From Bacillus gobiensis (lineage in GTDB: Bacteria; Bacillota; Bacilli; Bacillales; Bacillaceae), in the NCBI RefSeq assembly GCF_001278705.1, contig NZ_CP012600.1, forward strand, positions 3,349,917 to 3,413,916: 64,000 nt of DNA, in the 5' to 3' direction. The position numbers and the translations under genes were made by a program. The notes beneath the pieces were generated by a model. That model had not been told where the DNA came from and ran no database searches. It saw nothing but the letters and a program-made list of their open reading frames with translations. Shown here in pieces: positions 1 to 64,000 of the stretch (positions are counted from its first letter, which is position 1; each line of letters opens with the position of its first letter).

Positions 1-228
1 CTCTTGTACTGAGTCACTGTCTGTTACGTCACAAACCATTGCCAGCGTTTCCTTTCCTGAATGATTAGTAATTTCCGCAGCTGCTTGTTCTAATTCTTCT
101 AACGTTCGCGCCACTAACACGACATTAGCCCCCGCATTAGCCAGCCCCTCTGCAAGTGTTCTTCCGATACCTCTGCCAGCTCCTGTGATCAACGCTACTT
201 TTCCATTTAAATTGAAATTTGCTTCCAT
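1..228 (-). CDS. SDR family oxidoreductase, N-terminal part (runs off the window)
   Basis: Reading leftwards from ATG at 228, 76 codons are present before the window edge. The peptide begins MEANFNLNGKVALITGAGRG and carries the Rossmann motif TGxGRGIG of short-chain dehydrogenases at about residues 15-22. The following NVVLVART stretch is the usual end of beta2, and a C-D-V-T-D segment fits the adenine-binding region. A GGAGGT ribosome site lies at 241-246, 12 nt upstream, a slightly long spacing. SDRs are NAD(P)-dependent dehydrogenases or reductases. The catalytic SxnYxxxK part is outside the window, so no substrate can be given. Confidence 0.85.
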   Translation of the reverse strand, partial: MEANFNLNGKVALITGAGRGIGRTLAEGLANAGANVVLVARTLEELEQAAAEITNHSGKETLAMVCDVTDSDSVQE

Positions 229-696
229 TTCTTCTGAACACCTCCAAAAAGAAGTAAGTTATATCAATTATATCTCTTTATCAATTGCTGCTTCCACATT
301 CTGATTCGACAACTATAAGTTAGTTCGGATATAGTAATGCGATGAACCCTCAAAATTGAATAAAACAAACTTAAAAACCCTTTACAGTCGTCGCAAAGAG
401 TTCCCTTTATATTACATATCCTTTTGAATATATTTAGTTTATTTTTTGAAAAATTGAACATTTTTTATAACATTGACATAAAGTTGAGATGCTTATATCA
501 TCATTGACATTGAGGGTAATCATTCATTGACATGCAAATAAGTATCATCATTCTTTTCGTCTTAGAAATTGATTAGTTTTTTAACTAGTCAATTTCTGAG
601 GCGTTTTTTATCTTTAAAAATTTTATAGAGGTAAGCCCCCACTTATAAGCGAAGCATAGGTGGGATATTCTAAACTATTAAGGAGGTTTTCGCATA
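229..696. other. Intergenic region between SDR gene and yitT-like gene
   Basis: About 470 AT-rich bases without a convincing gene; a 65-codon minus-strand frame at 264-461 has no homology that I recognise. On the plus strand TTGACA (473-478), a 17-bp spacer and TATCAT (496-501) form a good sigma-A promoter, followed by a strong hairpin at 561-600. A second inverted repeat, CCCAC (638-642) with GTGGG (660-664), lies just before the ribosome site of the next gene. A promoter, terminator-like hairpin and second hairpin in series could be a leader that attenuates, but this is inference. Confidence 0.4.
561..609 (+). terminator. Terminator-like hairpin with T run
   Basis: TTAGAAATTGATTAG pairs with CTAGTCAATTTCTGAG (to 600) with a G:T wobble, and the stem is followed by GCGTTTTTT. 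It ends any transcript from the promoter at 473-501, or is a leader element of the next gene. Confidence 0.55.
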
Positions 697-1554
697 TTGA
701 AAACAATTTATAAAGATATCCTTTTAATTATTGTTGGAGCATTTCTTGTTGCTGCTTCTATTGATTTTTTTGTGATCCCAAATAAGTTAGGGGACGGAAG
801 TACGGTTGGTATAGCTCTGGTTTTATATTATTTATTTCATATACCTACAAGCGTCAGTACGTTTATCGTTAATCTTATTTTTATTGCTTTAGCTTATAAA
901 TTTTTAACGAAAAAGACGATTCTTTATACTGTACTAGGTACTATTATGACCTCTGTTTTCCTTAGTATTGTAAGCTTTATTCCATTTGCAGTTCATGACA
1001 TGATTTTAGGTATTGTGTTTGGTGCGGTATTAATGGGGACAGGATTAGCGCTGATTTTTATTGCTGAAGGATCTACTGGCGGAACTACTCTTTTAGCCTA
1101 TTTATTAAATTATACAAAAGGCTATAACATTTCAAAAAGCATGTTCTATATGGACAGTGTCATTATATTAGCTTCTGTATTCGCTATCGGTATCAATAAC
1201 ACACTTTATACGTTTATATTTGTTTATTTGTCCGCTAAAATAGTTGATTTAGTAATTGAGGGCTTCCACAATAAAAAAGCAATGACTATTATGTCTGATA
1301 AATATGAAGAAATTGCTCAGGTCATTACTAGTGAATTTGGGAATGCCGCAACCATTTTTTATGGATATGGATACTATGTTAATAAAGATAAACGAATTAT
1401 CTATGTTGTAATTAAAAAGAATGAACTGCTAAAAATCAAAAAGAATGTACAAAAAATCGACCCTGCTTCCTTTATTGTTATCCATGAGGTAAAAGAAGTG
1501 GTAGGAGGAAAATTCGGCTTTGCAGGTTATCCTTCTATTAATAAAGGGAGATAA
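697..1554 (+). CDS. YitT family membrane protein (DUF2179)
   Basis: 285-residue protein starting at TTG 697, set by AGGAGG at 681-686. The first ~190 residues hold five to six hydrophobic segments, with short loops such as the glycine-rich stretch after FFVIPNKLGDG that is typical of YitT proteins. The C-terminal ~80 residues form the soluble DUF2179 domain, ending in KEVVGGKFGFAG. Length and architecture match the Bacillus YitT/YqfU/YpjC paralogue group, whose transport role is not established. It is monocistronic, with a hairpin terminator 30 bp downstream. Confidence 0.85.
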   Translation: MKTIYKDILLIIVGAFLVAASIDFFVIPNKLGDGSTVGIALVLYYLFHIPTSVSTFIVNLIFIALAYKFLTKKTILYTVLGTIMTSVFLSIVSFIPFAVHDMILGIVFGAVLMGTGLALIFIAEGSTGGTTLLAYLLNYTKGYNISKSMFYMDSVIILASVFAIGINNTLYTFIFVYLSAKIVDLVIEGFHNKKAMTIMSDKYEEIAQVITSEFGNAATIFYGYGYYVNKDKRIIYVVIKKNELLKIKKNVQKIDPASFIVIHEVKEVVGGKFGFAGYPSINKGR

Positions 1555-1582
1555 AATGTTTTTTAAATTGTTTTAATGTGTG

Positions 1583-1626
1583 CAAAAAGGCTTTAAAAAC
1601 GTAAAAGTTTTTAGAGCTTTTTTGTG
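1583..1626 (+). terminator. Rho-independent terminator of yitT-like gene
   Basis: AAAAAGGCTTTAAAAAC pairs with GTTTTTAGAGCTTTTT across a short GTAAAA loop and runs into a T tract. Confidence 0.75.
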
Positions 1627-1831
1627 TGTTATTACTTAGTAAATTATTTATTAACATGCACAGGATCGGAACAATTTTATAATCCGCATGATCGAATACT
1701 GCCAGTGTTTACTTTTTGATAATTTTAAATATAAATCGTTTATTGTATAATTATTTCCAAACTCAAAATAAAGGACAATTGAAGTTGGATCGCCCCCTGG
1801 CTTTTGATAATCCAGCAAAAGGGAGAATGCT

Positions 1832-2941
1832 ATGAAGAACGATGCTATTATTCAATTTAAAAATGTGACAAAACAATTCGACAATGATCCAGCAGTTCTG
1901 AATCATGTAAGCTTTGAGATTGAGCGCGGGAAATTTTATACGCTCCTCGGCCCTTCCGGATGCGGGAAAACTACCATTCTAAGATTAATTGCCGGATTTA
2001 CAGAGGCAACCGGGGGAGAGATTTATTTTAACGGAAAAAAAATCAACAACGTGCCTGCCAATAAACGGCAGGTGAATACAGTATTTCAGGATTATGCGCT
2101 TTTTCCTCATCTAAATGTATTTGAAAACGTGGCGTTCGGATTACGGATTAAAAAAATGAGCAAGACGAACATCGAATCGAAAGTAAGGGAAGCGCTCAGC
2201 TTCGTCAACCTGGAAGGCTATGAAACTCGGGAAATCAGAGAAATGTCAGGCGGCCAAAGACAGCGAGTTGCGATTGCCCGGGCGATTGTCAACGAGCCGG
2301 AGGTCATTCTTCTTGATGAGCCTTTGTCAGCACTCGATTTGAAGCTGCGTACAGAAATGCAGTATGAATTGCGAGAGCTGCAGCAGCGCCTGGGGATTAC
2401 CTTTATCTTTGTCACCCACGACCAAGAGGAAGCGTTGGCAATGTCAGATGAGATATTTGTTTTGAATAAAGGGAAAATCGAGCAAAGCGGTTCGCCAACA
2501 GATATTTACGATGAGCCGATCAACCGATTTGTTGCTGATTTTATCGGGGAATCCAATATTGTCAAAGGGATCATGCTTGACGATTATCTCGTCGAATTCG
2601 TTGGAAAGCGGTTCGAATGCGTCGACCGCGGTTTGGACAAGAATGAGCCGGTAGAGATTGTGATCCGTCCGGAGGATTTGGAAATCACCTCTTTGGAACA
2701 CGGGAAGCTTCAAGTGCGTGTCGATTCCCAGTTGTTTCGCGGTGTCCATTATGAAATCAGCAGCTACGACCAAGACGGCAATGAATGGCTCGTCCATTCC
2801 ACGAAAAAAGCGACGGTTGGAGATCAAATCGGCCTCTTTTTTGATCCGGAAGCGATTCACGTCATGCGCTTTGGGGAAACAGAGGAAGAATTCGACCGCC
2901 GTTTAGAAGCGTATTCAGCAGGAGACGCTCATGGAAAATAA
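1832..2941 (+). CDS. potA: Spermidine/putrescine ABC transporter ATPase PotA
   Basis: 369-residue ATP-binding subunit of a polyamine importer. Walker A GPSGCGKT is at residues 40-47. The ABC signature [14 protein letters not shown], Walker B VILLDEP and the H-loop VTHDQEE follow in order. A C-terminal TOBE region of ~110 residues has the IRPEDLE motif of the PotA/MalK group. Start ATG 1832 follows GGGAG at 1821-1825. It is the first gene of potABCD, and its last 11 bases overlap potB. The complex hydrolyses ATP to import spermidine or putrescine. No transcriptional regulator gene lies upstream, unlike some Bacillus pot loci. Confidence 0.95.
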
Positions 2942-3734
2942 GCTGACCCGGAATTTATATATGCTGCCTTATGTGCTTTGGATTGCACTATTTGTAATCG
3001 CGCCAATTGTCCTTGTTCTCTATTATTCCTTCATCGATATTGAAGGAAATTTTTCGTTTACCAATTACCAAAACTTTTTTACTCCTGTGTACCTTCAAAT
3101 GGCGCTCAGTTCACTTTGGTATGCACTTTTGATCACGTTGATTTCGCTTGTTATTGCTTACCCGACTGCATATTTGCTCACACAGACAAAGCATAAGCAG
3201 CTTTGGCTTCTACTAATCATTGTCCCTTCTTGGATCAATTTACTGTTAAAAGCCTATGCGTTTCTCGGTATTTTCGGAACGTATGGTGTGACAAACAGCT
3301 TTTTGGAATTGATCGGGGTTGGATCCAAGCAGCTATTATTCACTGATTTCAGCTTCGTGTTTGTGTCGGTTTATATCTTTATCCCGTTCATGATTCTGCC
3401 GATTTTTAATTCAATCAATGAACTCAACCCGACGCTTTTGGACGCCGCCAATGATTTAGGAGCTTCCAAATGGACAACCTTCCGACGTGTCATCTTTCCG
3501 CTCACGATAGACGGCGTGAAATCCGGCTGCCAGCTTGTCTTCATTCCGGCACTATCCTTGTTTATGCTAACGAGATTGATCGCCGGAAACCGTGTCATTA
3601 CACTTGGAACTGCGATTGAACAGCATTTTCTTGTGACGCAGGACTGGGGGATGGGTTCTACCATTGCGGTCTTTTTAATCTTTTTTATGTTTCTGATGAT
3701 GTCTGTTACAGGCAACGGAAAGCGAGGTGTGTAA
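2931..3734 (+). CDS. potB: Spermidine/putrescine ABC permease PotB
   Basis: 267-residue inner-membrane subunit with six predicted helices. The cytoplasmic EAA loop is visible as [19 protein letters not shown], the site that contacts PotA. The ATG at 2931 lies inside the end of potA, so translation is probably coupled. With PotC it forms the translocation pore for polyamines delivered by PotD. Length and motifs are normal for the family. Confidence 0.93.
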
Positions 3735-3735
3735 C

Positions 3736-4539
3736 GTGGATAAAAAAATATCTCCATTATCTAAAGTATTTTTGGTTGGGGTCTTTTTCATCCTCTATGC
3801 ACCGATTTTTTTCCTAGTTATTTACTCGTTTAACAGCGGGGGGACGATGTACAATTTCGAAGGCTTCACCTTGGATTGGTACAAAGAATTGTTTAGCGAT
3901 ACAAGGCTCCTCATTATTGTTTTAAATACTGCGGTGATTGCTTTATTATCGGCGCTCATTTCGACCATCATCGGTGTGATCGGTGCTTTGGAGATTCGCT
4001 CGTTTAAACGGAGGCAAACGAAAAATACGTGGTTATCGTTAAATAATGTGCTGATTGTCAGTCCCGACGTGATTATCGGAGCATCCTTTCTAATCTTGTT
4101 CACGATGGCCGGAATACAGCTTGGTTTTTATTCGGTGCTCCTGTCCCATATCGCTTTTAGCGTTCCGATCGTTGTCCTGATGGTACTGCCGAAATTATCG
4201 GAGATGAGCCCGACGTTAATTGACGCGGCTCTGGATCTTGGGGCGAGCCGGCTGGATGTGCTGACAAAGGTGATTTTACCGTATATTACACCCGGAATTT
4301 TCGCCGGTTTCTTTATGGCGTTAACGTACTCACTCGATGATTTCGCCGTTACCTTCTTTGTGACTGGAAACGGGTTTACCACACTTTCCGTTGAAATTTA
4401 TTCGTTGGCGCGCCGCGGAATCTCATTGAATATTAACGCTTTATCGACCTTGCTTTTCCTATTCACGATCCTGCTTGTCATCGTCTACTACTTTATTACA
4501 CAGCGCAACAAGCCGAGTGGAATGGGGGTTAGAAAATGA
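3736..4539 (+). CDS. potC: Spermidine/putrescine ABC permease PotC
   Basis: 267-residue second permease with six hydrophobic segments and the EAA loop LDLGASRLDVLTKVILPY. I choose GTG at 3736 (MDKKISPLSK) over the in-frame GTG at 3727, because GAGGTG at 3724-3729 is then an ideal ribosome site 6 nt upstream. That site overlaps the stop of potB. The gene ends in an ATGA overlap with potD, so the four genes are one translationally coupled operon. Confidence 0.93.
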   Translation: MDKKISPLSKVFLVGVFFILYAPIFFLVIYSFNSGGTMYNFEGFTLDWYKELFSDTRLLIIVLNTAVIALLSALISTIIGVIGALEIRSFKRRQTKNTWLSLNNVLIVSPDVIIGASFLILFTMAGIQLGFYSVLLSHIAFSVPIVVLMVLPKLSEMSPTLIDAALDLGASRLDVLTKVILPYITPGIFAGFFMALTYSLDDFAVTFFVTGNGFTTLSVEIYSLARRGISLNINALSTLLFLFTILLVIVYYFITQRNKPSGMGVRK

Positions 4540-5609
4540 ATAAACTGATCCGTGTTTTTCTAACAGTTATCCTTGTGTCTGCGGTGCTTTTATTTGCAAT
4601 AGCGAGATTGAACGCCTCGCAGGGCTTTTCAGGCGGCAACACGTTAACGATCTATAACTGGGGCGACTATATTGATACCGAGTTAATCGATCGCTTTGAA
4701 AAAGAGACAGGCATCAAGGTGATTTATGAAACGTTTGATTCCAATGAGGCGATGATGACAAAAATCCAACAGGGCGGCACGACGTATGATATTGCCGTCC
4801 CATCGGAATATATGATTGATAAGATGCGACAGGAGGACTTGCTCATCCCTCTCGATCATTCGAAGCTTCCGAATTTAAAGAATATTGACGAGCGATTTAT
4901 GAATCTCCCGTTTGATCCCGGCAATCAGTACTCTATCCCTTATTTCTGGGGAACCGTCGGCATTGTCTATAACCCAAGCATGCTGAACGGCACGAAAATT
5001 ACGACCTGGAACGACCTGTGGGATTCTGATCTAAGAAATGAAATCCTTTTGATCGACGGCGCGAGAGAAGTCATCGGAATGGGACTGAACAGCTTAGGTT
5101 ATTCGCTTAACGATACAAACAAGGACCATTTGGAGAAAGCGAAGGAAAAGCTGGACACGCTAACCCCAAATGTAAAAGCCATTGTCGGAGACGAAAACCG
5201 GATGCTTCTTGAAAATAAAGAAGCGGCGATTGGCCTCGTATGGTCAGGTGTAGCATCAGAAATCATGGCTGAAAATGAAGATTTGGAGTATGTCGTTCCA
5301 AAGGAAGGCTCCAACCTGTGGTTCGATAATATGGTCATCCCAAAAACGGCAAAAAACGTGGATGCGGCCCATCAATTTATTAACTTCATGCTCGATCCGA
5401 AGGTTGCAGCGCAAAATACAGAATACGTCAGCTATTCGACACCAAACAAAGAGGCTCTTAAATACATGCCGGAAGAAATGGTCGCTGATGAAAGATTCTA
5501 TCCCCCGCCGGAGCTAACGGAGAAGCTGGAGGTATATGAGAACCTCGGGCGAAAAAATCTGGCTTATTATAATGAGTTATTTTTGAAATTTAAAATGCAT
5601 CGGAAGTAG
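4536..5609 (+). CDS. potD: Spermidine/putrescine-binding protein PotD
   Basis: 357-residue solute-binding protein. A hydrophobic segment (about residues 5-23) precedes the mature fold, which starts with LTIYNWGDYID, a signature of PotD/PotF proteins. Further family landmarks are FDSNEAMMTKI, YDIAVPSEYM and PYFWGTVGI. The N-terminus has no lipobox cysteine (the segment reads LLFAIARLNASQG). The protein is therefore more likely held by an uncleaved N-terminal helix than by lipid. It captures polyamines outside the membrane for PotBC. It is the last gene of the operon; its stop codon is the start of a terminator hairpin. Confidence 0.93.
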   Translation: MNKLIRVFLTVILVSAVLLFAIARLNASQGFSGGNTLTIYNWGDYIDTELIDRFEKETGIKVIYETFDSNEAMMTKIQQGGTTYDIAVPSEYMIDKMRQEDLLIPLDHSKLPNLKNIDERFMNLPFDPGNQYSIPYFWGTVGIVYNPSMLNGTKITTWNDLWDSDLRNEILLIDGAREVIGMGLNSLGYSLNDTNKDHLEKAKEKLDTLTPNVKAIVGDENRMLLENKEAAIGLVWSGVASEIMAENEDLEYVVPKEGSNLWFDNMVIPKTAKNVDAAHQFINFMLDPKVAAQNTEYVSYSTPNKEALKYMPEEMVADERFYPPPELTEKLEVYENLGRKNLAYYNELFLKFKMHRK

Positions 5610-5640
5610 GGGATCCTGAAGTTGGGATACCCTATTTTTC
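5607..5640 (+). terminator. Terminator of potABCD
   Basis: TAGGGGATC pairs with GATACCCTA (one mismatch) round a 10-nt loop and is followed by TTTTTC. The stem begins at the potD stop codon. Confidence 0.7.
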
Positions 5641-5697
5641 TGCACTTGGGAAGTCGGGAGGAACAACGGAAGGTAATGAATTTGCTAATTCAACAAG

Positions 5698-6372
5698 CTA
5701 TTTTTCTTTTACGTTCCCTGAAACAACAACCGTTTTTTCAGTATCAAAATAGTACAAAAAGCTATTTTTGAACTTATCTTTCGAGATAAAAGCTTCATAT
5801 CCGTTATTGAGAGAAATAATTTTCGTTTCTGGGTTCTCCTCGAAGGATAATTGATTAAATCTAGCAATGGTAATGATTTTTTCTTCATCAACAAATGCCC
5901 AAGCTTCTTGATTCTTATCTGCCAATTCAATATTGCTTGAACTAAATTTTTTCATTGGTAAATTCAAGCCATTACCTGTAAAAGAATTTTCCTCTGCTAC
6001 TCCTAATCTCATAAATCCATTCATTATCCATTCATTTTTATTTTCATAGAGAAAAACGGTATACTTATTTTTCCCTTCCGGAGAACGAATCGCCACTATA
6101 CTATGATTGCCTAGCGTTGTTTCGGTGATGATAGAGCTTGTTTCTGGAAAAGCCTTCTCACCGTTTTTAAAAGAAACTTCATACTGATGAATCGCGGCAT
6201 CAGAAGGAGAAGTGACATTTTCAGGAGCTTCGTTGATTTTAATATCCTTAGCTTCCCTGTCTTCAGCTGCGCTTGCTGCCTCTTTTGATTCATTTGAAGA
6301 GCTGCCTTCTTGACACCCTGCTAGAATTCCTATTAAAACTAGTAATAATATAGGTAGAAAATTTAGTCTCAT
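5698..6372 (-). CDS. Putative lipoprotein of unknown function
   Basis: 224 residues from ATG 6372. The ATG at 6387 is less likely because it is itself part of the ribosome site GAGGAG (6381-6386) of the inner start. The N-terminus MRLNFLPILLLVLIGILAGC is a lipoprotein signal peptide with lipobox LAGC. A low-complexity Ser/Glu/Ala linker and a ~170-residue globular domain rich in beta strands follow. I do not recognise the domain. It stands alone, convergent with potABCD and downstream of the efflux operon on the same strand. A surface-attached role is inferred only from the lipobox. Confidence 0.75.
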   Translation of the reverse strand: MRLNFLPILLLVLIGILAGCQEGSSSNESKEAASAAEDREAKDIKINEAPENVTSPSDAAIHQYEVSFKNGEKAFPETSSIITETTLGNHSIVAIRSPEGKNKYTVFLYENKNEWIMNGFMRLGVAEENSFTGNGLNLPMKKFSSSNIELADKNQEAWAFVDEEKIITIARFNQLSFEENPETKIISLNNGYEAFISKDKFKNSFLYYFDTEKTVVVSGNVKEK

Positions 6373-6508
6373 GAAGATGCTCCTCATTCCTTATTGTGTA
6401 CTCTAAAGACTAATATACATTATCGTATATTAGTCTTTAAAGTATTCAGGAGACCTTACAAGCCTTAATTCCTTACTATGGCCAAACTCTTTTATATAAC
6501 TAGCATGG

Positions 6509-8095
6509 CTAGTTCTCGGTGTCGGTTACGGGGGCTGGAATACTGTCGACCTGTTCTTGCTGTGTCTCTCCGCTAGGTCGTATATGACGGAGAAGGGTAA
6601 CTGCAAATACAGCAACACCGATCAAAAGTATGGCGCTGATCGTGGCAACTGTGTTCATTCCACTGGCGAACGCCTCGCGAGCAGAGGCGAGGAGCTGCAT
6701 ACCAATTTCACTTGGCAAATTTTGAGCTGTTTTTGCAGCTCCGACAAGAGTGTCACTGGCGGCATGTACTGACTCGGTTGGGGTACCTGCGGGAATGCCA
6801 TCAGCAATCTGGTTACGATACACAGATGTGCCAATGCTGCCTAGTGCAGCAAGTCCTAAGGCGAAGCCTAACTCACTACTAGTTTGAGACATCGCTCCTG
6901 CAGATCCCGCTTTCTCGGGAGGAGCGGATCCGACGATCAGATCGGGTGACAGGGTCATTAGCGGCCCTGAACCGAAGTTCGTGAGGGCGTAACCAATCAC
7001 CAACGTCGTGATACCGGTGCTCATATCGACCTGGGTGAGCAAGAAGAGGCCAGTCACCGAGACAGCCAATCCGGCTCCTATCAAATATGCCGGACGGATT
7101 CGACGTGCGAGAAGAGGTGATAGCAAGAAACTAGTCATTTGCGCTGCCACAGCAGGTATCATCCACAAAGACGCTCTCAATGGCGTTAATCCCTCGACAA
7201 GCTGGAGGTACTGAGTGACTAACACCATAATCACCCCCATCAGCATGGTGCAAAACAGCTGCCCACCCATCGCTGTGCTTAACTCGCGGTTGATAAACAG
7301 TCGAAGATCAAGCAACGGGTCGTGAAGAGCATGTTGACGTCGTACAAATATCACACCAACAGCCAAGCCGGCCACGATGACGAAGATATTCAGCGGATGC
7401 AAACCGTTCTTGGCCAGTTCCTTAAAGCCATAGACGATGGGCAGGATCGCTCCTAACGAAAGTATGACACTCACTAGATCCAAACGTCCGGCATTCGTGT
7501 CACGATATTCAGGCAGCAGCACAGGACCAAGCACGAGCAGCAGTATCATCGCAGGTATGCCTAGCAGGAATACAGAGCCCCACCATAAGTTTTCCAGCAT
7601 TACACCCCCGATTAACGGGCCAAAGGCTGCTCCGCACATGAAGCCTGCCATCCATATACTAATGGCCAGACCCCGCTGCCTTGGATCGTTAAACATGTTG
7701 CTGATCAGCGCCAGGGTAGATGGAGCCAACGTAGCCCCAGCGATGCCAAGCAGAGCGCGGGCCGCGATCAGCATTTCGGGGCTCGTGGAGAATGCCGCTA
7801 GTATTGAAGCCAAACCAAATGCCGCTGCCCCCAGCAACAACAGCTTACGCCGGCCGATGCGATCGCCCAAAGTACCCATCGTAATCAAGAACCCGGAGAG
7901 CATAAACCCGTAGATGTCCATAATCCACAGCTGTTCAATGCTACTTACACCCAGGTCCGCACTCAAATACGGCAGTGCAAGGACTAGTACGAAAACATCG
8001 ATAGAAACGATCAAGCAAGCCAGAACCAGCACTGCCAGACCGATCCACTCCCGTATGCCAGCTTGACTGTCACTCCCAGTCATGGTGCTCTTCAT
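6509..8095 (-). CDS. MFS multidrug efflux transporter, DHA2 (14-helix) family
   Basis: 528 residues with 14 predicted membrane segments. The family motif A is visible as GTLGDRIGRRKLL between helices 2 and 3, and the antiporter motif C region as FMCGAAFGPLIGG in helix 5. The early acidic residue in VSIDVFVLVLALP is the D1-type helix-1 motif of QacA/SmvA-type proton-coupled drug exporters. Start ATG overlaps the stop of the SRPBCC gene by 4 nt, so it is the last gene of a MerR-SRPBCC-MFS operon. It has visibly higher GC than its neighbours, suggesting acquisition. The likely substrate class is lipophilic cations; the actual drug is unknown. Confidence 0.88.
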   Translation of the reverse strand: MKSTMTGSDSQAGIREWIGLAVLVLACLIVSIDVFVLVLALPYLSADLGVSSIEQLWIMDIYGFMLSGFLITMGTLGDRIGRRKLLLLGAAAFGLASILAAFSTSPEMLIAARALLGIAGATLAPSTLALISNMFNDPRQRGLAISIWMAGFMCGAAFGPLIGGVMLENLWWGSVFLLGIPAMILLLVLGPVLLPEYRDTNAGRLDLVSVILSLGAILPIVYGFKELAKNGLHPLNIFVIVAGLAVGVIFVRRQHALHDPLLDLRLFINRELSTAMGGQLFCTMLMGVIMVLVTQYLQLVEGLTPLRASLWMIPAVAAQMTSFLLSPLLARRIRPAYLIGAGLAVSVTGLFLLTQVDMSTGITTLVIGYALTNFGSGPLMTLSPDLIVGSAPPEKAGSAGAMSQTSSELGFALGLAALGSIGTSVYRNQIADGIPAGTPTESVHAASDTLVGAAKTAQNLPSEIGMQLLASAREAFASGMNTVATISAILLIGVAVFAVTLLRHIRPSGETQQEQVDSIPAPVTDTEN

Positions 8096-8553
8096 CCCTT
8101 GCTCCTAGGAGAGTACTCTTTTTGCAGCTCCTCTCCCAGCTTGTCCAGCATAATCTTCGTTCCGTGCTCACGGTCGGCTGGTGAATCATGGCCGTCGAGG
8201 AATGCCCCCTGTTCGGTGAAAATCAGCTGTGTTCCGCCTTCAGCAGGCTTGAACTCCACTGTTGTCACTGATACGGAAATGCGAGTTTCATCGAGATCCA
8301 TGGTATAGGAATAAACAATGCGCTCGTCAGGAACGATCTCCTGATAATAGGCGTCAAAAGTGTATACAGGTCCATCAAGAGGACCACCCCGACTGCTCTC
8401 TCGCCCGCCGACTCGAAAATCGAACTCGTCAGACTTCGTAAACCACTTGGCCTTGGCTACAGGATCCGCCCAGGCCGAAAACACCTGTGCAGGCGGGGAT
8501 TCGTAAGCCCTTTCAATCACAAAAGTATCATGCGTTACAAATCGTTTGCTCAT
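8092..8553 (-). CDS. SRPBCC (AHSA1-type) domain protein
   Basis: 153 residues from ATG 8553 with AGGAGG at 8562-8567. It shows the START-like fold pattern of activator-of-Hsp90-homologue proteins: an N-terminal ERAYESPPAQVFSAWADP with KWF, a central YTFDAYYQEIVPDERIVYSY, and a closing strand with the long C-terminal helix. These proteins bind hydrophobic ligands in a cavity. Placed between a MerR regulator and an efflux pump, it may bind the same compound, but that is inference. Overlaps the transporter by 4 nt. Confidence 0.85.
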   Translation of the reverse strand: MSKRFVTHDTFVIERAYESPPAQVFSAWADPVAKAKWFTKSDEFDFRVGGRESSRGGPLDGPVYTFDAYYQEIVPDERIVYSYTMDLDETRISVSVTTVEFKPAEGGTQLIFTEQGAFLDGHDSPADREHGTKIMLDKLGEELQKEYSPRSKG

Positions 8554-8566
8554 TACATATTCCTCC

Positions 8567-9067
8567 TTAGTTTGGTTCATTCGGATGCTTGGCAAGAAAA
8601 TTGCCGAGCCTGTCGAATTGGTATTCCATGTTCATTTTCCTTTCGGCAAAATATCTCTCGTGACTCTTCTTCATCATTCCTAATAGATTTGTAAAATCCT
8701 CAACAGTCGGTGGTTCATGATTTTGCATAAGGCTAGATACATTCTGTAATTCCTTTAAAAGTTTTTGTTGAATTCTGATATTTTCCTTTAGACGGGCTAT
8801 TTGAAGTGATACGACGTCGAATGGATTGTAATTGTCATCAGATAAAATAGATTTAATTTCCTCCAGCGATAAGCCCAAATCCTTTAAGGTTAAAATTTGC
8901 TGCAATCGCGATATGTCAGATTCGTCATACAGTCTGTATCCAGAATCAGAATAGACGGACGGTGAAAACAAGCCAATTTGATCATAATATCGTAAAGTTC
9001 GAATTGTTAATCCTGTTAGCTTTGCAAGTTCTCCTACTTTCCAATACTTTTTACTTTCGATGACCAT
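8567..9067 (-). CDS. MerR family transcriptional regulator
   Basis: 166 residues from ATG 9067. The N-terminus KYWKVGELAKLTGLTIRTLR is the winged-helix recognition region, followed by YYDQIGLFSPSVYSDSGYR and a long dimerising coiled coil with the LKDLGLSLEEIKSIL motif. An upstream TTG at 9106 would lie before the predicted transcription start (~9098), so it is rejected. The chosen ATG has an unusually close GAGGGG. The C-terminal ~70 residues are the ligand-sensing part and lack an obvious metal-binding cysteine cluster, pointing to an organic ligand. First gene of the efflux operon and probably autoregulated. Confidence 0.87.
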   Translation of the reverse strand: MVIESKKYWKVGELAKLTGLTIRTLRYYDQIGLFSPSVYSDSGYRLYDESDISRLQQILTLKDLGLSLEEIKSILSDDNYNPFDVVSLQIARLKENIRIQQKLLKELQNVSSLMQNHEPPTVEDFTNLLGMMKKSHERYFAERKMNMEYQFDRLGNFLAKHPNEPN

Positions 9068-9104
9068 CCCCTCATCTCGCGCGACTATTTTTACCGGTAA
9101 CTTC

Positions 9105-9135
9105 AATATAAACCATTACGTGACGTAAGGGTCAA
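9105..9135 (-). promoter_or_regulatory. MerR-type promoter with 19-bp spacer and palindromic operator
   Basis: On the minus strand TTGACC (9130-9135) and TATATT (9105-9110) are separated by exactly 19 bp, the over-long spacer that MerR proteins activate by twisting DNA. Within the spacer TTACGT-C-ACGTAA (9116-9128) is a perfect 6-bp inverted repeat. It reads into the merR gene 38 bp downstream. Confidence 0.75.
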
Positions 9136-9159
9136 GTTAAGGATGGAGTAGTAGTATAG

Positions 9160-9366
9160 TTATTTGTTCTTTAAAAAAACACCGACCGATAATAAAATAA
9201 CACCAATAACTCCTGCAACAAATTCAAGGATAAAAAAATCACCATCACGAAAAAATCGAATCAAGAACCCGCCCCCGAATAGTATCGTTATGGAAATGCC
9301 GTACATTAAGAAAAAACTTTTCCAAGAGATATCTTTAAATGAAGAATCTTCTTTATTGCTTTGCAT
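9160..9366 (-). CDS. Small membrane protein, unknown function
   Basis: 68 residues with a hydrophilic N-terminus and two hydrophobic segments (about 18-38 and 46-64). AGGGGTG lies 8 nt before the ATG. The two helices are joined by a short RFFRDGDF loop. No family recognised. It lies upstream of the MerR promoter on the same strand and may be transcribed separately. Confidence 0.6.
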   Translation of the reverse strand: MQSNKEDSSFKDISWKSFFLMYGISITILFGGGFLIRFFRDGDFFILEFVAGVIGVILLSVGVFLKNK

Positions 9367-9791
9367 ACTTTCACCCCTAACCCGCTTCTATCTAAAATCC
9401 CCCTAAATTCCTGCTGTCTCTCTATTAAATTCATCTAAAATTAACTTCTTAACACCTTGCTGTTATTCCTATCAAAAAAGCTTTTTATCCCAAGAAATCC
9501 CTGATTAGTCACATCCTCATAATAAGTTAAGCTTTAAAACTTTGTATCTCCTATTTAATCTCCTACTATAAATCTAATTAGAATAAAGCCGATTCCCCTT
9601 TGTGAAGGAAATCGGCTTTAAGACTAGTTCTTTTTTTGTTGAGCACCCTGTAAGGCTAATTAGAGAGAATATACTTTCAGTTCAGATTTTGATCAAACTT
9701 TTTTTAAACGGTTGGACTTTTTTCAGTGCAACTTTCTTTGAAAGCTACACATATGAAAGAACCTTGATTTGAGGGATTTTTAGGTTATCTT
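9367..9791. other. Intergenic region
   Basis: No gene seen in 425 AT-rich bases. It contains the hairpin at 9585-9619 listed separately. A plus-strand frame at 9164-9406 is the shadow of the small membrane protein. Confidence 0.6.
9585..9637. terminator. Hairpin followed by T run
   Basis: AAAGCCGATTCC pairs with GGAAATCGGCTTT (9607-9619, one bulge). A TTTTTTT tract follows at 9630-9637 on the plus strand. It could end transcription from either side; the SleB-like gene on its right points towards it. Confidence 0.5.
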
Positions 9792-10409
9792 TTACTTTGC
9801 AAATATGTGGTTTCCTATTTTAATCTCTGTTTCCCTAGTGAAGATCCAATCATTAGTTGCTATAGTTGGATTATAATAATAAACCGAACCGAATGTAGGG
9901 TCCGAGCCTTTTAAAGCATCAATCACTGCATGATAAGAATCGCTATCAGGAGTCAAATTATATTGACCATCATTTACAGCTGTAAAAGCATTTGGCTGAA
10001 AAATAACATCGTGAGTATTATTAGGAAAACCTGATTCTGACACTCGGTTTATAATAACAGCAGCTACAGCAACTTTTCCTTCATACGGCTCACCGCGTGC
10101 TTCTCCCTGAACAACCTTTGCCATCATTTCTATATCATCTAATTTTTGCTGTGTTTCGGATCCAACGTCTCCATCTTGTGATAATCCAGTATCTAGCTGC
10201 AATTGTCTAACAGCATTATCTGTAATAGAACCATAATACCCTGTCGGCTGATCAGTAAAGTAACCCATTTTTTTTAAATCCTCTTGCAATTTATAAACTT
10301 CTTCTCCTCGATTTCCTTTATGTAAAACTTCTTGCGCAAAGATTGAATTGGGGGCAATAAACAGTAAACACGTAAAAACAACAACCGGAATTATTACTTT
10401 TAACCTCAA
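9792..10409 (-). CDS. Cell wall hydrolase, SleB/CwlJ type, with peptidoglycan-binding domain
   Basis: 205 residues from TTG 10409. A signal peptide (LKVIIPVVVFTCLLFIAPNS with cleavage near IFA-QE) is followed by a PG_binding_1 domain (about 30-90: VLHKGNRGEEVYKLQEDLKK). The C-terminal Hydrolase_2 domain (about 95-205) includes VVQGEARGEPYEGKVAVAAV, whose glutamate is the expected lytic-transglycosylase acid. This is the layout of SleB, the spore cortex-lytic enzyme, though this protein is shorter than B. subtilis SleB (about 305 residues). It implies a spore former. Other exported hydrolases of the same family are possible. Confidence 0.85.
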   Translation of the reverse strand: MRLKVIIPVVVFTCLLFIAPNSIFAQEVLHKGNRGEEVYKLQEDLKKMGYFTDQPTGYYGSITDNAVRQLQLDTGLSQDGDVGSETQQKLDDIEMMAKVVQGEARGEPYEGKVAVAAVIINRVSESGFPNNTHDVIFQPNAFTAVNDGQYNLTPDSDSYHAVIDALKGSDPTFGSVYYYNPTIATNDWIFTRETEIKIGNHIFAK

Positions 10410-10623
10410 AATACCACATCCTACAATTATATTTTTCTAATACAACAGTAGATTTTTCGATATAACTATATTCTTTTTGTCGGTCTCGAACCTCTAAGTG
10501 CTCTCCTCGCTCGATGAATGAAGCAGCATCTTCAATTACTTTCTTCTTGTTTGCTGGCAATTCAGTTGCCTGACATCATCATTCTGCTAATATGAAAATA
10601 AGACGCAAAGCCGGAGGGGAGAA

Positions 10624-10986
10624 ATGATAAAGAAAGTAAATCTTTTATCTGCGTTTGATCAGATTCACGACTATTATCAGCCTATAAGTGTTGCTAGTGT
10701 AAATGATTCCTCAATGAAATTGGTTAAAATTAAAGGGGAATTTTTATGGCATCATCACGATGATTCCGATGAATTATTTTTAGTAGTGAAAGGTCAAATT
10801 ACAATAAAGCTTCGGGATCAAGATATAGTTTTAAAAGAGGGGGAAATGGTAGTAATCCCTAAAGGTGTAGAACACATGCCTTTGGCAGAAGAAGAAGCAT
10901 ATGTAGCTTTAATCGAACCATACGAATTATTAAATACAGGAAACGTGCAAAACGAGCGATCTGTTCATCATGTGAAAAAGGTGTAA
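10624..10986 (+). CDS. Cupin domain protein
   Basis: 120 residues. Cupin motif 1 appears as FLWHHHDDSDELFLVVKG with two or three histidines and a glutamate as metal ligands. Motif 2 appears as GEMVVIPKGVEHMP. GGAGGGGA ends 5 nt before the ATG. Small one-domain cupins include epimerase-like, dioxygenase-like and mannose-6-phosphate-isomerase-like proteins; the substrate cannot be told. Monocistronic. Confidence 0.85.
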   Translation: MIKKVNLLSAFDQIHDYYQPISVASVNDSSMKLVKIKGEFLWHHHDDSDELFLVVKGQITIKLRDQDIVLKEGEMVVIPKGVEHMPLAEEEAYVALIEPYELLNTGNVQNERSVHHVKKV

Positions 10987-11025
10987 AACTAGAAAAAAGA
11001 ATTTTCTTATTAAACACGCAGTCCA

Positions 11026-11063
11026 TTAAAAAATGCCTAACAAGACAACTTCCTTGTTAGGCA
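11026..11063 (-). terminator. Terminator of the bceAB-type operon
   Basis: Perfect 11-bp stem TGCCTAACAAG / CTTGTTAGGCA (11034-11063); on the minus strand it is followed by TTTTTT. It lies just past the permease stop codon. Confidence 0.8.
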
Positions 11064-11070
11064 CAACAAT

Positions 11071-12954
11071 TTAGATTTCTGCTTGAATCTGCTTCGAATA
11101 GAAGAAGCGGACGACGAAAAAGTAGATCACCTGTATGGCGAAAAAGACACCAAGCACCACGGCAGACTCTTTAAATAAATCATATTGAAACGCATGGGAC
11201 AAGGCTGTAAGTGCAATGGCTCCATGGATAAGAGCGACAGAAATTGGCGCGAAGAAAAGAATCGCAGTTTGCCTGTTCAGCACTTTTTTCAGTTCGTTTT
11301 CGGTCAATCCCATTTTGGCAATGGCTTTAAACTTCTGTTTATCATCGTCTAAATCGGAATAAAGGCGGAAATAAAGGAAGCTTCCGGCAGAGACGAAAAA
11401 GACGACGCCGATAAATAATCCAATAAACAAGACCGGACCGAATTGTCTATTGATATCATACAATTCGTAATCCTTAGCCTTGAGTTGATAGGGCTCGAGG
11501 TCTTTCGATAAAATCTCTCCCGCCTCAATCACTGTCTGCTTGTTTCCTGATTCAGCCTGCCAGGCATAGATTCTTTCTACATTTATCGGATTTTTCAACT
11601 GTTCATAATCTTCATCAGTGACAACATAATACGATTTCAAATTAGGTAAAGCTTTTGACTGGATGATTTCTTTTGGCTGAACCTGCAGTCCCGATTCAAG
11701 AGGGATTGGTTCATTGAGCAATTGTTTTCCATTGCTGTATGGGTATCCTTCAAAGTCTACAACTTTTGCTTCTCCGTCAGCCAGCTCAATTTTATTCTCC
11801 CCGATCAACTCTGCAAATTGATTATAATCAGATTGTCTTGCGATCAATTGTTCCTGTCCATTCATATCAAAGTACCCGAGTATCGTTTCCATCTTCTCTG
11901 TCTCAATGTGCTTGTTATTTAACGTTTCATTAATAAAAGCTACATCCTTCTCTTCCTCAGTATTATCTTCCTGAGAGGTGTACGAAAAAGTATAGGCATT
12001 AAAGTTCTTTGTTGATCCGGTGAGCAGTGAATGTAATCCGTATAGAGTCCCGATCGCACTAAATGCGACGGTTGAAATAATAGCCACCATAAAAAACGTC
12101 CGCGCATTATCCTTCATCCGAAAGGATAGATCAGAAAACAAAAGCATATTTGTTTTACGCCAGAAGACGGTATCCTTTTTCTTAAGTCTTCGAATCACAA
12201 ATACACTTAACTGAGTAAACAATAAATACGTCCCTAGAATCACAACGATAACCACCGGAAGCATGACATTAAACACCTGAACTCCCTTTGTCATCAAAGC
12301 TAAACAATAACCGGAGGCAAGCAATAAAACGGCCAGAATCGTTAAAAAGATTGACGCCTTTGGCTCCCCTTTCGATTTCTTGTCACCTTTTATTAGGTTA
12401 ATCAGTTTTCTGGAGCGAAGCACAAAGGAAACAAAGAATGAAATGAACAAAAACAAAACAATAAAGGAAGCAAGCGTTAAAAGAATGGCCATCAGCGGAA
12501 AATAGAAATTCAGCTTGTTTTCGATTATCAGCACATTTTCCGCTGCCAGTAATATCACCTTGGTAAATACCAATCCGAGAGCAATTCCTCCGATGGTCGC
12601 AAAAAATCCGATCAGCATGTTTTCCAGAAAAACCATCGTTCGAATCTGGCGCATAGACATTCCCTGAACCATCAATACCCCGAACTCCTTCTTACGAGAC
12701 TGAAGAAAGGCGCTCATCGAGTATAAAACGAAGAAAAAGGAAAAGGCGTAAATGATACCTGCCGCCACATAAAGTCCAAAGGAAGCTTTACCGCCCATAT
12801 CTGAATTCAGAGCATCACCGCTTAATGCTGGATGAAAAGCAAAAACTGCAAAAGTAAAAAATACCATCACCGTAAACATGCTGCTAAGGAAGTACGCTAT
12901 ATACAGCCTTTTATTGCGGGTAACGTTATTAAACGCGAACTGACGAAAGGTCAT
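11071..12954 (-). CDS. BceB-type ABC transporter permease
   Basis: 627 residues from ATG 12954; GGGAGGG lies 6 nt upstream, while the ATG at 12960 would have no spacing. It starts MTFRQFAFNNVTRNKRLY, the family N-terminus. There are ten predicted helices: one plus three plus further pairs, then a ~200-residue extracellular domain (about residues 310-515) and three terminal helices ending in RFFYSK. FtsX-like segments are present. BceB permeases work with BceA and a BceS kinase to sense and free cell-wall precursors from peptide antibiotics such as bacitracin. The exact antibiotic is unknown. Confidence 0.9.
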   Translation of the reverse strand: MTFRQFAFNNVTRNKRLYIAYFLSSMFTVMVFFTFAVFAFHPALSGDALNSDMGGKASFGLYVAAGIIYAFSFFFVLYSMSAFLQSRKKEFGVLMVQGMSMRQIRTMVFLENMLIGFFATIGGIALGLVFTKVILLAAENVLIIENKLNFYFPLMAILLTLASFIVLFLFISFFVSFVLRSRKLINLIKGDKKSKGEPKASIFLTILAVLLLASGYCLALMTKGVQVFNVMLPVVIVVILGTYLLFTQLSVFVIRRLKKKDTVFWRKTNMLLFSDLSFRMKDNARTFFMVAIISTVAFSAIGTLYGLHSLLTGSTKNFNAYTFSYTSQEDNTEEEKDVAFINETLNNKHIETEKMETILGYFDMNGQEQLIARQSDYNQFAELIGENKIELADGEAKVVDFEGYPYSNGKQLLNEPIPLESGLQVQPKEIIQSKALPNLKSYYVVTDEDYEQLKNPINVERIYAWQAESGNKQTVIEAGEILSKDLEPYQLKAKDYELYDINRQFGPVLFIGLFIGVVFFVSAGSFLYFRLYSDLDDDKQKFKAIAKMGLTENELKKVLNRQTAILFFAPISVALIHGAIALTALSHAFQYDLFKESAVVLGVFFAIQVIYFFVVRFFYSKQIQAEI

Positions 12955-13693
12955 TTGCATTCCCTCCCATCAAGGAAAGTGTATCGATAATTTTTTGGAA
13001 AAAAGCCTGGCGGTTATCGCCGCGGTGAATTTCCGAATAAAACTTCCCGTCGCGGATAAAGACGACCCGATTGCAATAGCTGGCTGCCTGAGGATCATGG
13101 GTGACAAGCATCATCGTTGTCTGCTCGTTTCGATTGATTGCTTCTAGCATTTCCATGACATCCTTAGACGACTTGGAATCAAGGTTTCCTGTCGGCTCAT
13201 CGGCAAGCAAGAGCTTTGGCGAATGAATCATAGCTCTTGCCACAGCTGCTCTCTGCATTTGTCCACCCGAAATCTCGAAAATACGCTTTTTCATGATTTC
13301 TGAAATCCCAAGTTTTCCGGCAATATCTTTTGCCTTTTGTTTCATATCACTAACGTTTTTTCCGTCCAGTGTCAAAGGAAGAACGATGTTTTCTTCAATA
13401 GTCAATGTGTGGAGCAAATTAAAATCTTGAAACACAAAGCCCAGCTCACGGCGGCGGAATTTCGCCAATTCATCTTTTTTCAGCAGGTGCGGATTACGAC
13501 CGTCGAGTAAAACTTCGCCCGTTGTCGGTTCATCAATCGTTGCGATCATATTCAACAGTGTTGTTTTCCCGCTGCCGGATGGTCCCATAATTCCGACAAA
13601 TTCACCTTTATCAATGGTTAAATTGATATCCGTCAATGCCCGGTAAGCAATTTTCCCTTCATAAACTTTACTCGCTTGTTTTACTTGAAGCAT
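12929..13693 (-). CDS. BceA-type ABC transporter ATPase
   Basis: 254 residues from ATG 13693 (AAAGGAGA 8 nt upstream). Walker A GPSGSGKT, Q-loop VFQDFNLLHTLT, signature ISGGQMQRAAVARAM, Walker B LLLADEPTGNLD and the H-loop VTHD are all intact. The LTIEENI segment and the C-terminal extension are typical of the MacB/BceA class. The 3' end overlaps the permease by 26 nt. It powers the peptide-antibiotic resistance module together with the permease. Confidence 0.92.
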   Translation of the reverse strand: MLQVKQASKVYEGKIAYRALTDINLTIDKGEFVGIMGPSGSGKTTLLNMIATIDEPTTGEVLLDGRNPHLLKKDELAKFRRRELGFVFQDFNLLHTLTIEENIVLPLTLDGKNVSDMKQKAKDIAGKLGISEIMKKRIFEISGGQMQRAAVARAMIHSPKLLLADEPTGNLDSKSSKDVMEMLEAINRNEQTTMMLVTHDPQAASYCNRVVFIRDGKFYSEIHRGDNRQAFFQKIIDTLSLMGGNANDLSSVRV

Positions 13694-13784
13694 CACAAGA
13701 TCTCCTTTCGTATTTATCATTCGATCTGTGATCAGTGTACCTAAAGATAAAGAGGGGCAACTATCGATTCTTCTTTCACTTATA

Positions 13785-13798
13785 TTACATGGATGTAA
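13785..13798. promoter_or_regulatory. Palindrome upstream of bceA-type gene, candidate response-regulator site
   Basis: TTACAT-GG-ATGTAA sits across the end of the kinase gene, 92 bp upstream of the ATPase start. That is a fitting place for the operator by which the paired regulator induces the transporter. The role is inferred from position and symmetry only. Confidence 0.35.
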
Positions 13799-14786
13799 GG
13801 TTTTGTGTTGACGTGAAAATGATTCGGATCGTCGTACCTTTACCCTCCTCCGTTTCCAGCTCGATTCGGTGACCTAGATGATCCGCAGCTGACTTGCCTA
13901 CATAAAGGCCCATTCCCGTTGATTCCCTGAATTTCCGGCCATTCTCCCCTGTGAAAAACGGGTCAAAAACTCGTTTTCGATCCATATCAGGAATGCCGAC
14001 CCCAAAGTCGGCCACCTCCAGTACTGCTTCCTCATCTTTTTCATAAAGGATAATGACGATGTTATTGCTTATTCCCTTAGAATATTTCACCGCATTGTTC
14101 ACGAACTGAGACAGGATAAAAAACAACCATTTCTCATCGGTTTCCACTGTCATGTTTTCCTTTTGCTCCTGCAATTTCGGATATACCTGGCTGCGGATGT
14201 AGAAGCGCTTATTGTCACTGTTTACTTCATGAACTATTTTCGATAAATGGACCGGTTTGACGTGAAAATCCTTCTCGATTGTACGAAGCCGAGCCATATA
14301 CAGAATCGTATGTAAACCTATCTTCATTCGCTCCGTTTCTTCACGTATATTGGAAGATTCCGGCTCATCCAGGTTTTGCGCCGTCAGTTCAATAACGGAC
14401 AGCGGTGTTTTCATTTGGTGCACCCACTGATCCATAAACATCAGATGCTCATTTCGATCGCGTTCTGACGCTTTTAATTCCTGGCGATAGTATTTGTACT
14501 GGCTATGCAATAACTGGTCCAGCGCTTCTGCTGCAGGCGACAGATCCGTTTTTTGAAAAGAATCGTCAAGCGACTCCAATGGCTGGCTAAGACGCTGATA
14601 GTACCTGCGGCGGCTATAATAGTGATAGAGAAGGTAGCATCCGAGAAAGAAAAATCCGAGGAAAGCGGCATAAAGCGCTGGCCTGATGTTCCTGTACCCG
14701 TCAAGCCAGTAGATCAACAAAATGAAGAAAAATTGCAGCGTCTGAACGGCAATTAATAGCGAATGCTCTTTGAAAAAAAGCTTCAT
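13785..14786 (-). CDS. BceS-type intramembrane-sensing histidine kinase
   Basis: 333 residues from ATG 14786 (4-nt overlap with the regulator gene). Two N-terminal helices (about 8-28 and 35-55) are separated by only a few residues, so no input domain lies outside the membrane. The dimerisation domain carries MDQWVHQMKTPLSVIEL with the phosphoacceptor histidine. N-box SQFVNNAVKYS and G-boxes FGVGIPDMD and GMGLYVGK form the ATPase domain. Kinases of this type receive their signal from the flux of the partner BceAB transporter. Confidence 0.9.
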   Translation of the reverse strand: MKLFFKEHSLLIAVQTLQFFFILLIYWLDGYRNIRPALYAAFLGFFFLGCYLLYHYYSRRRYYQRLSQPLESLDDSFQKTDLSPAAEALDQLLHSQYKYYRQELKASERDRNEHLMFMDQWVHQMKTPLSVIELTAQNLDEPESSNIREETERMKIGLHTILYMARLRTIEKDFHVKPVHLSKIVHEVNSDNKRFYIRSQVYPKLQEQKENMTVETDEKWLFFILSQFVNNAVKYSKGISNNIVIILYEKDEEAVLEVADFGVGIPDMDRKRVFDPFFTGENGRKFRESTGMGLYVGKSAADHLGHRIELETEEGKGTTIRIIFTSTQNLTSM

Positions 14787-15490
14787 TCCTCTCCCGCCTT
14801 TGCCCAAGATACGTTCAAGCGGTATCCTGCGCCCCGCACAGTTTCTACCGCGTTTTCTATACCGAGCTCCTGAAATTTCTTCCTGACGCGTGTAATGTTC
14901 ACATTAAGTGTATTTTCATCTACATACGCGAGATCGTCCCATAGCTTTTCAAGTAAATCTTCTCGTCCGGAAACTCTCGGGTACCGCTCTATTAAACTTT
15001 CAATTATGTCCGATTCTTTTTTTGTCAAAGAAGCCATATTTGTTCCGAATTTTAATTCCAGCCTCTCAGGGAAAAGCTGAAGCCCGTCCCTTTCCAGCAC
15101 CCGCTCCTCAGTCTTATGCGCATATTCTCCATAAGCCCGGCGCAGATGGCTTCGAATTTTCGCCATGACAATTTCAGAGTGGAACGGCTTCGTAATAAAA
15201 TCATCCCCGCCGTTTTCCAAAGCCATCACCTGATCCATTTCCCCTGTACGTGCCGAAATAAAAAGAACAGGACAAATCGATTCTGTACGAATTTGCCGGC
15301 ACCAAGAATATCCGTCAAAGCTTGGCAGATTGATATCGAGAAGAACCAAATCGGGCTTGTTTTTCCTGAACTCATCCATCACATGGTCAAATTCAGTGAC
15401 TAAAATGACGTGATACCCGTATTTCATAATGTACGAATGCAGCAATTCCGCGATTTTCGGATCATCTTCTACGATCATAATTTTTTGCAT
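14783..15490 (-). CDS. BceR-type response regulator, OmpR/PhoB family
   Basis: 235 residues. The receiver domain (1-115) has the acidic pair in IMIVEDDPKI, the phosphoacceptor aspartate in DLVLLDINLPSFDG and the switch lysine in FITKPF. The winged-helix DNA-binding domain (about 130-230) ends with VNITRVRKKF and VRGAGYRLN. It is the first gene of the module, read towards the kinase and then the transporter. Its target is probably the bceA-type promoter in the gap at 13694-13784. Confidence 0.92.
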   Translation of the reverse strand: MQKIMIVEDDPKIAELLHSYIMKYGYHVILVTEFDHVMDEFRKNKPDLVLLDINLPSFDGYSWCRQIRTESICPVLFISARTGEMDQVMALENGGDDFITKPFHSEIVMAKIRSHLRRAYGEYAHKTEERVLERDGLQLFPERLELKFGTNMASLTKKESDIIESLIERYPRVSGREDLLEKLWDDLAYVDENTLNVNITRVRKKFQELGIENAVETVRGAGYRLNVSWAKAGEE

Positions 15491-15667
15491 TTATCCGACT
15501 CTCCTTTGCTTAGGTATATTATGGCATGTAATAGTAAGATTCACAAAAGACACGGGCTACCTTACAGCCGTGTAAGTGAATTGAAAGATGAATCAATTTC
15601 TTCATGAAGCGGTTGCTTATAAAATGTGAAATGTACTTACTGATACCAATAAAGAAAGGAGGATACG

Positions 15668-15772
15668 TTGAAAAAATTAGAAATTGAACTCGGCGTTACA
15701 GCACTATTTGTTATCTTCGGGGTATTGGCATACAAACGACAACAGCGGGATTTAAAACCAGCAGCTGAATAA
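15668..15772 (+). CDS. Very small membrane protein (34 residues)
   Basis: TTG at 15668 follows a perfect AAAGGAGG (15655-15662). The peptide starts MKKLEIELGVTALFVIFGV, has one hydrophobic segment (about 8-21) and a basic tail KRQQRDLKPAAE. The strong ribosome site and codon structure make it likely real. No homologue is recalled. It is divergent from the BceR-type gene. Confidence 0.55.
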   Translation: MKKLEIELGVTALFVIFGVLAYKRQQRDLKPAAE

Positions 15773-15789
15773 ATTCACTAAGAATCGCA

Positions 15790-16047
15790 GTTGAAGCTTA
15801 TTATGCAATAACAACAAATGAAACAGAAAGCTATAGAACGGAAAGTACCTATATACTTCACTCAAATGAAAGTGGCAAGGAACAGTGAATTGTAAAAGTC
15901 ATTTACGGAAAGCTCCGATCTGATGCCTTTCTTAAAATCTATCAGAAGGAAACTACAGCAAGGGAAACAGACGAAAAGGAAAAGAATATAAAAAAATGCC
16001 TGAGGATGTTATTTTTCATTTCATCTAGGGAATCGTTTTATGAGTGA
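15790..16047 (+). pseudogene. Decayed coding stretch with one in-frame stop
   Basis: One frame reads through 15790-16047 with a single TGA at 15886. It gives VEAYYAITTNETESYRTEST followed, after the stop, by IVKVIYGKLRSDAFLKIYQK. Composition is protein-like on both sides of the stop and there is no ribosome site. It looks like the remnant of a secreted or membrane-associated protein; the family is not recognised. Confidence 0.35.
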
Positions 16048-16073
16048 CCAAATAATGGAAGGGGATGCATCGC

Positions 16074-16853
16074 ATGAAAAAAATGATTCTTACATCTAGT
16101 TTGCTTGTTCCTACATTAATCTTAGGAGGCTGCTCATCAGCGAAAGGGGTTCAATCGAATCAGCATCAAGTACAAATTATTGATCAATCTAATAACGCCC
16201 AGGATGAAAACACTTCTGAGAAAAGCTATACGTCACTCGAAGCTTTACTAAAAGACGTCGAAGCCAATTTAAAAACAGACGTGCCGTTTGTCGCCCCAAC
16301 CGATATTCCTAAAGATGATAATACCTATTACAGCGCCGCCATTGACAACAAATCAGCCGGATACAGCGTGATTATTTTTCAAACAGACAAGCCTCTGCAA
16401 ATTAATGACGCGGAGTTGAACGATCTTGGCGAAGAGAATCAACTTGTCACATTGACGGGAACGAAATACGATTCAGCACAATCAGCTCAAGAAGAGACAG
16501 GCTATCAAGAGGTTCAGCAAGAAAATATCGACTTGGGACACGGGATTAAAGGATTGCAGGAAGGTGCCGCCGGTTCAAAATATCTAAGCTGGAACGAAGG
16601 CAGATGGTTTTTAAATTTAAGAGCCAATACAGATAATGCGATTAATTTGGAAGACGATGCAAAAGATATGGTTGAATTTCTTGAGACAAATACGCTGCCA
16701 ATCCCGAACAAATATGGCCAGATCAGTGTCGATTATGAAAACGAGGGTCATAACGCAGCCATTTGGCAAAACGGTCAAGATGTGTATGAAGCCGTGCCAA
16801 ATACTTCAGATCCTGTAGAAGCGTTGAAAATGATCACATCCGTAGAGAATTAA
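16074..16853 (+). CDS. Putative lipoprotein
   Basis: 259 residues from ATG 16074; GGAAGGGG (16057-16064) lies 9 nt upstream and excludes the ATG at 16065. The signal peptide ends with lipobox ILGGC. An Asn/Gln/Ser-rich linker precedes a ~200-residue domain with repeated SLEALLKDVEANLK-like and YSVIIFQTDKPLQIN-like strand/helix patterns. Such Bacillus lipoproteins are often sporulation or stress linked, but I cannot assign a family. It shares a bidirectional terminator with the converging PP2C-like gene. Confidence 0.75.
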   Translation: MKKMILTSSLLVPTLILGGCSSAKGVQSNQHQVQIIDQSNNAQDENTSEKSYTSLEALLKDVEANLKTDVPFVAPTDIPKDDNTYYSAAIDNKSAGYSVIIFQTDKPLQINDAELNDLGEENQLVTLTGTKYDSAQSAQEETGYQEVQQENIDLGHGIKGLQEGAAGSKYLSWNEGRWFLNLRANTDNAINLEDDAKDMVEFLETNTLPIPNKYGQISVDYENEGHNAAIWQNGQDVYEAVPNTSDPVEALKMITSVEN

Positions 16854-16883
16854 AAAAGGATAGGCTGATGCTTATCCTTTTTT
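16850..16883. terminator. Bidirectional terminator
   Basis: AAAAAAGGATA-GGCTGATGC-TTATCCTTTTTT forms a 10- to 11-bp stem with A and T tracts on its two sides. It serves both the lipoprotein gene and the converging phosphatase gene. Confidence 0.8.
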
Positions 16884-17784
16884 ATACATCTTTAGCTGTT
16901 GCATGCTGAACAGTTTCCGATTTTGCAAATTCTCTTTTCTGGCTTAGGTCAATGACGATTCCAGTTTTATCATCAGATGTTTTCAATCTGGGATACTTAT
17001 CACACTGAGGATCAGATTCTTCCATTTGAATCACTTTGTTTGCATAATTTGATATTCCGAAATGATCAATTGTTGATACGATAGCATTCCAGTCTGTTTT
17101 TTCCTCGATTGACGTTGAAGGATAAAACAATCCATCAGATATCATGTAAATCCTCTCCACACCGGATAGGTTTATCGTTCCTTTTTCCAAGAAGTCGGCC
17201 AGCCTCGGGTCTCCATTTAATACAGAATATCCATCAAACGTATTCGCCATATTCCGATTTTCTCTGATTGTTGGGAGTAAGTATTGAAATAATTCATTCG
17301 GATCGTGATAGCCTAACCGCTTTCCATCGAGTGATTTTTTTAAAGATTTCGAATCAAACCTGCTTACTTGATCGTGAGTAATTGTTCGTATCTGCCCGTC
17401 TGAATATCTGGCAAATAACATACAATCGCCTGTCTGAACATATTCAAGCGTTGTTTCCTTAATACGTACAACAACAAAAGCTGCACTCCACAAATCCGTT
17501 TTTTTATTCGTATCGATACCACTTTCAACCATCAATTCGTGTAATGAGTCATTTGCCAGAAGCACTTGATTTTCAAGACTGCTGGTTTTATCAACATCCT
17601 GTAAAAATGACCCTAATAAATTCGCTGCAATAAAGCCGCCAGTTTCTTCATTACGATTTTTATAAGGGGTTACAGATGTCGCCCCATCAATCACAGCAAA
17701 AATTTGATCCTGTTCGTTTACAACAAGCACATCCTCATTTAATTCTCGAGATCCTTTTATAGAGCATTTCTCGAAACGAATCAT
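16882..17784 (-). CDS. PP2C-family protein serine/threonine phosphatase-like protein
   Basis: 300 residues from ATG 17784 (GAGGAGGGG upstream). PP2C motifs occur in order: NEDVLVVN near residue 20, FAVIDGATS with the metal-binding Asp-Gly, a central LEYVQTGDCMLF, ERIYMISDGLF and the final SDDKTGIVIDL. The acidic residues needed for two metal ions are present. Such phosphatases remove phosphate from Ser/Thr residues in stress and sporulation signalling. No partner kinase or regulator is adjacent, so the target is unknown. Confidence 0.82.
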   Translation of the reverse strand: MIRFEKCSIKGSRELNEDVLVVNEQDQIFAVIDGATSVTPYKNRNEETGGFIAANLLGSFLQDVDKTSSLENQVLLANDSLHELMVESGIDTNKKTDLWSAAFVVVRIKETTLEYVQTGDCMLFARYSDGQIRTITHDQVSRFDSKSLKKSLDGKRLGYHDPNELFQYLLPTIRENRNMANTFDGYSVLNGDPRLADFLEKGTINLSGVERIYMISDGLFYPSTSIEEKTDWNAIVSTIDHFGISNYANKVIQMEESDPQCDKYPRLKTSDDKTGIVIDLSQKREFAKSETVQHATAKDV

Positions 17785-18056
17785 TTTGAACCCCTCCTCA
17801 TAAAATTTCACTTAATCAGCACTCGAAAAATCCTTTAACTAATCCTTCACCCCTGAATTTACCATACTATTAATTATATATTTATGAATAATGAAATGCA
17901 CAATTATCAATAAATTAAGACTATGGCAATAGTACCGCCGTCATGTTCTACAGAAAGGTGTACTTTTCTCTAACATACGAGCCAGAATCTAAAGGAGTTT
18001 TACGTGTGTGAATTGAAACTCTAAGTTATTCAGTTCTATGAGAAAGGAGAGGCCAT

Positions 18057-18845
18057 ATGCCAAACGAAGAGATATTAACCGGTGGAAATGTCTCTAAAGT
18101 ATGTCGTGTTGGAAATACCGTTAGACGGAAAATGAAGTCAAACAGCACTAAAATTCATAAATTACTAATCCACTTATCAGATAAAGAATTTGATTATGCT
18201 CCAAAGTTTTTAGGCATCGATGAGAAGGGCAGAGAAATATTATCTTTTTTCGAAGGGGAAGCGGGAAATTATCCATTAAAGAGCTATATGTGGTCAAATG
18301 ACGTTTTAAGTCAAATTGCCAAAATGCAACGTCGTTATCATGATTCCGTCAGTGATTTTCCAATAGATGATGATTGGGAATGGTTAGACAACACTCCTAA
18401 AAAGGCAGAGGTGTTGTGCCACAATGACTTTGCTATCTATAACATTATTTTTCATAATAAGACGCCTGTAGGAATTATTGATTTTGATGTTGCCGGACCT
18501 GGCCCTAAGCTTTGGGACGTGGCGTATACTCTCTATACTTGTGTGCCTTTAAGCAGATTTTATCTTTCTGAAAAAGGTGAGAAAATTCATTATGATCCTT
18601 TATTGCATGCAAAGCTTCGAGAAGAGAGAGTTAAATTATTTTTTGAATCCTATGGGGAGAAGGTACCGACTGAAATTATTGACTTCGTATTATTACGATT
18701 AGAAGGCCTATGCAAGACGATGACCAGAAAAGCGAATGAAGGCGATACTGCTTTTCAAAATATGATCAGTGAAGGTCATTACGATCATTATCAAAAAGAT
18801 ATTAAATTTATACGTAATCATGCCCATGAGTGGAATTTAAAATAG
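18057..18845 (+). CDS. Aminoglycoside phosphotransferase-like (APH) kinase
   Basis: 262 residues; AAAGGAGAGG precedes the ATG. The catalytic loop is VLCHNDFAIYNIIFH (H-N-D with an Asn downstream) and the metal-binding motif is VGIIDFDVAGPGPKLWDVAY, both diagnostic of the APH/choline kinase fold. The usual Gly-rich N-lobe is short (ILTGGNVSKVCRVG). Members phosphorylate aminoglycosides, macrolides, choline or unknown small molecules. The substrate cannot be read from the sequence, and drug resistance should not be assumed. Confidence 0.85.
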   Translation: MPNEEILTGGNVSKVCRVGNTVRRKMKSNSTKIHKLLIHLSDKEFDYAPKFLGIDEKGREILSFFEGEAGNYPLKSYMWSNDVLSQIAKMQRRYHDSVSDFPIDDDWEWLDNTPKKAEVLCHNDFAIYNIIFHNKTPVGIIDFDVAGPGPKLWDVAYTLYTCVPLSRFYLSEKGEKIHYDPLLHAKLREERVKLFFESYGEKVPTEIIDFVLLRLEGLCKTMTRKANEGDTAFQNMISEGHYDHYQKDIKFIRNHAHEWNLK

Positions 18846-18890
18846 GGAGTGTTCTCCTGGAATCAAATGCGGATTTTTCACACCAAATAC

Positions 18891-18914
18891 AAAAAGATTA
18901 GGGAGATTCCCTAA
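18891..18914 (-). terminator. Probable terminator of the alpha/beta hydrolase gene
   Basis: TTAGGGA-GAT-TCCCTAA stem, followed on the minus strand by a T tract (18891-18895). Confidence 0.45.
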
Positions 18915-18947
18915 CCTCAGGTAAAAAAAATTGCGGACTGTTTTCCG

Positions 18948-19787
18948 TTAACTTTTTTTGTTTGTCGCCGCGACAAAGCTCTGACCGGTGCCGTTTAAGA
19001 ACTCTACTAACACGGGAGCGATGGCTTCCGGGGCAACGTCGTGGCCCTGGCCTTGCAAAACATGATACTTCGCATCGGTTAGGTTATTGATGATCGCTTT
19101 TGCAGAGTCATGGAAAAACTTTTCGCTGTTCCCGCCGCTTATCACTAGTGTGGGGGAGGTTGCTGATGACCACTTGTTGGGTGGTAACGGTTTGCCCGCC
19201 ATCACATCTTTCGCGATAATACCGTCATAGGCCAGTGTGTGTGCCACAGCATTAAAGTCTTTCCACATCGGGTCTTCCTTCAAAGCTGGCAGGTATTCAG
19301 GAGGAATGAGCACTGCCTGCGTCAAAAAGATATCGACCGCTTCACTGGGGTTACCAGCCGCTATAGCCTCGTTGATCTGTTCTACGTAATCCTCAGGCAA
19401 TGGAGGACGACTGTTGTCGGGGACAAGCGGCGGCTCAAACACCACAAGCTTCTTGATTTTATTGGTAAGCTTGTTAGTGACATCAAGGGCAAGGATTGCA
19501 CCTGAGGACATACCGTACACAAATGCAGATCCACCTGCTTCATCTATCAATGCCTCGATATCTTCAATTTCACGATCTACCGCATACGGCAACGTGTCAC
19601 TGCTATCCCCCCGCCCCCGACGGTCATAGTTAATTACCGTGAAGTGCTTCGCCAAGAGCTCGACTAGCTGCACCTGTTTCCCGTGCGATCGGTAGCTTAA
19701 CGCACCGCCTACCAATATGATCGCCGGCCCTTCACCCAGTCGATCGAAAGCAATAGTGGTACCGTCTTTTGAAATTACTTTTTCCAT
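18948..19787 (-). CDS. Alpha/beta hydrolase
   Basis: 279 residues from ATG 19787; the GTG at 19796 lies inside the ribosome site. The nucleophile elbow is VYGMSSGA (G-x-S-x-G), the oxyanion region is ILVGGALSYRS and the catalytic histidine is in LQGQGHD near the end. RRGRGDSSDT is typical of the non-haem peroxidase/esterase-like branch. GC content is higher than in neighbours. The 3' remnant of an AHSA1-type gene lies directly upstream, so the two were probably one imported operon. Substrate unknown. Confidence 0.87.
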   Translation of the reverse strand: MEKVISKDGTTIAFDRLGEGPAIILVGGALSYRSHGKQVQLVELLAKHFTVINYDRRGRGDSSDTLPYAVDREIEDIEALIDEAGGSAFVYGMSSGAILALDVTNKLTNKIKKLVVFEPPLVPDNSRPPLPEDYVEQINEAIAAGNPSEAVDIFLTQAVLIPPEYLPALKEDPMWKDFNAVAHTLAYDGIIAKDVMAGKPLPPNKWSSATSPTLVISGGNSEKFFHDSAKAIINNLTDAKYHVLQGQGHDVAPEAIAPVLVEFLNGTGQSFVAATNKKS

Positions 19788-19799
19788 AAAAATCACCCC

Positions 19800-19972
19800 T
19801 TATTTTAGTTCTTCGGCGAGATCTAGGCTTTTCTCCCATCCTTCCTCCATACCTACAAGGTACTGCTGTCGTGTTAATGTGAGCTGTGTCTTTCCTTCGT
19901 ACTCTAAAAGTGTTGCCGTTTGGAGCACGCAGGAAAGCTGTTTACCTCTTCATCCAATTCAGTGCCGGTAAA
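19800..19972 (-). pseudogene. 3' fragment of an AHSA1/SRPBCC gene
   Basis: Minus-strand frames here give LEYEGKTQLTLTRQQYLVGM then EEGWEKSLDLAEELK and a stop. This is the conserved last strand and C-terminal helix of AHSA1 proteins. In another frame just upstream DEEVNSFPA matches the family's DEEGN region, so at least one frameshift is needed, and no N-terminal part remains. It ends next to the ribosome site of the hydrolase gene. Confidence 0.6.
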
Positions 19973-20189
19973 GAATCACCTTTGGCAGGACTATTGTTTG
20001 TTATCATGGTTCGAATTTCTTTTATTAGTGTTCCTGCATTCAATATACCCTTTTGAGAATATTCCTGTAAATGAATATTATAGATGTTTTTTTGTTTCTT
20101 GATATTGATTTAAATGTCTGATTATCAGATAAATATGCATAAGTCAGATTAAGAAACAATTTTCTTTAAGCGATTAAGTGATAAAATTG

Positions 20190-20218
20190 TTGACGAATAA
20201 AAGTTTAGCTACTAAACT
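20190..20218 (+). promoter_or_regulatory. marR promoter with overlapping operator
   Basis: TTGACG (20190-20195), a 17-bp spacer and TAAACT (20213-20218) form the promoter. The palindrome AGTTTAG-CTA-CTAAACT (20202-20218) covers the spacer and -10 element. The same palindrome recurs at 20701-20719. Transcription would start close to the ATG at 20225, so the mRNA may be leaderless. Confidence 0.65.
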
Positions 20219-20224
20219 AAAATT

Positions 20225-20686
20225 ATGAATAACAATAAAATCCAATCAAATAACCATAATAGCAGTAAAACAGGCAGTCAAAATCTTGGCCGTTTAATCA
20301 TGAAGCTGCGACAACTCGAACGCCATCCTCGTACTTTCGGGGAAGGTGGACCACTGACGCCCAGCGAAATTCACACGATCGACGCAATTGGTTGCGAAGG
20401 CGGTATCCTTATGAGCGAGCTTGCTGCCCGTCTCAGTATTACGAAAGGTGCTGTTACGCAGATTTTCCGTCGTCTAGAATCCAAAGGTCTCGTTAAACGT
20501 TCCCCTCACGCAAATGATTCTAGGGCTGTAATCATCTCACTGACTGAAAAAGGAAAAAACGCTTTCCGTGTCCACGAAGAATTACATCTGAATTTTTACA
20601 AAGAACTTAGCGCTCAACTAGACGAAAAGGAGATCCAAATTTTCGAAAAATGCATTCAAAAGCTAAATGAGTTTTTGGAGAAATAA
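20225..20686 (+). CDS. MarR family transcriptional regulator
   Basis: 153 residues. The winged helix is clear: LTPSEIHTIDAIG, then MSELAARLSITKGAVTQIFR as the recognition helix and ESKGLVKRSPHANDSRAVII as the wing with the conserved D-x-R. Flanking helices at both ends form the dimer interface. There is no ribosome site before the ATG, in line with a leaderless message. It is flanked by two copies of one palindrome, so it probably represses itself and the MBL-fold gene downstream. No cysteine sits in a redox-sensing position; a ligand is expected. Confidence 0.88.
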   Translation: MNNNKIQSNNHNSSKTGSQNLGRLIMKLRQLERHPRTFGEGGPLTPSEIHTIDAIGCEGGILMSELAARLSITKGAVTQIFRRLESKGLVKRSPHANDSRAVIISLTEKGKNAFRVHEELHLNFYKELSAQLDEKEIQIFEKCIQKLNEFLEK

Positions 20687-20700
20687 TTTTTTTAAGTATA

Positions 20701-20719
20701 TAGTTTAGTATCTAAACTA
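20701..20719 (+). promoter_or_regulatory. Second MarR operator, before the MBL-fold gene
   Basis: TAGTTTAG-TAT-CTAAACTA is a perfect inverted repeat with 8-bp arms, sharing GTTTAG-N3-CTAAAC with the site in the marR promoter. It lies 17 bp before the start codon of the next gene. Confidence 0.65.
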
Positions 20720-20736
20720 ATTTAGGGGGATTTGAT

Positions 20737-21569
20737 ATGAAATTCAGGGCAACAGTTCTTTCTGAAAACAGTGTATTCGGTAACTTAGGAGCGATTGCAG
20801 AACACGGCTGGGCCGTTTTTCTGGAAACAAACCACGGAAACTATCTTTTTGATACTGGACAGGAAAGGCACTACTTAATAATGCTCATGTATTTAAAAAA
20901 GATTTATCCAGCATTAAAGGAATCATACTTAGTCATCATCATATCGACCACACAGGGGGTTTAATGGAAGCTGTAAAATCAGCCAGGGAAAAACCGATTA
21001 ATGTCTATGCACATCCAGAGTTGTTCAAAGAGGGATATCTTGTACGCGAAGGCCACAAATACATCGGAGTTCCTTTTTCAAAAGTTGCACTTGAAAGCAA
21101 CGGGGCAAACTTTAAGTTCAACACAGAATTCAGCGAAATTGCGCCAGATGTTTTCCTAACGGGAGAGGTTCCCAGGGTTACGAATTTTGAGACCGGCGAT
21201 ACCGATATCGTTTTGAAGACAAAAGACGGGTATGTCCAAGATCCAGTCACGGATGACCAGTCCATTATTATGAAAACCGAAAAAGGCTTGTTTGTGATTC
21301 TCGGATGTTCCCATGCAGGGATCATCAATATACTTAATTACGCTGTTCAAAAGACAGGTGAAAACCGCATTCATACTGTCATCGGCGGTACCCATTTATC
21401 ACCCGTTGGCGAAGAGCAGAAAGATAAAAGTATTCAGGCATTAAAAGAGATGAATTTGCAATACTTAGGCGTTTCACATTGTACAGGACTTCAGGTCGCT
21501 AATCAGTTGGCGCATGAATTTGGGGATAGATTCTTTTATTGTAATGTGGGGACTGTTGTAGAAGTGTGA
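20737..21569 (+). pseudogene. MBL-fold metallohydrolase with a single frameshift
   Basis: The first frame gives MKFRATVLSENSVFGNLGAI to NYLFDTGQ and then loses the fold. From about 20865 another frame continues KALLNNAHVFKKDLSSIKG and the metal motif SHHHIDHTGG, on to the normal end at 21569. Restoring one G in the run at 20862-20867 (CAGGAAAGG) joins them into a ~277-residue protein. That protein is of the MBL branch related to the archaeal dihydropterin-linked enzyme. GCSHAGI and THLSPVG supply the later ligands. It is either a real inactivation or a one-base sequencing error. It sits behind a MarR operator. Confidence 0.8.
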
Positions 21570-21664
21570 TTGCTGATTTATCAAGAGAAGCTCTACCCAG
21601 AGATTTCGAGGAGGGGAAAATCAAATCTTTTGTTAATGTCAAATAATAAAGCGGGAGGGTTGAT

Positions 21665-21727
21665 ATGAGTAAAAAGAAAAGGCAAAACTCTATTTTAGGA
21701 ACAATCATGATCGAATATAGAAAATAG
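21665..21727 (+). CDS. Tiny open frame (20 residues) with good ribosome site
   Basis: GGGAGGG stands 5 nt before ATG 21665; the peptide MSKKKRQNSILGTIMIEYRK ends at 21727. It may be the remaining 5' end of a lost gene. Nothing similar is known to me. Confidence 0.25.
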   Translation: MSKKKRQNSILGTIMIEYRK

Positions 21728-21785
21728 TGAACACGTCTTTAGTATGAATCAAAAGTTTTGAAAAATTCCTTATTACTTTAATATA

Positions 21786-21824
21786 GTGAAAAAAGAGCCC
21801 TTTCTTAAAATACAAAGGGCTCTT
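21786..21824 (-). terminator. Terminator downstream of the glycerophosphodiesterase gene
   Basis: Perfect 11-bp stem AAGAGCCCTTT / AAAGGGCTCTT (21793-21824), followed on the minus strand by TTTTTT. Confidence 0.75.
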
Positions 21825-21944
21825 CAATATAGTGATATACGGTCGAATAAAAGAAAATTTGACGGAAGCGATCTATGTATGAAACCACAACCAATCGTCC
21901 GCCTAGAAAAACCCAGCATTGGTCGTCATACGAATGAAACAGCT

Positions 21945-22700
21945 TTACACTTTGATAGCATGTCTTAACGAAATGGCTTCCTTCGGAAAGTCCGTCATAA
22001 TCGCTTCAACGTGATTCGTGCTTAATAATTGTTCTATTTCCTTTTCATCATTGGCCGTCCACACACGGATGCTAAAATCATCGGCACTTTGAACATCACC
22101 CTGCAGCAATAAATCTTTGTGGAGGTGTAATCCCTCTAATTCCAGGCTTTCAACGTATTCAGAAGGGCGGCTCAGTTCATATAGGACTAGCCATGCGATT
22201 TTTGCACTTGGTTCAAGCTTTTTTAATCTTAGGATGGAAGGCAGATGAAAGGATGAGTAAATAATTTTATCGGCATAATCAAACTGATTCACAATGGCTA
22301 ATACTTTTTCTTCGATGCCTTCATAAGCAAAAATATTGGTTTTTAATTCGATATTTAACTCAATCTGATAAGGAGCAATCAATTCCAACACTTCTGCCAG
22401 CGTCGGAATCCGCTCTTTCTCCCAAACATTTCTATCAAACAGTTCGAAATGTGAGAATTTTATGCCTGCACTAAATTGCTGTATTTCATTTAGCGTGTAC
22501 TCTTTCACATATCCTGTACCGTCTGTCGTTCGATCAATTGTTTCATCGTGAATCACAACGACTTCTCCGTCTTTTGTCAGCTGCACGTCAAGCTCGATCC
22601 CATCAACGCCTGAATCCAAAGCATGACGAAAGCTTAATAACGTGTTTTCCGGAGTAATTCCCATGCTACCGCGATGGCCATATATTTTCGTTTGTCTCAT
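21945..22700 (-). CDS. Glycerophosphodiester phosphodiesterase (GDPD family)
   Basis: 251 residues from ATG 22700. The catalytic features are complete: IYGHRGSMGITPENTL with the first histidine and Arg/Glu, GVDGIELDVQLTKDGEVVV with the metal-binding Glu-x-Asp, and VIHDETIDRTTDGTG with the second histidine. TIM-barrel strands follow to MTDFP near the end. The enzyme releases an alcohol and glycerol-3-phosphate from deacylated phospholipids. There is no signal peptide, so it acts in the cytosol. The upstream ATG at 22718 is less likely because the family starts close to GHRG. Confidence 0.92.
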   Translation of the reverse strand: MRQTKIYGHRGSMGITPENTLLSFRHALDSGVDGIELDVQLTKDGEVVVIHDETIDRTTDGTGYVKEYTLNEIQQFSAGIKFSHFELFDRNVWEKERIPTLAEVLELIAPYQIELNIELKTNIFAYEGIEEKVLAIVNQFDYADKIIYSSFHLPSILRLKKLEPSAKIAWLVLYELSRPSEYVESLELEGLHLHKDLLLQGDVQSADDFSIRVWTANDEKEIEQLLSTNHVEAIMTDFPKEAISLRHAIKV

Positions 22701-23365
22701 TTTCCTCAATCCTCTCATTTATAAATTGATTCAGTGAAGGGCTTACAGTCTGTAGTTAGCGGATAAAAAGGAATAGAGAACAAAGCTACATCTATAGCTT
22801 TATTCTCTACTCTTTGCTTAATGATTTAAAATTATTTGCCTCTTGCATCGTTCGATTTATTAATCGCGGCGTTCACTTGTTCGATGTTCGGCTTCGTTTT
22901 TGCCATTTGACATCCAAAGGCTTGCTCCGCCGATGGCAACACCTTTAATTTATCACGCAAATATTAACAAAGACCGTTTATTACATATTCATTACATAAA
23001 GACTAAGATCACTTAATAATAAGCGCTTTAATAGCATTGCGTTTTTACAATTAGTCAACATAACAGGATGACTAGATTACTCAACTGAATTGGACTAAAA
23101 AATCTCGGTCTCTAGTGGATTCATTGTGCCCGGCAGCTCCCTGCTAGTGATTATGAACAATTTGTTCTAGAAATTTTAGACATTATAAACATTCAATATA
23201 ATTATTGACATGATAAGATATAAGATAAGCACATATGATGTTATAAAACATTACATTAAGCTGTGTTTTCTCTTTGGGGTGGATAAAAGAGGAACATATT
23301 ACAGCTTTAGCATATGCGGGAAAGATTGTGAACTCTTAGAGACATAGTTGAAGGGAATGAAAATC
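22701..23365. other. Intergenic region with a possible short remnant
   Basis: About 660 bases. On the minus strand 22832-22906 encodes a 24-codon peptide beginning MAKTKPNIEQVNAAI, and its frame continues upstream to ~22950 (DKLKVLPSAEQAFGCQ), so it may be the tail of a lost gene. A weak hairpin AAAGCTA/TAGCTTT follows at ~22785. GAACAA-T-TTGTTC (23155-23167) is a perfect small palindrome upstream of the flavin oxidoreductase gene. No other feature seen. Confidence 0.3.
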
Positions 23366-24784
23366 ATGAGTGTAGAGGCTTTAAACGAACAAGTGAAAAC
23401 AGATCTTTCCTATATTGCCTATGGGGGACCAGACTGGGTGCGCAAGCATAGGTCTTCGGAAGGACATGTTTACGATGCAGTGATTATCGGCGGCGGCCAA
23501 TGCGGCTTAGGAGCTGCCTTCGGGCTGTTGCGCGAGCGGGTATCCAATATCCTCGTCATCGACGAAAACCCGGAAGGATTAGAAGGTCCGTGGGAAACCT
23601 ATGCCCGTATGGTGACGCTGCGAACGCCCAAGCATTTGACCTCCATTGACCTCGGGGTACCTTCTCTGACCTTCCGCTCCTGGTGGGAAGCGCAATTCGG
23701 CCCGCAAGGATGGGAAGAAGTCGATAAGATTCCACGAGGCGACTGGATGAACTATTTGCGCTGGTATCGGAAGGTTCTCAATCTGCCTGTCATGAATGAG
23801 GTAAAGCTTAAGCAGATCGAGCCAACTGAAGAACGGATCTACCGCCTTCATATCGAAGGAGCGGGAGCACCATCAGACACCTTACTGGCACGCAAAGTCA
23901 TTCTGGCCACCGGCATACAGGGCGGAGGAGAATGGCATGTACCGCAGATGATTTCTGAAAAATTACCGAGTCATCTCTATTCTCACACTTCTAAGCTTAT
24001 TGATTTTGAAGGGCTTCAAGGCAAGAAGATTGCTATTTTAGGCGGCGGAGCCTCTGCTTTTGATAATGCCAATTTTGCACTAACAGAAGGTGTGGCTGAG
24101 GCCCATGTCTTTGTCCGCCGCAAGAAGCTGCCTCAAATCAATCCGATCCGCCAGATGGAGGTTTCCGGCATGATCGAACGCTTCCACGCCTTGTCAGACG
24201 AAGATAAATATGCGGTGATCTCCCATTTCTTTAAGCAAAATCAGCCGCCAACCAATGATACATTTGAACGCGCCGCCTCATGGCCAGGATTTCAGCTGCA
24301 CTTAGGCGCTCCATGGCTTGATGTCGAAGCGACAAGCGAGGGGGCAGTAGTGACAACGCCTCAGGGCAAATTCACTTTCGACTTCCTGATCATCAGTACC
24401 GGCCTTCTCACCGATCCAGCTTTGCGTCCGGAGCTGCAGTCTGTAGAAAGCCATATCGCCCGCTGGGGAGACATCTATAAGGCTCCGGAAGAGGCGGCGA
24501 ATCCAGTGCTTGACGCGCACCCTTACCTCAGCCCCGGCTTTGCGCTCACCAGCCGTGATGAAAAAGGAAAAAGGCTCCTGCATGGGTTGTTTGCCTTTAA
24601 CTACTCAGCTTTAATCAGCTGCGGTCTTTCAGCCTCTGCACTATCAGGTATGAGACACGCTATTCCGAAGCTTGCGTCTGCGGTGGCGGATCAGCTTTTC
24701 CTTGATGATCGCGAAGACATTCTGAAAAACTTCTTCGAATATGATGAGGTTGAATTTGTCGGGGAGTGGCCGAGAAAAGAGTAA
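23366..24784 (+). CDS. FAD/NAD(P)-dependent monooxygenase-like oxidoreductase
   Basis: 472 residues from ATG 23366 (AAGGGA 9 nt upstream). The FAD-binding GxGxxG appears as AVIIGGGQCGLGAAFGLL near residue 40. EGPWETYARMVTLRTPKHL resembles the flavin-containing monooxygenase and SidA-like class. The second dinucleotide site KIAILGGGASAFDNA is near residue 215, and ILATGIQ plus LIISTGLLTDP are the usual ATG motifs. It probably uses NADPH and oxygen to oxidise a small molecule; the substrate is unknown. It is a single gene, richer in GC than the flanks. Confidence 0.85.
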   Translation: MSVEALNEQVKTDLSYIAYGGPDWVRKHRSSEGHVYDAVIIGGGQCGLGAAFGLLRERVSNILVIDENPEGLEGPWETYARMVTLRTPKHLTSIDLGVPSLTFRSWWEAQFGPQGWEEVDKIPRGDWMNYLRWYRKVLNLPVMNEVKLKQIEPTEERIYRLHIEGAGAPSDTLLARKVILATGIQGGGEWHVPQMISEKLPSHLYSHTSKLIDFEGLQGKKIAILGGGASAFDNANFALTEGVAEAHVFVRRKKLPQINPIRQMEVSGMIERFHALSDEDKYAVISHFFKQNQPPTNDTFERAASWPGFQLHLGAPWLDVEATSEGAVVTTPQGKFTFDFLIISTGLLTDPALRPELQSVESHIARWGDIYKAPEEAANPVLDAHPYLSPGFALTSRDEKGKRLLHGLFAFNYSALISCGLSASALSGMRHAIPKLASAVADQLFLDDREDILKNFFEYDEVEFVGEWPRKE

Positions 24785-24818
24785 GTAAGAGGCTTAAGCG
24801 CTACGTACAAAATGGACC

Positions 24819-24852
24819 ATTCGATCAGTGGGATTTCCCCAACTGATCGAAT
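24819..24852. repeat. Perfect inverted repeat after the oxidoreductase gene
   Basis: ATTCGATCAGT and ACTGATCGAAT (11 bp) enclose GGGATTTCCCCA. No T tract follows on either side, so it is a strong hairpin that may stabilise the 3' end or act as a weak terminator. Confidence 0.55.
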
Positions 24853-24866
24853 AAATACAACGTTTC

Positions 24867-25527
24867 TCATTTCCTGTTTCTACGATACAAATCAATCGAT
24901 TTATAGCCTTCTCCTACGATTGTTTCCATCTCCAGCAATCGTTTTTCTTGTGTTTCTTTTCTTTTGGCGCTATAAACGTATCGCGCCCAATCCTTTTGAT
25001 AGCCAAAGGTTAATTCATTGTATCTTTTCAATACATCTTCATTCTTGCTCAAATATTGCTTTATATCTTCAACGTTCTTAATATAGTCATCAACACATTG
25101 ACTTTTTTGTGTGCCGGCCTTATTCGCTTTCTTCGGATCTGACTTGAGGCCAACTACTGTAAACACTTCGTTTAAACTGACCATTCTTGAAAACTTTAAG
25201 CGGCTTTCGTAAACGAACCCTTCCTCATCCATAGGGATTGCCTCATAGAAGCTGTCACGGTCGATATACTCTTTGTATTGCCGGTTGTTCTTCTTGGGAT
25301 ACGCAAAGAATAAATAGCCTTTATCGCTTATGACTAGTTTTTCGATCACGTACTGAAGCTGTTTCGCAAAATCCTCCAAGCTAAACACGAAGATAAAGAC
25401 CCTTTTCAATATCAGTGTCATATTCCAATTCATTGAAGTCATGAATATCATCAGGGAGATTTAGAATCAGCTTGGTTGGATATTTATTCAGATTTAGCTT
25501 TTCAACAATACTTTTCGTCGAATTCAC
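24867..25527 (-). pseudogene. YdeI-like (OmdA-type) protein gene with single frameshift
   Basis: From GTG 25527 the minus strand reads STKSIVEKLNLNKYPTKLIL then LPDDIHDFNELEYDTDIEK. At the GGG (25400-25402) the frame changes, and the protein continues VFIFVFSLEDFAKQLQYVIE to the end at 24867. Removing one G gives a ~219-residue protein. The C-terminus LTFGYQKDWARYVYSAKRKE matches the YdeI/OmpD-associated family tail. The gene is either inactivated or carries a sequencing error. Function in Bacilli is not established. Confidence 0.75.
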
Positions 25528-25542
25528 TCGGGAATCCCCTAG

Positions 25543-26775
25543 TTATCTGTAAACAATATTTTCTTTCGCAAACGGGCGGACACCAACCCCTACGGCAATT
25601 AACCAGAAAATAAGCAGCCAATAGGTCCCGTATGAAAAGTCATAATCAACCATCCCATGTCCGAACAACATCGTTAATGCCAAAATAACCCCAATTCGAT
25701 GTTTTAATGCTTTTCCAGATTTAAAAATTAGGAAGACCATCAGACCAAAAAACAGAGCATATACTGCTATGCCGATCCAGCCAATCTCGATCAAGAAGTC
25801 CAGATACCCGTTGTGCACTTGATTAAGCCCGAATAATCGATTCGCATACTTAGGATAATAGATTGTCCAGCTGTCGCCGCCAAAGCCAATCAACGGAGAT
25901 TCTTTACTCATAGCTAACGCTTCTTTGTAGAAATCAAACCTTGTAACTGCATTTTGTGTCGAGAGACTGATTTCCGAGATTCTCGTTATTAAACTGTCAG
26001 GAATCAATCGAATCCCTTTATGCTGGTCGAAGGTTAATAAATTAAACGCAACCAGAAATAGCACAAGGGCAGAAACCGAAAACAAAATGAATTTTTTCCA
26101 TTGCTTGATTAAGAGAAGAAATGCCAGAGCAAATGTACCCGCAAAAAAGATATAGGATCCCCGAGAATACGTATGCAATAGAATCGCACCATATCCGGCA
26201 AGCAAAATAATGAGAAGAACGTCTAACCTACGAAACGTTTTTCGACGAATAAAGATCGCAAAGATATAAAACCAATAGGCGCCCATGATCGCGCCAAACG
26301 TATTCGGATACCGAACCGGTCCGCATGAACGTGTTGGTTCACAGCCAACCATAAACATGTCAAGCCGAATCAGACCAAACAGATTGGCAACAGCAAAAAG
26401 CAGAAACGCAGCTCCCAATACGTGAAAGACGTACGGATAGAGCCTGTTGACCCTCGGCGATTCCTTCGTCCAAATTAATAGAAGAAAAAAGAAAGCATAT
26501 GTAGAAAATCTGAAAATCGTATTCCAATTGCCTTCTTGGTTTAAAGCAAAAGGAACCGTGATCAAATACATAAAGGGCAAAAGCAAGACAAGGAAATACA
26601 ACTTATTTTTTATTAAAACCTCGGGTTCTTTCACCCAATACCAGATGACATTAAGAATAAACAGTGCAAAAATTAACAATTCCCAAAGACGGATGTCCGG
26701 TTCATAATACAGGCCCCATTGAAAAGGAGTGATGAGAAAGACAATACTTAAGCAAACAAAAGTAAACCAGTTCAT
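25543..26775 (-). CDS. O-antigen ligase/polymerase-like membrane protein (Wzy_C)
   Basis: 410 residues from ATG 26775 (AGGAGG upstream), with about ten to eleven hydrophobic segments. The central Wzy_C region has HTYSRGSYIFF, a conserved Arg motif, a large loop between late helices containing SPLIGFGGDSW, and the conserved NQVHNGYLDFLIEIGW. Such proteins polymerise or transfer surface polysaccharide. No glycosyltransferase or flippase genes are near, so it is an orphan. Some Firmicute relatives carry a C-terminal TPR domain that is absent here. A degenerate piece of the same gene lies at 38430-38565. Confidence 0.8.
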   Translation of the reverse strand: MNWFTFVCLSIVFLITPFQWGLYYEPDIRLWELLIFALFILNVIWYWVKEPEVLIKNKLYFLVLLLPFMYLITVPFALNQEGNWNTIFRFSTYAFFFLLLIWTKESPRVNRLYPYVFHVLGAAFLLFAVANLFGLIRLDMFMVGCEPTRSCGPVRYPNTFGAIMGAYWFYIFAIFIRRKTFRRLDVLLIILLAGYGAILLHTYSRGSYIFFAGTFALAFLLLIKQWKKFILFSVSALVLFLVAFNLLTFDQHKGIRLIPDSLITRISEISLSTQNAVTRFDFYKEALAMSKESPLIGFGGDSWTIYYPKYANRLFGLNQVHNGYLDFLIEIGWIGIAVYALFFGLMVFLIFKSGKALKHRIGVILALTMLFGHGMVDYDFSYGTYWLLIFWLIAVGVGVRPFAKENIVYR

Positions 26776-26940
26776 AGTGACCTCCTGCAGAGATATTTGC
26801 AATGAATTTTAGTAGAAATAGAGAACGACGAGGTACATTTAATATTTAGTGAGTTTCTTTTATTTACTGTATTATACCTTTCTTAGGGGATACAAGACAA
26901 TGAATACCAATTATCAATCTAACCTGCTAAAATGGCAGCA

Positions 26941-27076
26941 CATCCACTTACCCCCGTTTTTTCTGCCCACTTCGGGAATGATTGTGACCGGTTTTTATTT
27001 TTTTTGCCCAGTTCGGCATTTATTGCGATCACTTGCGATTTTTTTCTGCCCACTTGAAAAATAATTCGTCCTCCCC
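26941..27076. repeat. Intergenic direct repeat, copy 1 (~136 bp)
   Basis: Copy 1 of a ~136-bp sequence repeated 209 bp further on at roughly 90% identity. It contains shorter internal repeats around (C/T)TGCCCA(C/G)TTCGG and long T runs. In the minus direction it encodes a periodic Lys/Gly-rich pattern (ELGKKNKNRSQ, KWAEK). No independent gene signal. Confidence 0.7.
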
Positions 27077-27149
27077 CTGCATTGATTTCTCACCTATTCC
27101 AACATGACAAAAAAACGGCCACCTCCGGTCATTCAACAGCGTGGATGTA

Positions 27150-27285
27150 CATCCACTCACCCCCGGTTTTTCTACCCACTTCGGGAATAATTGTGACCGG
27201 TTTTTATTTTTTTTGCCCAGTTCGGCATTTATTGCGACCTCTTGCGATTTTTTTCTGCCCACTTGCGAAATAATTCGCCTCCCTC
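27150..27285. repeat. Intergenic direct repeat, copy 2 (~136 bp)
   Basis: Second copy of the element at 26941-27076. The stretch CCACTTCGGGAAT(A/G)ATTGTGACC and the following T-rich part are nearly identical. A minus-strand frame (27029-27355) runs through both copies but has no convincing ribosome site. Confidence 0.7.
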
Positions 27286-27425
27286 CTATATCTACAAGCC
27301 GAGATTTTATAGTATTTTTCAACATAAGAAATTCCTTTCTACTGTGATGGTTCATTTACTTACCCAATATTCCATGCCAATATAGAAGGAGGAAGAGGAA
27401 AAAAATAGAAAGTGAGTTGATAAGT

Positions 27426-27848
27426 GTGAACAACCTTACGAAAATGAAAATAGGAAAGCCAGCTAATGAAGTATTCGAAGCCTTTGTAGACCCTGAAAAA
27501 ATCGGGAGTTTTTGGTTCTCGTCGAGCTCTGAGAGATGGGAAGAGGGCAAGACGATAACATTGAGGTATGAGGAATACGATGCCCAAGGCGATATAGAAA
27601 TATTGGAAGTAGAGAAAAATAGCAAAATCATCTTTCAAGATGAGGAAGGACATATTGTTACGATTAAGCTAAAAGAGTCGGATGATTCGAGTACCATTAT
27701 TGAAGTTAACCAAGAAGGTTTTAAAGAAAATGATACGGAGTTAATCAATCAATTAATAGATAATAAAGAGGGCTGGGTTTACATGTTGACCTGTTTAAAG
27801 GGTTATTTAGAATATGGTGTCAATTTGAGAGCAGCATTAGTGAAATAG
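27426..27848 (+). CDS. SRPBCC family protein
   Basis: 140 residues from GTG 27426; TTG 27417 is an alternative, and the best ribosome site (AAGGAGG at 27386-27392) is too far from both. The fold pattern is clear: an N-terminal MKIGKPANEVFEAFVDPEKI, then FWFSSSSERWEEG, beta strands ending in VTIKLKES, and a long C-terminal helix with GWVYMLTCLKGYLEYG. This is the AHSA1-like ligand-binding or chaperone-cofactor type. It is probably cotranscribed with the following gene (33 bp gap). Confidence 0.8.
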   Translation: MNNLTKMKIGKPANEVFEAFVDPEKIGSFWFSSSSERWEEGKTITLRYEEYDAQGDIEILEVEKNSKIIFQDEEGHIVTIKLKESDDSSTIIEVNQEGFKENDTELINQLIDNKEGWVYMLTCLKGYLEYGVNLRAALVK

Positions 27849-27881
27849 CTTTGGCAATACCGTTATAAAAGGAGTAAGAGT

Positions 27882-28331
27882 ATGACTCAATATATCTACA
27901 TCGCTTCGCCAATGAGACTGCCTACGGGTTCGTTTGGCTTAAACCCTGTATCGCCGGAACAACCAAATGTTTTTAAAACGGAATTAGATTTCACACATTT
28001 ATATTTTGAAAATAATTACAATAGCGAAAAGAAAGCAAGATTTACCTATAGTGCCCACTTTTCATTCAAACATCAAGTAGCGGCCAGTCATAATTTCCTG
28101 CCGTTGAAATATCAAGTAAACGGGAATTCGATGGAAGAAAAGTGTTTAACTCTATTATATTCGTACCTTGAAGAAGCCGTTCAAGCTTCCGGAATTATTG
28201 AATATTTTACTAGTTTAAACGGGAAAGAATATCTGCCAATTTCACATAAACGAAGTATTCGATGGGCGGATATTAAGACAAGCTATGACCTCGTGATGGA
28301 AGACCTTGAATTTTGGGAGATTACTTTGTAG
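27882..28331 (+). CDS. Conserved hypothetical protein
   Basis: 149 residues with AAAGGAG before the ATG. It starts MTQYIYIASPMRLPTGSFGL and is soluble, with mixed alpha/beta pattern, no signal peptide and no known motif. It follows the SRPBCC gene closely. I do not recognise a family. Confidence 0.7.
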   Translation: MTQYIYIASPMRLPTGSFGLNPVSPEQPNVFKTELDFTHLYFENNYNSEKKARFTYSAHFSFKHQVAASHNFLPLKYQVNGNSMEEKCLTLLYSYLEEAVQASGIIEYFTSLNGKEYLPISHKRSIRWADIKTSYDLVMEDLEFWEITL

Positions 28332-28351
28332 AGACCTTTATCCTCCCAATG

Positions 28352-28390
28352 GTACGAAAAAACGTACTAAGTACGAAAAAAATAAGTACT
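28352..28390 (+). promoter_or_regulatory. Cluster of GTAC palindromes, candidate HxlR operator
   Basis: GTACG-AAAAAA-CGTAC (28352-28367) is a perfect inverted repeat. It overlaps CGTACT-A-AGTACG (28363-28375), and a further AGTACT follows at 28385-28390. The cluster lies 60-100 bp before the quinone reductase gene whose downstream neighbour is an HxlR regulator, a family that binds short GTAC/TACT-type palindromes. Confidence 0.55.
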
Positions 28391-28458
28391 TTTTATTCTT
28401 ATTTCAGCATGAAATAATCATTTTTAGTTAGAAAAACAAATCGAAAAGGATGATTGAT

Positions 28459-28998
28459 ATGAAAGTACTGGTTATCGTTGCACATCCTAATCTAGAGGAA
28501 TCTCGAGCAAACCGCTCTTTTATGCATGAGTTGAGCAAGCACGAAGAGATTACAGTTGTGAATCTTTATCAAAAATACCCCGATTGGAGCATTGATATCG
28601 AGCAAGAGCAAGCATTACTATTAAAATATGATCGTATCGTTTTTCAATTTCCTTTTTATTGGTACAGTTGCCCTCCTCTCTTAAAAAAATGGTTTGATGA
28701 TGTGTTGACGTACGGATGGGCATTTGGGTCGCAAGGCGATAAGCTAAAAGGGAAAGAGTTTATTATTGCAACCACAGCAGGGGGAACTGAAAGAGAATTC
28801 CGTGCTGGCGGGGATAATTGGTTTACAATTAGTGAATATTTCAGACCTATCCAAGCCACGCTATGGAAGTGCAACGGAAGCTTTCTCCCGATATTTGTCA
28901 CATATAATGCAGATGCAGGTTTGGATGAATACATTTCATCAGAAGCGCGGAAATACGTGGAGCATATCCAAAGTTCACACAACGCAATGATTAAGTAG
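28459..28998 (+). CDS. NAD(P)H-dependent quinone reductase, flavodoxin-like fold
   Basis: 179 residues from ATG 28459. MKVLVIVAHPNLEESRANR is the FMN/FAD-binding start of the NQO1/KefF/YwrO group, RIVFQFPFYWYSCPPLLKKW is the flavin ring contact, and TAGGTEREF is the later flavin loop. It performs two-electron reduction of quinones, avoiding radical formation. It is probably regulated by the HxlR protein encoded 22 bp downstream. A paralogue (63263-63787) sits next to a MarR gene. Confidence 0.9.
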   Translation: MKVLVIVAHPNLEESRANRSFMHELSKHEEITVVNLYQKYPDWSIDIEQEQALLLKYDRIVFQFPFYWYSCPPLLKKWFDDVLTYGWAFGSQGDKLKGKEFIIATTAGGTEREFRAGGDNWFTISEYFRPIQATLWKCNGSFLPIFVTYNADAGLDEYISSEARKYVEHIQSSHNAMIK

Positions 28999-29019
28999 TC
29001 GATAAAAAGGGGGTTTATG

Positions 29020-29337
29020 ATGGTAAAACAATCACTTAAATACCCAATTGAAGTTACCCTAAAAGTAATTGGAGGGAAATGGAAACCGTTAATTTTATTT
29101 ATTCTTTCCGAAGAAGGAACAAAACGGTTTGGTGAGTTGAGAAAACAGTTGGATGGAATTACTCAAGGGATGTTAACGAATCAACTTAGGGAGTTAGAGC
29201 AAGATGGTTTGATTTACCGCGTAATATATAATGAAATCCCTCCTAAAGTTGAATACTCTTTAACGCCATACGGCGAGTCACTTGAACCCATTCTTAAAGC
29301 AATGTGCAGCTGGGGAAGCGATCACTTGCATCTTTGA
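29020..29337 (+). CDS. HxlR family transcriptional regulator lacking the redox cysteine
   Basis: 105 residues; ATG 29020 has better spacing to GGGGG than ATG 29017. The winged helix shows [38 protein letters not shown] and the wing [15 protein letters not shown]. In YodB/HypR-type sensors a cysteine stands before the Pro of the CPVE-like segment; here it reads [14 protein letters not shown]. The only cysteine is near the C-terminus (AMCSWG). Direct quinone/thiol sensing by the classical mechanism is therefore unlikely. Confidence 0.88.
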
Positions 29338-29377
29338 TATATGTAAGTTTGGTACTTTAGAAGAAAAGAGGGATTCC

Positions 29378-29608
29378 CTAAAACTTTATATTGGGGCATC
29401 CTTTTTTAAGTTTAAAACCAGGTTTGATCACTGGGGTAGAAACAGGAGAAAAATAGAAATTACAAACAAAAAAAACAGATGATAGAAAAAATATTATTGT
29501 AATTGGTTTATTTTGATTAACTCTTAGTTCTTTGATTCCTAAAACAAAAGCTAAGAGTGCAAAAGAAATGAGCACAAATGGGTACATTTCTGACATTGTA
29601 TTCGTCAT
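29378..29608 (-). CDS. Small membrane protein (DUF3953/YczI-like)
   Basis: 76 residues with two hydrophobic segments (about 10-25 and 36-50). FVLGIKELRVNQNKP between them is like the loop of YczI-type proteins. AAGG lies 6 nt before the ATG. Convergent with the HxlR gene. The last ~20 residues are poorly typical, so the 3' end may be altered. Confidence 0.45.
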   Translation of the reverse strand: MTNTMSEMYPFVLISFALLAFVLGIKELRVNQNKPITIIFFLSSVFFVCNFYFSPVSTPVIKPGFKLKKGCPNIKF

Positions 29609-29630
29609 AAAACCTTAAATACCTAACAGT

Positions 29631-29825
29631 AATCTCAATATTAAACTAGTAACGTCTAGCAAAAAGAATCATTATACTTATACTACAAGGGCCATGGTTA
29701 CAATATCGGTTATAGCATTAATTCTTCGTGAAAGTTATTTATCGGTGCTTGCGTTAAATTTCTTAATCATTCCAACTATTATTTTGGCCGTTCTAATTGT
29801 TTTTACATTAAAAAAACTAATATAA
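29631..29825 (+). pseudogene. Remnant of a small membrane protein
   Basis: An open frame without ribosome site gives NIKLVTSSKKNHYTYTTRAM then VTISVIALILRESYLSVLAL and a second hydrophobic stretch ending FTLKKLI. It looks like a two-helix protein that lost its start and part of the loop. An ATG at 29694 would give 43 residues. Confidence 0.3.
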
Positions 29826-29944
29826 CAACAAAGAGTCTTAGTCTTACCAATAAATAGATACTTGCTAGATTAAAAAGCTTTCATCATTCAAAAATATAGG
29901 ATGTCTTTAAAGCTATGCTTTTGAGACACCTTCTTATTTTAAAT

Positions 29945-30190
29945 CTAACCTTTAGAAAACCTTAAAAAACATATGAAAAAGAGGGAGATTATCGATGAGA
30001 TAAGCAACGAAACACTAATAACACCGAGCCCCATTCCTTCCCATCTTCCAACAATAAAACTTACAATAAATAAGATAATACTTAATACCATAAATAGAAT
30101 TCCGTATTGTAGCGAGGGTTTTTTATTAAAACTGATAGAAATTCCTATGATAATCGCGATAAAAAAAGCTGTCATTAGAATAAATGCCAT
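29945..30190 (-). CDS. YesK-like membrane protein
   Basis: 81 residues with three hydrophobic segments. The central loop reads FIVGRWEGMGLGVISVSLLI, a hallmark of the YesK-like family. GGAGG (30200-30204) precedes the ATG by 9 nt. Function unknown. It follows the LytTR regulator gene on the same strand (24 bp gap) and may belong to its operon. Confidence 0.7.
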   Translation of the reverse strand: MAFILMTAFFIAIIIGISISFNKKPSLQYGILFMVLSIILFIVSFIVGRWEGMGLGVISVSLLISSIISLFFICFLRFSKG

Positions 30191-30214
30191 TTCATCTTAC
30201 CTCCGTATGTCGGT

Positions 30215-30937
30215 CTAATCTATCTGTAACCTCTTATACAAGCTAGATAAATAATTCCGGCTGACAAACGCCATCTTTGATGTATTTTTGAAAAATACAA
30301 CATAAGTTTGACCCGAAGGCTCAATTCGGCTGATATGTTTGATATTAATAATGTAGCTCTTGTGGGTACGTATAAAGATAGACGGATCAAGTCTTTCCTC
30401 CATATTTTTCAAAGATTCCAATGTTCTGATTTCTTTAGTCGGTTTTCCAGCAACCATAATTTGGGTAGATTTATTTTCTGTACTAATAAATATAATTTCT
30501 TCTTGGTCTATAACTTCCACGATGTTCCGGCTTCGGATGCTTAACCGAGGAAGAAATTGCGTCGTTTGACTGGTTTCAAAAGACTTATCAATGCGCTTAA
30601 AGCATTGATATAAACGCTCATGGGAAAAGGGTTTGACAACATAATCAACAGCCTCGATCTCATACGCTTGAGACGCAAATTCTGTCGTTCCAGTAATAAA
30701 CACAATGCGCAAGTCAGGAATTTGCAAACGTAACTCTTTGGCAATCGTGTATCCATCTCCATCCGGCATTTTAATATCCACAAACAAAACTTGCGGTCGC
30801 AGATTTTGTACATATTTTTTTGTTTCTTTTGCCGATTTTGCTTCAGCCATGATAGTAAATCCATTATATTTCATAAACTCGACTAGTTCATTTCGTATTT
30901 TCTCATTATCTTCGGCAACTACTACGGTATAGGACAC
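30215..30937 (-). CDS. LytTR-family response regulator (AgrA/ComE type)
   Basis: 240 residues from GTG 30937 (GGAGG 7 nt upstream); an ATG at 30955 would overlap the kinase by 4 nt. The receiver has VVVAEDNEKIR, the phosphoacceptor in VLFVDIKMPDGDGY and KPFSHERLYQ. The LytTR DNA-binding domain (about 135-240) has LSIRSRNIVEVIDQEEII, FIRTHKSYIINIKHI and FVSRNYLSSL. LytTR proteins bind 9-bp direct repeats one to two helical turns apart; a matching 21-bp repeat lies at 32586-32618. Confidence 0.9.
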   Translation of the reverse strand: MSYTVVVAEDNEKIRNELVEFMKYNGFTIMAEAKSAKETKKYVQNLRPQVLFVDIKMPDGDGYTIAKELRLQIPDLRIVFITGTTEFASQAYEIEAVDYVVKPFSHERLYQCFKRIDKSFETSQTTQFLPRLSIRSRNIVEVIDQEEIIFISTENKSTQIMVAGKPTKEIRTLESLKNMEERLDPSIFIRTHKSYIINIKHISRIEPSGQTYVVFFKNTSKMAFVSRNYLSSLYKRLQID

Positions 30938-30951
30938 TTCGGATCCTCCTT

Positions 30952-32256
30952 TCATTCCTTCTTTTTCGAAAAAGGGATAAAAACAGAAAATGTTGTTCCT
31001 GATTCCGGGTCACTTTCAACCTCAATATGACTCTGATATTTTAACGAAAGCCGTTTTGCAGTTAGCAAACCAATCCCTTTATGTCCTTCCTTGGTTGTAT
31101 ATCCTTCCTGGAAGATTATGCTCATCTTGTTCGCTTCAATCCATGAATTGAGGTTATGAACGTGAAAAACAACCATGCTGTTCATCATTCGGTCTATTGT
31201 TACCTTTATCATTCGCCTATTAGAAGGAACTTTTATTTCTTCCTCAATGGCGTTATCAAGAAGATTTCCCAGAATTTGTACCAGTTCAAAGGATTTAATT
31301 TCCATAGAAGGAATCGATGTATAAGCATCAATCTTCATCGTAACATGATGAACTTGTGCGATTTCTTTTTTTGCCTGAAATAATGCGCTCAGGGCAGTAT
31401 GGTTTAAATGCAATATTGCCTGTTGCGATTGTAACTCAACATTCAATTCGTTTAGATACTCAGAAACTTCTTCGTATTCCTTCCGGTGGATTAACCCGGA
31501 AATCACCTGCATGTGGTTGTGATAATCATGCCGTTGAGCACGAACGGAGGAAATCAATTCCCCTATATTCCGTAGGTAAACTCTTTCAGTTTGTTCCATG
31601 GTTTGAAGTTCAAGTTTCTTTCCAAAAGAATATAGCAAAAACATGGTTATTCCCATAATTCCAATTGAAATCATCGAGATGATAATAAAATAATCCCCAG
31701 ACTGTTGTGTCATTTTTAGATTTCGTATACTGATCAGGCTTATGAGCTCATCTTGAATGAGGAACACCCCCATTAGAAAGAGGAGGTAATTCGTAAACTC
31801 AGTATGTTGGACTGTAAACCATTTTAAGAAAGATATCTTTTTTAAATAGAAAAATAGTCCGATTAAAAACAGCAAAAAGTCAATACCCAACATGATGAGT
31901 AATTCCCTTACCGAGTATTCCAATTTATCCTTAAGGTAATAAAGAGAAGTGACATCACACAAATGAATCATTATGTTCTCTACCATTGATTGGATAGCTA
32001 ATTGGGACAGGCTAATTAGAGCAGCCACACTCCACGAGAAGAGATAAAGATTTCTCAATAAAAAAATATTGAAAATAGCGTGAGCGATCATTGTCAACTC
32101 AATGGGAAATTTTAAGAACAATAATAACTTGAATAAAGATAAAAGACCAATAAAACAAACGGCATGTTTCTTGAAACGTGCCCAATCTATACCAAATATG
32201 GTGAAAACTAAAAACAAATAGACAAACGATTCAATTATGGAAAGAAAAAAAATCAA
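30952..32256 (-). CDS. GHKL sensor histidine kinase (AgrC/ComD-like)
   Basis: 434 residues from TTG 32256 (AGGAGGG upstream). Six to seven hydrophobic segments fill residues 1-215. The HPK10-type H-box VRAQRHDYHNHMQVISGLIH follows, then N-box GNLLDNAIEE and a G-box HKGIGLLTAKRL. Kinases of this class usually sense secreted peptides. No peptide precursor or AgrB-like protease was found within 750 bp, so the signal is unknown. Operon with the LytTR regulator. Confidence 0.9.
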   Translation of the reverse strand: MIFFLSIIESFVYLFLVFTIFGIDWARFKKHAVCFIGLLSLFKLLLFLKFPIELTMIAHAIFNIFLLRNLYLFSWSVAALISLSQLAIQSMVENIMIHLCDVTSLYYLKDKLEYSVRELLIMLGIDFLLFLIGLFFYLKKISFLKWFTVQHTEFTNYLLFLMGVFLIQDELISLISIRNLKMTQQSGDYFIIISMISIGIMGITMFLLYSFGKKLELQTMEQTERVYLRNIGELISSVRAQRHDYHNHMQVISGLIHRKEYEEVSEYLNELNVELQSQQAILHLNHTALSALFQAKKEIAQVHHVTMKIDAYTSIPSMEIKSFELVQILGNLLDNAIEEEIKVPSNRRMIKVTIDRMMNSMVVFHVHNLNSWIEANKMSIIFQEGYTTKEGHKGIGLLTAKRLSLKYQSHIEVESDPESGTTFSVFIPFSKKKE

Positions 32257-32585
32257 CCTTCTGGTTCCCTCCTACACATGCATGAACTTTATCTTAAACA
32301 AATTCTTCATAATAGAGATCATTGGAACACTTCAACCACTTTTTAAATTTGTAAAGGTTCTTTGCGTTTGATTATGTTTTCACAATTATAAAGTAGTATT
32401 GTAAAGAAATTATGAATTTTTACAATAATTTGAAATATTTATGAGTTTTTATATTTCCCCTGAGAACACTCTCTACCTTATGACTTTCTTCTTATTTAAA
32501 TGGATGTTCGATGTCTTTTCTTTAATCCTATTAGACTATTTATCTGACGGTCGAGGGAAAATGGACAGAAAATACCCCTCCTAAA

Positions 32586-32618
32586 TTTGTTTACTTTCTG
32601 TTAAAGTTTGTTTACTTT
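32586..32618. promoter_or_regulatory. Direct repeat with 21-bp period, candidate LytTR binding site
   Basis: TTTGTTTACTTT occurs at 32586-32597 and again at 32607-32618, exactly 21 bp apart (two DNA turns). That is the spacing of 9-bp half-sites with 12-bp gaps bound by AgrA/ComE-type regulators, one of which is encoded at 30215-30937. Confidence 0.45.
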
Positions 32619-32878
32619 TGTTGCGAGAGCCAGTCGATACCTATACTAACTTCTATTCTCCAAAATTAACATCATTAATCAGACTAATACTTTCACATAT
32701 CTTCCTGAAAACGTTCTCTTACCCCGATAAATCATCTTGTTATCGCAGAATGATAGACTCTGGTTTTGCATACTGTACAATTTGAATCGTTGTACAATTC
32801 AATCTTACGATGTAGCTCTTACTGATCAGGCATTGCCTTTGACCAATTTAAAATCGTTTCCAAGGGAGGGTTAAACAT

Positions 32879-32905
32879 ATGTGTGTTTGTAATTTTGCCG
32901 GGTGA
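32879..32905 (+). other. Possible leader peptide MCVCNFAG
   Basis: AAGGGAGGG (32862-32870), a near-perfect ribosome site, precedes ATG 32879 by 8 nt. The frame encodes only MCVCNFAG before TGA. It lies 108 bp upstream of the carbonic anhydrase gene. Two cysteine codons in four could make it a translation-sensing leader, but this is speculative. Confidence 0.3.
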
Positions 32906-33013
32906 GAGGATGGAATGAATATTAGCAAATAGAAACGATAAAACCTGAAGAAACAAACCAATAAAATCAATAAAAAAATCTTTTTAAGCTAATTACGAAG
33001 GAGAGGAAAATCC

Positions 33014-33610
33014 ATGTCTATTATTCAGAAAATTACGGAATTTAATAATTCCTTTGTAAACCAAAAAAATTATGAAGCATTTCAGACCTCAAAGTTTCCA
33101 GATAAAAAAATTGTTATTCTCACGTGCATGGATACTCGTTTGCTGGAACTACTTCCAAAAGCGATGGGTTTAAAAAACGGGGACGCGAAAATCATCAAGA
33201 ATGCTGGAGCTGTGGTATCGCATCCTTTTGGCAGCATTATGCGCAGTATTCTTGTAGCTATATATGGATTAAAAGCTGAAGAAGTATGTGTGATTGGGCA
33301 CCGCGGATGTGGAATGGAAGGCCTTGAACCTGGTTCCATTCTAGACAGCGCAAAGCAAAATGGTGTTAGCGAAGATCGAATTGATACTCTAGTTAATGCC
33401 GGTATTAATGTATCTGAATGGCTGACGGGTTTTGAATGTGTAGAGAAGAATGTGGAAAATAGTGTTCATTTGATTAAAAACCACCCTTTAATGCCAGAAA
33501 ATATTTCCGTTCATGGTATGGTGATCTGTCCTGAAACAGGTAAATTAGATCTCATCACAGATGGATATAAACAGGCCAATTCTAAGAAATCCAACCCAGT
33601 CACTATGTAG
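33014..33610 (+). CDS. Beta-carbonic anhydrase
   Basis: 198 residues, AAGGAGAGG before the ATG. Zinc ligands C38, H96 and C99 and the D40-R42 dyad are present in ILTCMDTRL and IGHRGCGM. NAGAVVSH and ICPETGKL complete the pattern of the short YvdA-type Firmicute enzymes. It interconverts CO2 and bicarbonate. A SulP transporter follows 300 bp downstream on the same strand, suggesting joint bicarbonate supply. Confidence 0.92.
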   Translation: MSIIQKITEFNNSFVNQKNYEAFQTSKFPDKKIVILTCMDTRLLELLPKAMGLKNGDAKIIKNAGAVVSHPFGSIMRSILVAIYGLKAEEVCVIGHRGCGMEGLEPGSILDSAKQNGVSEDRIDTLVNAGINVSEWLTGFECVEKNVENSVHLIKNHPLMPENISVHGMVICPETGKLDLITDGYKQANSKKSNPVTM

Positions 33611-33911
33611 TTTTTCTCAAGCAGCAAGTGATTGTTGTGCCTCCATTAATTGATGGTATTTGATTTTGCTTCAGGTAAAGTTGGGTATTGCCTCTACACT
33701 TCATTATTGGAGGCATGTTTTCTGCTTTTAAAATGAGAATTATTTTGTGGTGAATCTAAATAGAGTAAATATCTATAGTGTCCCTGTCACTGTGATAAGT
33801 CTTAACTCTCGTCATATTAACATTAATAATATTTACCGAAAATCCCATTGTTCGTATTAACTCAAGTTACAAAATAACCTTTTTAATAATTCAATTGGGA
33901 GGGTAACGTAC

Positions 33912-35174
33912 GTGAACTTAGACGCGTTCAGAGACTATTCCTTACACAACTTAAAAAAAGATGTGCTATCAGGAACTGTTGTTGGTATTATAGCTATTCC
34001 ATTGGGATTAGGGTTTGCGATTGCTTCTGGAACATCTCCTGTCACAGGACTTTATACAACGATTGTGGCCGGTTTATTGATTTCCATTTTAGGAGGATCC
34101 AGATTTCAGATTGGAGGTCCTACTGGTGCTTTTGTTCCGGTTTTATTGGGTATTATTTTGCAATTCGGATTTGAAAACTTATTAATTGCCGGGTTTATGG
34201 CTGGTATTTTGCTTATCATCTTTGGGCTATGCAAGGTAGGAAATTTAATCAAATTTTTTCCTCAGTCAATTATTATTGGTTTTCAGTCTGGTATTGCGGT
34301 TATTATATTCAGCGGTCAAATTCCAAACTTTCTAGGATTGCACAATATTGAAAAATACGAATATTTTCATTTAAATATCAAGGAAATAGTAGGAAATCTC
34401 TACCTTGTAGGCATCTATACTATAATCACTGCACTTCTTTGTTTACTGATTATTGTAATTGCGCAACGTTATTTTCCTAAAGTTGGAGGGATTTCCTATT
34501 TACTAGGCATCCTTGTCTCAAGTCTAGTTTCGTCTTTTTTCTATTCGAATCAAATAGAAACCATCGGTTCTATTTATGGGGAAATCCCACATCAATTACC
34601 TTTACCTGATTTTCCTAAGGTGACCATAGAAAAAATCATATATCTCTTGCCATCTTCCTTTGTAATTGCCATCCTTATTGGATTGCAATCTTTATTAACG
34701 GCTCGAGTTGCAGATGAAATGACTCGTTCAAAGCATAACAGTAAAAAAGAGCTAATTGGACAGGGCATTGTAAATATGGTTATACCTTTATTTCATGGAA
34801 TTCCAGCGGCTGGGGAGGTAGCACGAACCGTCACAAATATCAAAAATGGTGGCTCATCGCCAATTGCAGGAATAACACATGCTTTATTCGTTTTATTAGT
34901 ATTATTATTACTTGCACCCTATGCTTCCCATGTTGCGCTTGCTAGCCTAGCTCCGGTTTTGATGGTTGTGTCATGGAACATAAGCAAAAAGGAACAATTT
35001 GCTAGTATCCTAAAAGAAAAATCGGGACATTCATTGATTTTAATGGTTACCTTTTTGTTGACTGTTTTTGCTAATTTAACAATGGGAATTGGAGCAGGAT
35101 TATGTCTTTTTGCCTTTATGTGTCTTAGAAAGAGAATGAAAGATAATCAAAAACAATTAAAGAAGGCCATTTAA
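33912..35174 (+). CDS. SulP family anion transporter without STAS domain
   Basis: 420 residues from GTG 33912 (GGGAGGG 9 nt upstream). The N-terminal DYSLHNLKKDVLSGTVVG, GTSPVTGLYTTIVAGLL and GGSRFQIGGPTGAFV are SulP signatures, and NIKNGGSSPIAGITHA is the later conserved motif. About 12-14 helices fill the length and the protein stops right after the last one. The C-terminal STAS domain of typical SulP proteins is therefore missing. Next to a carbonic anhydrase, bicarbonate (BicA-like) is a better guess than sulfate. Confidence 0.87.
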   Translation: MNLDAFRDYSLHNLKKDVLSGTVVGIIAIPLGLGFAIASGTSPVTGLYTTIVAGLLISILGGSRFQIGGPTGAFVPVLLGIILQFGFENLLIAGFMAGILLIIFGLCKVGNLIKFFPQSIIIGFQSGIAVIIFSGQIPNFLGLHNIEKYEYFHLNIKEIVGNLYLVGIYTIITALLCLLIIVIAQRYFPKVGGISYLLGILVSSLVSSFFYSNQIETIGSIYGEIPHQLPLPDFPKVTIEKIIYLLPSSFVIAILIGLQSLLTARVADEMTRSKHNSKKELIGQGIVNMVIPLFHGIPAAGEVARTVTNIKNGGSSPIAGITHALFVLLVLLLLAPYASHVALASLAPVLMVVSWNISKKEQFASILKEKSGHSLILMVTFLLTVFANLTMGIGAGLCLFAFMCLRKRMKDNQKQLKKAI

Positions 35175-35729
35175 CGGACTTCATGCGACAAATGTTAGTC
35201 GGATAAGCAGGTGTCGTTGCCTTGGACGTCAGTCAACAATTTGCATTTAGAGAATGTAACGAGGTGTTTATCCGGCACGTACTACTTGACAGCGAGAGTG
35301 AAGAAGAAAAAAGAATTGGTTACCGACTAATCACCCCCATAATACGAACAGGAATCTGAGACTCTTACCCTATAAGCAATATTAAGGAGGTATTGATGAT
35401 GTTTTGGTTGAGAAGTATTATAATTGCGTGTTTTTCGTTAACAGCCCTTAGTTTATTTCTGTATCAAGGAACAGAGATTATTCATGCAATTTCCGATTTC
35501 TTTCATAAAAAAAATTAAAAAACAACCCCATTCTCAGCAGTGGGGAAGGAAAAAGAATCTAATCATGAGCATAATGAGAATATGAATCTGAGGCTCTTAT
35601 CCTGAGATTGATCATAAACAATACTAGGAAGGACTTTTCCAAAGAGGAAGTTAAACTATTTAATATAGTGGCTTATGTTATGTTCTTATCAAGAATCTCC
35701 CTCACGTGATTACAATTGGAGGGATAACA
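35175..35729 (+). other. Region between SulP and NUDIX genes
   Basis: Besides the 40-residue gene, a frame at ~35208-35360 encodes GVVALDVSQQFAFRECNEVF onward without a start and may be a remnant. GAATCTGAGACTCTTACCCT (35350-35370) is echoed at 35582-35603 (GAATCTGAGGCTCTTATCCT), a degenerate ~20-bp direct repeat. CCCCA/TGGGG at 35524-35543 forms a small hairpin. Confidence 0.3.
35396..35518 (+). CDS. Small membrane protein (40 residues)
   Basis: AAGGAGG (35384-35390) stands 5-8 nt before a double ATG. The peptide MMFWLRSIIIACFSLTALSL has one hydrophobic helix, then LYQGTEIIHAISDFFHKKN. It is likely real from its ribosome site. It lies downstream of the SulP gene and could be part of that unit. 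Confidence 0.5.
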   Translation: MMFWLRSIIIACFSLTALSLFLYQGTEIIHAISDFFHKKN

Positions 35730-36125
35730 TTGAAAAAAACCGTCAAGGTCGTCGCGGCCGTTATCGAAAATGATCAAAAAGAGATTCTCTGTGCACTAAG
35801 ATCTCCGGAAATGAATAACCCGAATATGTGGGAATTTCCAGGAGGGAAAGTAGAGGCCGACGAAAATATCTTCTCCGCGTTAGTAAGAGAAATAAACGAG
35901 GAATTGAGCTGCCAAATTGAAACGAAAGAAATCCTAATTGAAAATCTCCATGAATATGACACGTTCATTATTAATCTAATCGTTATTAAATGCCGTATTG
36001 TTGAGGGAACTCCAACACCGAGCGAACATTCAAAATTAATCTGGCTTAAAAGAGAAAATCTTGATTCCTTAAAATGGGTGCCTGCTGACATTCCTGCGGT
36101 AAAACAATTACTATCGGAAAAATAG
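35730..36125 (+). CDS. NUDIX hydrolase, MutT/CTP-pyrophosphohydrolase-like (copy 1)
   Basis: 131 residues from TTG 35730; GGAGGG is 6 nt upstream, and the same start is used by the copy at 55035. The Nudix box runs from GGKVEADE to REINEELSC; the usual Gly near its end is Ser here. MWEFPGGK and FEC-like acidic residues fit (d)NTP pyrophosphohydrolases that clean oxidised nucleotides. About 85% identical to the second copy, including flanking bases, so it is a recent duplication. Confidence 0.88.
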   Translation: MKKTVKVVAAVIENDQKEILCALRSPEMNNPNMWEFPGGKVEADENIFSALVREINEELSCQIETKEILIENLHEYDTFIINLIVIKCRIVEGTPTPSEHSKLIWLKRENLDSLKWVPADIPAVKQLLSEK

Positions 36126-36165
36126 CCTCCTCGAAACCGAGAAGACTATCCTTTTCTAGTATCGA

Positions 36166-37050
36166 TTAATGAGAAAATGTAGATTTCAAATAGTGCAATC
36201 CTTCTTTCAGCTGCTGGTCGATTTGTTCCTCATTCGCTTGGCCGCTAAGATCGCGCCAGATGCGAATGTCTTTCCCAATTGTTCCTTCAGGCTTCACAAA
36301 CGGTTCAAAGACGATCCGTCCTGAATAATCAATATCCTTCAACGCTTGAAGAATGCTTGGCCAATCCAATCTTGACCCTGGACGAGGCACTTTTCGATTG
36401 TTTTCACAAACATGAAAATGACCAATATTTTGTCCGGCTCGACGAATTGCTGCGGGAATGTCGTCTTCTTCTATGTTCATATGAAAGGTATCCAGCAATA
36501 GAGAACAGTTCGAATGGTTTAAGCTTTCCTGAAAAGCAACCCCCTCATCCACACTGTTCATCAGCCACTGCTCAAAGCGGTTAACAAGCTCCAAGGAACA
36601 ATGAATACCGTAGAAGACAGCGGTTTCTAAAACCACCTCTAACGATTCTTCCGCCCGAACCAACGCATTCTTTTTATCATCCATCGTTTTGACTTCTTTG
36701 TACATGGCCGGCCAATCACTGTATAAAATGCCGCTTAACTGGCTTCCGCCCATTTGATACACCGATTCGATAAGCTGCTGAATGTAGCGAATCCCTTTTA
36801 TCCGGGTAGTATCATCTGGAGAAGTAAGATCCAAATCCGGTGATAAACCCAAGCAATAGGTCAGCTCGATGTTATGGTCAGCTGCAATGCGTTTTACCTC
36901 GTTCATTTCCTGTTGGTCCTGCTCCATCAATCCTGGAAATGGCCCTACTTCCAACACATCAAAACCAAGATTTGCGGCCTTGGGGATTAGCGGTTTGATA
37001 TCGGTATCCCACTCCTGTGTCCAGTACCCAAAATGAATGCCATACTTCAT
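36166..37050 (-). CDS. Sugar phosphate isomerase/epimerase (tagatose/psicose 3-epimerase-like)
   Basis: 294 residues from ATG 37050 (GGTGG upstream). TIM-barrel protein of the AP_endonuc_2 fold. It starts MKYGIHFGYWTQEWD like ketohexose 3-epimerases. The four metal residues are seen in LELVNRFE (Glu), LLLDTFHMNIEE (Asp), GHFHVCENNR (His) and IVFEPFV (Glu). It likely epimerises a ketose at C3; the sugar is not certain. Convergent with the NUDIX gene and divergent from the aldo-keto reductase. Confidence 0.85.
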   Translation of the reverse strand: MKYGIHFGYWTQEWDTDIKPLIPKAANLGFDVLEVGPFPGLMEQDQQEMNEVKRIAADHNIELTYCLGLSPDLDLTSPDDTTRIKGIRYIQQLIESVYQMGGSQLSGILYSDWPAMYKEVKTMDDKKNALVRAEESLEVVLETAVFYGIHCSLELVNRFEQWLMNSVDEGVAFQESLNHSNCSLLLDTFHMNIEEDDIPAAIRRAGQNIGHFHVCENNRKVPRPGSRLDWPSILQALKDIDYSGRIVFEPFVKPEGTIGKDIRIWRDLSGQANEEQIDQQLKEGLHYLKSTFSH

Positions 37051-37224
37051 TTTATCCACCACCTTTGTTTAAAAACATATCTACTCTGGACTTTTCCATT
37101 TAATTGAACCGTTTAAACATCTCCATGCATTTCGGGTGGTAGAATACATAATTCTTGACCTCGAGTGCACTCTAGGCTCTAGACTAAAAAAGAAGCCAAA
37201 TCATAACGAAAAGGAGCAGTAAAC

Positions 37225-38265
37225 ATGAGATATAAGCTGTTAGGGAATAGCGGATTACGAGTGTCGGAGCTTGCTCTTGGAACTATGACGTTTGGAGAGG
37301 ATTGGGATCTAGGAACTTCAAAAAGTGAAAGCCAAGACATGTTTAACCTGTTTGTAGAAGCCGGCGGCAATTTCATTGATACTGCCAACTTCTATACCGA
37401 TGGATCAAGTGAGGCATTTCTAGGTGAGTTTATCAAACCGGTCAGAGAGCAAATAGTACTTGGTACGAAGTATACGTTAACGAATCGGAGTACCGACCCC
37501 AATGGCGGAGGAAATCATCGGAAAAATTTGGTTCAGTCCGTTGAAAGCAGTTTAAAAAGGCTGCAAACCGATTATATTGATTTACTGTGGCTCCACGCAT
37601 GGGATTTTCTCACACCTGTTGAAGAAGTCATGCGGGCGTTAGATGATTTAGTACGAGCTGGCAAGGTGTTGTATGTCGGGATTTCTGATACACCTGCTTG
37701 GATCATTTCCCAAGCGAATACGTTAGCTGCTTTACGTGGATGGACTCCATTCATCGGACTGCAAATTGAATACAGCTTGTTGCAGCGAGCGCCGGAAAGA
37801 GACCTATTGCCTATGGCAAAAGCGTTCGATATCGGAGTCACCGCATGGGCGCCGATTGCGGGCGGGGCGCTGACAGGCAAGTATTTGAATCAATCAGAGG
37901 ATGCAAATTCAGAGTCTAAACGGCTTTCTCAGGACAACCCTCGTTTAACTCAAAAAAATAAAGAAATCGCGAAGCTTGTTGTGGAAATCGCCAATGAAAT
38001 CGACAAATCTCCGGCACAAGTGGCCATCAATTGGGTACGCCAGCAATCTGACCAAATCATTCCGATCGTTGGCGCAAGAAAAGCAACTCAGCTAAAAGAT
38101 AATTTGGATAGCTTGAATTTCACATTAAGCGCAGATCATCTCAAACAACTCGATGAAGCAAGCAAAATCGAGTTAGGCTTTCCACATGACTTTCTTAAAA
38201 CGGACCACGTACGAAGTGTGATTCATGGAGAAACTTTTTCGTTAATTGATAACCATCGGAAATAA
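37225..38265 (+). CDS. Aldo/keto reductase
   Basis: 346 residues, AAAAGGAG before the ATG. The catalytic tetrad is visible: Asp in NFIDTANFYTDG, Tyr five residues on, Lys in VLGTKYTLT and His in DLLWLHAWD. NADPH contacts include IPIVGARKATQLKDNL near the C-terminus. It reduces aldehydes or ketones; the substrate is unknown. An internally deleted copy lies at 46206-46396. Confidence 0.92.
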   Translation: MRYKLLGNSGLRVSELALGTMTFGEDWDLGTSKSESQDMFNLFVEAGGNFIDTANFYTDGSSEAFLGEFIKPVREQIVLGTKYTLTNRSTDPNGGGNHRKNLVQSVESSLKRLQTDYIDLLWLHAWDFLTPVEEVMRALDDLVRAGKVLYVGISDTPAWIISQANTLAALRGWTPFIGLQIEYSLLQRAPERDLLPMAKAFDIGVTAWAPIAGGALTGKYLNQSEDANSESKRLSQDNPRLTQKNKEIAKLVVEIANEIDKSPAQVAINWVRQQSDQIIPIVGARKATQLKDNLDSLNFTLSADHLKQLDEASKIELGFPHDFLKTDHVRSVIHGETFSLIDNHRK

Positions 38266-38429
38266 TACTTTAGAACAAAATCGCTAACGCGACTTAAACG
38301 AGTCCCAAGTAGAGAACTCACTTGGGACTATTATTCGCCCTAAGCATTGTACCACCACAAAAGGACATTCAACCTTAACTTCTTCGTGTTTCTTTTTTAA
38401 GAAGCCAATAGATGGGGGATGTCCTTAAA

Positions 38430-38565
38430 CCTCGGTGATTCTTTTGTCTAGATTAATAAGAGGAAGAAGCGTTACAAGGAGGTACAACCTGTTTTTTATT
38501 TATACGTCGAATTCTCTAACCCAATACCTGATGATATTACATAGTTCTGCCAATGAAAGGATTAG
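38430..38565 (-). pseudogene. Degenerate fragment of the O-antigen-ligase-like gene
   Basis: Two blocks match the gene at 25543-26775. 38430-38475 resembles 26452-26498 (CCTCGG(T/C)GATTC...TTAATA), and 38476-38565 resembles ~26590-26680 (AAGGA...TACAAC...TTTTTTATT...ACCCAATACC(T/A)GATGA). About 90 bp between them are deleted. No open frame survives. Confidence 0.6.
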
Positions 38566-38588
38566 ACACTTTTTTAGGAATGAACACT

Positions 38589-39644
38589 TTATATCAGTGT
38601 TGGCCGTTTACTGTCCCATACTGTGCTTGGGATCTCACGTCGCAACACCGGCATAACTTCAGTGGCGAATCTCTCGAGTTGCTCTCGCTGCTCATTTTTA
38701 CTTAATCCCTCTACACTAATACTTTGCACTTGATGTCCGTAAGCCTCGTAGTATTTTAAAATCTTCTCGATCACTTGATCAGTACTGCCAACTAGTGCAG
38801 ATCCGTTTTGAATGTGATCTTCCAGATCTCTAAAAGGCGGTTGATTGAACCTCGATGCTTCTGTATTCATATGGGCATCATAATACGGGCGATAGCGTTT
38901 AATTGCTTCTTCCGTAGTATTTGCCAAATACAAGCCTCTTGCGCCTGATCCGACTACTGCCTGTTTAGGATCATGGCCATAATAAGCTAGACGTTCGCGA
39001 TAGTGATCAATTAACGCTTTGTACTTAGCCATCGGATGAAACGTATTCGATGAAAAAATAGGTTCGCCATACTTCGCAGCAAGCTCAGTAGAAAGCGGAC
39101 TTGATGCACTGCCATGCCACACTGGAATTTGTTTTTGAAAAGGTCTAGGTTTTGTGGTTACATTGTTTATAGGCGGGCGATATTTCCCCTCCCAAGTGAC
39201 GCCTACTTCATTCCATAAGAGCTTCAGAAGCTTATACCGATCTGCAAGAGATTCCCATTGCTCCTCCTCGGTAATCCCGAAAAGCGGATAATGTCGCGGA
39301 TCGTTCCCTTTACCAATTATTACATCTAGTCGTCCGCCTGAAAGATGGTCTAGTGTAGCATAATCTTCAGCCACACGTACCGGGTCAAGCACGCTCAGAA
39401 CCATTACTGTAGTCAACAAACGGATTTTTGAGGTCTGAGCTGCAATGGCCGTCAGCGTCACTGCCGGTGAGGAAGACAAGAATGGTGCACCATGACGCTC
39501 ACCCACCCCATAGCCATCAAAACCAAGTTCTTCAGCGAGAACAGCCTGATTTAGCACGTTTTGAAACATTTGTTGCTCAGTAAATACTTCTCCGGTCACG
39601 CCGTTTGGGTGATTACTCAAAAGGCTAATCAAAACAAATTTCAA
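38589..39644 (-). CDS. Luciferase-like (LLM) flavin-dependent monooxygenase
   Basis: 351 residues from TTG 39644 (AAGGGGG 8 nt upstream). The bacterial-luciferase TIM barrel is recognised by AEELGFDGYGVGERHGAPF, LLTTVMVLSVLDPVRVAEDY and DHLSGGRLDVIIGKG, followed by PVWHGSASSPLS for FMN contact. Enzymes of this class use reduced flavin supplied by a reductase to oxidise organic substrates. The substrate is unknown. Confidence 0.9.
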   Translation of the reverse strand: MKFVLISLLSNHPNGVTGEVFTEQQMFQNVLNQAVLAEELGFDGYGVGERHGAPFLSSSPAVTLTAIAAQTSKIRLLTTVMVLSVLDPVRVAEDYATLDHLSGGRLDVIIGKGNDPRHYPLFGITEEEQWESLADRYKLLKLLWNEVGVTWEGKYRPPINNVTTKPRPFQKQIPVWHGSASSPLSTELAAKYGEPIFSSNTFHPMAKYKALIDHYRERLAYYGHDPKQAVVGSGARGLYLANTTEEAIKRYRPYYDAHMNTEASRFNQPPFRDLEDHIQNGSALVGSTDQVIEKILKYYEAYGHQVQSISVEGLSKNEQREQLERFATEVMPVLRREIPSTVWDSKRPTLI

Positions 39645-39724
39645 CTTTTAAACCCCCTTCATATTATTTTGTTATCTATTGATTAACCGGTTTCATATTT
39701 TTTGTCTTTAATAAAGTGAAACTT

Positions 39725-39822
39725 CAATCAGTGGGGGGGTCGACGCATAGGATATGCTAGTGAAGGCGCCCGCACAGGACGCCTGAGCTTTTAGCCTTCG
39801 TACATTCGTCCCCCACTGATTG
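39725..39822. ncRNA. Structured intergenic element (98 nt, long outer stem)
   Basis: The outer stem CAATCAGTGGGGG / CCCCCACTGATTG (13 bp, perfect) encloses a GCAT-AGGAT-ATGC hairpin and a GAAGGC / GCCTTC stem that itself holds GGCG/CGCC. The flank continues GTTAGTTGAACCAATCGG. It lies in a gene-free gap of 330 bp and looks like a mobile or repeated structured element rather than a simple terminator. The transcribed strand is not clear. Confidence 0.5.
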
Positions 39823-39975
39823 TTAGTTGAACCAATCGGACTTTTACGGGATAAACGTTTGATTAATAAAATCCTGTATGATATGTGATGCAGTCTCTAT
39901 TTTTCATTGAATAACTAAGCTAAACACCTATCATACAGGTGACCTGTGTTTTTCAACACGATTCTGGAATTCCTC

Positions 39976-41631
39976 CTATTTTTGTAAATTCACATCAAAA
40001 AATAAAGGATAGCCAAGCGAATCAAACTTTAGCCCCTGCACTTTTTTAGCTGCAGCAACTGTATATGGGAAATCATAAATTGGAATAACCGCAACCTGAT
40101 CAATTAATTTTTGTTGCACTTGCTTATAGAGATCCGCCCGTTTTTCTTTATCTAATTCTACAGCGGCATTCTCTAACCAAGTATCGATTTCCTTATCTTT
40201 TATCCAACTAAGATTAAGTCCTCCCGTATCACGAGTTTTTTGAGAATGATAAAAAAGAGTTAAGTCATCAGGATCTAAAGCCACTCGGCTGTTTCCACGA
40301 AGATCGTATCCTTTTGCATCCTTCAGAATACTCAATGGATCATTTGTTGTAATAAGTTCCACTTGTACGCCTACTTCTTTTAATTGTTGTTGAACCATTA
40401 GTGAAATATCTTGTCTTTTCTCACGATTGATAGCATCGTTAAGTATACGTAAAGTAAGTGTTTTTCCATCTTTTTTACGTAATCCGTCAGATGCTTTTTC
40501 CCAACCCAATTCATCAAATAATTGGTTCGCTTTTTTCACATCATATGAGTCTTTATTTTCGAGACTCTTATCATAACCAAAGGTAATAGGCGCCAGTGAA
40601 GACCATGCTCTTTTATACGTTCCCAAGTATAATGTATTCACAATCGTCTTTACATCAATAGCTGCCTTTAAAGCTTGTCTTGCTTTTACATCATCCCAAG
40701 GTGCCGTCGTTTGATTGATAAACAACGTATAGGGAAGTCCTCCTGTAGCTGCCTCAAGAATGTTTAATTGATTATTCGCTTTGATTGAAACTACATCTTG
40801 TGGAGGTACAGTTTCAATCGCATTCACTTGCCCGCTTTGGACACTTCCAATTCGAGTTGCCTCTTCAGGTATGATTTTAAAAACAAGTTTATCCAAATAG
40901 GCCGGGCCATCATGTTCAGCAAAAGGGTATCCTCCATGATAATTTTCATTCTTCTCCAGTACAATCCGATCATTTTCTACTTGTTCAACAAATTTAAAAG
41001 GACCTGACCCTACGGGATGGGCATTGAATTGATCTCCATACTTTTCTGCAGCTTCTTGTGAGACAATGGAGAGATTTGTATGAGCTAATAGAGTTAAAAA
41101 TGTAGCCGATGGTTCAGATAAGTTAATTTTTATTGTATAGTCATCTAATATTTCTATAGATTTAAATTTTCCTAGATAGGACGCTGCAGTTGTAGCTCTT
41201 GTTTTTGGATTTAATATTCTTTCAAAATTATATTTCACCACTTCGGCATTAAATTTAGAACCGTCGTGAAAAGTGACATCGTCTCTTAATTTAAATGTGT
41301 AAGACTTTTGATCTTCAGAAATATCCCATTCTGTAGCAAGCCAAGGCTCAATCGTATTATCTTTAGACTGATATACTAACGTTTCAAAAATACTTTTAAG
41401 TACCCTGTACGAAACTGCAAAACCACTTGCTTGGGGATCCAAAGTATCCGGAGGAGTGGATAATGCATATGTAAATTCTCCACCAGACACTGGCTTACTC
41501 GACTTACTTTCTTCTGTACCTATAGTTGATGAGTTCGAATTACCAGCATTAGAGCAACCGGCTAAAAGAAACAGGAGGCATGCAATTTGAATAAGTATTT
41601 TCTTGTGTGGCTTGTTTCTTGTAATCATCAT
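39976..41631 (-). CDS. ABC transporter substrate-binding lipoprotein, family 5 (peptide/nickel type)
   Basis: 551 residues from ATG 41631 (GAAGGG 6 nt upstream). Lipobox LLFLLAGC gives a lipoprotein. The SBP_bac_5 domain runs from GGEFTYALSTPPDTLDPQ through VTFHDGSKFNAEVVKYNFER, a signature of the family, to VAVIPIYDFPYTV near the end. It binds oligopeptides or a related ligand for the permeases encoded upstream. It is the last gene of a four-gene operon whose leader carries a probable T-box, which suggests an amino-acid-linked substrate. Confidence 0.92.
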   Translation of the reverse strand: MMITRNKPHKKILIQIACLLFLLAGCSNAGNSNSSTIGTEESKSSKPVSGGEFTYALSTPPDTLDPQASGFAVSYRVLKSIFETLVYQSKDNTIEPWLATEWDISEDQKSYTFKLRDDVTFHDGSKFNAEVVKYNFERILNPKTRATTAASYLGKFKSIEILDDYTIKINLSEPSATFLTLLAHTNLSIVSQEAAEKYGDQFNAHPVGSGPFKFVEQVENDRIVLEKNENYHGGYPFAEHDGPAYLDKLVFKIIPEEATRIGSVQSGQVNAIETVPPQDVVSIKANNQLNILEAATGGLPYTLFINQTTAPWDDVKARQALKAAIDVKTIVNTLYLGTYKRAWSSLAPITFGYDKSLENKDSYDVKKANQLFDELGWEKASDGLRKKDGKTLTLRILNDAINREKRQDISLMVQQQLKEVGVQVELITTNDPLSILKDAKGYDLRGNSRVALDPDDLTLFYHSQKTRDTGGLNLSWIKDKEIDTWLENAAVELDKEKRADLYKQVQQKLIDQVAVIPIYDFPYTVAAAKKVQGLKFDSLGYPLFFDVNLQK

Positions 41632-41646
41632 ATTCATCCCTTCAAA

Positions 41647-43698
41647 CTATGAAATAACTTTCTTTTCGTTATCAAAAACTAATGAAGAGTAATGGCATGC
41701 AACATGGCGTCCTGGTTTAAATTCTTTTAATTCAGGCACCTCCTCGCTACAACGCTCCGTCGCAAACGGACACCGCGTTCGGAATCGGCAGCCTGAGGGC
41801 AAATTAACCGGAGATGCAATTTCTCCTTGAATGGAAACAACGTTCTTCTTTAGATTCGTCGGATCAGAATGAGGAATAGACCTTATTAACGCTTCTGTAT
41901 AGGGATGAGCAGGGCGGTTAAATAACTCTTCACTAGGAGCAATTTCAACTATTTTCCCTAAGTACATCACACCTACCCGATCAGAAATATGACGTACAAT
42001 ATTTAAGTTATGTCCGATAAATAGATACGTTAGCCTCAGCGATTGCTGCAGCTCTTTTAACAGATTAATAATTTGTGCTTGCACTGAAACATCTAATGCC
42101 GAAACCGCTTCATCAGCTAAAATAAATGATGGATTTACAGCAATTGCTCTTGCTATACCAATCCTTTGCCGCTGTCCGCCTGAGAACTCATGAGGATAAC
42201 GTTGATGCCAATCAGGATTAAGTCCCACTTTTGTTAAAAGCTCTTTCACTTCTGTTTCTATTTGTTTCGTTGCCTTTCTTTTTTGATGTACTTTTAACGG
42301 TTCAGCAATAATTTCACCGATGGTCCAGCGTGGGTCAATGGAGCCATAAGGGTCTTGAAAAATCATTTGCATATTTTTCCGGATTTTTCTCATTTCCGAG
42401 TTTTTCAACTGTAACAATGATTGTCCTTGAAACAACACATCACCTGATGTCATTTTTTCCAGTTGAAGAATCGCTCGACCTAATGTCGATTTTCCACTCC
42501 CAGATTCACCTACTAACCCAAATGTCTCTCCTTCTTTAATGGAAAATGACACTTGATCTACGGCTTTAATCTGTTTACCTGATTGTTTTAAAGCGTAATA
42601 TTTACTTAGTCCCTTAATCTCAAATAAATCTTTTTTCTCGATGACTTCTCCAGGTTCTTCCTCTTCTTTAGATTCCTTCACCCGTAAAGGAGAATGGTTA
42701 ACCGTTTCTTGCTCAAACCAATTTTTATCCTCCACCAACTTCTCTGTATACCAACAAGCACTGTACCGATCATTTACAAAAAATAATGGAGGACTTTCCG
42801 CTTGACACTTTTCTGTAGCAAAAGGGCATCTTGGATGAAACCTGCATCCTATCGGCATTTCTGAAAGGTTAGGAATCGAACCTTCAATTGAATAAAGCTT
42901 TCGTTTCTCTTTCTTCGGGATCGATTGTAAAAGGCCGCGAGTATAAGGATGATGTGGTTTTTGAAATAGCTGCTGAACAGTCGCTTCTTCCACTATTTTC
43001 CCTGCATACATCACAATAATTCGGTCGGCTAGCTGTGCGGCAACACCTAAATCATGTGTCACTAGAAGAATTGCCATATTAAACTCTGTTTTTAACTCAT
43101 TTAATAAATCAATAATTTGTGCTTGAATAGTTACATCCAAGGCCGTCGTTGGTTCGTCGGCAATCAGCAGCTCCGGTTCACACGCAAGCGCCATCCCAAT
43201 CATTGCCCGTTGCAATATGCCACCTGATAATTCATTAGGATATTGCTTCATTCGTATATCGGGTTCAGAAATTCCCACCCTTTTTAGTAAAGTAACTCCC
43301 TTTATCCACGCTTGCTTTTTTGTAACATTTGTATGTTGAAGAATTATCTCTGTAAGCTGTTGCCCGATCGTAAAAACGGGATCAAAAGCCGCTAGCGGTT
43401 CTTGGAATACCATAGATATTTTTTTCCCGCGTACTCGATTTAGGTTTTTTTTAGACATTGTAACTAAATCATCTTGATTAAATAAAATTTGGCCATTCGA
43501 TATCTTTCCATTTTCGTAATCAATTAATCTCATAATGGCTTTAGAAGTAACTGATTTCCCACTTCCTGATTCTCCAACTAAACAAACCGTTTCACCAGGT
43601 CTTATAGTAAAGTTGACATCCGATATGGCTTCTAATAAGCCTTTTTTTGTCTTAAAATCTACTGTTAAGTCTTGGACATTTAATAACGTACTCAACAA
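41647..43698 (-). CDS. Fused dual ABC ATPase (DppD-DppF / GsiA type)
   Basis: 683 residues; the TTG at 43695 has better spacing to AAGGGGGG than the TTG at 43698. Two ATPase halves are joined. The first has CLVGESGSGKS, NELSGGILQRAMIGMAL and LLIADEPTTALD. The second (from about 365) has GLVGESGSGKS, HEFSGGQRQ and FILADEAVSALD. Each half ends in the peptide-transporter zinc-like motif GCRFHPRCPFA / GCRFRTRCPFA. The second Walker B reads DEAV rather than DEPV. Powers uptake through the two permeases. Confidence 0.92.
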   Translation of the reverse strand: MLSTLLNVQDLTVDFKTKKGLLEAISDVNFTIRPGETVCLVGESGSGKSVTSKAIMRLIDYENGKISNGQILFNQDDLVTMSKKNLNRVRGKKISMVFQEPLAAFDPVFTIGQQLTEIILQHTNVTKKQAWIKGVTLLKRVGISEPDIRMKQYPNELSGGILQRAMIGMALACEPELLIADEPTTALDVTIQAQIIDLLNELKTEFNMAILLVTHDLGVAAQLADRIIVMYAGKIVEEATVQQLFQKPHHPYTRGLLQSIPKKEKRKLYSIEGSIPNLSEMPIGCRFHPRCPFATEKCQAESPPLFFVNDRYSACWYTEKLVEDKNWFEQETVNHSPLRVKESKEEEEPGEVIEKKDLFEIKGLSKYYALKQSGKQIKAVDQVSFSIKEGETFGLVGESGSGKSTLGRAILQLEKMTSGDVLFQGQSLLQLKNSEMRKIRKNMQMIFQDPYGSIDPRWTIGEIIAEPLKVHQKRKATKQIETEVKELLTKVGLNPDWHQRYPHEFSGGQRQRIGIARAIAVNPSFILADEAVSALDVSVQAQIINLLKELQQSLRLTYLFIGHNLNIVRHISDRVGVMYLGKIVEIAPSEELFNRPAHPYTEALIRSIPHSDPTNLKKNVVSIQGEIASPVNLPSGCRFRTRCPFATERCSEEVPELKEFKPGRHVACHYSSLVFDNEKKVIS

Positions 43699-43707
43699 TA
43701 TCCCCCC

Positions 43708-44601
43708 TTAAGCTATTCTTTTTTTCGGATCAAAATAATCACGAAGACGATCACCAATTATATTCACCGATAGAACAAACATCGAAATAGCTAAACCAGG
43801 AAAAGTCGCAATCCACCAGGCTGCAGCTAAATAACCTCTGCCTTGAGATAATAAAGCTCCCCAATCTGGGATCTCACTCACAACACCTAGTCCAAGAAAA
43901 CTTAAACCTGCTCCCGTTAAAATAGCTACGCCGAGACCATTGGAAGCCATTACTAACAAAGGAGGATAAGAATTTGGCAAAACATGGTTCAAAAAAATCA
44001 TAATATTAGACGTACCAATTGATTTTGATGCTAATACATATGGCCGATTTTTCACGCTAACAATCTGACCACATATAACTCTTGCATAGCTTGGTAACGA
44101 AGCAAGTGAAACCGCCAGTACAATGTTTAAAAAGTTGGCACCGAGCGCAGCTGCAAATGCTAATGCCAGTAACAAACCAGGAATCGTCTGTAAAATTTCA
44201 ATCAACCTCATAAAAATCATATTCACAATTCCTCCAACATGGCCGGCAATAGCTCCAATTAAACTGCCAATTATCCCTCCAACTAACACGGCTGAGAAAC
44301 CAATTAATATGGAATAGCGGCTGCCATATACAACGACACTAAAAACATCTCTTCCAAAATAATCTGTTCCAAACCAATGATTTGCTGAAGGAGACTGCAA
44401 TATTTGATCTGAAAACATTTCAGTAGGAGAATAAGGGGCAATCCATTGCGGTACGATGGCACAAATCGTTAAAAAAACGATAATAGATACCGCTAAATAG
44501 ATAAACAAATTTTCTAAGCCCCAAAATTTAAGACGAAAAAATTTTCGTTGAGGTACAGAAGCCATTTTTTGTTTCACGAGTACTGAATTTGCTTCTCTCA
44601 T
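43708..44601 (-). CDS. Peptide-type ABC permease, OppC/DppC-like
   Basis: 297 residues with an N-terminal helix and five further segments. The family signature is HWFGTDYFGRDVFS before the permease domain. The EAA loop is SKSIGTSNIMIFLNHVLPNS, and FLGLGVVSEIPDWGALLSQG closes it. It overlaps the OppB-like gene by 4 nt (ATGA). Confidence 0.92.
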   Translation of the reverse strand: MREANSVLVKQKMASVPQRKFFRLKFWGLENLFIYLAVSIIVFLTICAIVPQWIAPYSPTEMFSDQILQSPSANHWFGTDYFGRDVFSVVVYGSRYSILIGFSAVLVGGIIGSLIGAIAGHVGGIVNMIFMRLIEILQTIPGLLLALAFAAALGANFLNIVLAVSLASLPSYARVICGQIVSVKNRPYVLASKSIGTSNIMIFLNHVLPNSYPPLLVMASNGLGVAILTGAGLSFLGLGVVSEIPDWGALLSQGRGYLAAAWWIATFPGLAISMFVLSVNIIGDRLRDYFDPKKRIA

Positions 44602-45545
44602 TTGCTGAAACCTCCTAACTGGCTACGTCTAATTCTCGGATCAATCAATGAATATGAGATGTCTACAAGCAAGTTAATGGAAACATATATAATTGCTGAA
44701 AAGAAAACCACACCTTGTACAACTGGTAAATCTTTCGCCATTATGGCATCTGCGACAATGCGGCCGATTCCTTGCCTAGCAAATACCGTTTCAATAACGA
44801 CAGCACCTCCTAAAAAATCTCCAATAATAATTCCAATCATTGTAATTGCAGGAATAAGTGCATTCCGTAAAGCATGTCGATACATCACTAACCGTTCGGA
44901 AATTCCCTTGGAACGCAGAGTTAAAATAAATGATTCATTTATCACTTCAAGCATACTGTTTCGAACAATCCGAACAATAAAACCAGCCCCTACTAATCCT
45001 AGTGTTACAGCAGGCATAACTAACGTACTAAAACCATTTGATCCCATTGCTGGAAACCATCCTAATTGAATCGAAAAAATCAATATTAATAAAATGCCTG
45101 ACCAAAACGTAGGCATTGATATTCCAACTAAACCAACGATTCTCGCCATATAATCAATAAGGCTATTATGATGAATAGCAGCTAAAACTCCTAACGTAAC
45201 TCCTATAAAGATGGCAATGGCAGCACTTGCTATCGTTAACATGATCGTTGCCGGAAGTTGAGCAAAAATTTTCTCAATAACGGGCTCACCATTTATGATG
45301 GACTGACCAAAATCGCCTTGAAACAAGTTCGTTATATAATTAAAAAATTGCACATGAAACGGTAAATCTAATCCAAGCTCTTTTCGAAGATTTTCGGCTA
45401 TTTCTGGATTAGATCCATTTTCAGCTAACAACTGATCGACTACATCACTGGGCAAAAAATAATTAATAGAAAAAACTAAAAACAAGGAACCTAGTAATAC
45501 GATACATGCGGTAATACCTCTGTTTACTAGTAATCTTTGCATCAT
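44598..45545 (-). CDS. Peptide-type ABC permease, OppB/DppB-like
   Basis: 315 residues from ATG 45545 (GGAGA 6 nt upstream). Six helices; the N-terminal ENLRKELGLDLPFHVQFFNY and GDFGQSI are signatures of DppB/OppB, and LRSKGISERLVMYRHALRNA is the EAA loop. GGAVVIETVFARQGIG is also typical. First gene of the operon, 220 bp after the T-box-like leader. Confidence 0.92.
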   Translation of the reverse strand: MMQRLLVNRGITACIVLLGSLFLVFSINYFLPSDVVDQLLAENGSNPEIAENLRKELGLDLPFHVQFFNYITNLFQGDFGQSIINGEPVIEKIFAQLPATIMLTIASAAIAIFIGVTLGVLAAIHHNSLIDYMARIVGLVGISMPTFWSGILLILIFSIQLGWFPAMGSNGFSTLVMPAVTLGLVGAGFIVRIVRNSMLEVINESFILTLRSKGISERLVMYRHALRNALIPAITMIGIIIGDFLGGAVVIETVFARQGIGRIVADAIMAKDLPVVQGVVFFSAIIYVSINLLVDISYSLIDPRIRRSQLGGFSK

Positions 45546-45762
45546 TAGCATCTCCGTTTCCCAAACTTGTAATTGTTCATCTAAAACTTGAGTGGAGTAT
45601 AATCAAAATATCTCTAAAACCCTTTATTCACATCTAAAAAATATGATTTAACCTATACTTCCCCTACTCCCTAAACTTTTCTAGCCCTTTTTCAAGATAT
45701 TTAAACCTTCCTCTGTTACGCCTACCACTTAACCAAGATAGAAAAAATTAACAATTTATTAT

Positions 45763-45990
45763 AAAAAAAAGGAACTTCTATATTCAGCTATCTCCATTGA
45801 TCTTCGAAGTCTTTTTAGTTATTCGCGGTACCGCACTGTAACGCATCGTGGATAAAAGAGGTCCATCTAATGCTTTTCCAATGCAAGGATCGACTCGACT
45901 CTAGTGTTAAAATAGATAACACATGGATGGTGCTCTGAAACCCCAAAACATGTATATCCCTATTCTTCCGCTTTTTACACTAGATTGGAT
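45763..45990 (-). promoter_or_regulatory. Probable T-box leader of the peptide-transporter operon
   Basis: On the minus strand AGTGCGGTACCGCG (45824-45837) matches 12 of 14 bases of the T-box consensus AGGGTGGNACCGCG. Upstream lie a stem-III-like hairpin (GCAT..GATGGA / TCCACGATGC, ~45843-45875) and a long stem-I-like domain closed by CTAGTGT / ACACTAG (45977-45983 with 45901-45907). Downstream a weak hairpin runs into TTTTTTTT (45763-45770). T-boxes read the charging of a tRNA. I cannot identify the specifier codon with confidence. Confidence 0.5.
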
Positions 45991-46205
45991 TGTTTGCTTC
46001 AGGTCCAAGAATAATTGGCCATTTGATATTATTTACAAAGCTAATCACTCATAATTGCTCTTACCAAATTGAAATTCATACTTAACAGGTGTGAATAATA
46101 TGTTTTATTGAAATTTATCCTATCACAGCAAACCTGATTTTGGCAATACTTTATCTGATAGAAAAAATTATCGATATAAGATTGTTCTGTCCAGCAATAT
46201 AAAAT

Positions 46206-46396
46206 ATGAGATATAAGTTATTAGGGAACAGTGGATTACGAGTGTCGGGGCTCGCTCTTGAAACGATGACGTTTGGAGAGGGTTTGGGATCTAGGGACTT
46301 CAAAAGTGCTTTCCACATGACTTTCTTAAAACGGACCATGTACGAAGTGTGATTCATGGAGAAACTTTTTCGTTAATTGATAACCATCGGAAATAA
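46206..46396 (+). pseudogene. Internally deleted copy of the aldo/keto reductase gene
   Basis: The first ~100 bp (ATGAGATATAAGTTATTAGG to GGACTTCAAAAGTG) match the 5' end of the gene at 37225. They jump directly to its last ~110 bp (CTTTCCACATGACTTTCTTA to the stop). About 840 bp are missing, with the short shared AAAGTG at the junction. The frame then shifts. Confidence 0.85.
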
Positions 46397-46410
46397 CAGT
46401 TCTGTTAACG

Positions 46411-46438
46411 AAAAAAACGGCGGAGCAGGTGCTTCGCC
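46411..46438 (-). terminator. Terminator of the mtn operon
   Basis: GGCGAAGCA / TGCTCCGCC stem (46419-46438, one wobble), followed on the minus strand by TTTTTTT (46411-46417). Confidence 0.8.
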
Positions 46439-46489
46439 ACTTTAATTTATATTAAATACTATTGTTTAACCAGTATAATTCTCCCACTA

Positions 46490-47557
46490 TCAATCCTTCG
46501 TACGCAAATAAGCCAAACTTTCTTGATACGGAGGATAGGCAATTCCTTTTTCTGTGACGATTCCCGTAATCAGCTCATGGTCCGTAATGTCAAACGCAGG
46601 ATTATAAGCCTTCACATTTTCAGGAGCCATCGGCTTTTCGTACCACGTTGTCGTGATTTCTTCCGGCTTTCGCAGCTCGATGGGGATGTCCTCTCCTGTT
46701 TTACATTCGAAATCGATCGTCGATAATGGAGCGCATATATAAAACGGAATTCCGTAATGCTTTGCCAATACAGCCAAGCCGGAGGTACCGATTTTATTGG
46801 CAGTATCGCCATTAGCAGCTACCCGGTCACATCCGGTTAGAACGGCCTGCACCTTTCCTTCTTTCATGACATGCGAGGCCATATTGTCACAAATTAAAGT
46901 GACGTCGACACCAGCCTCCTGCAGTTCCCAAGCGGTTAGCCGCGCCCCTTGGAGAAGCGGCCTCGTTTCATCCGCGAATACTTGAAAATCATACCCCTGC
47001 TCCTGTCCTAAATAAATCGGCGCAAGCGCTGTACCGTACTTAGCCGTGGCTATTGTTCCCGCATTGCAATGAGTTAAAAGTCCCCAGCCAGGCTGAAGCA
47101 AGGAAAGGGCATGCTCGCCTATTGAGTAGCAAATTTTCTCATCTTCCAATCGAATGCTTTCCGCTTCATCCCTTAGCGCATCCTTTATCTCCTGTACGCT
47201 TTTTTCCGCTTCTTTTTTTAACCGTTCTTCCATTCGATTTAATGCCCAGAACAAATTCACAGCCGTTGGACGCGAAGATGCAAGATATTGCTTTACTGCT
47301 TGAAAATCCGCAGATAATTCAGAAAATGTTGCAGCATTTGATTGCTTTGTTCCTAAATAAACTCCATATGCTGCGGCAATTCCAATCGCAGGCGCTCCCC
47401 GAACCTTCAGCCGGTAAATGGCGTCCCAAATTTCTTCCACCGTGGTCAGCTGCAAAAAGACTTTTTCATTTGGCAAAAGTGTTTGGTCTAATAAAATAAG
47501 CGCATTCTGTTCATCATCGAGCTGCACGGATTGAATCGCCGCTACTGGTGTTGTCAT
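46490..47557 (-). CDS. mtnA: S-methyl-5-thioribose-1-phosphate isomerase MtnA
   Basis: 355 residues. RLKVRGAPAIGIAAAYGV is the family hallmark, and LLTHCNAGTIATAKYGTALA contains the catalytic cysteine. GCDRVAANGDTANKIGT has the conserved aspartate, and the eIF2B-like fold continues to the end. It converts methylthioribose-1-phosphate to the ribulose form in methionine salvage. AAGGAG stands 9 nt before the ATG. The gene overlaps the end of mtnK by 44 nt and is the last of the mtnWXBDKA operon. Confidence 0.96.
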   Translation of the reverse strand: MTTPVAAIQSVQLDDEQNALILLDQTLLPNEKVFLQLTTVEEIWDAIYRLKVRGAPAIGIAAAYGVYLGTKQSNAATFSELSADFQAVKQYLASSRPTAVNLFWALNRMEERLKKEAEKSVQEIKDALRDEAESIRLEDEKICYSIGEHALSLLQPGWGLLTHCNAGTIATAKYGTALAPIYLGQEQGYDFQVFADETRPLLQGARLTAWELQEAGVDVTLICDNMASHVMKEGKVQAVLTGCDRVAANGDTANKIGTSGLAVLAKHYGIPFYICAPLSTIDFECKTGEDIPIELRKPEEITTTWYEKPMAPENVKAYNPAFDITDHELITGIVTEKGIAYPPYQESLAYLRTKD

Positions 47558-48797
47558 GGCTGCTTACTCCTTCCTTATACAGGCGGACGCTATCACGTAA
47601 TCGATTGAAAAAATCGTTTCCCGTTCGAATCTCAGACCGCTTAAGAATAAAGGCTTTCCCTGCTGTTAAGCAAATTTTCTCTGCTGTGACACGGTCTGAC
47701 TGCTCGGCAATTGATGTCATATCTTTGACATGAGCGATTCCGATAATTCTTCTGCACAGCTCAAGCCCTGTTACAGCTACGGCATCTTCGATGATGGCAT
47801 CTAAATAAATTTCTTTAAAGCCAGGCAAAACAGCTGTTTGCTCTGTCGCTTTTTCATCCCACAGCTGCAGAAATTTTTCCTGAAACAGTTCAATGACATC
47901 TTTGATCGTTTGTTCCAAGTAGCTTAAATAATCCGCTCTTTCCTTATCGTCTTCTATCGTAAAAGCTGCATTGACATAAGCGAATATCAAATTCGCAATC
48001 AAATTGCCGACATCATATCCAGCCGGACCGTAAAAAGCAAACTCCGGATCAATCACTTTTGTCGAATCTTCTTTAATAAAAATCGATCCTGTATGAAGGT
48101 CACCATGAAGCAACGACTGTGCCTTTGTCATAAAATCAAACTTCAGCTTCGCCGTTTCAAATTTTAATTGATGGTCGTTCCAGATCGTTTCGCGAACAAA
48201 CTCGCGAGTCCCTTCAAATACATCGTTTTGCTCGCAATCGTAAAATGGTTCAGTGTAAACCAAATCCTCGCTTATTTCGCAAAGCTCCGGATTCGTGAAC
48301 TTTTTGACTAATTCCTTTTTCGCCTTATGCTCCTGCACGACATCTGACGTGAGCAGCAGCGTGTTTGCTAGGAACGTCGTGATATGCTCCGCAAATAAAG
48401 GGAACTTCTTATGGTTTAAAAGGGCCGATCGCAAAATTTCATGATCAGACAAATCCTCCATGAGGCAGCAATTCATGATCGGATCATAGGAATAGAATAC
48501 CGGGACGAAATCAGGAGCAAGCTCTCCGTAAAGCGTTAAAATGTCACTTTCAATCCGATTTCGATCCGGCGACACTTTAAATTGGTCGGAAATACGCGCT
48601 ACCGGTCCCGCCTGCTTCAAAATAATGGACTGATCACTCTTTCGATCCACGACTCGAAATACATAATTCAGGTTTCCATCACCAATTTCCTGGCAATGGA
48701 GATCTGCATTCTCCCCAAAGAAACCGCCCTTTTGTTTGATATATTCCAGGGCATCCTGTTCATTCATCGTAAAATAAGCAGATGTAAAATCCTTCAA
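47514..48797 (-). CDS. mtnK: S-methyl-5-thioribose kinase MtnK
   Basis: 427 residues from TTG 48797; AGGAGGGG lies 8 nt upstream, so the ATG at 48830 inside mtnD is rejected. Kinase-fold features are IGDGNLNYVFRV (P-loop-like), LMEDLSDH, the catalytic LLHGDLHTGSIFI and VIDPEFAFYGPAGYDVGN. It phosphorylates methylthioribose from spent S-adenosylmethionine. The C-terminal ~15 residues overlap mtnA and look like an added tail. Confidence 0.95.
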   Translation of the reverse strand: MKDFTSAYFTMNEQDALEYIKQKGGFFGENADLHCQEIGDGNLNYVFRVVDRKSDQSIILKQAGPVARISDQFKVSPDRNRIESDILTLYGELAPDFVPVFYSYDPIMNCCLMEDLSDHEILRSALLNHKKFPLFAEHITTFLANTLLLTSDVVQEHKAKKELVKKFTNPELCEISEDLVYTEPFYDCEQNDVFEGTREFVRETIWNDHQLKFETAKLKFDFMTKAQSLLHGDLHTGSIFIKEDSTKVIDPEFAFYGPAGYDVGNLIANLIFAYVNAAFTIEDDKERADYLSYLEQTIKDVIELFQEKFLQLWDEKATEQTAVLPGFKEIYLDAIIEDAVAVTGLELCRRIIGIAHVKDMTSIAEQSDRVTAEKICLTAGKAFILKRSEIRTGNDFFNRLRDSVRLYKEGVSSHDNTSSGDSIRAAR

Positions 48798-48819
48798 AGC
48801 ATTCCCCTCCTGTATCTCT

Positions 48820-49350
48820 TTACTTAGCATTCTCTGCTTCGTATACAGGCACCCAGCCTTCTGCTGTCACAAAGATACGGATAGCAACGACTTTACGATC
48901 CTCTGCTAACGTGAAATAGTGGCGCACTCCGACTGGGACTGAAATAAGGTCTCCTGGGTTTAAATGCACCTCAAAAAATTGTCCGTTTTTCCCTTGAATA
49001 ACGAAAGCTCCGTGTCCGCTGACGATAAAGCGGACTTCATCGTCTGTATGATGGTGCTCACGCTGGAAATTCTTCAGCAATTCTTCAAGGTTCGGAGTAT
49101 GCTCAGCAAGCGAGATCACATCCCACGCCTCATATCCTCGTCTTGCTGAAATATCTTTGATTTCATCTTCAAATGCATTGATGATTTCTTGCTTTTCATC
49201 TTCGTCTAATAGAAATTTTTCTTGCAGACGTTCAGGTAACTTTTCGATATCCCACTCCTCATAAATCACGCCTTGCTCCTGCAAAAATTCAATGACTTCC
49301 TCTTGGTTTTCAATTACTTCGTTTGTTTCTTGAATACGAATCGTTGTCAT
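48820..49350 (-). CDS. mtnD: Acireductone dioxygenase MtnD
   Basis: 176-residue cupin. Metal ligands H99, H101, E105 and H144 are seen in REHHHTDDEVRF and VPVGVRHYFT. It oxidises acireductone to the keto-acid precursor of methionine (iron form) or, with nickel, to an off-pathway product. AAGGAGG precedes the ATG. It lies between mtnB and mtnK. Confidence 0.95.
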   Translation of the reverse strand: MTTIRIQETNEVIENQEEVIEFLQEQGVIYEEWDIEKLPERLQEKFLLDEDEKQEIINAFEDEIKDISARRGYEAWDVISLAEHTPNLEELLKNFQREHHHTDDEVRFIVSGHGAFVIQGKNGQFFEVHLNPGDLISVPVGVRHYFTLAEDRKVVAIRIFVTAEGWVPVYEAENAK

Positions 49351-49362
49351 GTTATTTCCTCC

Positions 49363-49995
49363 TTATATTTTGATTGCCCGGCCAGCTTTTGTTTGCAGCA
49401 ATGTGACCTGGTATTGAAATAAAAACTCGCATGCTTCGAGGATTTTTTTCGCTTCAAAACCGTCTTTTCCCCAAGCGGTAATTCCGTGGTTTCGAATAAG
49501 AACCGCTCCTTTGTCGTCGTTGACAAAGGATGAAAGGGTTTCTGCTAATCTAGGAATATGTGCATAGTTGTGAATGATCGGAATCGTTAACTCGGCATCC
49601 TCTTCCCAATAACCAAAAGCCTTTATGAGCTCTTGTCCTTGGAAAACAATTTTCCCTTCATCGCCATACAGCTCAGAAATGACATTGTTGGCCACCGTAT
49701 GGACATGAAGACTGCAGCCGGCAGCAGTTTTCTTGTATATTTCGCAATGAAGCAGCGTTTCAAACGATGGCTTTACGTTGGTGCTGCCAACAGGATCGCC
49801 GTTCTGATCGACAAGCAAAAAATCCTCTTTTGTTTTTTTCCGTTTATCCTTGCCGCTCGCTGTCACGAGAAATTGTAAAGGGTCATCCTGGACTTTGATG
49901 GCCAAATTGCCGCTCGTCCCCATAAACCAATCACGTTCTGCCAGCTCCTCCTTGATCTCGGCAAGCTCATGATGTCGAGTTAAAACGTAACTCAT
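49363..49995 (-). CDS. mtnB: Methylthioribulose-1-phosphate dehydratase MtnB
   Basis: 210 residues from ATG 49995 (AGGTG 6 nt upstream); GTG 50004 is the alternative. Class II aldolase fold: [25 protein letters not shown] with zinc-binding histidines, [14 protein letters not shown] and [18 protein letters not shown]. It dehydrates the sugar phosphate in the third salvage step. It overlaps the end of mtnX. Confidence 0.94.
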
Positions 49996-50686
49996 TTGGT
50001 TCACCTACTTCATCGATAGTATTTTGATCTCTTTGCAGCAAGCCTTCTAAAACAGTTATACAATCATAAAACGTTTCAAACGCCCGATAAGGAATCGATT
50101 GTTCTTCGCATTTTTCAGCTAAATAATCTCTCGCAATCACCGTGTCCGCGCATTTTGCTGCTTCCAAGTCAGTAACCGAATCGCCAATGACAATCACATA
50201 TGTATCATCCTTGGATATGTTCCGAATAATGGCCGGCTTGCAGCATCCGCAATTTTGATTCGAACATTTCTCATCACACTTGTGGGGCCAATGAATCTTT
50301 ATCTTGTCTTCACTGAAATCCGCTTCATTACAAAACACCCCAGAAATTAAATCAAAGCCTTCAAGCATAGGGTTTACGAAAAAGTCCATTCCCCCGCTGA
50401 CGATATAGAGAGGAATTCGCTGTTCTTTTGTAAACTGGACAAACTCGCTAAAGCCTTCACGTATGACAGCATTCTCTAAAACAAATCTCGTAATCTCCTG
50501 TTGTAAGGAAGAGGGCAGAAGTGCAAACATATTTCCGACTCCCTCTTGAATGCTCACGCTCCGAGATAACACGTCATCCTTCCATTTCTCCCATTCCGGC
50601 GGGGCGAATTGCCTCATGATGTTTACAATGTTGTCTTTCTTCGTTACAGTTCCGTCAAAGTCGCAAAAGATGATGGGCTTACTCAC
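49967..50686 (-). CDS. mtnX: HK-MTPenyl-1-P phosphatase MtnX (HAD family)
   Basis: 239 residues from GTG 50686, which forms a GTGA overlap with the mtnW stop; GAGG is 8 nt upstream. HAD motif I is [10 protein letters not shown], motif [12 protein letters not shown] and motif [16 protein letters not shown] cysteine-rich stretch ([15 protein letters not shown], about 145-160) is notable and could bind metal. It removes phosphate from the enolised salvage intermediate made by MtnW. Confidence 0.94.
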
Positions 50687-51906
50687 CGCTGAACCTCTTC
50701 CTTCCATCCCCAAAGCTTGATCGCCTCTTGAAGCTCGGAATCAGGCGGTGCATCGGCCAGTGATTTTCCGGATAGAACGAGGTCGACAGCTTGACGGAAT
50801 GCTCTCCCGCCTCCTCTGGCTCCCTGCGGATGTCCATGAACTCCGCCGCCCGCATTAATGACACAATCATTGCCGAAATCTTGCACGAGCAGAGGGACAA
50901 GTCCGGGATGAATCCCTGCAGACGGGACTGGAAAGACAGATGATAGTGTAGACTCTTTAATTAGCTCCTCCTTTAACGCCAAGACCTTATCCTTCTCTAG
51001 CGCAACACTGCCATATGGTGAAGGAAACAGCGACAAATCCGCTCCCGCAAGTCTTAACAATTTCCCGAGAAGCAGGTGATGGGAAAGGCCAAATTTTTCA
51101 GAAGAAGCCAGCGCGCCGCTAAAGGCAGGATGAGCCATAATCGGAAGGGCGATTTCCTCGTCTTCCCTCAAGGCTTGCAACACATCAAGACCATAAGTGA
51201 AAACATTAAACAAAAGAAGATCCGCACCCAGCTCTTTCGCTCTTCTTGCTTTCTCTTTTAAATCAAAAGTCCGCCCTGTTAAATTGACAGCATATAAGGT
51301 CCGATGCCCGGTTTCCTCGTACACCTGGTCGAGAACCTTCTTCCCTTCTGAAATCCGTTGTTCAAATGGGGTCAGGTCATTATCAAACAGGATCTCATCA
51401 TCCTTCACAATATCAATCCCGCCCAAGGCCTGTTCCCGCAATTGACCCAGCAAATACTCCATATTTCGCCCAATGATCCCTTTAAAAATGCTCATTACGA
51501 GCGGTCTGTCATAGATGCCTAATTTCTCGCGAATCCCTTTTATCCCAAAACGAGGGCCGGGAAAATCGTTTTCAAGCTCCGGATCAAGCTTTAAATCGAG
51601 CAGCTTAATTTCACCATCAAGCGATAATTTCCCGAAGGTTGTCGTTAAAATCGCCGGTAAATCATTTGAAAAATTATCACTTGGAAACGCAATATGTATT
51701 TCCGAAAGTTTCTTCCCAGAAGGCAATGTTTCACCGATTTCTTTTATTTCGACCACACGGCCTTTATGTTTCTTTAATTGCTCCTGCTCTAACAGAGGAA
51801 GGTTGGTCCAGGAGCCGACCGTTAATCCAAGGGCAATATCCTCCGCTTTCTTTTCCAGCTTTTCTGGCTCAGCAGCCAATTGATAAACAGCAATTACTTC
51901 TGCCAT
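50683..51906 (-). CDS. mtnW: 2,3-diketo-5-methylthiopentyl-1-phosphate enolase MtnW (RuBisCO-like)
   Basis: 407 residues from ATG 51906; the TTG at 51915 is too close to AAAGGAGG. RuBisCO-like protein of form IV. The carbamylated-lysine motif is [25 protein letters not shown] is the N-terminal domain end, and [20 protein letters not shown] is the phosphate loop. It enolises the diketo sugar phosphate. First gene of mtnWXBDKA, directly behind the SAM riboswitch. Confidence 0.96.
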
Positions 51907-51962
51907 AATTGCCAACGCCTCCTTTCATTTCAGCATTACTGAAAGTCATTTCCTGTATAATG

Positions 51963-51992
51963 AAAAAACCTCTTCCACATAAGAAGAGGTTT
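51963..51992 (-). terminator. Riboswitch-controlled terminator
   Basis: AACCTCTTC / GAAGAGGTT stem followed by TTTTTT on the minus strand, between the SAM aptamer and mtnW. It forms when SAM is bound and stops transcription of the operon. Confidence 0.9.
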
Positions 51993-52002
51993 TCGAAAAA
52001 AC

Positions 52003-52106
52003 AACTTCTCATCACTCAACATTTCTGTTGCAAGATTTAGCACCGTGCTCATGAGTCGGTTGCCGGGCTTCATCGGGCTAGTCCCTCCGCCTGCTCTTGA
52101 TAAGAA
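52003..52106 (-). ncRNA. SAM-I (S-box) riboswitch aptamer
   Basis: On the minus strand the aptamer starts TTCTTATCAAGAGCAGGCGG. The conserved AGGGACTAGCCC, GATGAAGCCCGGCAACC and GAGCACGGTGCTAAATCTTG follow, and the aptamer closes with TGATGAGAAG, which pairs with the 5' end. All four helices can be drawn. It turns off the salvage operon when S-adenosylmethionine is plentiful. Confidence 0.97.
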
Positions 52107-52221
52107 TATTTTTTATCATTCATATAAATTTACTTGGATTATGACATGTTCTTTATTCAGTGTCAATATTGTTTTTTAATTAACTTTCATTCGGACGATA
52201 AAAATGATAAAAAGCAAAAAC

Positions 52222-53058
52222 CTTTGACCTGATTTGATAAATGGTGTATAGCACCTAAGGACGAACGAAATTAAACACTTCAGTCACCTTCGGCGGACGA
52301 AAATTTAAGCTTCCTGTCGTACCTGCAAATATGCAAACAATTATTGATGAAAAAATCGCCATTACCTTAGCGGAAATGGTTACTTTTATGTCATGCACCG
52401 ATTTGAACCGGAAAAACGTACCGTATTCATTAAAGAGATGCACGAAAAAGGATTATTCGCTTCGATCAGTGTCGGCGTGAAAGAGGAAGAATACAGCTTC
52501 GTAATTGCCAGAAACGCCGGGACTCCGGAAGCGGTAAGAGAACTGGAAAACGCAGGAGCGGATGCAACAAAAGTTGGGATTGGGCCTGGTAAGGTCTGCA
52601 TCACAAAAATCAAAACCGGATTCGGTACCGGCGGCTGGCAACTGGCGGCTCTGCGCTGGTGCGCCAAGGCGGCAAGCAAACCGATTATCGCCGACGGCGG
52701 CATCCGCACCCACGGAGATATCGCAAAATCAATCCGGTTCGGAGCGACGATGGTCATGATCGGATCCCTGTTTGCCGGTTACGAAGAGTCACCGGGAGAA
52801 ACCGTCGAGATTGACGGAAAGCTCTACAAAGAATACTTTGGCTCCGCCTCTTAATTTCAAAAAGGTGAACGGAAAAATGTAGAAGGAAAGAAAATGTATG
52901 TTGAGTATAAAGGATCGCTGCAGGACGTATTGACAGAAATGGAGCAAGACCTTCAATCCTCTATTTCTTATGCTGGTGGCAATAAGCTGGATGCGATTCG
53001 AAATGTTGATTATGTGATTGTGAAGAATTCGATTTTTAATGGAGATAAGGTGTATTAG
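52222..53058 (+). pseudogene. guaC: Decayed GMP reductase gene
   Basis: Recognisable GuaC parts occur in order: [19 protein letters not shown] (52305 onward), a one-A deletion in GCGGAAATGG, then [20 protein letters not shown]. Next comes a deletion of ~45 codons (SFV joined to GTPEAV), then the catalytic [20 protein letters not shown]. An in-frame TAA interrupts FGSAS, and the tail [18 protein letters not shown] ends at 53058. The 5' end before 52260 is scrambled. The original enzyme reduced GMP to IMP. Its terminator is intact. Confidence 0.93.
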
Positions 53059-53065
53059 ATTGGAA

Positions 53066-53102
53066 GGTGAGTGAGTGCTTTGGTGCTTGCTCGCCTTTTT
53101 TC
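53066..53102 (+). terminator. Terminator of the guaC remnant
   Basis: 13-bp stem GGTGAGTGAGTGC / GTGCTTGCTCGCC with G:T wobbles, TTTG loop, then TTTTTTT. Confidence 0.85.
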
Positions 53103-53219
53103 ATAGATTCAACATATCGTTTATTTAAAAAAACGAAAGGGAATACCATGAAAAGAAACTAGTTTTATATTCATTCTGTTTCTGAGTACAAGCATCTCGA
53201 ACTAAAGGTGGAAACATCC

Positions 53220-53543
53220 ATGTACGAACATCTCATCATCTTTAAATTTCAATCGGATTTAACATCTGCGGAAAAGTCAGAGTTGGTCCATCAGCTGTTA
53301 AAGTTTAAAGACAAAATCCCCGGCATTATTGATCTAAGTGCAGGCGTCAACTCAACCGAAGAAACGCAGCATATCCATGGCTATACAGTCAGCATGAGAG
53401 TGACCTTTGAGAGTTTGCAAGCGAGCCGTGATTACTTAAAGCACCCTGAGCATCAGGATTTTTTAGCAACCAATAAAGGAATAATAGAAAATATCATTGT
53501 TGTTGACTACCCAAAACGGATTGATCCGATACAGCAACTTTAA
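53220..53543 (+). CDS. Dabb (stress-responsive A/B barrel) protein
   Basis: 107 residues from ATG 53220 (AAGGTGG 8 nt upstream). It begins MYEHLIIFKFQSDLTSAEK; LLKFKDKIPGIIDLSAGVNS and YLKHPEHQDFL with the conserved His-Pro are signatures of the Dabb family of small dimeric ferredoxin-fold proteins. Function unclear, often stress induced. Confidence 0.88.
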   Translation: MYEHLIIFKFQSDLTSAEKSELVHQLLKFKDKIPGIIDLSAGVNSTEETQHIHGYTVSMRVTFESLQASRDYLKHPEHQDFLATNKGIIENIIVVDYPKRIDPIQQL

Positions 53544-53674
53544 CGAAACATGCAGCAGGATGAATTCCTCACACTACTTAATCGAATCATGCAAACGTAG
53601 TTGGATACAGTTTACACCTACTAAAATGAGGAAACCATACATATAGAAAAAAGAAAAAACGACAAGGGGAGGAT

Positions 53675-54177
53675 ATGATGGCTGCCAGGAAAACAAATGA
53701 GAAAGATGAACCGAAATACCAGTCACGCAATCTCTGGTCTGGCATTCTCTTTGGTCTTGGACTTATCGCCTTTTTCGACGAAATGGTTTTTCATCAGCTG
53801 TTGCATTGGCATCATTTCTACGATAAATCGACAACGGCAATTGGTCTAGTTTCCGATGGATTATTTCACGCCTTCAGCTGGTTTGCAACGGTCGGATCAC
53901 TCTTCATGGTGGCCGATCTCCGCCGCAGAAATCATTTTTTCGCAAAAGATGGATTGGCGGTATGTTTCTTGGCGCTGGTGTGTTCCAGCTTTATGACGGC
54001 ATCATCCAGCACAAGCTCATGGGGCTTCACCAAATCCGCTATTATGTAAATGTGGTTCCTTACGATATTGTTTGGAATGTTACCGCTATTATTATGATCG
54101 TTATTGGAGCAATCCTCAATTCCCTCTCGAATAAGCGGCCTGTGCAGATAAAGAGAGGTTCTTATAATGAACAGTGA
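53675..54177 (+). pseudogene. DUF2243 membrane protein gene with single frameshift
   Basis: The first frame gives FGLGLIAFFDEMVFHQLLHW then FYDKSTTAIGLVSDGLFHAF, up to RNHFFAK. The second frame resumes RWIGGMFLGAGVFQLYDGII and QHKLMGLHQIRYYV, to the stop at 54177. Adding one A in the run at 53941-53947 (GCAAAAGATGG) restores a ~166-residue four-helix protein. The restored gene overlaps the CtaG-like gene by 11 bp, the usual pairing in Bacilli. Real mutation or sequencing error. Confidence 0.85.
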
Positions 54178-54976
54178 ACACGTCCATCACACTCATTCAA
54201 GCGATCAAGCTTTAATTGAGCCAGTCCTGGCTGTTGCCTTCTTCTTATTAATCGTACTTTATTTTATTGCGAGAATCGTATCCAACCGCCGATACAAAAA
54301 ATGGCCGCTGCACCGCTACCTGCTTTGGAGTACAGGCATCATCTGCGTAGCAGCCAGCGTAATTGGCCCGTTGGTACAAAAAGCACATATGGATTTCACC
54401 GCACATATGATCGGACATTTATTGCTCGGCATGCTGGCGCCGCTTCTGCTCGTTTTAGCTGCCCCTATGACACTCATTCTTCGGGCAATTCCAATTACAG
54501 CGGCAAGACGCCTGTCCAAACTATTAAAAAGCAGACCCGTTGGCATCCTGACTGATCCCATTACAGCTACAGTTTTGAATATCGGCGGACTATGGGTTCT
54601 ATATATGACTGAGTTATACGCAGTAATGAACCAGAATACCCTTGTCCATATCCTGGTTCATATCCATATATTTTTGGTGGGATACGTCTTTACCTCTTCC
54701 ATTCTCTCGATTGATCCAGACCCATATCGCCACAGTTTTATGTACAGGGCAGTTGTCCTAATCATTGCGTTAGCCGGCCACAGCATTCTCTCGAAAATGA
54801 TCTATGCCTATCCGCCTAGCGGTGTTTCGAGAGAGCAAGCTGATCAAGGTGCAATGATTATGTATTATGGGGGAGATGCTGTAGACCTTGTATTGATCAT
54901 TGTTCTTTGTTTTCAATGGTATAGGAGTGTGAGGCTGCGGTCAGTTTTGCCCGATGAGAAAGCCTTGACTGAATAG
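54167..54976 (+). CDS. CtaG-like cytochrome c oxidase assembly protein
   Basis: 269 residues with seven hydrophobic segments (caa3_CtaG family). The N-terminus is His-rich (HVHHTHSS). Conserved histidines lie in HMIGHLLLGMLAPLLLVL, HILVHIHIFLVGYVF and GHSILSKMIYA. These proteins help insert copper or heme into terminal oxidase; in Bacilli the DUF2243-CtaG pair is separate from the oxidase operon, as here. Confidence 0.88.
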   Translation: MNSEHVHHTHSSDQALIEPVLAVAFFLLIVLYFIARIVSNRRYKKWPLHRYLLWSTGIICVAASVIGPLVQKAHMDFTAHMIGHLLLGMLAPLLLVLAAPMTLILRAIPITAARRLSKLLKSRPVGILTDPITATVLNIGGLWVLYMTELYAVMNQNTLVHILVHIHIFLVGYVFTSSILSIDPDPYRHSFMYRAVVLIIALAGHSILSKMIYAYPPSGVSREQADQGAMIMYYGGDAVDLVLIIVLCFQWYRSVRLRSVLPDEKALTE

Positions 54977-55034
54977 ATAATAAATCAAGAATCACCCTCT
55001 CAAACATGCTATCATTACAAATGGAGGGATAACA

Positions 55035-55430
55035 TTGAAAAAAGTAGTCAAAGTAGTTGCAGCTGTTATTGAAAATGATCAAGAAGAAATTCTCTGTGCA
55101 CTAAGATCTCCGGAAATGAAGATTCCAAACATGTGGGAATTTCCTGGTGGCAAAGTGGAGGCAGATGAAGATATCTTCTCCGCTTTAGTAAGAGAAATAA
55201 ACGAGGAATTGCAGTGTCAAATCGAAACGAAAGAAATACTGAATGAAAATGTCCATGAATATGATACGTTTATTATCAACCTAATTGCTATTAAATGCAG
55301 CATTGTCAAAGGAACGCCGATTCGTAGTGAACATTCAAAATTAATTTGGTTGAAAAGAGAGAACCTTGATTCGTTAAAGTGGGCACCAGCTGACGTTCCT
55401 GCTGTAAAACAATTAATATCGGAAAAATAG
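55035..55430 (+). CDS. NUDIX hydrolase (copy 2)
   Basis: 131 residues from TTG 55035, with ATGGAGGGATAACA upstream as in copy 1. The Nudix box runs GGKVEADE to REINEELQC; the end-Gly is Gln. It differs from copy 1 at ~15% of residues; the ribosome site, TTG start and the hairpin after the stop codon are shared. Confidence 0.9.
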   Translation: MKKVVKVVAAVIENDQEEILCALRSPEMKIPNMWEFPGGKVEADEDIFSALVREINEELQCQIETKEILNENVHEYDTFIINLIAIKCSIVKGTPIRSEHSKLIWLKRENLDSLKWAPADVPAVKQLISEK

Positions 55431-55461
55431 TCTTTTCTTAATTGAGAAGACTATACTTTTT
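55429..55461. terminator. Terminator shared by NUDIX copy 2 and the helicase gene
   Basis: AGTCTTTTC / GAGAAGACT (one wobble) with CTTTTT on the plus side and TATTTTTC on the minus side. Confidence 0.7.
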
Positions 55462-58261
55462 CAGTGAATTCGATATACAAATTTGCCGGGACTTCGTTCT
55501 CCAATTTGATTTGGGTAGTAATTGGCTTTTCTCCTTCATAATGAACAGTATCGCCTTTCCCAATATAAATATATGGCTGCGTTTTTTTATCAATTTCCTT
55601 GTACTTCCTGACAAACAAGTGAAGGTTAATTCCCCGTTGTTTATTATGAATTATATTCTTTCCTCTTTCAGATGATTGAGCTGTACTATTTGGCGTCTCC
55701 CATTGAAAGGTTTGTTCATCAAGGAATTGATCATTGTAATTAATGCTTTCTTTAATATCCTCTTCCTTGTGCAAGTCGATAAATAGGAAAAAATCATTTC
55801 CATTTGTTAGCAACCCTGAACCTCGAAAGGCTGTGTGAATTTTTCGGTAGTTGGAAAGCAATGCAGCGTCGGTCATTTGATATTGTTCGTACAGTTTAAA
55901 ATGCGGAACACCATAGTATTCCTGTTTATATTCTTTTTCATAGCGGAAAATCCCATAATTCACGATATCTTCGATGTAATCTCTATATTCTTTCTTCTCT
56001 AGCAATTGCGGAAAGGCTCGAGTCTTCTTTAGAATACCGCTACTATTCGTAAATAATTGCGGTTTGTTGTTTTTCTGGATATTATCATAATAATCCTGAT
56101 TTAAACACTCAAATGCATGTAATACACTATCCCCATCAACGTCTTTAACCATTTTTAAAATTTCAAGCGTAGCTGTTTCAAGAGATATTTCATCGTGATC
56201 AAAAAGATATCGAATGATAACAAATTCGTGTATTCGTTTTAATGGCAGCTTGCTTGATAATTCTTTTAATGTCTGTTCAAAAATTTCATTATGTAACAGG
56301 TTTTTCAGATGATCATCCTTCTCAACCTTGGCTACGAATTGTAAATACGTTTTTTCACGATCAATAAATTTAATAGGATCAGGTGCCGCATCGAATTTCA
56401 GATAATCTAATAAGAAATATGGAATATATCCTTGATTGAGCTTCTTAAATTCGAAATACTCTTCCTTTAAATATTTCATGGAATTGAAGTTTTCCTTATC
56501 AATTTGCTCTAAAATTCTTTCCTGAGATATTTTATCCATTTGAATATGTGTACATCCTGGGATATTAGCAAATCCCGTTGAAATGGCTACCTTAAGACTT
56601 TCTTTATCATAATATCTACTTCCATTTAGCGCGATGGCAATTAGAAAGGCTTTATTATGGTTACCGATAAAATCAAGAACTGTTAAAAAGCTCTTATTCT
56701 TGTACTTTCTCAGTCCTCTTCCTAATTGTTGAATAAAGACAATTGGAGAGTTCGTTGGTCTGAGCATTAATACAGTATTTACAGAAGGGATATCTACGCC
56801 TTCATTAAAGATATCTACTGTGAAGATGCATTGTAACTCATCATTTTCATCTTCTAATCTTTGAATATAGTTTCCGCGTTGCTCAACTGTATCAGTGCCA
56901 TCTAAACTAATACTTAGGTAGCCCCTTTTATTAAACTCCGCCGCCATGAAGGTCGCATGTTCAATACTTGCACAAAATCCTAGGCACTTTCTTTTCTCTC
57001 CATCGTGCCCATAAAAATTCATCTTCTCAATGATAAAATCAACACGTTCATTCACCTTTAACCTTTTGGTAACTTCAGCTATGTCATCAATTGAAACACC
57101 TCTTAGGTCAATGCCTTCAAAATCTGTGATGCCAAAATAATGAAAAGGAATGATCAGCTCGTCATCTAAAGCCTCATGTAATCGTACTTCTAACGCGACA
57201 TTATTATCAAAATGCTCAAACACATTATGATTGTCGCTTCTTTCTGGCGATGCAGTCATCCCAAGAGTGAATTGTGGCTCGAAGTAATTTAAAACACCTT
57301 GGTAGGTTGGACTCGTTGCATGATGAGCCTCATCAATAATGATGTAATCAAACTCATCCTTCTTAAATTCATGAAAGCATTTGGACACTGTTTGAATAGT
57401 AGCAAATACATAGTCAACGTGTTTTTGCTTTTGATTTCCTGTCAACAACCCGAAAGTAAGGCCTTCATTCGGAAGGAGCATTTCAAAATTATCTCTTGCT
57501 TTTCTTAAAATTTCTTCGCGATGGACAATAAAAAGAAGTTTTTTTGGTTTGAACCTTTTGACATCAAAGGCTGACATATAGGTTTTCCCCGTACCAGTGG
57601 CTGCAATCACCAGAGCTTTTCTTTCGCCAAAATGTCTAAGCCGTTCTAAATTCTCAATCGCACGATTTTGAATTCTATTTGGAACAATATATTTCCGATT
57701 TTCATAGATCAGTTGATGGGTCATTTGCGATTTTTTGAGACTCTTAAGAAAACCTTCATACCTATCAATAAAATCCTGATCAGCATAGACGCTACTGTCC
57801 CACAAAATTTGATATTCCTTTAAAACCTCTTCTATAAAACCAGCGTTTTCTTTAGAAACGATTTCAACATTCCATTCAATATTACTTTTAAGGGCGCTTT
57901 GTGTAATATTGGATGAACCGATAATCACCTTATAGCTTTCCTCGTACTCGAAAATATAAGCTTTCGTATGAAAACCGAGCTCCTTTTCTGTAACAAAAAC
58001 CTTTAGCTCCACATTGTTAAACTCTCTTATCTTTTCTAAGGACTTTGCATCGGTGAAATTTAGATAAGTAGACGTAATGATCTTCCCTTTGATTCCTTTT
58101 TCTCCTGCTTCTTTTAATGGATCAAGCAAAAGCTGAAGGCCACTAAAATTAATAAATGCGACACTAAAATAAAAACTTTTGCACTCACTAATTGAACGTA
58201 TTAATTCTATTAACAAATTTCCCTTTTCTGAATTTACGATCAATTTTTTTTGGATGTCCAT
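55451..58261 (-). CDS. PLD-like nuclease / DEAD helicase / DUF3427 protein
   Basis: 936 residues from ATG 58261 (AGGAG 9 nt upstream). Domain order: an N-terminal phospholipase-D-like nuclease (about 1-170) with the HKD motif HTKAYIFEYE..GSSNIT; a superfamily-2 helicase with VIAATGTGKTYMSAF, IIIDEAHH, TLGMTASPER and the C-terminal QQLGRGLRKYKNKS; and a C-terminal DUF3427 domain with NLHLFVRKYKE. A single PLD motif implies dimerisation for catalysis. Such proteins are common in defence and mobile islands, and the gene is followed upstream by HEPN- and RT-like genes. An antiphage role is inferred. Confidence 0.88.
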   Translation of the reverse strand: MDIQKKLIVNSEKGNLLIELIRSISECKSFYFSVAFINFSGLQLLLDPLKEAGEKGIKGKIITSTYLNFTDAKSLEKIREFNNVELKVFVTEKELGFHTKAYIFEYEESYKVIIGSSNITQSALKSNIEWNVEIVSKENAGFIEEVLKEYQILWDSSVYADQDFIDRYEGFLKSLKKSQMTHQLIYENRKYIVPNRIQNRAIENLERLRHFGERKALVIAATGTGKTYMSAFDVKRFKPKKLLFIVHREEILRKARDNFEMLLPNEGLTFGLLTGNQKQKHVDYVFATIQTVSKCFHEFKKDEFDYIIIDEAHHATSPTYQGVLNYFEPQFTLGMTASPERSDNHNVFEHFDNNVALEVRLHEALDDELIIPFHYFGITDFEGIDLRGVSIDDIAEVTKRLKVNERVDFIIEKMNFYGHDGEKRKCLGFCASIEHATFMAAEFNKRGYLSISLDGTDTVEQRGNYIQRLEDENDELQCIFTVDIFNEGVDIPSVNTVLMLRPTNSPIVFIQQLGRGLRKYKNKSFLTVLDFIGNHNKAFLIAIALNGSRYYDKESLKVAISTGFANIPGCTHIQMDKISQERILEQIDKENFNSMKYLKEEYFEFKKLNQGYIPYFLLDYLKFDAAPDPIKFIDREKTYLQFVAKVEKDDHLKNLLHNEIFEQTLKELSSKLPLKRIHEFVIIRYLFDHDEISLETATLEILKMVKDVDGDSVLHAFECLNQDYYDNIQKNNKPQLFTNSSGILKKTRAFPQLLEKKEYRDYIEDIVNYGIFRYEKEYKQEYYGVPHFKLYEQYQMTDAALLSNYRKIHTAFRGSGLLTNGNDFFLFIDLHKEEDIKESINYNDQFLDEQTFQWETPNSTAQSSERGKNIIHNKQRGINLHLFVRKYKEIDKKTQPYIYIGKGDTVHYEGEKPITTQIKLENEVPANLYIEFTEKV

Positions 58262-58523
58262 TAGGGTGGCTCCTAGTAAGGTATTTGTTTTATACATCAG
58301 TTGATTTTTGTTGATGGTTTAGGGTTTAGAGAAGTAGGAAAAGGTATAACACTATTCTAGGATGCAAAATTCTTTTGGTATTCTTTAATAGAGAGGCATT
58401 CTCCCCCTTTATTAATGACGTGACCACCGTTAAAAAACACAGTTGAAGTAGATGAAAACTATATGAATTTTTTCTACTTTAATGACTATTACCAAAATTC
58501 CCTTTGATCCACTCACGCTTGAT

Positions 58524-59114
58524 CTAATATCCAATTACAAGTAGTCCATCTCTAATTTGCTTAAGACTATAATACAACCTATTATATTTTTCCTTATCAA
58601 TATTATGTATTATATTATTTAACAAACCTGCTAAATCGTCTAAGTATTGGTTCATCCGGTCTGGTGTAAGCATACTAATTAACTCTTCGTTCTTATTTTT
58701 AGATACTGTTTTAGAAAACATTACAGGTAAATAACTTGAAGTTCCTAAAAGCTCTAAATGATTTTCTTCCCAATGAGATATAAGATTTCTTATCTTTCTT
58801 AACTGTATTAGATTTTTTAGGGTCAAATCCTTTGTAATTATTCCTTTTTCAGTTAGTTTATCAACCCTAACATTAAAATGTTTTGCTTTTACTGTTAATA
58901 CTCTTGATGTCATAGCAACTGTTGTTTCTAGGGTAGCATTAATACTATAAATAGCTAAAACACCATACCTTGTGTTATTAAAAAAAATACCCTCTTCTAC
59001 TTTACCATAATTATAACCTATCTCTTTGAATGTCACTTTTTGCATTTTTTCTATACAATCTTTTGCATTTTTCATATGTACTGCGACTATTGAATATTCA
59101 AACCAATGTGTCAT
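58524..59114 (-). CDS. HEPN-like protein of the defence island
   Basis: 196 residues from ATG 59114 (AGGGGGAAG upstream), all helical. Residues R109-H114 read RNLISH, the R-x4-H motif of HEPN ribonucleases, preceded by LIQLRKI in the same helix. The rest is unlike any family I can name. HEPN proteins cleave RNA as toxins or defence effectors. The 260-bp gap to the helicase gene holds no gene. The assignment rests on the motif and the all-alpha character, so it is tentative. Confidence 0.55.
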   Translation of the reverse strand: MTHWFEYSIVAVHMKNAKDCIEKMQKVTFKEIGYNYGKVEEGIFFNNTRYGVLAIYSINATLETTVAMTSRVLTVKAKHFNVRVDKLTEKGIITKDLTLKNLIQLRKIRNLISHWEENHLELLGTSSYLPVMFSKTVSKNKNEELISMLTPDRMNQYLDDLAGLLNNIIHNIDKEKYNRLYYSLKQIRDGLLVIGY

Positions 59115-59206
59115 TTTATCACTTCCCCCTACTTGTTTATTATCAGACAATTTCGATTAGTAAAATTGTTACGGCTGGTTTAGTTGCTATATCAAACAAA
59201 TCATTT

Positions 59207-59990
59207 TTATTTTCGTCTTTCTTCTCGATTCATAATTCTATCAACACCTTTTAAGGTTGATTCAAAAAATGTATTTCTATCACTAGTATTTAGAACATGC
59301 TCTTCTCTCGCCAAAGTTTAATGCTCTACCAAAAGTTAGGTCTTCAAGAATTGAATCTCTCAAGTTATCATGAATGATTTTTGCAATACTTTCTTTGTGA
59401 ATCTATTGGAAGTGAATATATATTCGTAAATACTTTTTAAGCAGCTTCTTTTCTATTGCCATTGCTTTCTTCTATAACTTTTCGAAAGCATCACCATTTT
59501 CTACCCAGTTTTTTGCGAAATCATAAAAGTCAGTACCTATACTTAAGGAGTTAAGCATTTTCATATCCTTTTGGTAGAGATACCTCAGATGAATAGTATA
59601 CAAATTGTCCATTTTCAAGCTGAGACCAAATTGCGAGTTCAAATCCCTTAAGTACTGTAGCACAGGCTCAAGATACTTAAATAACTTATCAAATTGCGAG
59701 TCGACAGTAGGCGCTTTACTCATTTGAACAGAGACTGTACCTGCTTTTCCTTTTTTCTTTTCCCCTACATTTGGTATTGTAATTCCTACTGCTACAGGCA
59801 ACTTCCTCATCTCCCCAAGAGAAACATAAAGTTTCCAATTCAGCTTATTAGCTATATCAGTTTGCATAACTTCCTTGACTAACCCCTCTTCTACCGACGA
59901 TAAATATCTTCGTATAGTCCTTTCATCTAAATAGAGGAATTCTTAGCTGGAACATATAAAGCCCCTACTGCCCTAATAAGAACCCATTTT
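59207..59990 (-). pseudogene. Decayed gene in the defence island, with N-terminal helix-turn-helix-like region
   Basis: Fragments in changing frames line up as one protein: VLIRAVGALYVPAK, then EFLYLDERTIRRYLSS (HTH-like), the 131-codon open part (59472-59867, MQTDIANKLNWKLYVSLGEM onward) and IEESNGNRKEAA. After these come KVFTNIYSLPIDS, KESIAKIIHDNLRDSILEDL and TSDRNTFFESTLKGVDRIMN to the stop at 59207. At least three frameshifts and a stop are needed. The original was over 250 residues; function unknown. Confidence 0.6.
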
Positions 59991-60042
59991 ACACATTATT
60001 ACATCTAAGGTGTTAGAAATTTATTTTAAGATATATATAAAT

Positions 60043-60078
60043 AAAAAAAGCCTGCTCTTAATTAACTAGAATCAGACT
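60043..60078 (-). terminator. Terminator of the reverse transcriptase gene
   Basis: AGTCTG / CAGGCT-based stem (60050-60078) followed on the minus strand by TTTTTTT (60043-60049). Confidence 0.6.
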
Positions 60079-60083
60079 TGTCT

Positions 60084-61379
60084 TTATAATTTTGGGTCTT
60101 CTAATCGATATTCAATATTTTTCCAATGATTTTTCACTTGAGTTTCCATAAGGTTTTCAGTACTAGATTTTTCATCAAATATTTTCTGTGCTCTTGAGAC
60201 ATAGCTCAGGAAATTTCCATGTCCCTTCTTATTTTTACCCAAGTGTGAATAATTTTTATATAACTCTCTTCTATAGGATTTACGAGCGAACTCTTTTGAC
60301 TTACGATTACATATCCTTATTTTTCGATATGTTCTCGTATAATATTTAAAAAGACTTTTTTCTCTGATTCGAACCTCCTCGCCATTAAAGCTAAACCCTA
60401 GATAATCTAATTTTGTTTCATTAAATTCTAAGTCCATTATTTTATTATTAGTGTAAAAGTAATTTCCAGTCTTTTCAGGTTGAATCTCTAAATTTGGAAC
60501 CTGCTTTTTTACATTTTCCACAAATTGTTGATGAATTTGAAAATTATAGAGCTGGGCGTCTCCCCCATGAGGAATTACTATAATTAAATCATCACAATAT
60601 CTTCTATATAATCCATTTCGCTCATCTACATACTTCTTTATTTTTTCATCAAAATCTAAGAGATAAATATTTGAACAGACCGAACTAATTCCAGCTCCTT
60701 GAGGAATTCCAAAACTCTTAGAATTCTTATATATATTTTTATGCTTAAAAGCTCTAAACTCTTCTTCGGTAAAATACTTATATTTATTTTTTATTTCACT
60801 TTCAGTATATTTGATTTTCAAGTCAGATTCTATTGTATCTTTTATAAAATAACTGAATCTCGTTATATTTTTAAAGACATTATAATAGTCATCAGGTAAG
60901 GTTTCCTTTTTTAGGGTATAGCGGATTTTCTCTTTTAGATACCTATGGTCCAAAGTATCAAAGAAATTAGTAAAATCTGCAACAAAGATATATGCATTTT
61001 GTTGTGCTTTGATAAAATCAATAACTTCTTTAGCAAAATTAATATTACTTTTCCCGGATAAGTTATTTCTATAAGCAATAGCAACATCATTAATACCTAA
61101 TTCTTCAACAACAGAATTATAGTGATTATTTAATTTGTCACCATAATACTTATAAATAAAGCTATCGATATGAGAAGCATAAAATATTTTTCGGATTTTT
61201 TCTTTCGGCTTTTTAAGCTTTCTATTATACTTGTGAAACTTAATTTTAAAATGTATAAATGGATAAAATCCATGTTTAGCAATCCATCTGGGATTTTGTA
61301 TATTATTCTTAACTTTTTCGATAGATTTTTTATTATCTAGATGTGTATATCCCTTAACTCTATATTTTTGCTTATTCAT
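60084..61379 (-). CDS. Antiviral-type reverse transcriptase, DRT2 (UG2)-like
   Basis: 431 residues. RT motifs: FVADFTNFFDTLDH (132-145, first catalytic Asp), FGIPQGAGISSVCSNIYLLD (223-242), YRRYCDDLIIVIP (258-270, catalytic YCDD), LEIQPEKTG and LDYLGFSFNG. The N-terminal YRVKGYTHLD, ASHIDSFIYKYY and AYRNNLSGKSNINFAKEV belong to the UG/Abi class, not to group II introns (no maturase or HNH domain). The YCDD box and lone RT behind a ~300-nt structured leader fit DRT2, whose RT copies a leader RNA into repeating cDNA. The DRT2 label is inference; defence RT is firmer. No ribosome site is obvious before the ATG. Confidence 0.8.
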   Translation of the reverse strand: MNKQKYRVKGYTHLDNKKSIEKVKNNIQNPRWIAKHGFYPFIHFKIKFHKYNRKLKKPKEKIRKIFYASHIDSFIYKYYGDKLNNHYNSVVEELGINDVAIAYRNNLSGKSNINFAKEVIDFIKAQQNAYIFVADFTNFFDTLDHRYLKEKIRYTLKKETLPDDYYNVFKNITRFSYFIKDTIESDLKIKYTESEIKNKYKYFTEEEFRAFKHKNIYKNSKSFGIPQGAGISSVCSNIYLLDFDEKIKKYVDERNGLYRRYCDDLIIVIPHGGDAQLYNFQIHQQFVENVKKQVPNLEIQPEKTGNYFYTNNKIMDLEFNETKLDYLGFSFNGEEVRIREKSLFKYYTRTYRKIRICNRKSKEFARKSYRRELYKNYSHLGKNKKGHGNFLSYVSRAQKIFDEKSSTENLMETQVKNHWKNIEYRLEDPKL

Positions 61380-61691
61380 TTTTTGGCAGAGCTAGCAAGG
61401 GTATGTAATCGTAGTCTATTACTCTTTAAAAGAAACCCTTGCAAGCATACTCTCCTTTCGAATTATAGGCTATTGCTAGACTATAAAGAGACTACTAGAT
61501 GCACTATTAGCTTATACTATAATTAGTATATTGAATTGGTTGATTATGACGATTGGAGGTATCCAAATGCCCAGTTATTCAGAAGCAATATCATTTGTAA
61601 TTAGCTTGATTAGCAGTGGAATTACAATTGAGATAAAGCTTGACAGAAATTCACCAATTACCCTCATAACTTCTTTTATGAGGCTTAAACT
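61380..61691 (-). ncRNA. Structured leader RNA of the reverse transcriptase (candidate template RNA)
   Basis: About 312 nt from the predicted start (61691) to the RT gene. Stems include CCTCATAA/TTATGAGG (61662-61683) and TTGTAATT/AATTACAA (61595-61627). TTGGA/TCCAA lies near 61555 and a TATACTA-N4-TAGTATA palindrome at 61513-61530. GTAGTC(490-495)/GACTAC(411-416) and GCAAGGGT(435-442)/ACCCTTGC(395-402), numbers +61000, interleave as a pseudoknot. The first 114 nt are open in one frame (38 codons, hydrophobic: VIGEFLSSFISIVIPLLIKL). This resembles the template RNA of DRT2 systems. Confidence 0.55.
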
Positions 61692-61697
61692 ATACCG

Positions 61698-61726
61698 ATT
61701 TTACCATTTAATTCAGTCACAGTCAA
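61698..61726 (-). promoter_or_regulatory. Promoter of the RT leader RNA
   Basis: Minus strand TTGACT (61721-61726), 17-bp spacer, TAAAAT (61698-61703): five of six matches in each box. The start point near 61691 gives a leader of ~312 nt before the RT gene. Confidence 0.7.
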
Positions 61727-61844
61727 AATATACCTGATTTTTTAGATCTTAAATAATTTTTTTCTGCCTTAATACTAGAACCTCTAATCCAAATGGACAC
61801 CTCTTCAGATTATCCATGTTTTCTAAATTGAAAGTTTATCCAAA

Positions 61845-62070
61845 GGTCCTGAACACGAAACACTTTTGCTTACCGAAATAGGCTGCTCTTATCGCAACTT
61901 ATTTTAAAACTCCTTTCATTCAACAAAGGGATCCGTTAAATAAATTTGAATTCGTTAGCGTAGAGGCTATCAAACAGTGTGTCATCGCAGGTCTTTGAAT
62001 ATCTGCATTACCGTCAATGGTCATTAGACACAGATATCAAAACAGCAAAGATAATTGTAAGACACCTCCT
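61845..62070 (+). pseudogene. Fragment of a LysR-type regulator (effector domain)
   Basis: EHETLLLTEIGCSYRNLF, then after a frameshift NKFEFVSVEAIKQCVIAGL, a TGA, ISALPSMVIRH and DIKTAKIIV. These match the last third of LysR substrate-binding domains. The DNA-binding part is absent. Confidence 0.7.
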
Positions 62071-62168
62071 TTCAAGCTTTTATAGAAGTTAACACGAAAA
62101 ACTGACAAAACGTTAATCAAAGCTAGGGGTTATGTACATTTCCAAGTTGAATTATTTCTGTTTCAGCT

Positions 62169-62207
62169 ATTAGAAAATCCCCCCTCGCATTAGGGGGATT
62201 TTCTAAT
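62169..62207. terminator. Strong symmetrical hairpin
   Basis: ATTAGAAAATCCCCC / GGGGGATTTTCTAAT, 15 bp and perfect. It may end transcription in both directions. Confidence 0.6.
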
Positions 62208-62243
62208 GAACCTTAAATTCAAGATTCGTTTCTTTTGCATATA

Positions 62244-62552
62244 TCAAGTACCGCAAAAGGTCTGGTAAGGAGTTGCTGACTCTGGGACCGTACAGTGTTC
62301 AGCCTGTTCTATGGAGTGTGCGCAAGGGTTTGAAAGAACATCCAAAAGCCGCTCCATCACGCTGTAGTCTCCTTGTTCCACTGCAGCTTCCAACGCTTCT
62401 TCTACCCGATGGTTCCACGGGATGACCGCAGGATTGCTGTTTTGCATCAGTTGATTGACAGAGGCTTTCGATTCCTACTGTCTGCCTAGTCTTGCTTGCC
62501 AATGCTCATTCCACTGAGTAAATTCCGGGGTCTCAAACAGGATCGTATCCTC
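62244..62552 (-). pseudogene. selO: 3' fragment of selO (YdiU, protein AMPylase)
   Basis: The minus strand encodes FETPEFTQWNEHWQARLGRQ, an in-frame TAG, then [34 protein letters not shown] and the end PYQTFCGT. This is the conserved C-terminal end of SelO/YdiU pseudokinases. The kinase-like part (~350 residues) is missing. Confidence 0.85.
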
Positions 62553-62671
62553 ATGTCAAAAGTTAATGCGCAGTAGGTGTTGGTATAGTCCACGTGGTAT
62601 TTCTTGTTAGGAGTGGCTGTTATTTTTTTTGACGGAATAATTTGTTTGACATCACACATCCCACCATGTTA

Positions 62672-62687
62672 ATTTGTATATGCAAAT
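62672..62687 (+). promoter_or_regulatory. MarR operator 1
   Basis: ATTTGTATATGCAAAT, a near-palindrome 20 bp before the marR gene, downstream of a TTGACA box (62646-62651). It is the exact reverse complement of the site at 63165-63180. Confidence 0.6.
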
Positions 62688-62707
62688 GAAAGAGGGGACT
62701 GAAGGTT

Positions 62708-63142
62708 TTGAACGAAGAAGAACTATTACTAACTCAATGCTTATTTTTTACCGCTAACCGATTTGCGCGAAATATTACAAAGCTGGCGGAAAAAACATTT
62801 GATTTCAGTAACCTTGCACCTTCTTATCTTTATATGATCATGATTGTTAAGTTCCACCCGCAAATTACCCAAAAAGAAATTTGCGAAAAAATGTCAATCG
62901 CTCCTTCTACAAGTACGAGATTCATCGATAAGCTTGAAAAACAAAAGCTTGTGTCCAGAAAAATGTGCGGCAAGCAATCCTACATCTCTTTAACAGAAGA
63001 AGGCGAAAAAGTTTACGAGCAGTTTCGAATTTCTTTAAATGAATTGTATGCAGACTACTCGAAATCGTTAGGGAAAGAATTTAGTCTTGAATTAAGTAAA
63101 ATGCTGAACGATGCATGCATTAAATTAGAAAAGAAAAGTTAA
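62708..63142 (+). CDS. MarR family transcriptional regulator
   Basis: 144 residues from TTG 62708. Winged helix: FHPQITQKEICEKMSIAPST, STRFIDKLEKQKLVSRKMCG (recognition helix and start of wing) and YISLTEEGEKVYEQF. Cysteines occur at LTQCLFF, EICEKM and KMCGKQ, so redox sensing is possible. It probably controls itself and the adjacent quinone reductase via the paired operators. Confidence 0.88.
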   Translation: MNEEELLLTQCLFFTANRFARNITKLAEKTFDFSNLAPSYLYMIMIVKFHPQITQKEICEKMSIAPSTSTRFIDKLEKQKLVSRKMCGKQSYISLTEEGEKVYEQFRISLNELYADYSKSLGKEFSLELSKMLNDACIKLEKKS

Positions 63143-63164
63143 TTTCATCTTTTTTTACTCTTTC

Positions 63165-63180
63165 ATTTGCATATACAAAT
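63165..63180 (+). promoter_or_regulatory. MarR operator 2, before the quinone reductase gene
   Basis: ATTTGCATATACAAAT, exact reverse complement of operator 1, 83 bp before the ATG of the downstream gene. Confidence 0.6.
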
Positions 63181-63262
63181 AATGTTGTAAAGCCACTTTA
63201 CTTCTTAGTCGTTTTTCAAATTAACATTTTCACGTACAAATAATAACTAGAGGTGAATATGA

Positions 63263-63787
63263 ATGAAAACATTAGTCATTGTCGCTCATCCGAATTTAGC
63301 AAATTCAGTCATAAACAAGGCTTTGATGGAAAGATTACAGCAGGAACAAGATATTACCGTCCATGACTTATACGCACAATATCCTGATAAACGAATCGAT
63401 GTCGAACGCGAACAAAAGCTATTATTGGATCATGAAAGAATTGTATTCCAGTTCCCGCTTTATTGGTACAGCAGTCCATCATTATTAAAAGAGTGGCAGG
63501 ATGTTGTCCTTACATACGGATGGGCATATGGATCAGAGGGGACAAAATTGCGAGGAAAAGAATTTAGTTTAGCGATTTCTATAGGCTCACCAGAGGAAGC
63601 CTATCAAGCAGGCGGCTCTAATCACTTCAGTATGAGTGAAATAACAAAGCCATTTCAAGCAATGGCCAACTTTACAGGCATGCATTTTCTGCCAATGTAC
63701 TTAACTCATGGAGCTAACACTATTACAACAGAGCAAGTGAATGAAAGTGCAGAAGCGTTGGTACAGCATCTTAAGTCTTCTTTTTAA
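63263..63787 (+). CDS. NAD(P)H quinone reductase, flavodoxin-like fold (paralogue)
   Basis: 174 residues; AGAGGTG before the ATG. MKTLVIVAHPNLANSVINKA, RIVFQFPLYWYSSPSLLKEW, LTYGWAYGSEG and SIGSPEEAYQAGG are the flavin-binding segments shared with the gene at 28459, roughly half identical. Two-electron quinone reductase, probably induced through the neighbouring MarR protein. Confidence 0.9.
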   Translation: MKTLVIVAHPNLANSVINKALMERLQQEQDITVHDLYAQYPDKRIDVEREQKLLLDHERIVFQFPLYWYSSPSLLKEWQDVVLTYGWAYGSEGTKLRGKEFSLAISIGSPEEAYQAGGSNHFSMSEITKPFQAMANFTGMHFLPMYLTHGANTITTEQVNESAEALVQHLKSSF

Positions 63788-63794
63788 ATAGCAC

Positions 63795-63829
63795 GAGAGG
63801 GAGACTCAAGGGGCTTGAGTCTCCCTCTC
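63795..63829 (+). terminator. Terminator of the quinone reductase gene
   Basis: Perfect 16-bp stem GAGAGGGAGACTCAAG / CTTGAGTCTCCCTCTC with a short loop; the T tract is weak (TTATATT). Confidence 0.75.
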
Positions 63830-63898
63830 TTATATTAATCTGCAATTTAATCAAAACTACTCACCGTTTTAGTTGTGTATCCCCTCATCTACTGTCTA

Positions 63899-63982
63899 TT
63901 ATTTTTGATTTAAGTACTCGACTATTATAAAATTAACAATTAGCCCTACCCATATATTAACATTTAAAACTTCCTCCACCAT
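63899..63982 (-). CDS. Possible 27-residue membrane peptide
   Basis: Minus strand ATG 63982 with GGAGG (63993-63997) 10 nt upstream. The peptide starts MVEEVLNVNIWVGLIVNFII and ends VEYLNQK: one hydrophobic helix with charged ends. Too short to be sure. Confidence 0.35.
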   Translation of the reverse strand: MVEEVLNVNIWVGLIVNFIIVEYLNQK

Positions 63983-64000
63983 CTTCTCTCTTCCTCCAGG

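Follow-up and report, generated by a model that had tools for sequence, protein, structure and literature searches.

The question raised by this locus is whether a reverse transcriptase (RT) gene and the leader RNA in front of it form a DRT2 system that builds a Neo repeat protein and, if so, from which strand and between which template ends. The window analysed here is the whole stretch of 64 000 nucleotides from Bacillus gobiensis. In the DRT2 systems described in parts of the two founding papers, the ncRNA is copied into antisense cDNA, and neo mRNA and ncRNA are opposite in polarity (PMC12039810, PMC11100668). As to the emphasis of described DRT2 work on Gram-negative hosts, raised in an initial annotation of the locus, the first of these papers (Wilkinson 2024) used the 42 orthologues nearest to Klebsiella pneumoniae DRT2, and 117 nt is the commonest published unit length (PMC12039810). 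Tang et al. include five DRT2 homologues; they found ncRNAs in divergent DRT2 clades, where Neo annotation was harder, and raised alternative mechanisms (Tang 2024; PMC11100668). As far as these accounts go, published Neo extraction relies on an ACA motif or on the template jumps that are expected.

We read the locus as a DRT2 anti-phage system in which the leader is the template ncRNA for an antisense 150-nt Neo repeat made by joined cDNA, with a probability of about 0.87. The RT family, predicted fold, sequence elements, open frame, conservation and RNA covariation were computed here; binding, jumping, second-strand synthesis, transcription, translation, toxicity and defence are carried over from work on K. 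pneumoniae.

Reverse transcriptase and phylogeny

The RT gene (60084–61379, − strand) is a 431-residue open reading frame, the translation of which holds a YCDD active site in the stretch RYCDDLIIV. Drt2 was the best PADLOC class (2e-145; runner-up class 3.9e-19) and also the best NCBIfam model, at 367.9 bits, under the curated 390. The predicted structure, a confident, DRT2-like model, superposes globally on K. pneumoniae DRT2 (PDB entry 9c0i) with 399 aligned residues and 34% identity. By sequence family and predicted fold the enzyme is a DRT2 (UG2) RT, and the proposal of a DRT2-like RT in the initial annotation is supported. A homologue 83% identical carries the database name Bacillus subtilis (P0010).

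The stretches downstream of the RT look, by eye, as if they were split into short ORFs, as in an inactive or decayed locus. A locus of this kind is highly improbable here, as the RT frame is open with its YCDD, the model is confident and DRT2-like and the template elements described below are complete.

The initial annotation had suggested a UG-class tree. When DRT3a and one group II RT were included, the long outgroup branches landed implausibly, DRT3a next to the window. The tree was rebuilt without these sequences and comprised 47 RTs, in which 39 rows including the window were split at 100/100 from eight rows including E. coli DRT2. L044, one of the eight, is coded as belonging to the phylum of the window, and the 39 window-side rows include phage, viral and plasmid loci.

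Leader RNA

The promoter of the ncRNA/RT transcript, TTGACT-17-TAAAAT (61698–61726, −), predicts a +1 near 61691, 312 nt from the RT ATG. The template-bearing ncRNA of about 312 nt would occupy 61380–61691 (−), its ends being predicted. The YCDD-containing RT, the sigma-A promoter and a leader of this length, all reported earlier, were seen again in the sequence. The 5′ handle hairpin (CCTCATAA/TTATGAGG; 61662–61683, −) lies 7 nt ahead of the jump motif and covaries across 21 distinct handles, which is the outcome of the covariation check on homologous leaders that had been called for. In the 3′ scaffold (61380–61460, −) a long stem, GCUUGCAAGGG with CCCUUGCUAGC, encloses a GUAAU/AUUAC hairpin. 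A putative pseudoknot strand, GUAGUC (61490–61495, −), begins 9 nt past the G of the 3′ jump motif; its partner GACUAC (61411–61416, −) lies within the loop of that hairpin. The pseudoknot complement is present in 24 of the 29 leaders with a recognised loop (three of the 32 leaders counted have none); it is also satisfied by 422 of 756 foreign and 793 of 5800 shuffled loops, a contrast that is only moderate because wobble pairs were permitted. The window leader thus appears to be an upstream ncRNA with a 5′ hairpin and a 3′ pseudoknot, a DRT2 feature. At Rfam gathering scores the sole match over the window was a SAM riboswitch (RF00162; 52006–52106, −; 76.7 bits).

Predicted antisense Neo unit

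As published cDNA is antisense and neo mRNA is opposite to the ncRNA, the frame was sought on the + strand of the window. This strand carries CAC at 61502–61504 and at 61652–61654, spaced by exactly 150 nt. In the RNA (−) these are, respectively, the 3′ jump motif GUG, the proposed re-annealing site, and the 5′ jump motif, the GUG of GUGAA, which would be the last bases copied. When 61654 is joined to 61505, the −35 hexamer TTGACA (61640–61645, +) and the −10 hexamer TATACT (61513–61518, +) come to stand 17 nt apart and the frame becomes endless, with a 50-residue repeat, LAYTIISILNWLIMTIGGIQMPSYSEAISFVISLISSGITIEIKLDRNSL. The 150-nt template region (61505–61654, + strand as the cDNA strand) has one open cDNA frame, the predicted Neo repeat, and no open sense frame. 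The joined promoter scores 11 of 12 letters. The genomic hexamer lying 17 nt upstream of TATACT shares none of six positions with TTGACA, and the promoter would therefore exist solely in joined cDNA. The promoter belonged to the search rule given below; the ribosome site and start codon did not. Both are found in the predicted frame, as a Shine–Dalgarno GGAGG (61555–61559, +) and an in-frame ATG 7 nt past it (61567–61569, +), so that a candidate promoter rebuilt over the junction with a 17-bp spacer is accompanied by GGAGG-7-ATG. The predicted antisense 150-nt Neo unit of this intact-looking DRT2 is well supported.

The same mechanism could use another jump site. The best-scoring hexamer pair in the window and in L001, L003 and L004 uses the neighbouring TATAAT and gives a 145-nt unit that is not open; a 144-nt unit of the window (spacer 16 bp) is divisible by three and open, and its TATAAT is a better hexamer than TATACT. 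This 144-nt unit misses the shared motif and the 7-nt hairpin distance, and it is missing for L001, L003 and L004 among the four units listed per leader. We regard another jump site as very unlikely and prefer the 150-nt unit with TATACT because of its shared AC motif, hairpin distance and conservation.

Unit search in relatives

The first set comprised 43 loci besides the window (L001–L044, L016 being the window itself), from which seven near-copies were removed to leave 37 leaders. The filter was an ungapped comparison of the last 330 nt, through which some close relatives were kept (e.g. L001, L003, L023 and L024), so the counts are not independent. The unit rule required −35 and −10 hexamers (TATAAT or TATACT) matching at least 5/6, a 17-nt spacer after joining and AC at either side of the join, 8–11 nt past the −35; length and stops were ignored. 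The pattern was first spotted by eye on the window and L001–L015, and the limits of the rule were fixed after the lengths and open frames of all 37 leaders were visible; the clean test is therefore confined to 12 later leaders (L045–L056).

In the first set, 28 of 37 leaders gave a candidate. All 28 were multiples of three, 27 being open on the cDNA strand and two on the sense strand; 3700 dinucleotide shuffles gave 152 candidates, with 51 multiples of three and three open. The clean test gave seven candidates in 12 leaders: five were multiples of three and the same five were open on the cDNA strand, two of which had an open sense strand as well; two of the seven failed and five leaders yielded none. 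The 49 leaders together gave 35 candidates: length was a multiple of three in 33, the cDNA strand was open in 32 and the sense strand in four. By these predictions, in the window and in 32 of the 35 candidates the unit has a length divisible by three and an antisense strand free of stops. Of the 48 relatives, 33 have an RT with 40% or more identity to that of the window, and 28 of these passed; of the 15 below this value, three did.

The non-open candidates L038, L052 and L056 were dropped, and the hairpin, motif, Shine–Dalgarno, codon, pseudoknot and ACA counts refer to the 32 passing leaders. The rule gave no candidate in 14 of the 49 leaders (L015, L036, L037, L039–L044, L046, L050, L051, L053 and L055). 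Looser rules gave open units in L042 (138 nt), L037 (111 nt), L015 (156 or 180 nt), L046 (93 or 141 nt), L039 (138 nt), L044 (87 nt) and L051 (90 nt) and in the dropped L038 (138 nt) and L052 (117 nt); they also gave many non-open units, and none of their units was counted. A scan of viral contigs found no relative with a single RT protein and no match with the leader pattern; with an alignment it found five loci.

In L014 the RT frame is apparently broken after 49 residues and the leader retains an open 147-nt unit. One genome (G436) contains two DRT2 systems about 14 kb apart, L024 and L033, which belong to different motif clades (GUGA and GUUU).

Coding strand and coding signal

The initial annotation had proposed a sense-strand repeat frame that is endless and lies within roughly the first 114 nt of the leader. 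Its idea of a template unit divisible by three and carrying an endless frame was retained; the strand and the position were not. The stop-free sense frame itself is present: it runs for 41 codons (61700–61578), 38 of them from the predicted +1, is hydrophobic and contains VIGEFLSSFISIVIPLLIKL, and, as given above, a few joined units (4/35) are open on this strand. It ends within 5–9 codons in 10 of the 32 leaders, and the 150-nt unit of the window lacks an open sense frame. Published Neo, in the parts of PMC12039810 and PMC11100668 that bear on it, is antisense, as are the open frames of 32 of the 35 candidates. A Shine–Dalgarno run of at least five before an in-frame start precedes 22 of 32 Neo frames, five of 64 other cDNA frames and none of 96 sense frames. 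The sense-frame reading was rejected for its want of a Shine–Dalgarno run and its early stops, and we consider it extremely unlikely; the unit with a joined promoter, Shine–Dalgarno sequence and start is that at 61505–61654 (150 nt, +).

A different alternative is that the RT is a DRT2 enzyme of which the cDNA, in the branch of the window, functions as a nucleic acid without coding for protein. Three points favour it: the harder Neo annotation and the alternative mechanisms raised for divergent clades by Tang et al. (PMC11100668, in part), the repeats of DRT9 and DRT10, which are made with no gene described in the portion of PMC12632851 concerned, and the codon-position substitutions. The last, at third:first:second = 134:117:102, show a weak bias, which speaks against strong protein constraint on the Neo frame. 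Against it stand the stop-free frames with in-frame Shine–Dalgarno sequences and starts, and the behaviour of unit length: across the 31 tree rows that have a unit, two changes of the 5′ motif and at least 14 changes of length were counted, the 11 lengths (132–162 nt) all being multiples of three. The mean hydrophobic fraction over the 32 leaders is 0.58 in the Neo frame versus 0.45–0.53 in the other five frames. We judge a purely nucleic-acid role unlikely and retain the antisense Neo repeat as the preferred reading.

Jump motif and comparison with known DRT2

All 32 units end at an RNA GU. The motif is GUGA in the clade of the window, GUUU in a second clade and GUAU in L020, L021 and the phage or viral loci L034, L035 and L054. 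Motif letters 3–4, past the GU, are the same at the two ends in 53 of 64 cases and in about 24 of 64 with ends paired across leaders; in L004, L007, L008 and L031 only GU is common to both ends. The distance from hairpin to 5′ motif is 7 nt in 29 of the 32 leaders, 15 nt in L020 and L021 and 8 nt in L048. The spacer is split across the junction as 9|8 in 25 units, 10|7 in six and 8|9 in one.

An ACA rule gave candidates in two of the 32 leaders and an open unit in none, and template ends like ACA-1/ACA-2 of K. pneumoniae appear to be absent from the window leader. In the positive control the same rule gave a 117-nt unit in both E. coli DRT2 loci (L057 and L058); it gave no candidate in the remaining six E. 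coli-branch rows (0/6). With no open unit under this rule in the 32 leaders or in these six rows, ACA marks a sub-clade and not all DRT2. L037, on a Photobacterium plasmid, has an open 111-nt unit with a shared ATCT in the cDNA and a spacer split 4|13, from which the jump motif may be variable in Gram-negative DRT2 too.

The K. pneumoniae system resembles that of the window in RT fold, in the ncRNA immediately 5′ of the RT with its 5′ hairpin, template and 3′ pseudoknot, and in the antisense endless frame, the junction-rebuilt promoter with a 17-bp spacer, the ribosome site and the start codon. It differs in its ACA jump motif (GU-led here), in unit length (120 nt versus 150 nt in the window and 132–162 nt in the branch) and in its RT, with 34% identity in the structural alignment. 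The two E. coli loci, annotated drt2 in RefSeq (L057 and L058), share the 17-bp rebuilt promoter and the antisense open frame and, by eye, L058 has 7 nt between the hairpin and its ACA; they differ in the ACA motif, the 117-nt unit and a spacer split 6|11 (9|8 in the window), and the L058 RT is 34% identical. DRT9, DRT10 and telomerase share repeat addition on an RNA template, as covered in part of PMC12632851. The branch of the window looks, from its predicted elements, to have the same mechanism as known DRT2 with a different motif. We think it probable that a large, mainly Bacillota DRT2 branch keeps neo and swaps ACA for clade-specific GU-led motifs that co-change at both ends, the jump site being set by the 7-nt hairpin distance and short matching ends and not by one sequence. 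Among the literature matches listed, none names Neo in a Gram-positive host; a first report is not claimed.

Genomic surroundings

Near the DRT2 gene, a 948-residue protein (55451–58297, −) has PLD, helicase and DUF3427 domains and matches PADLOC mREase_IV (E = 6e-168); DRT2 with this mREase_IV-like gene is possibly a defence island. Between the two lie an ORF with a DUF4145 match below cut-off (58524–59150, −) and an ORF without a Pfam, PADLOC or NCBIfam match (59472–59867, −). The segment at about 35688–36125 (+) is 83% identical to 54984–55430, which by eye has a NUDIX-like ORF. In L001 (1483–3685) and L002 (8–1696), ORFs upstream of DRT2 resemble serine recombinases by eye, and ORFs of 286 and 403 residues follow downstream. 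These flanking ORFs suggest a mobile element; neither the recombinase-like ORFs nor the 286/403-residue pair was seen beside the window DRT2. In an empty-site search with two flanks over 44 genomes of the genus, its own included, one flank matched in four and the other in 24.

Proposed mechanism and significance

By analogy with K. pneumoniae DRT2, the RT would hold the leader through the 5′ hairpin and the 3′ pseudoknotted scaffold and copy the RNA from 61505 towards 61654 into antisense cDNA. Copies would be joined head to tail at the GUG jump motifs, 61654 to 61505, and second-strand synthesis would place TTGACA-17-TATACT, GGAGG and ATG at each junction. Translation of the stop-free, hydrophobic 150-nt (50-residue) repeat would then arrest the cell.

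On this reading DRT2 would build a gene that the genome does not contain in any readable form, and the same DRT2 logic would be readable with other motifs in Gram-positive hosts, here as 32 predicted units with exact junctions. The Bacillus subtilis name of the P0010 homologue means that a laboratory host may be at hand. The unit rule is a means to find more such systems and the motif variation a natural experiment on how the jump site is determined. Replacement by GU-led motifs, if true, would account for the hard Neo annotation in divergent DRT2 clades.
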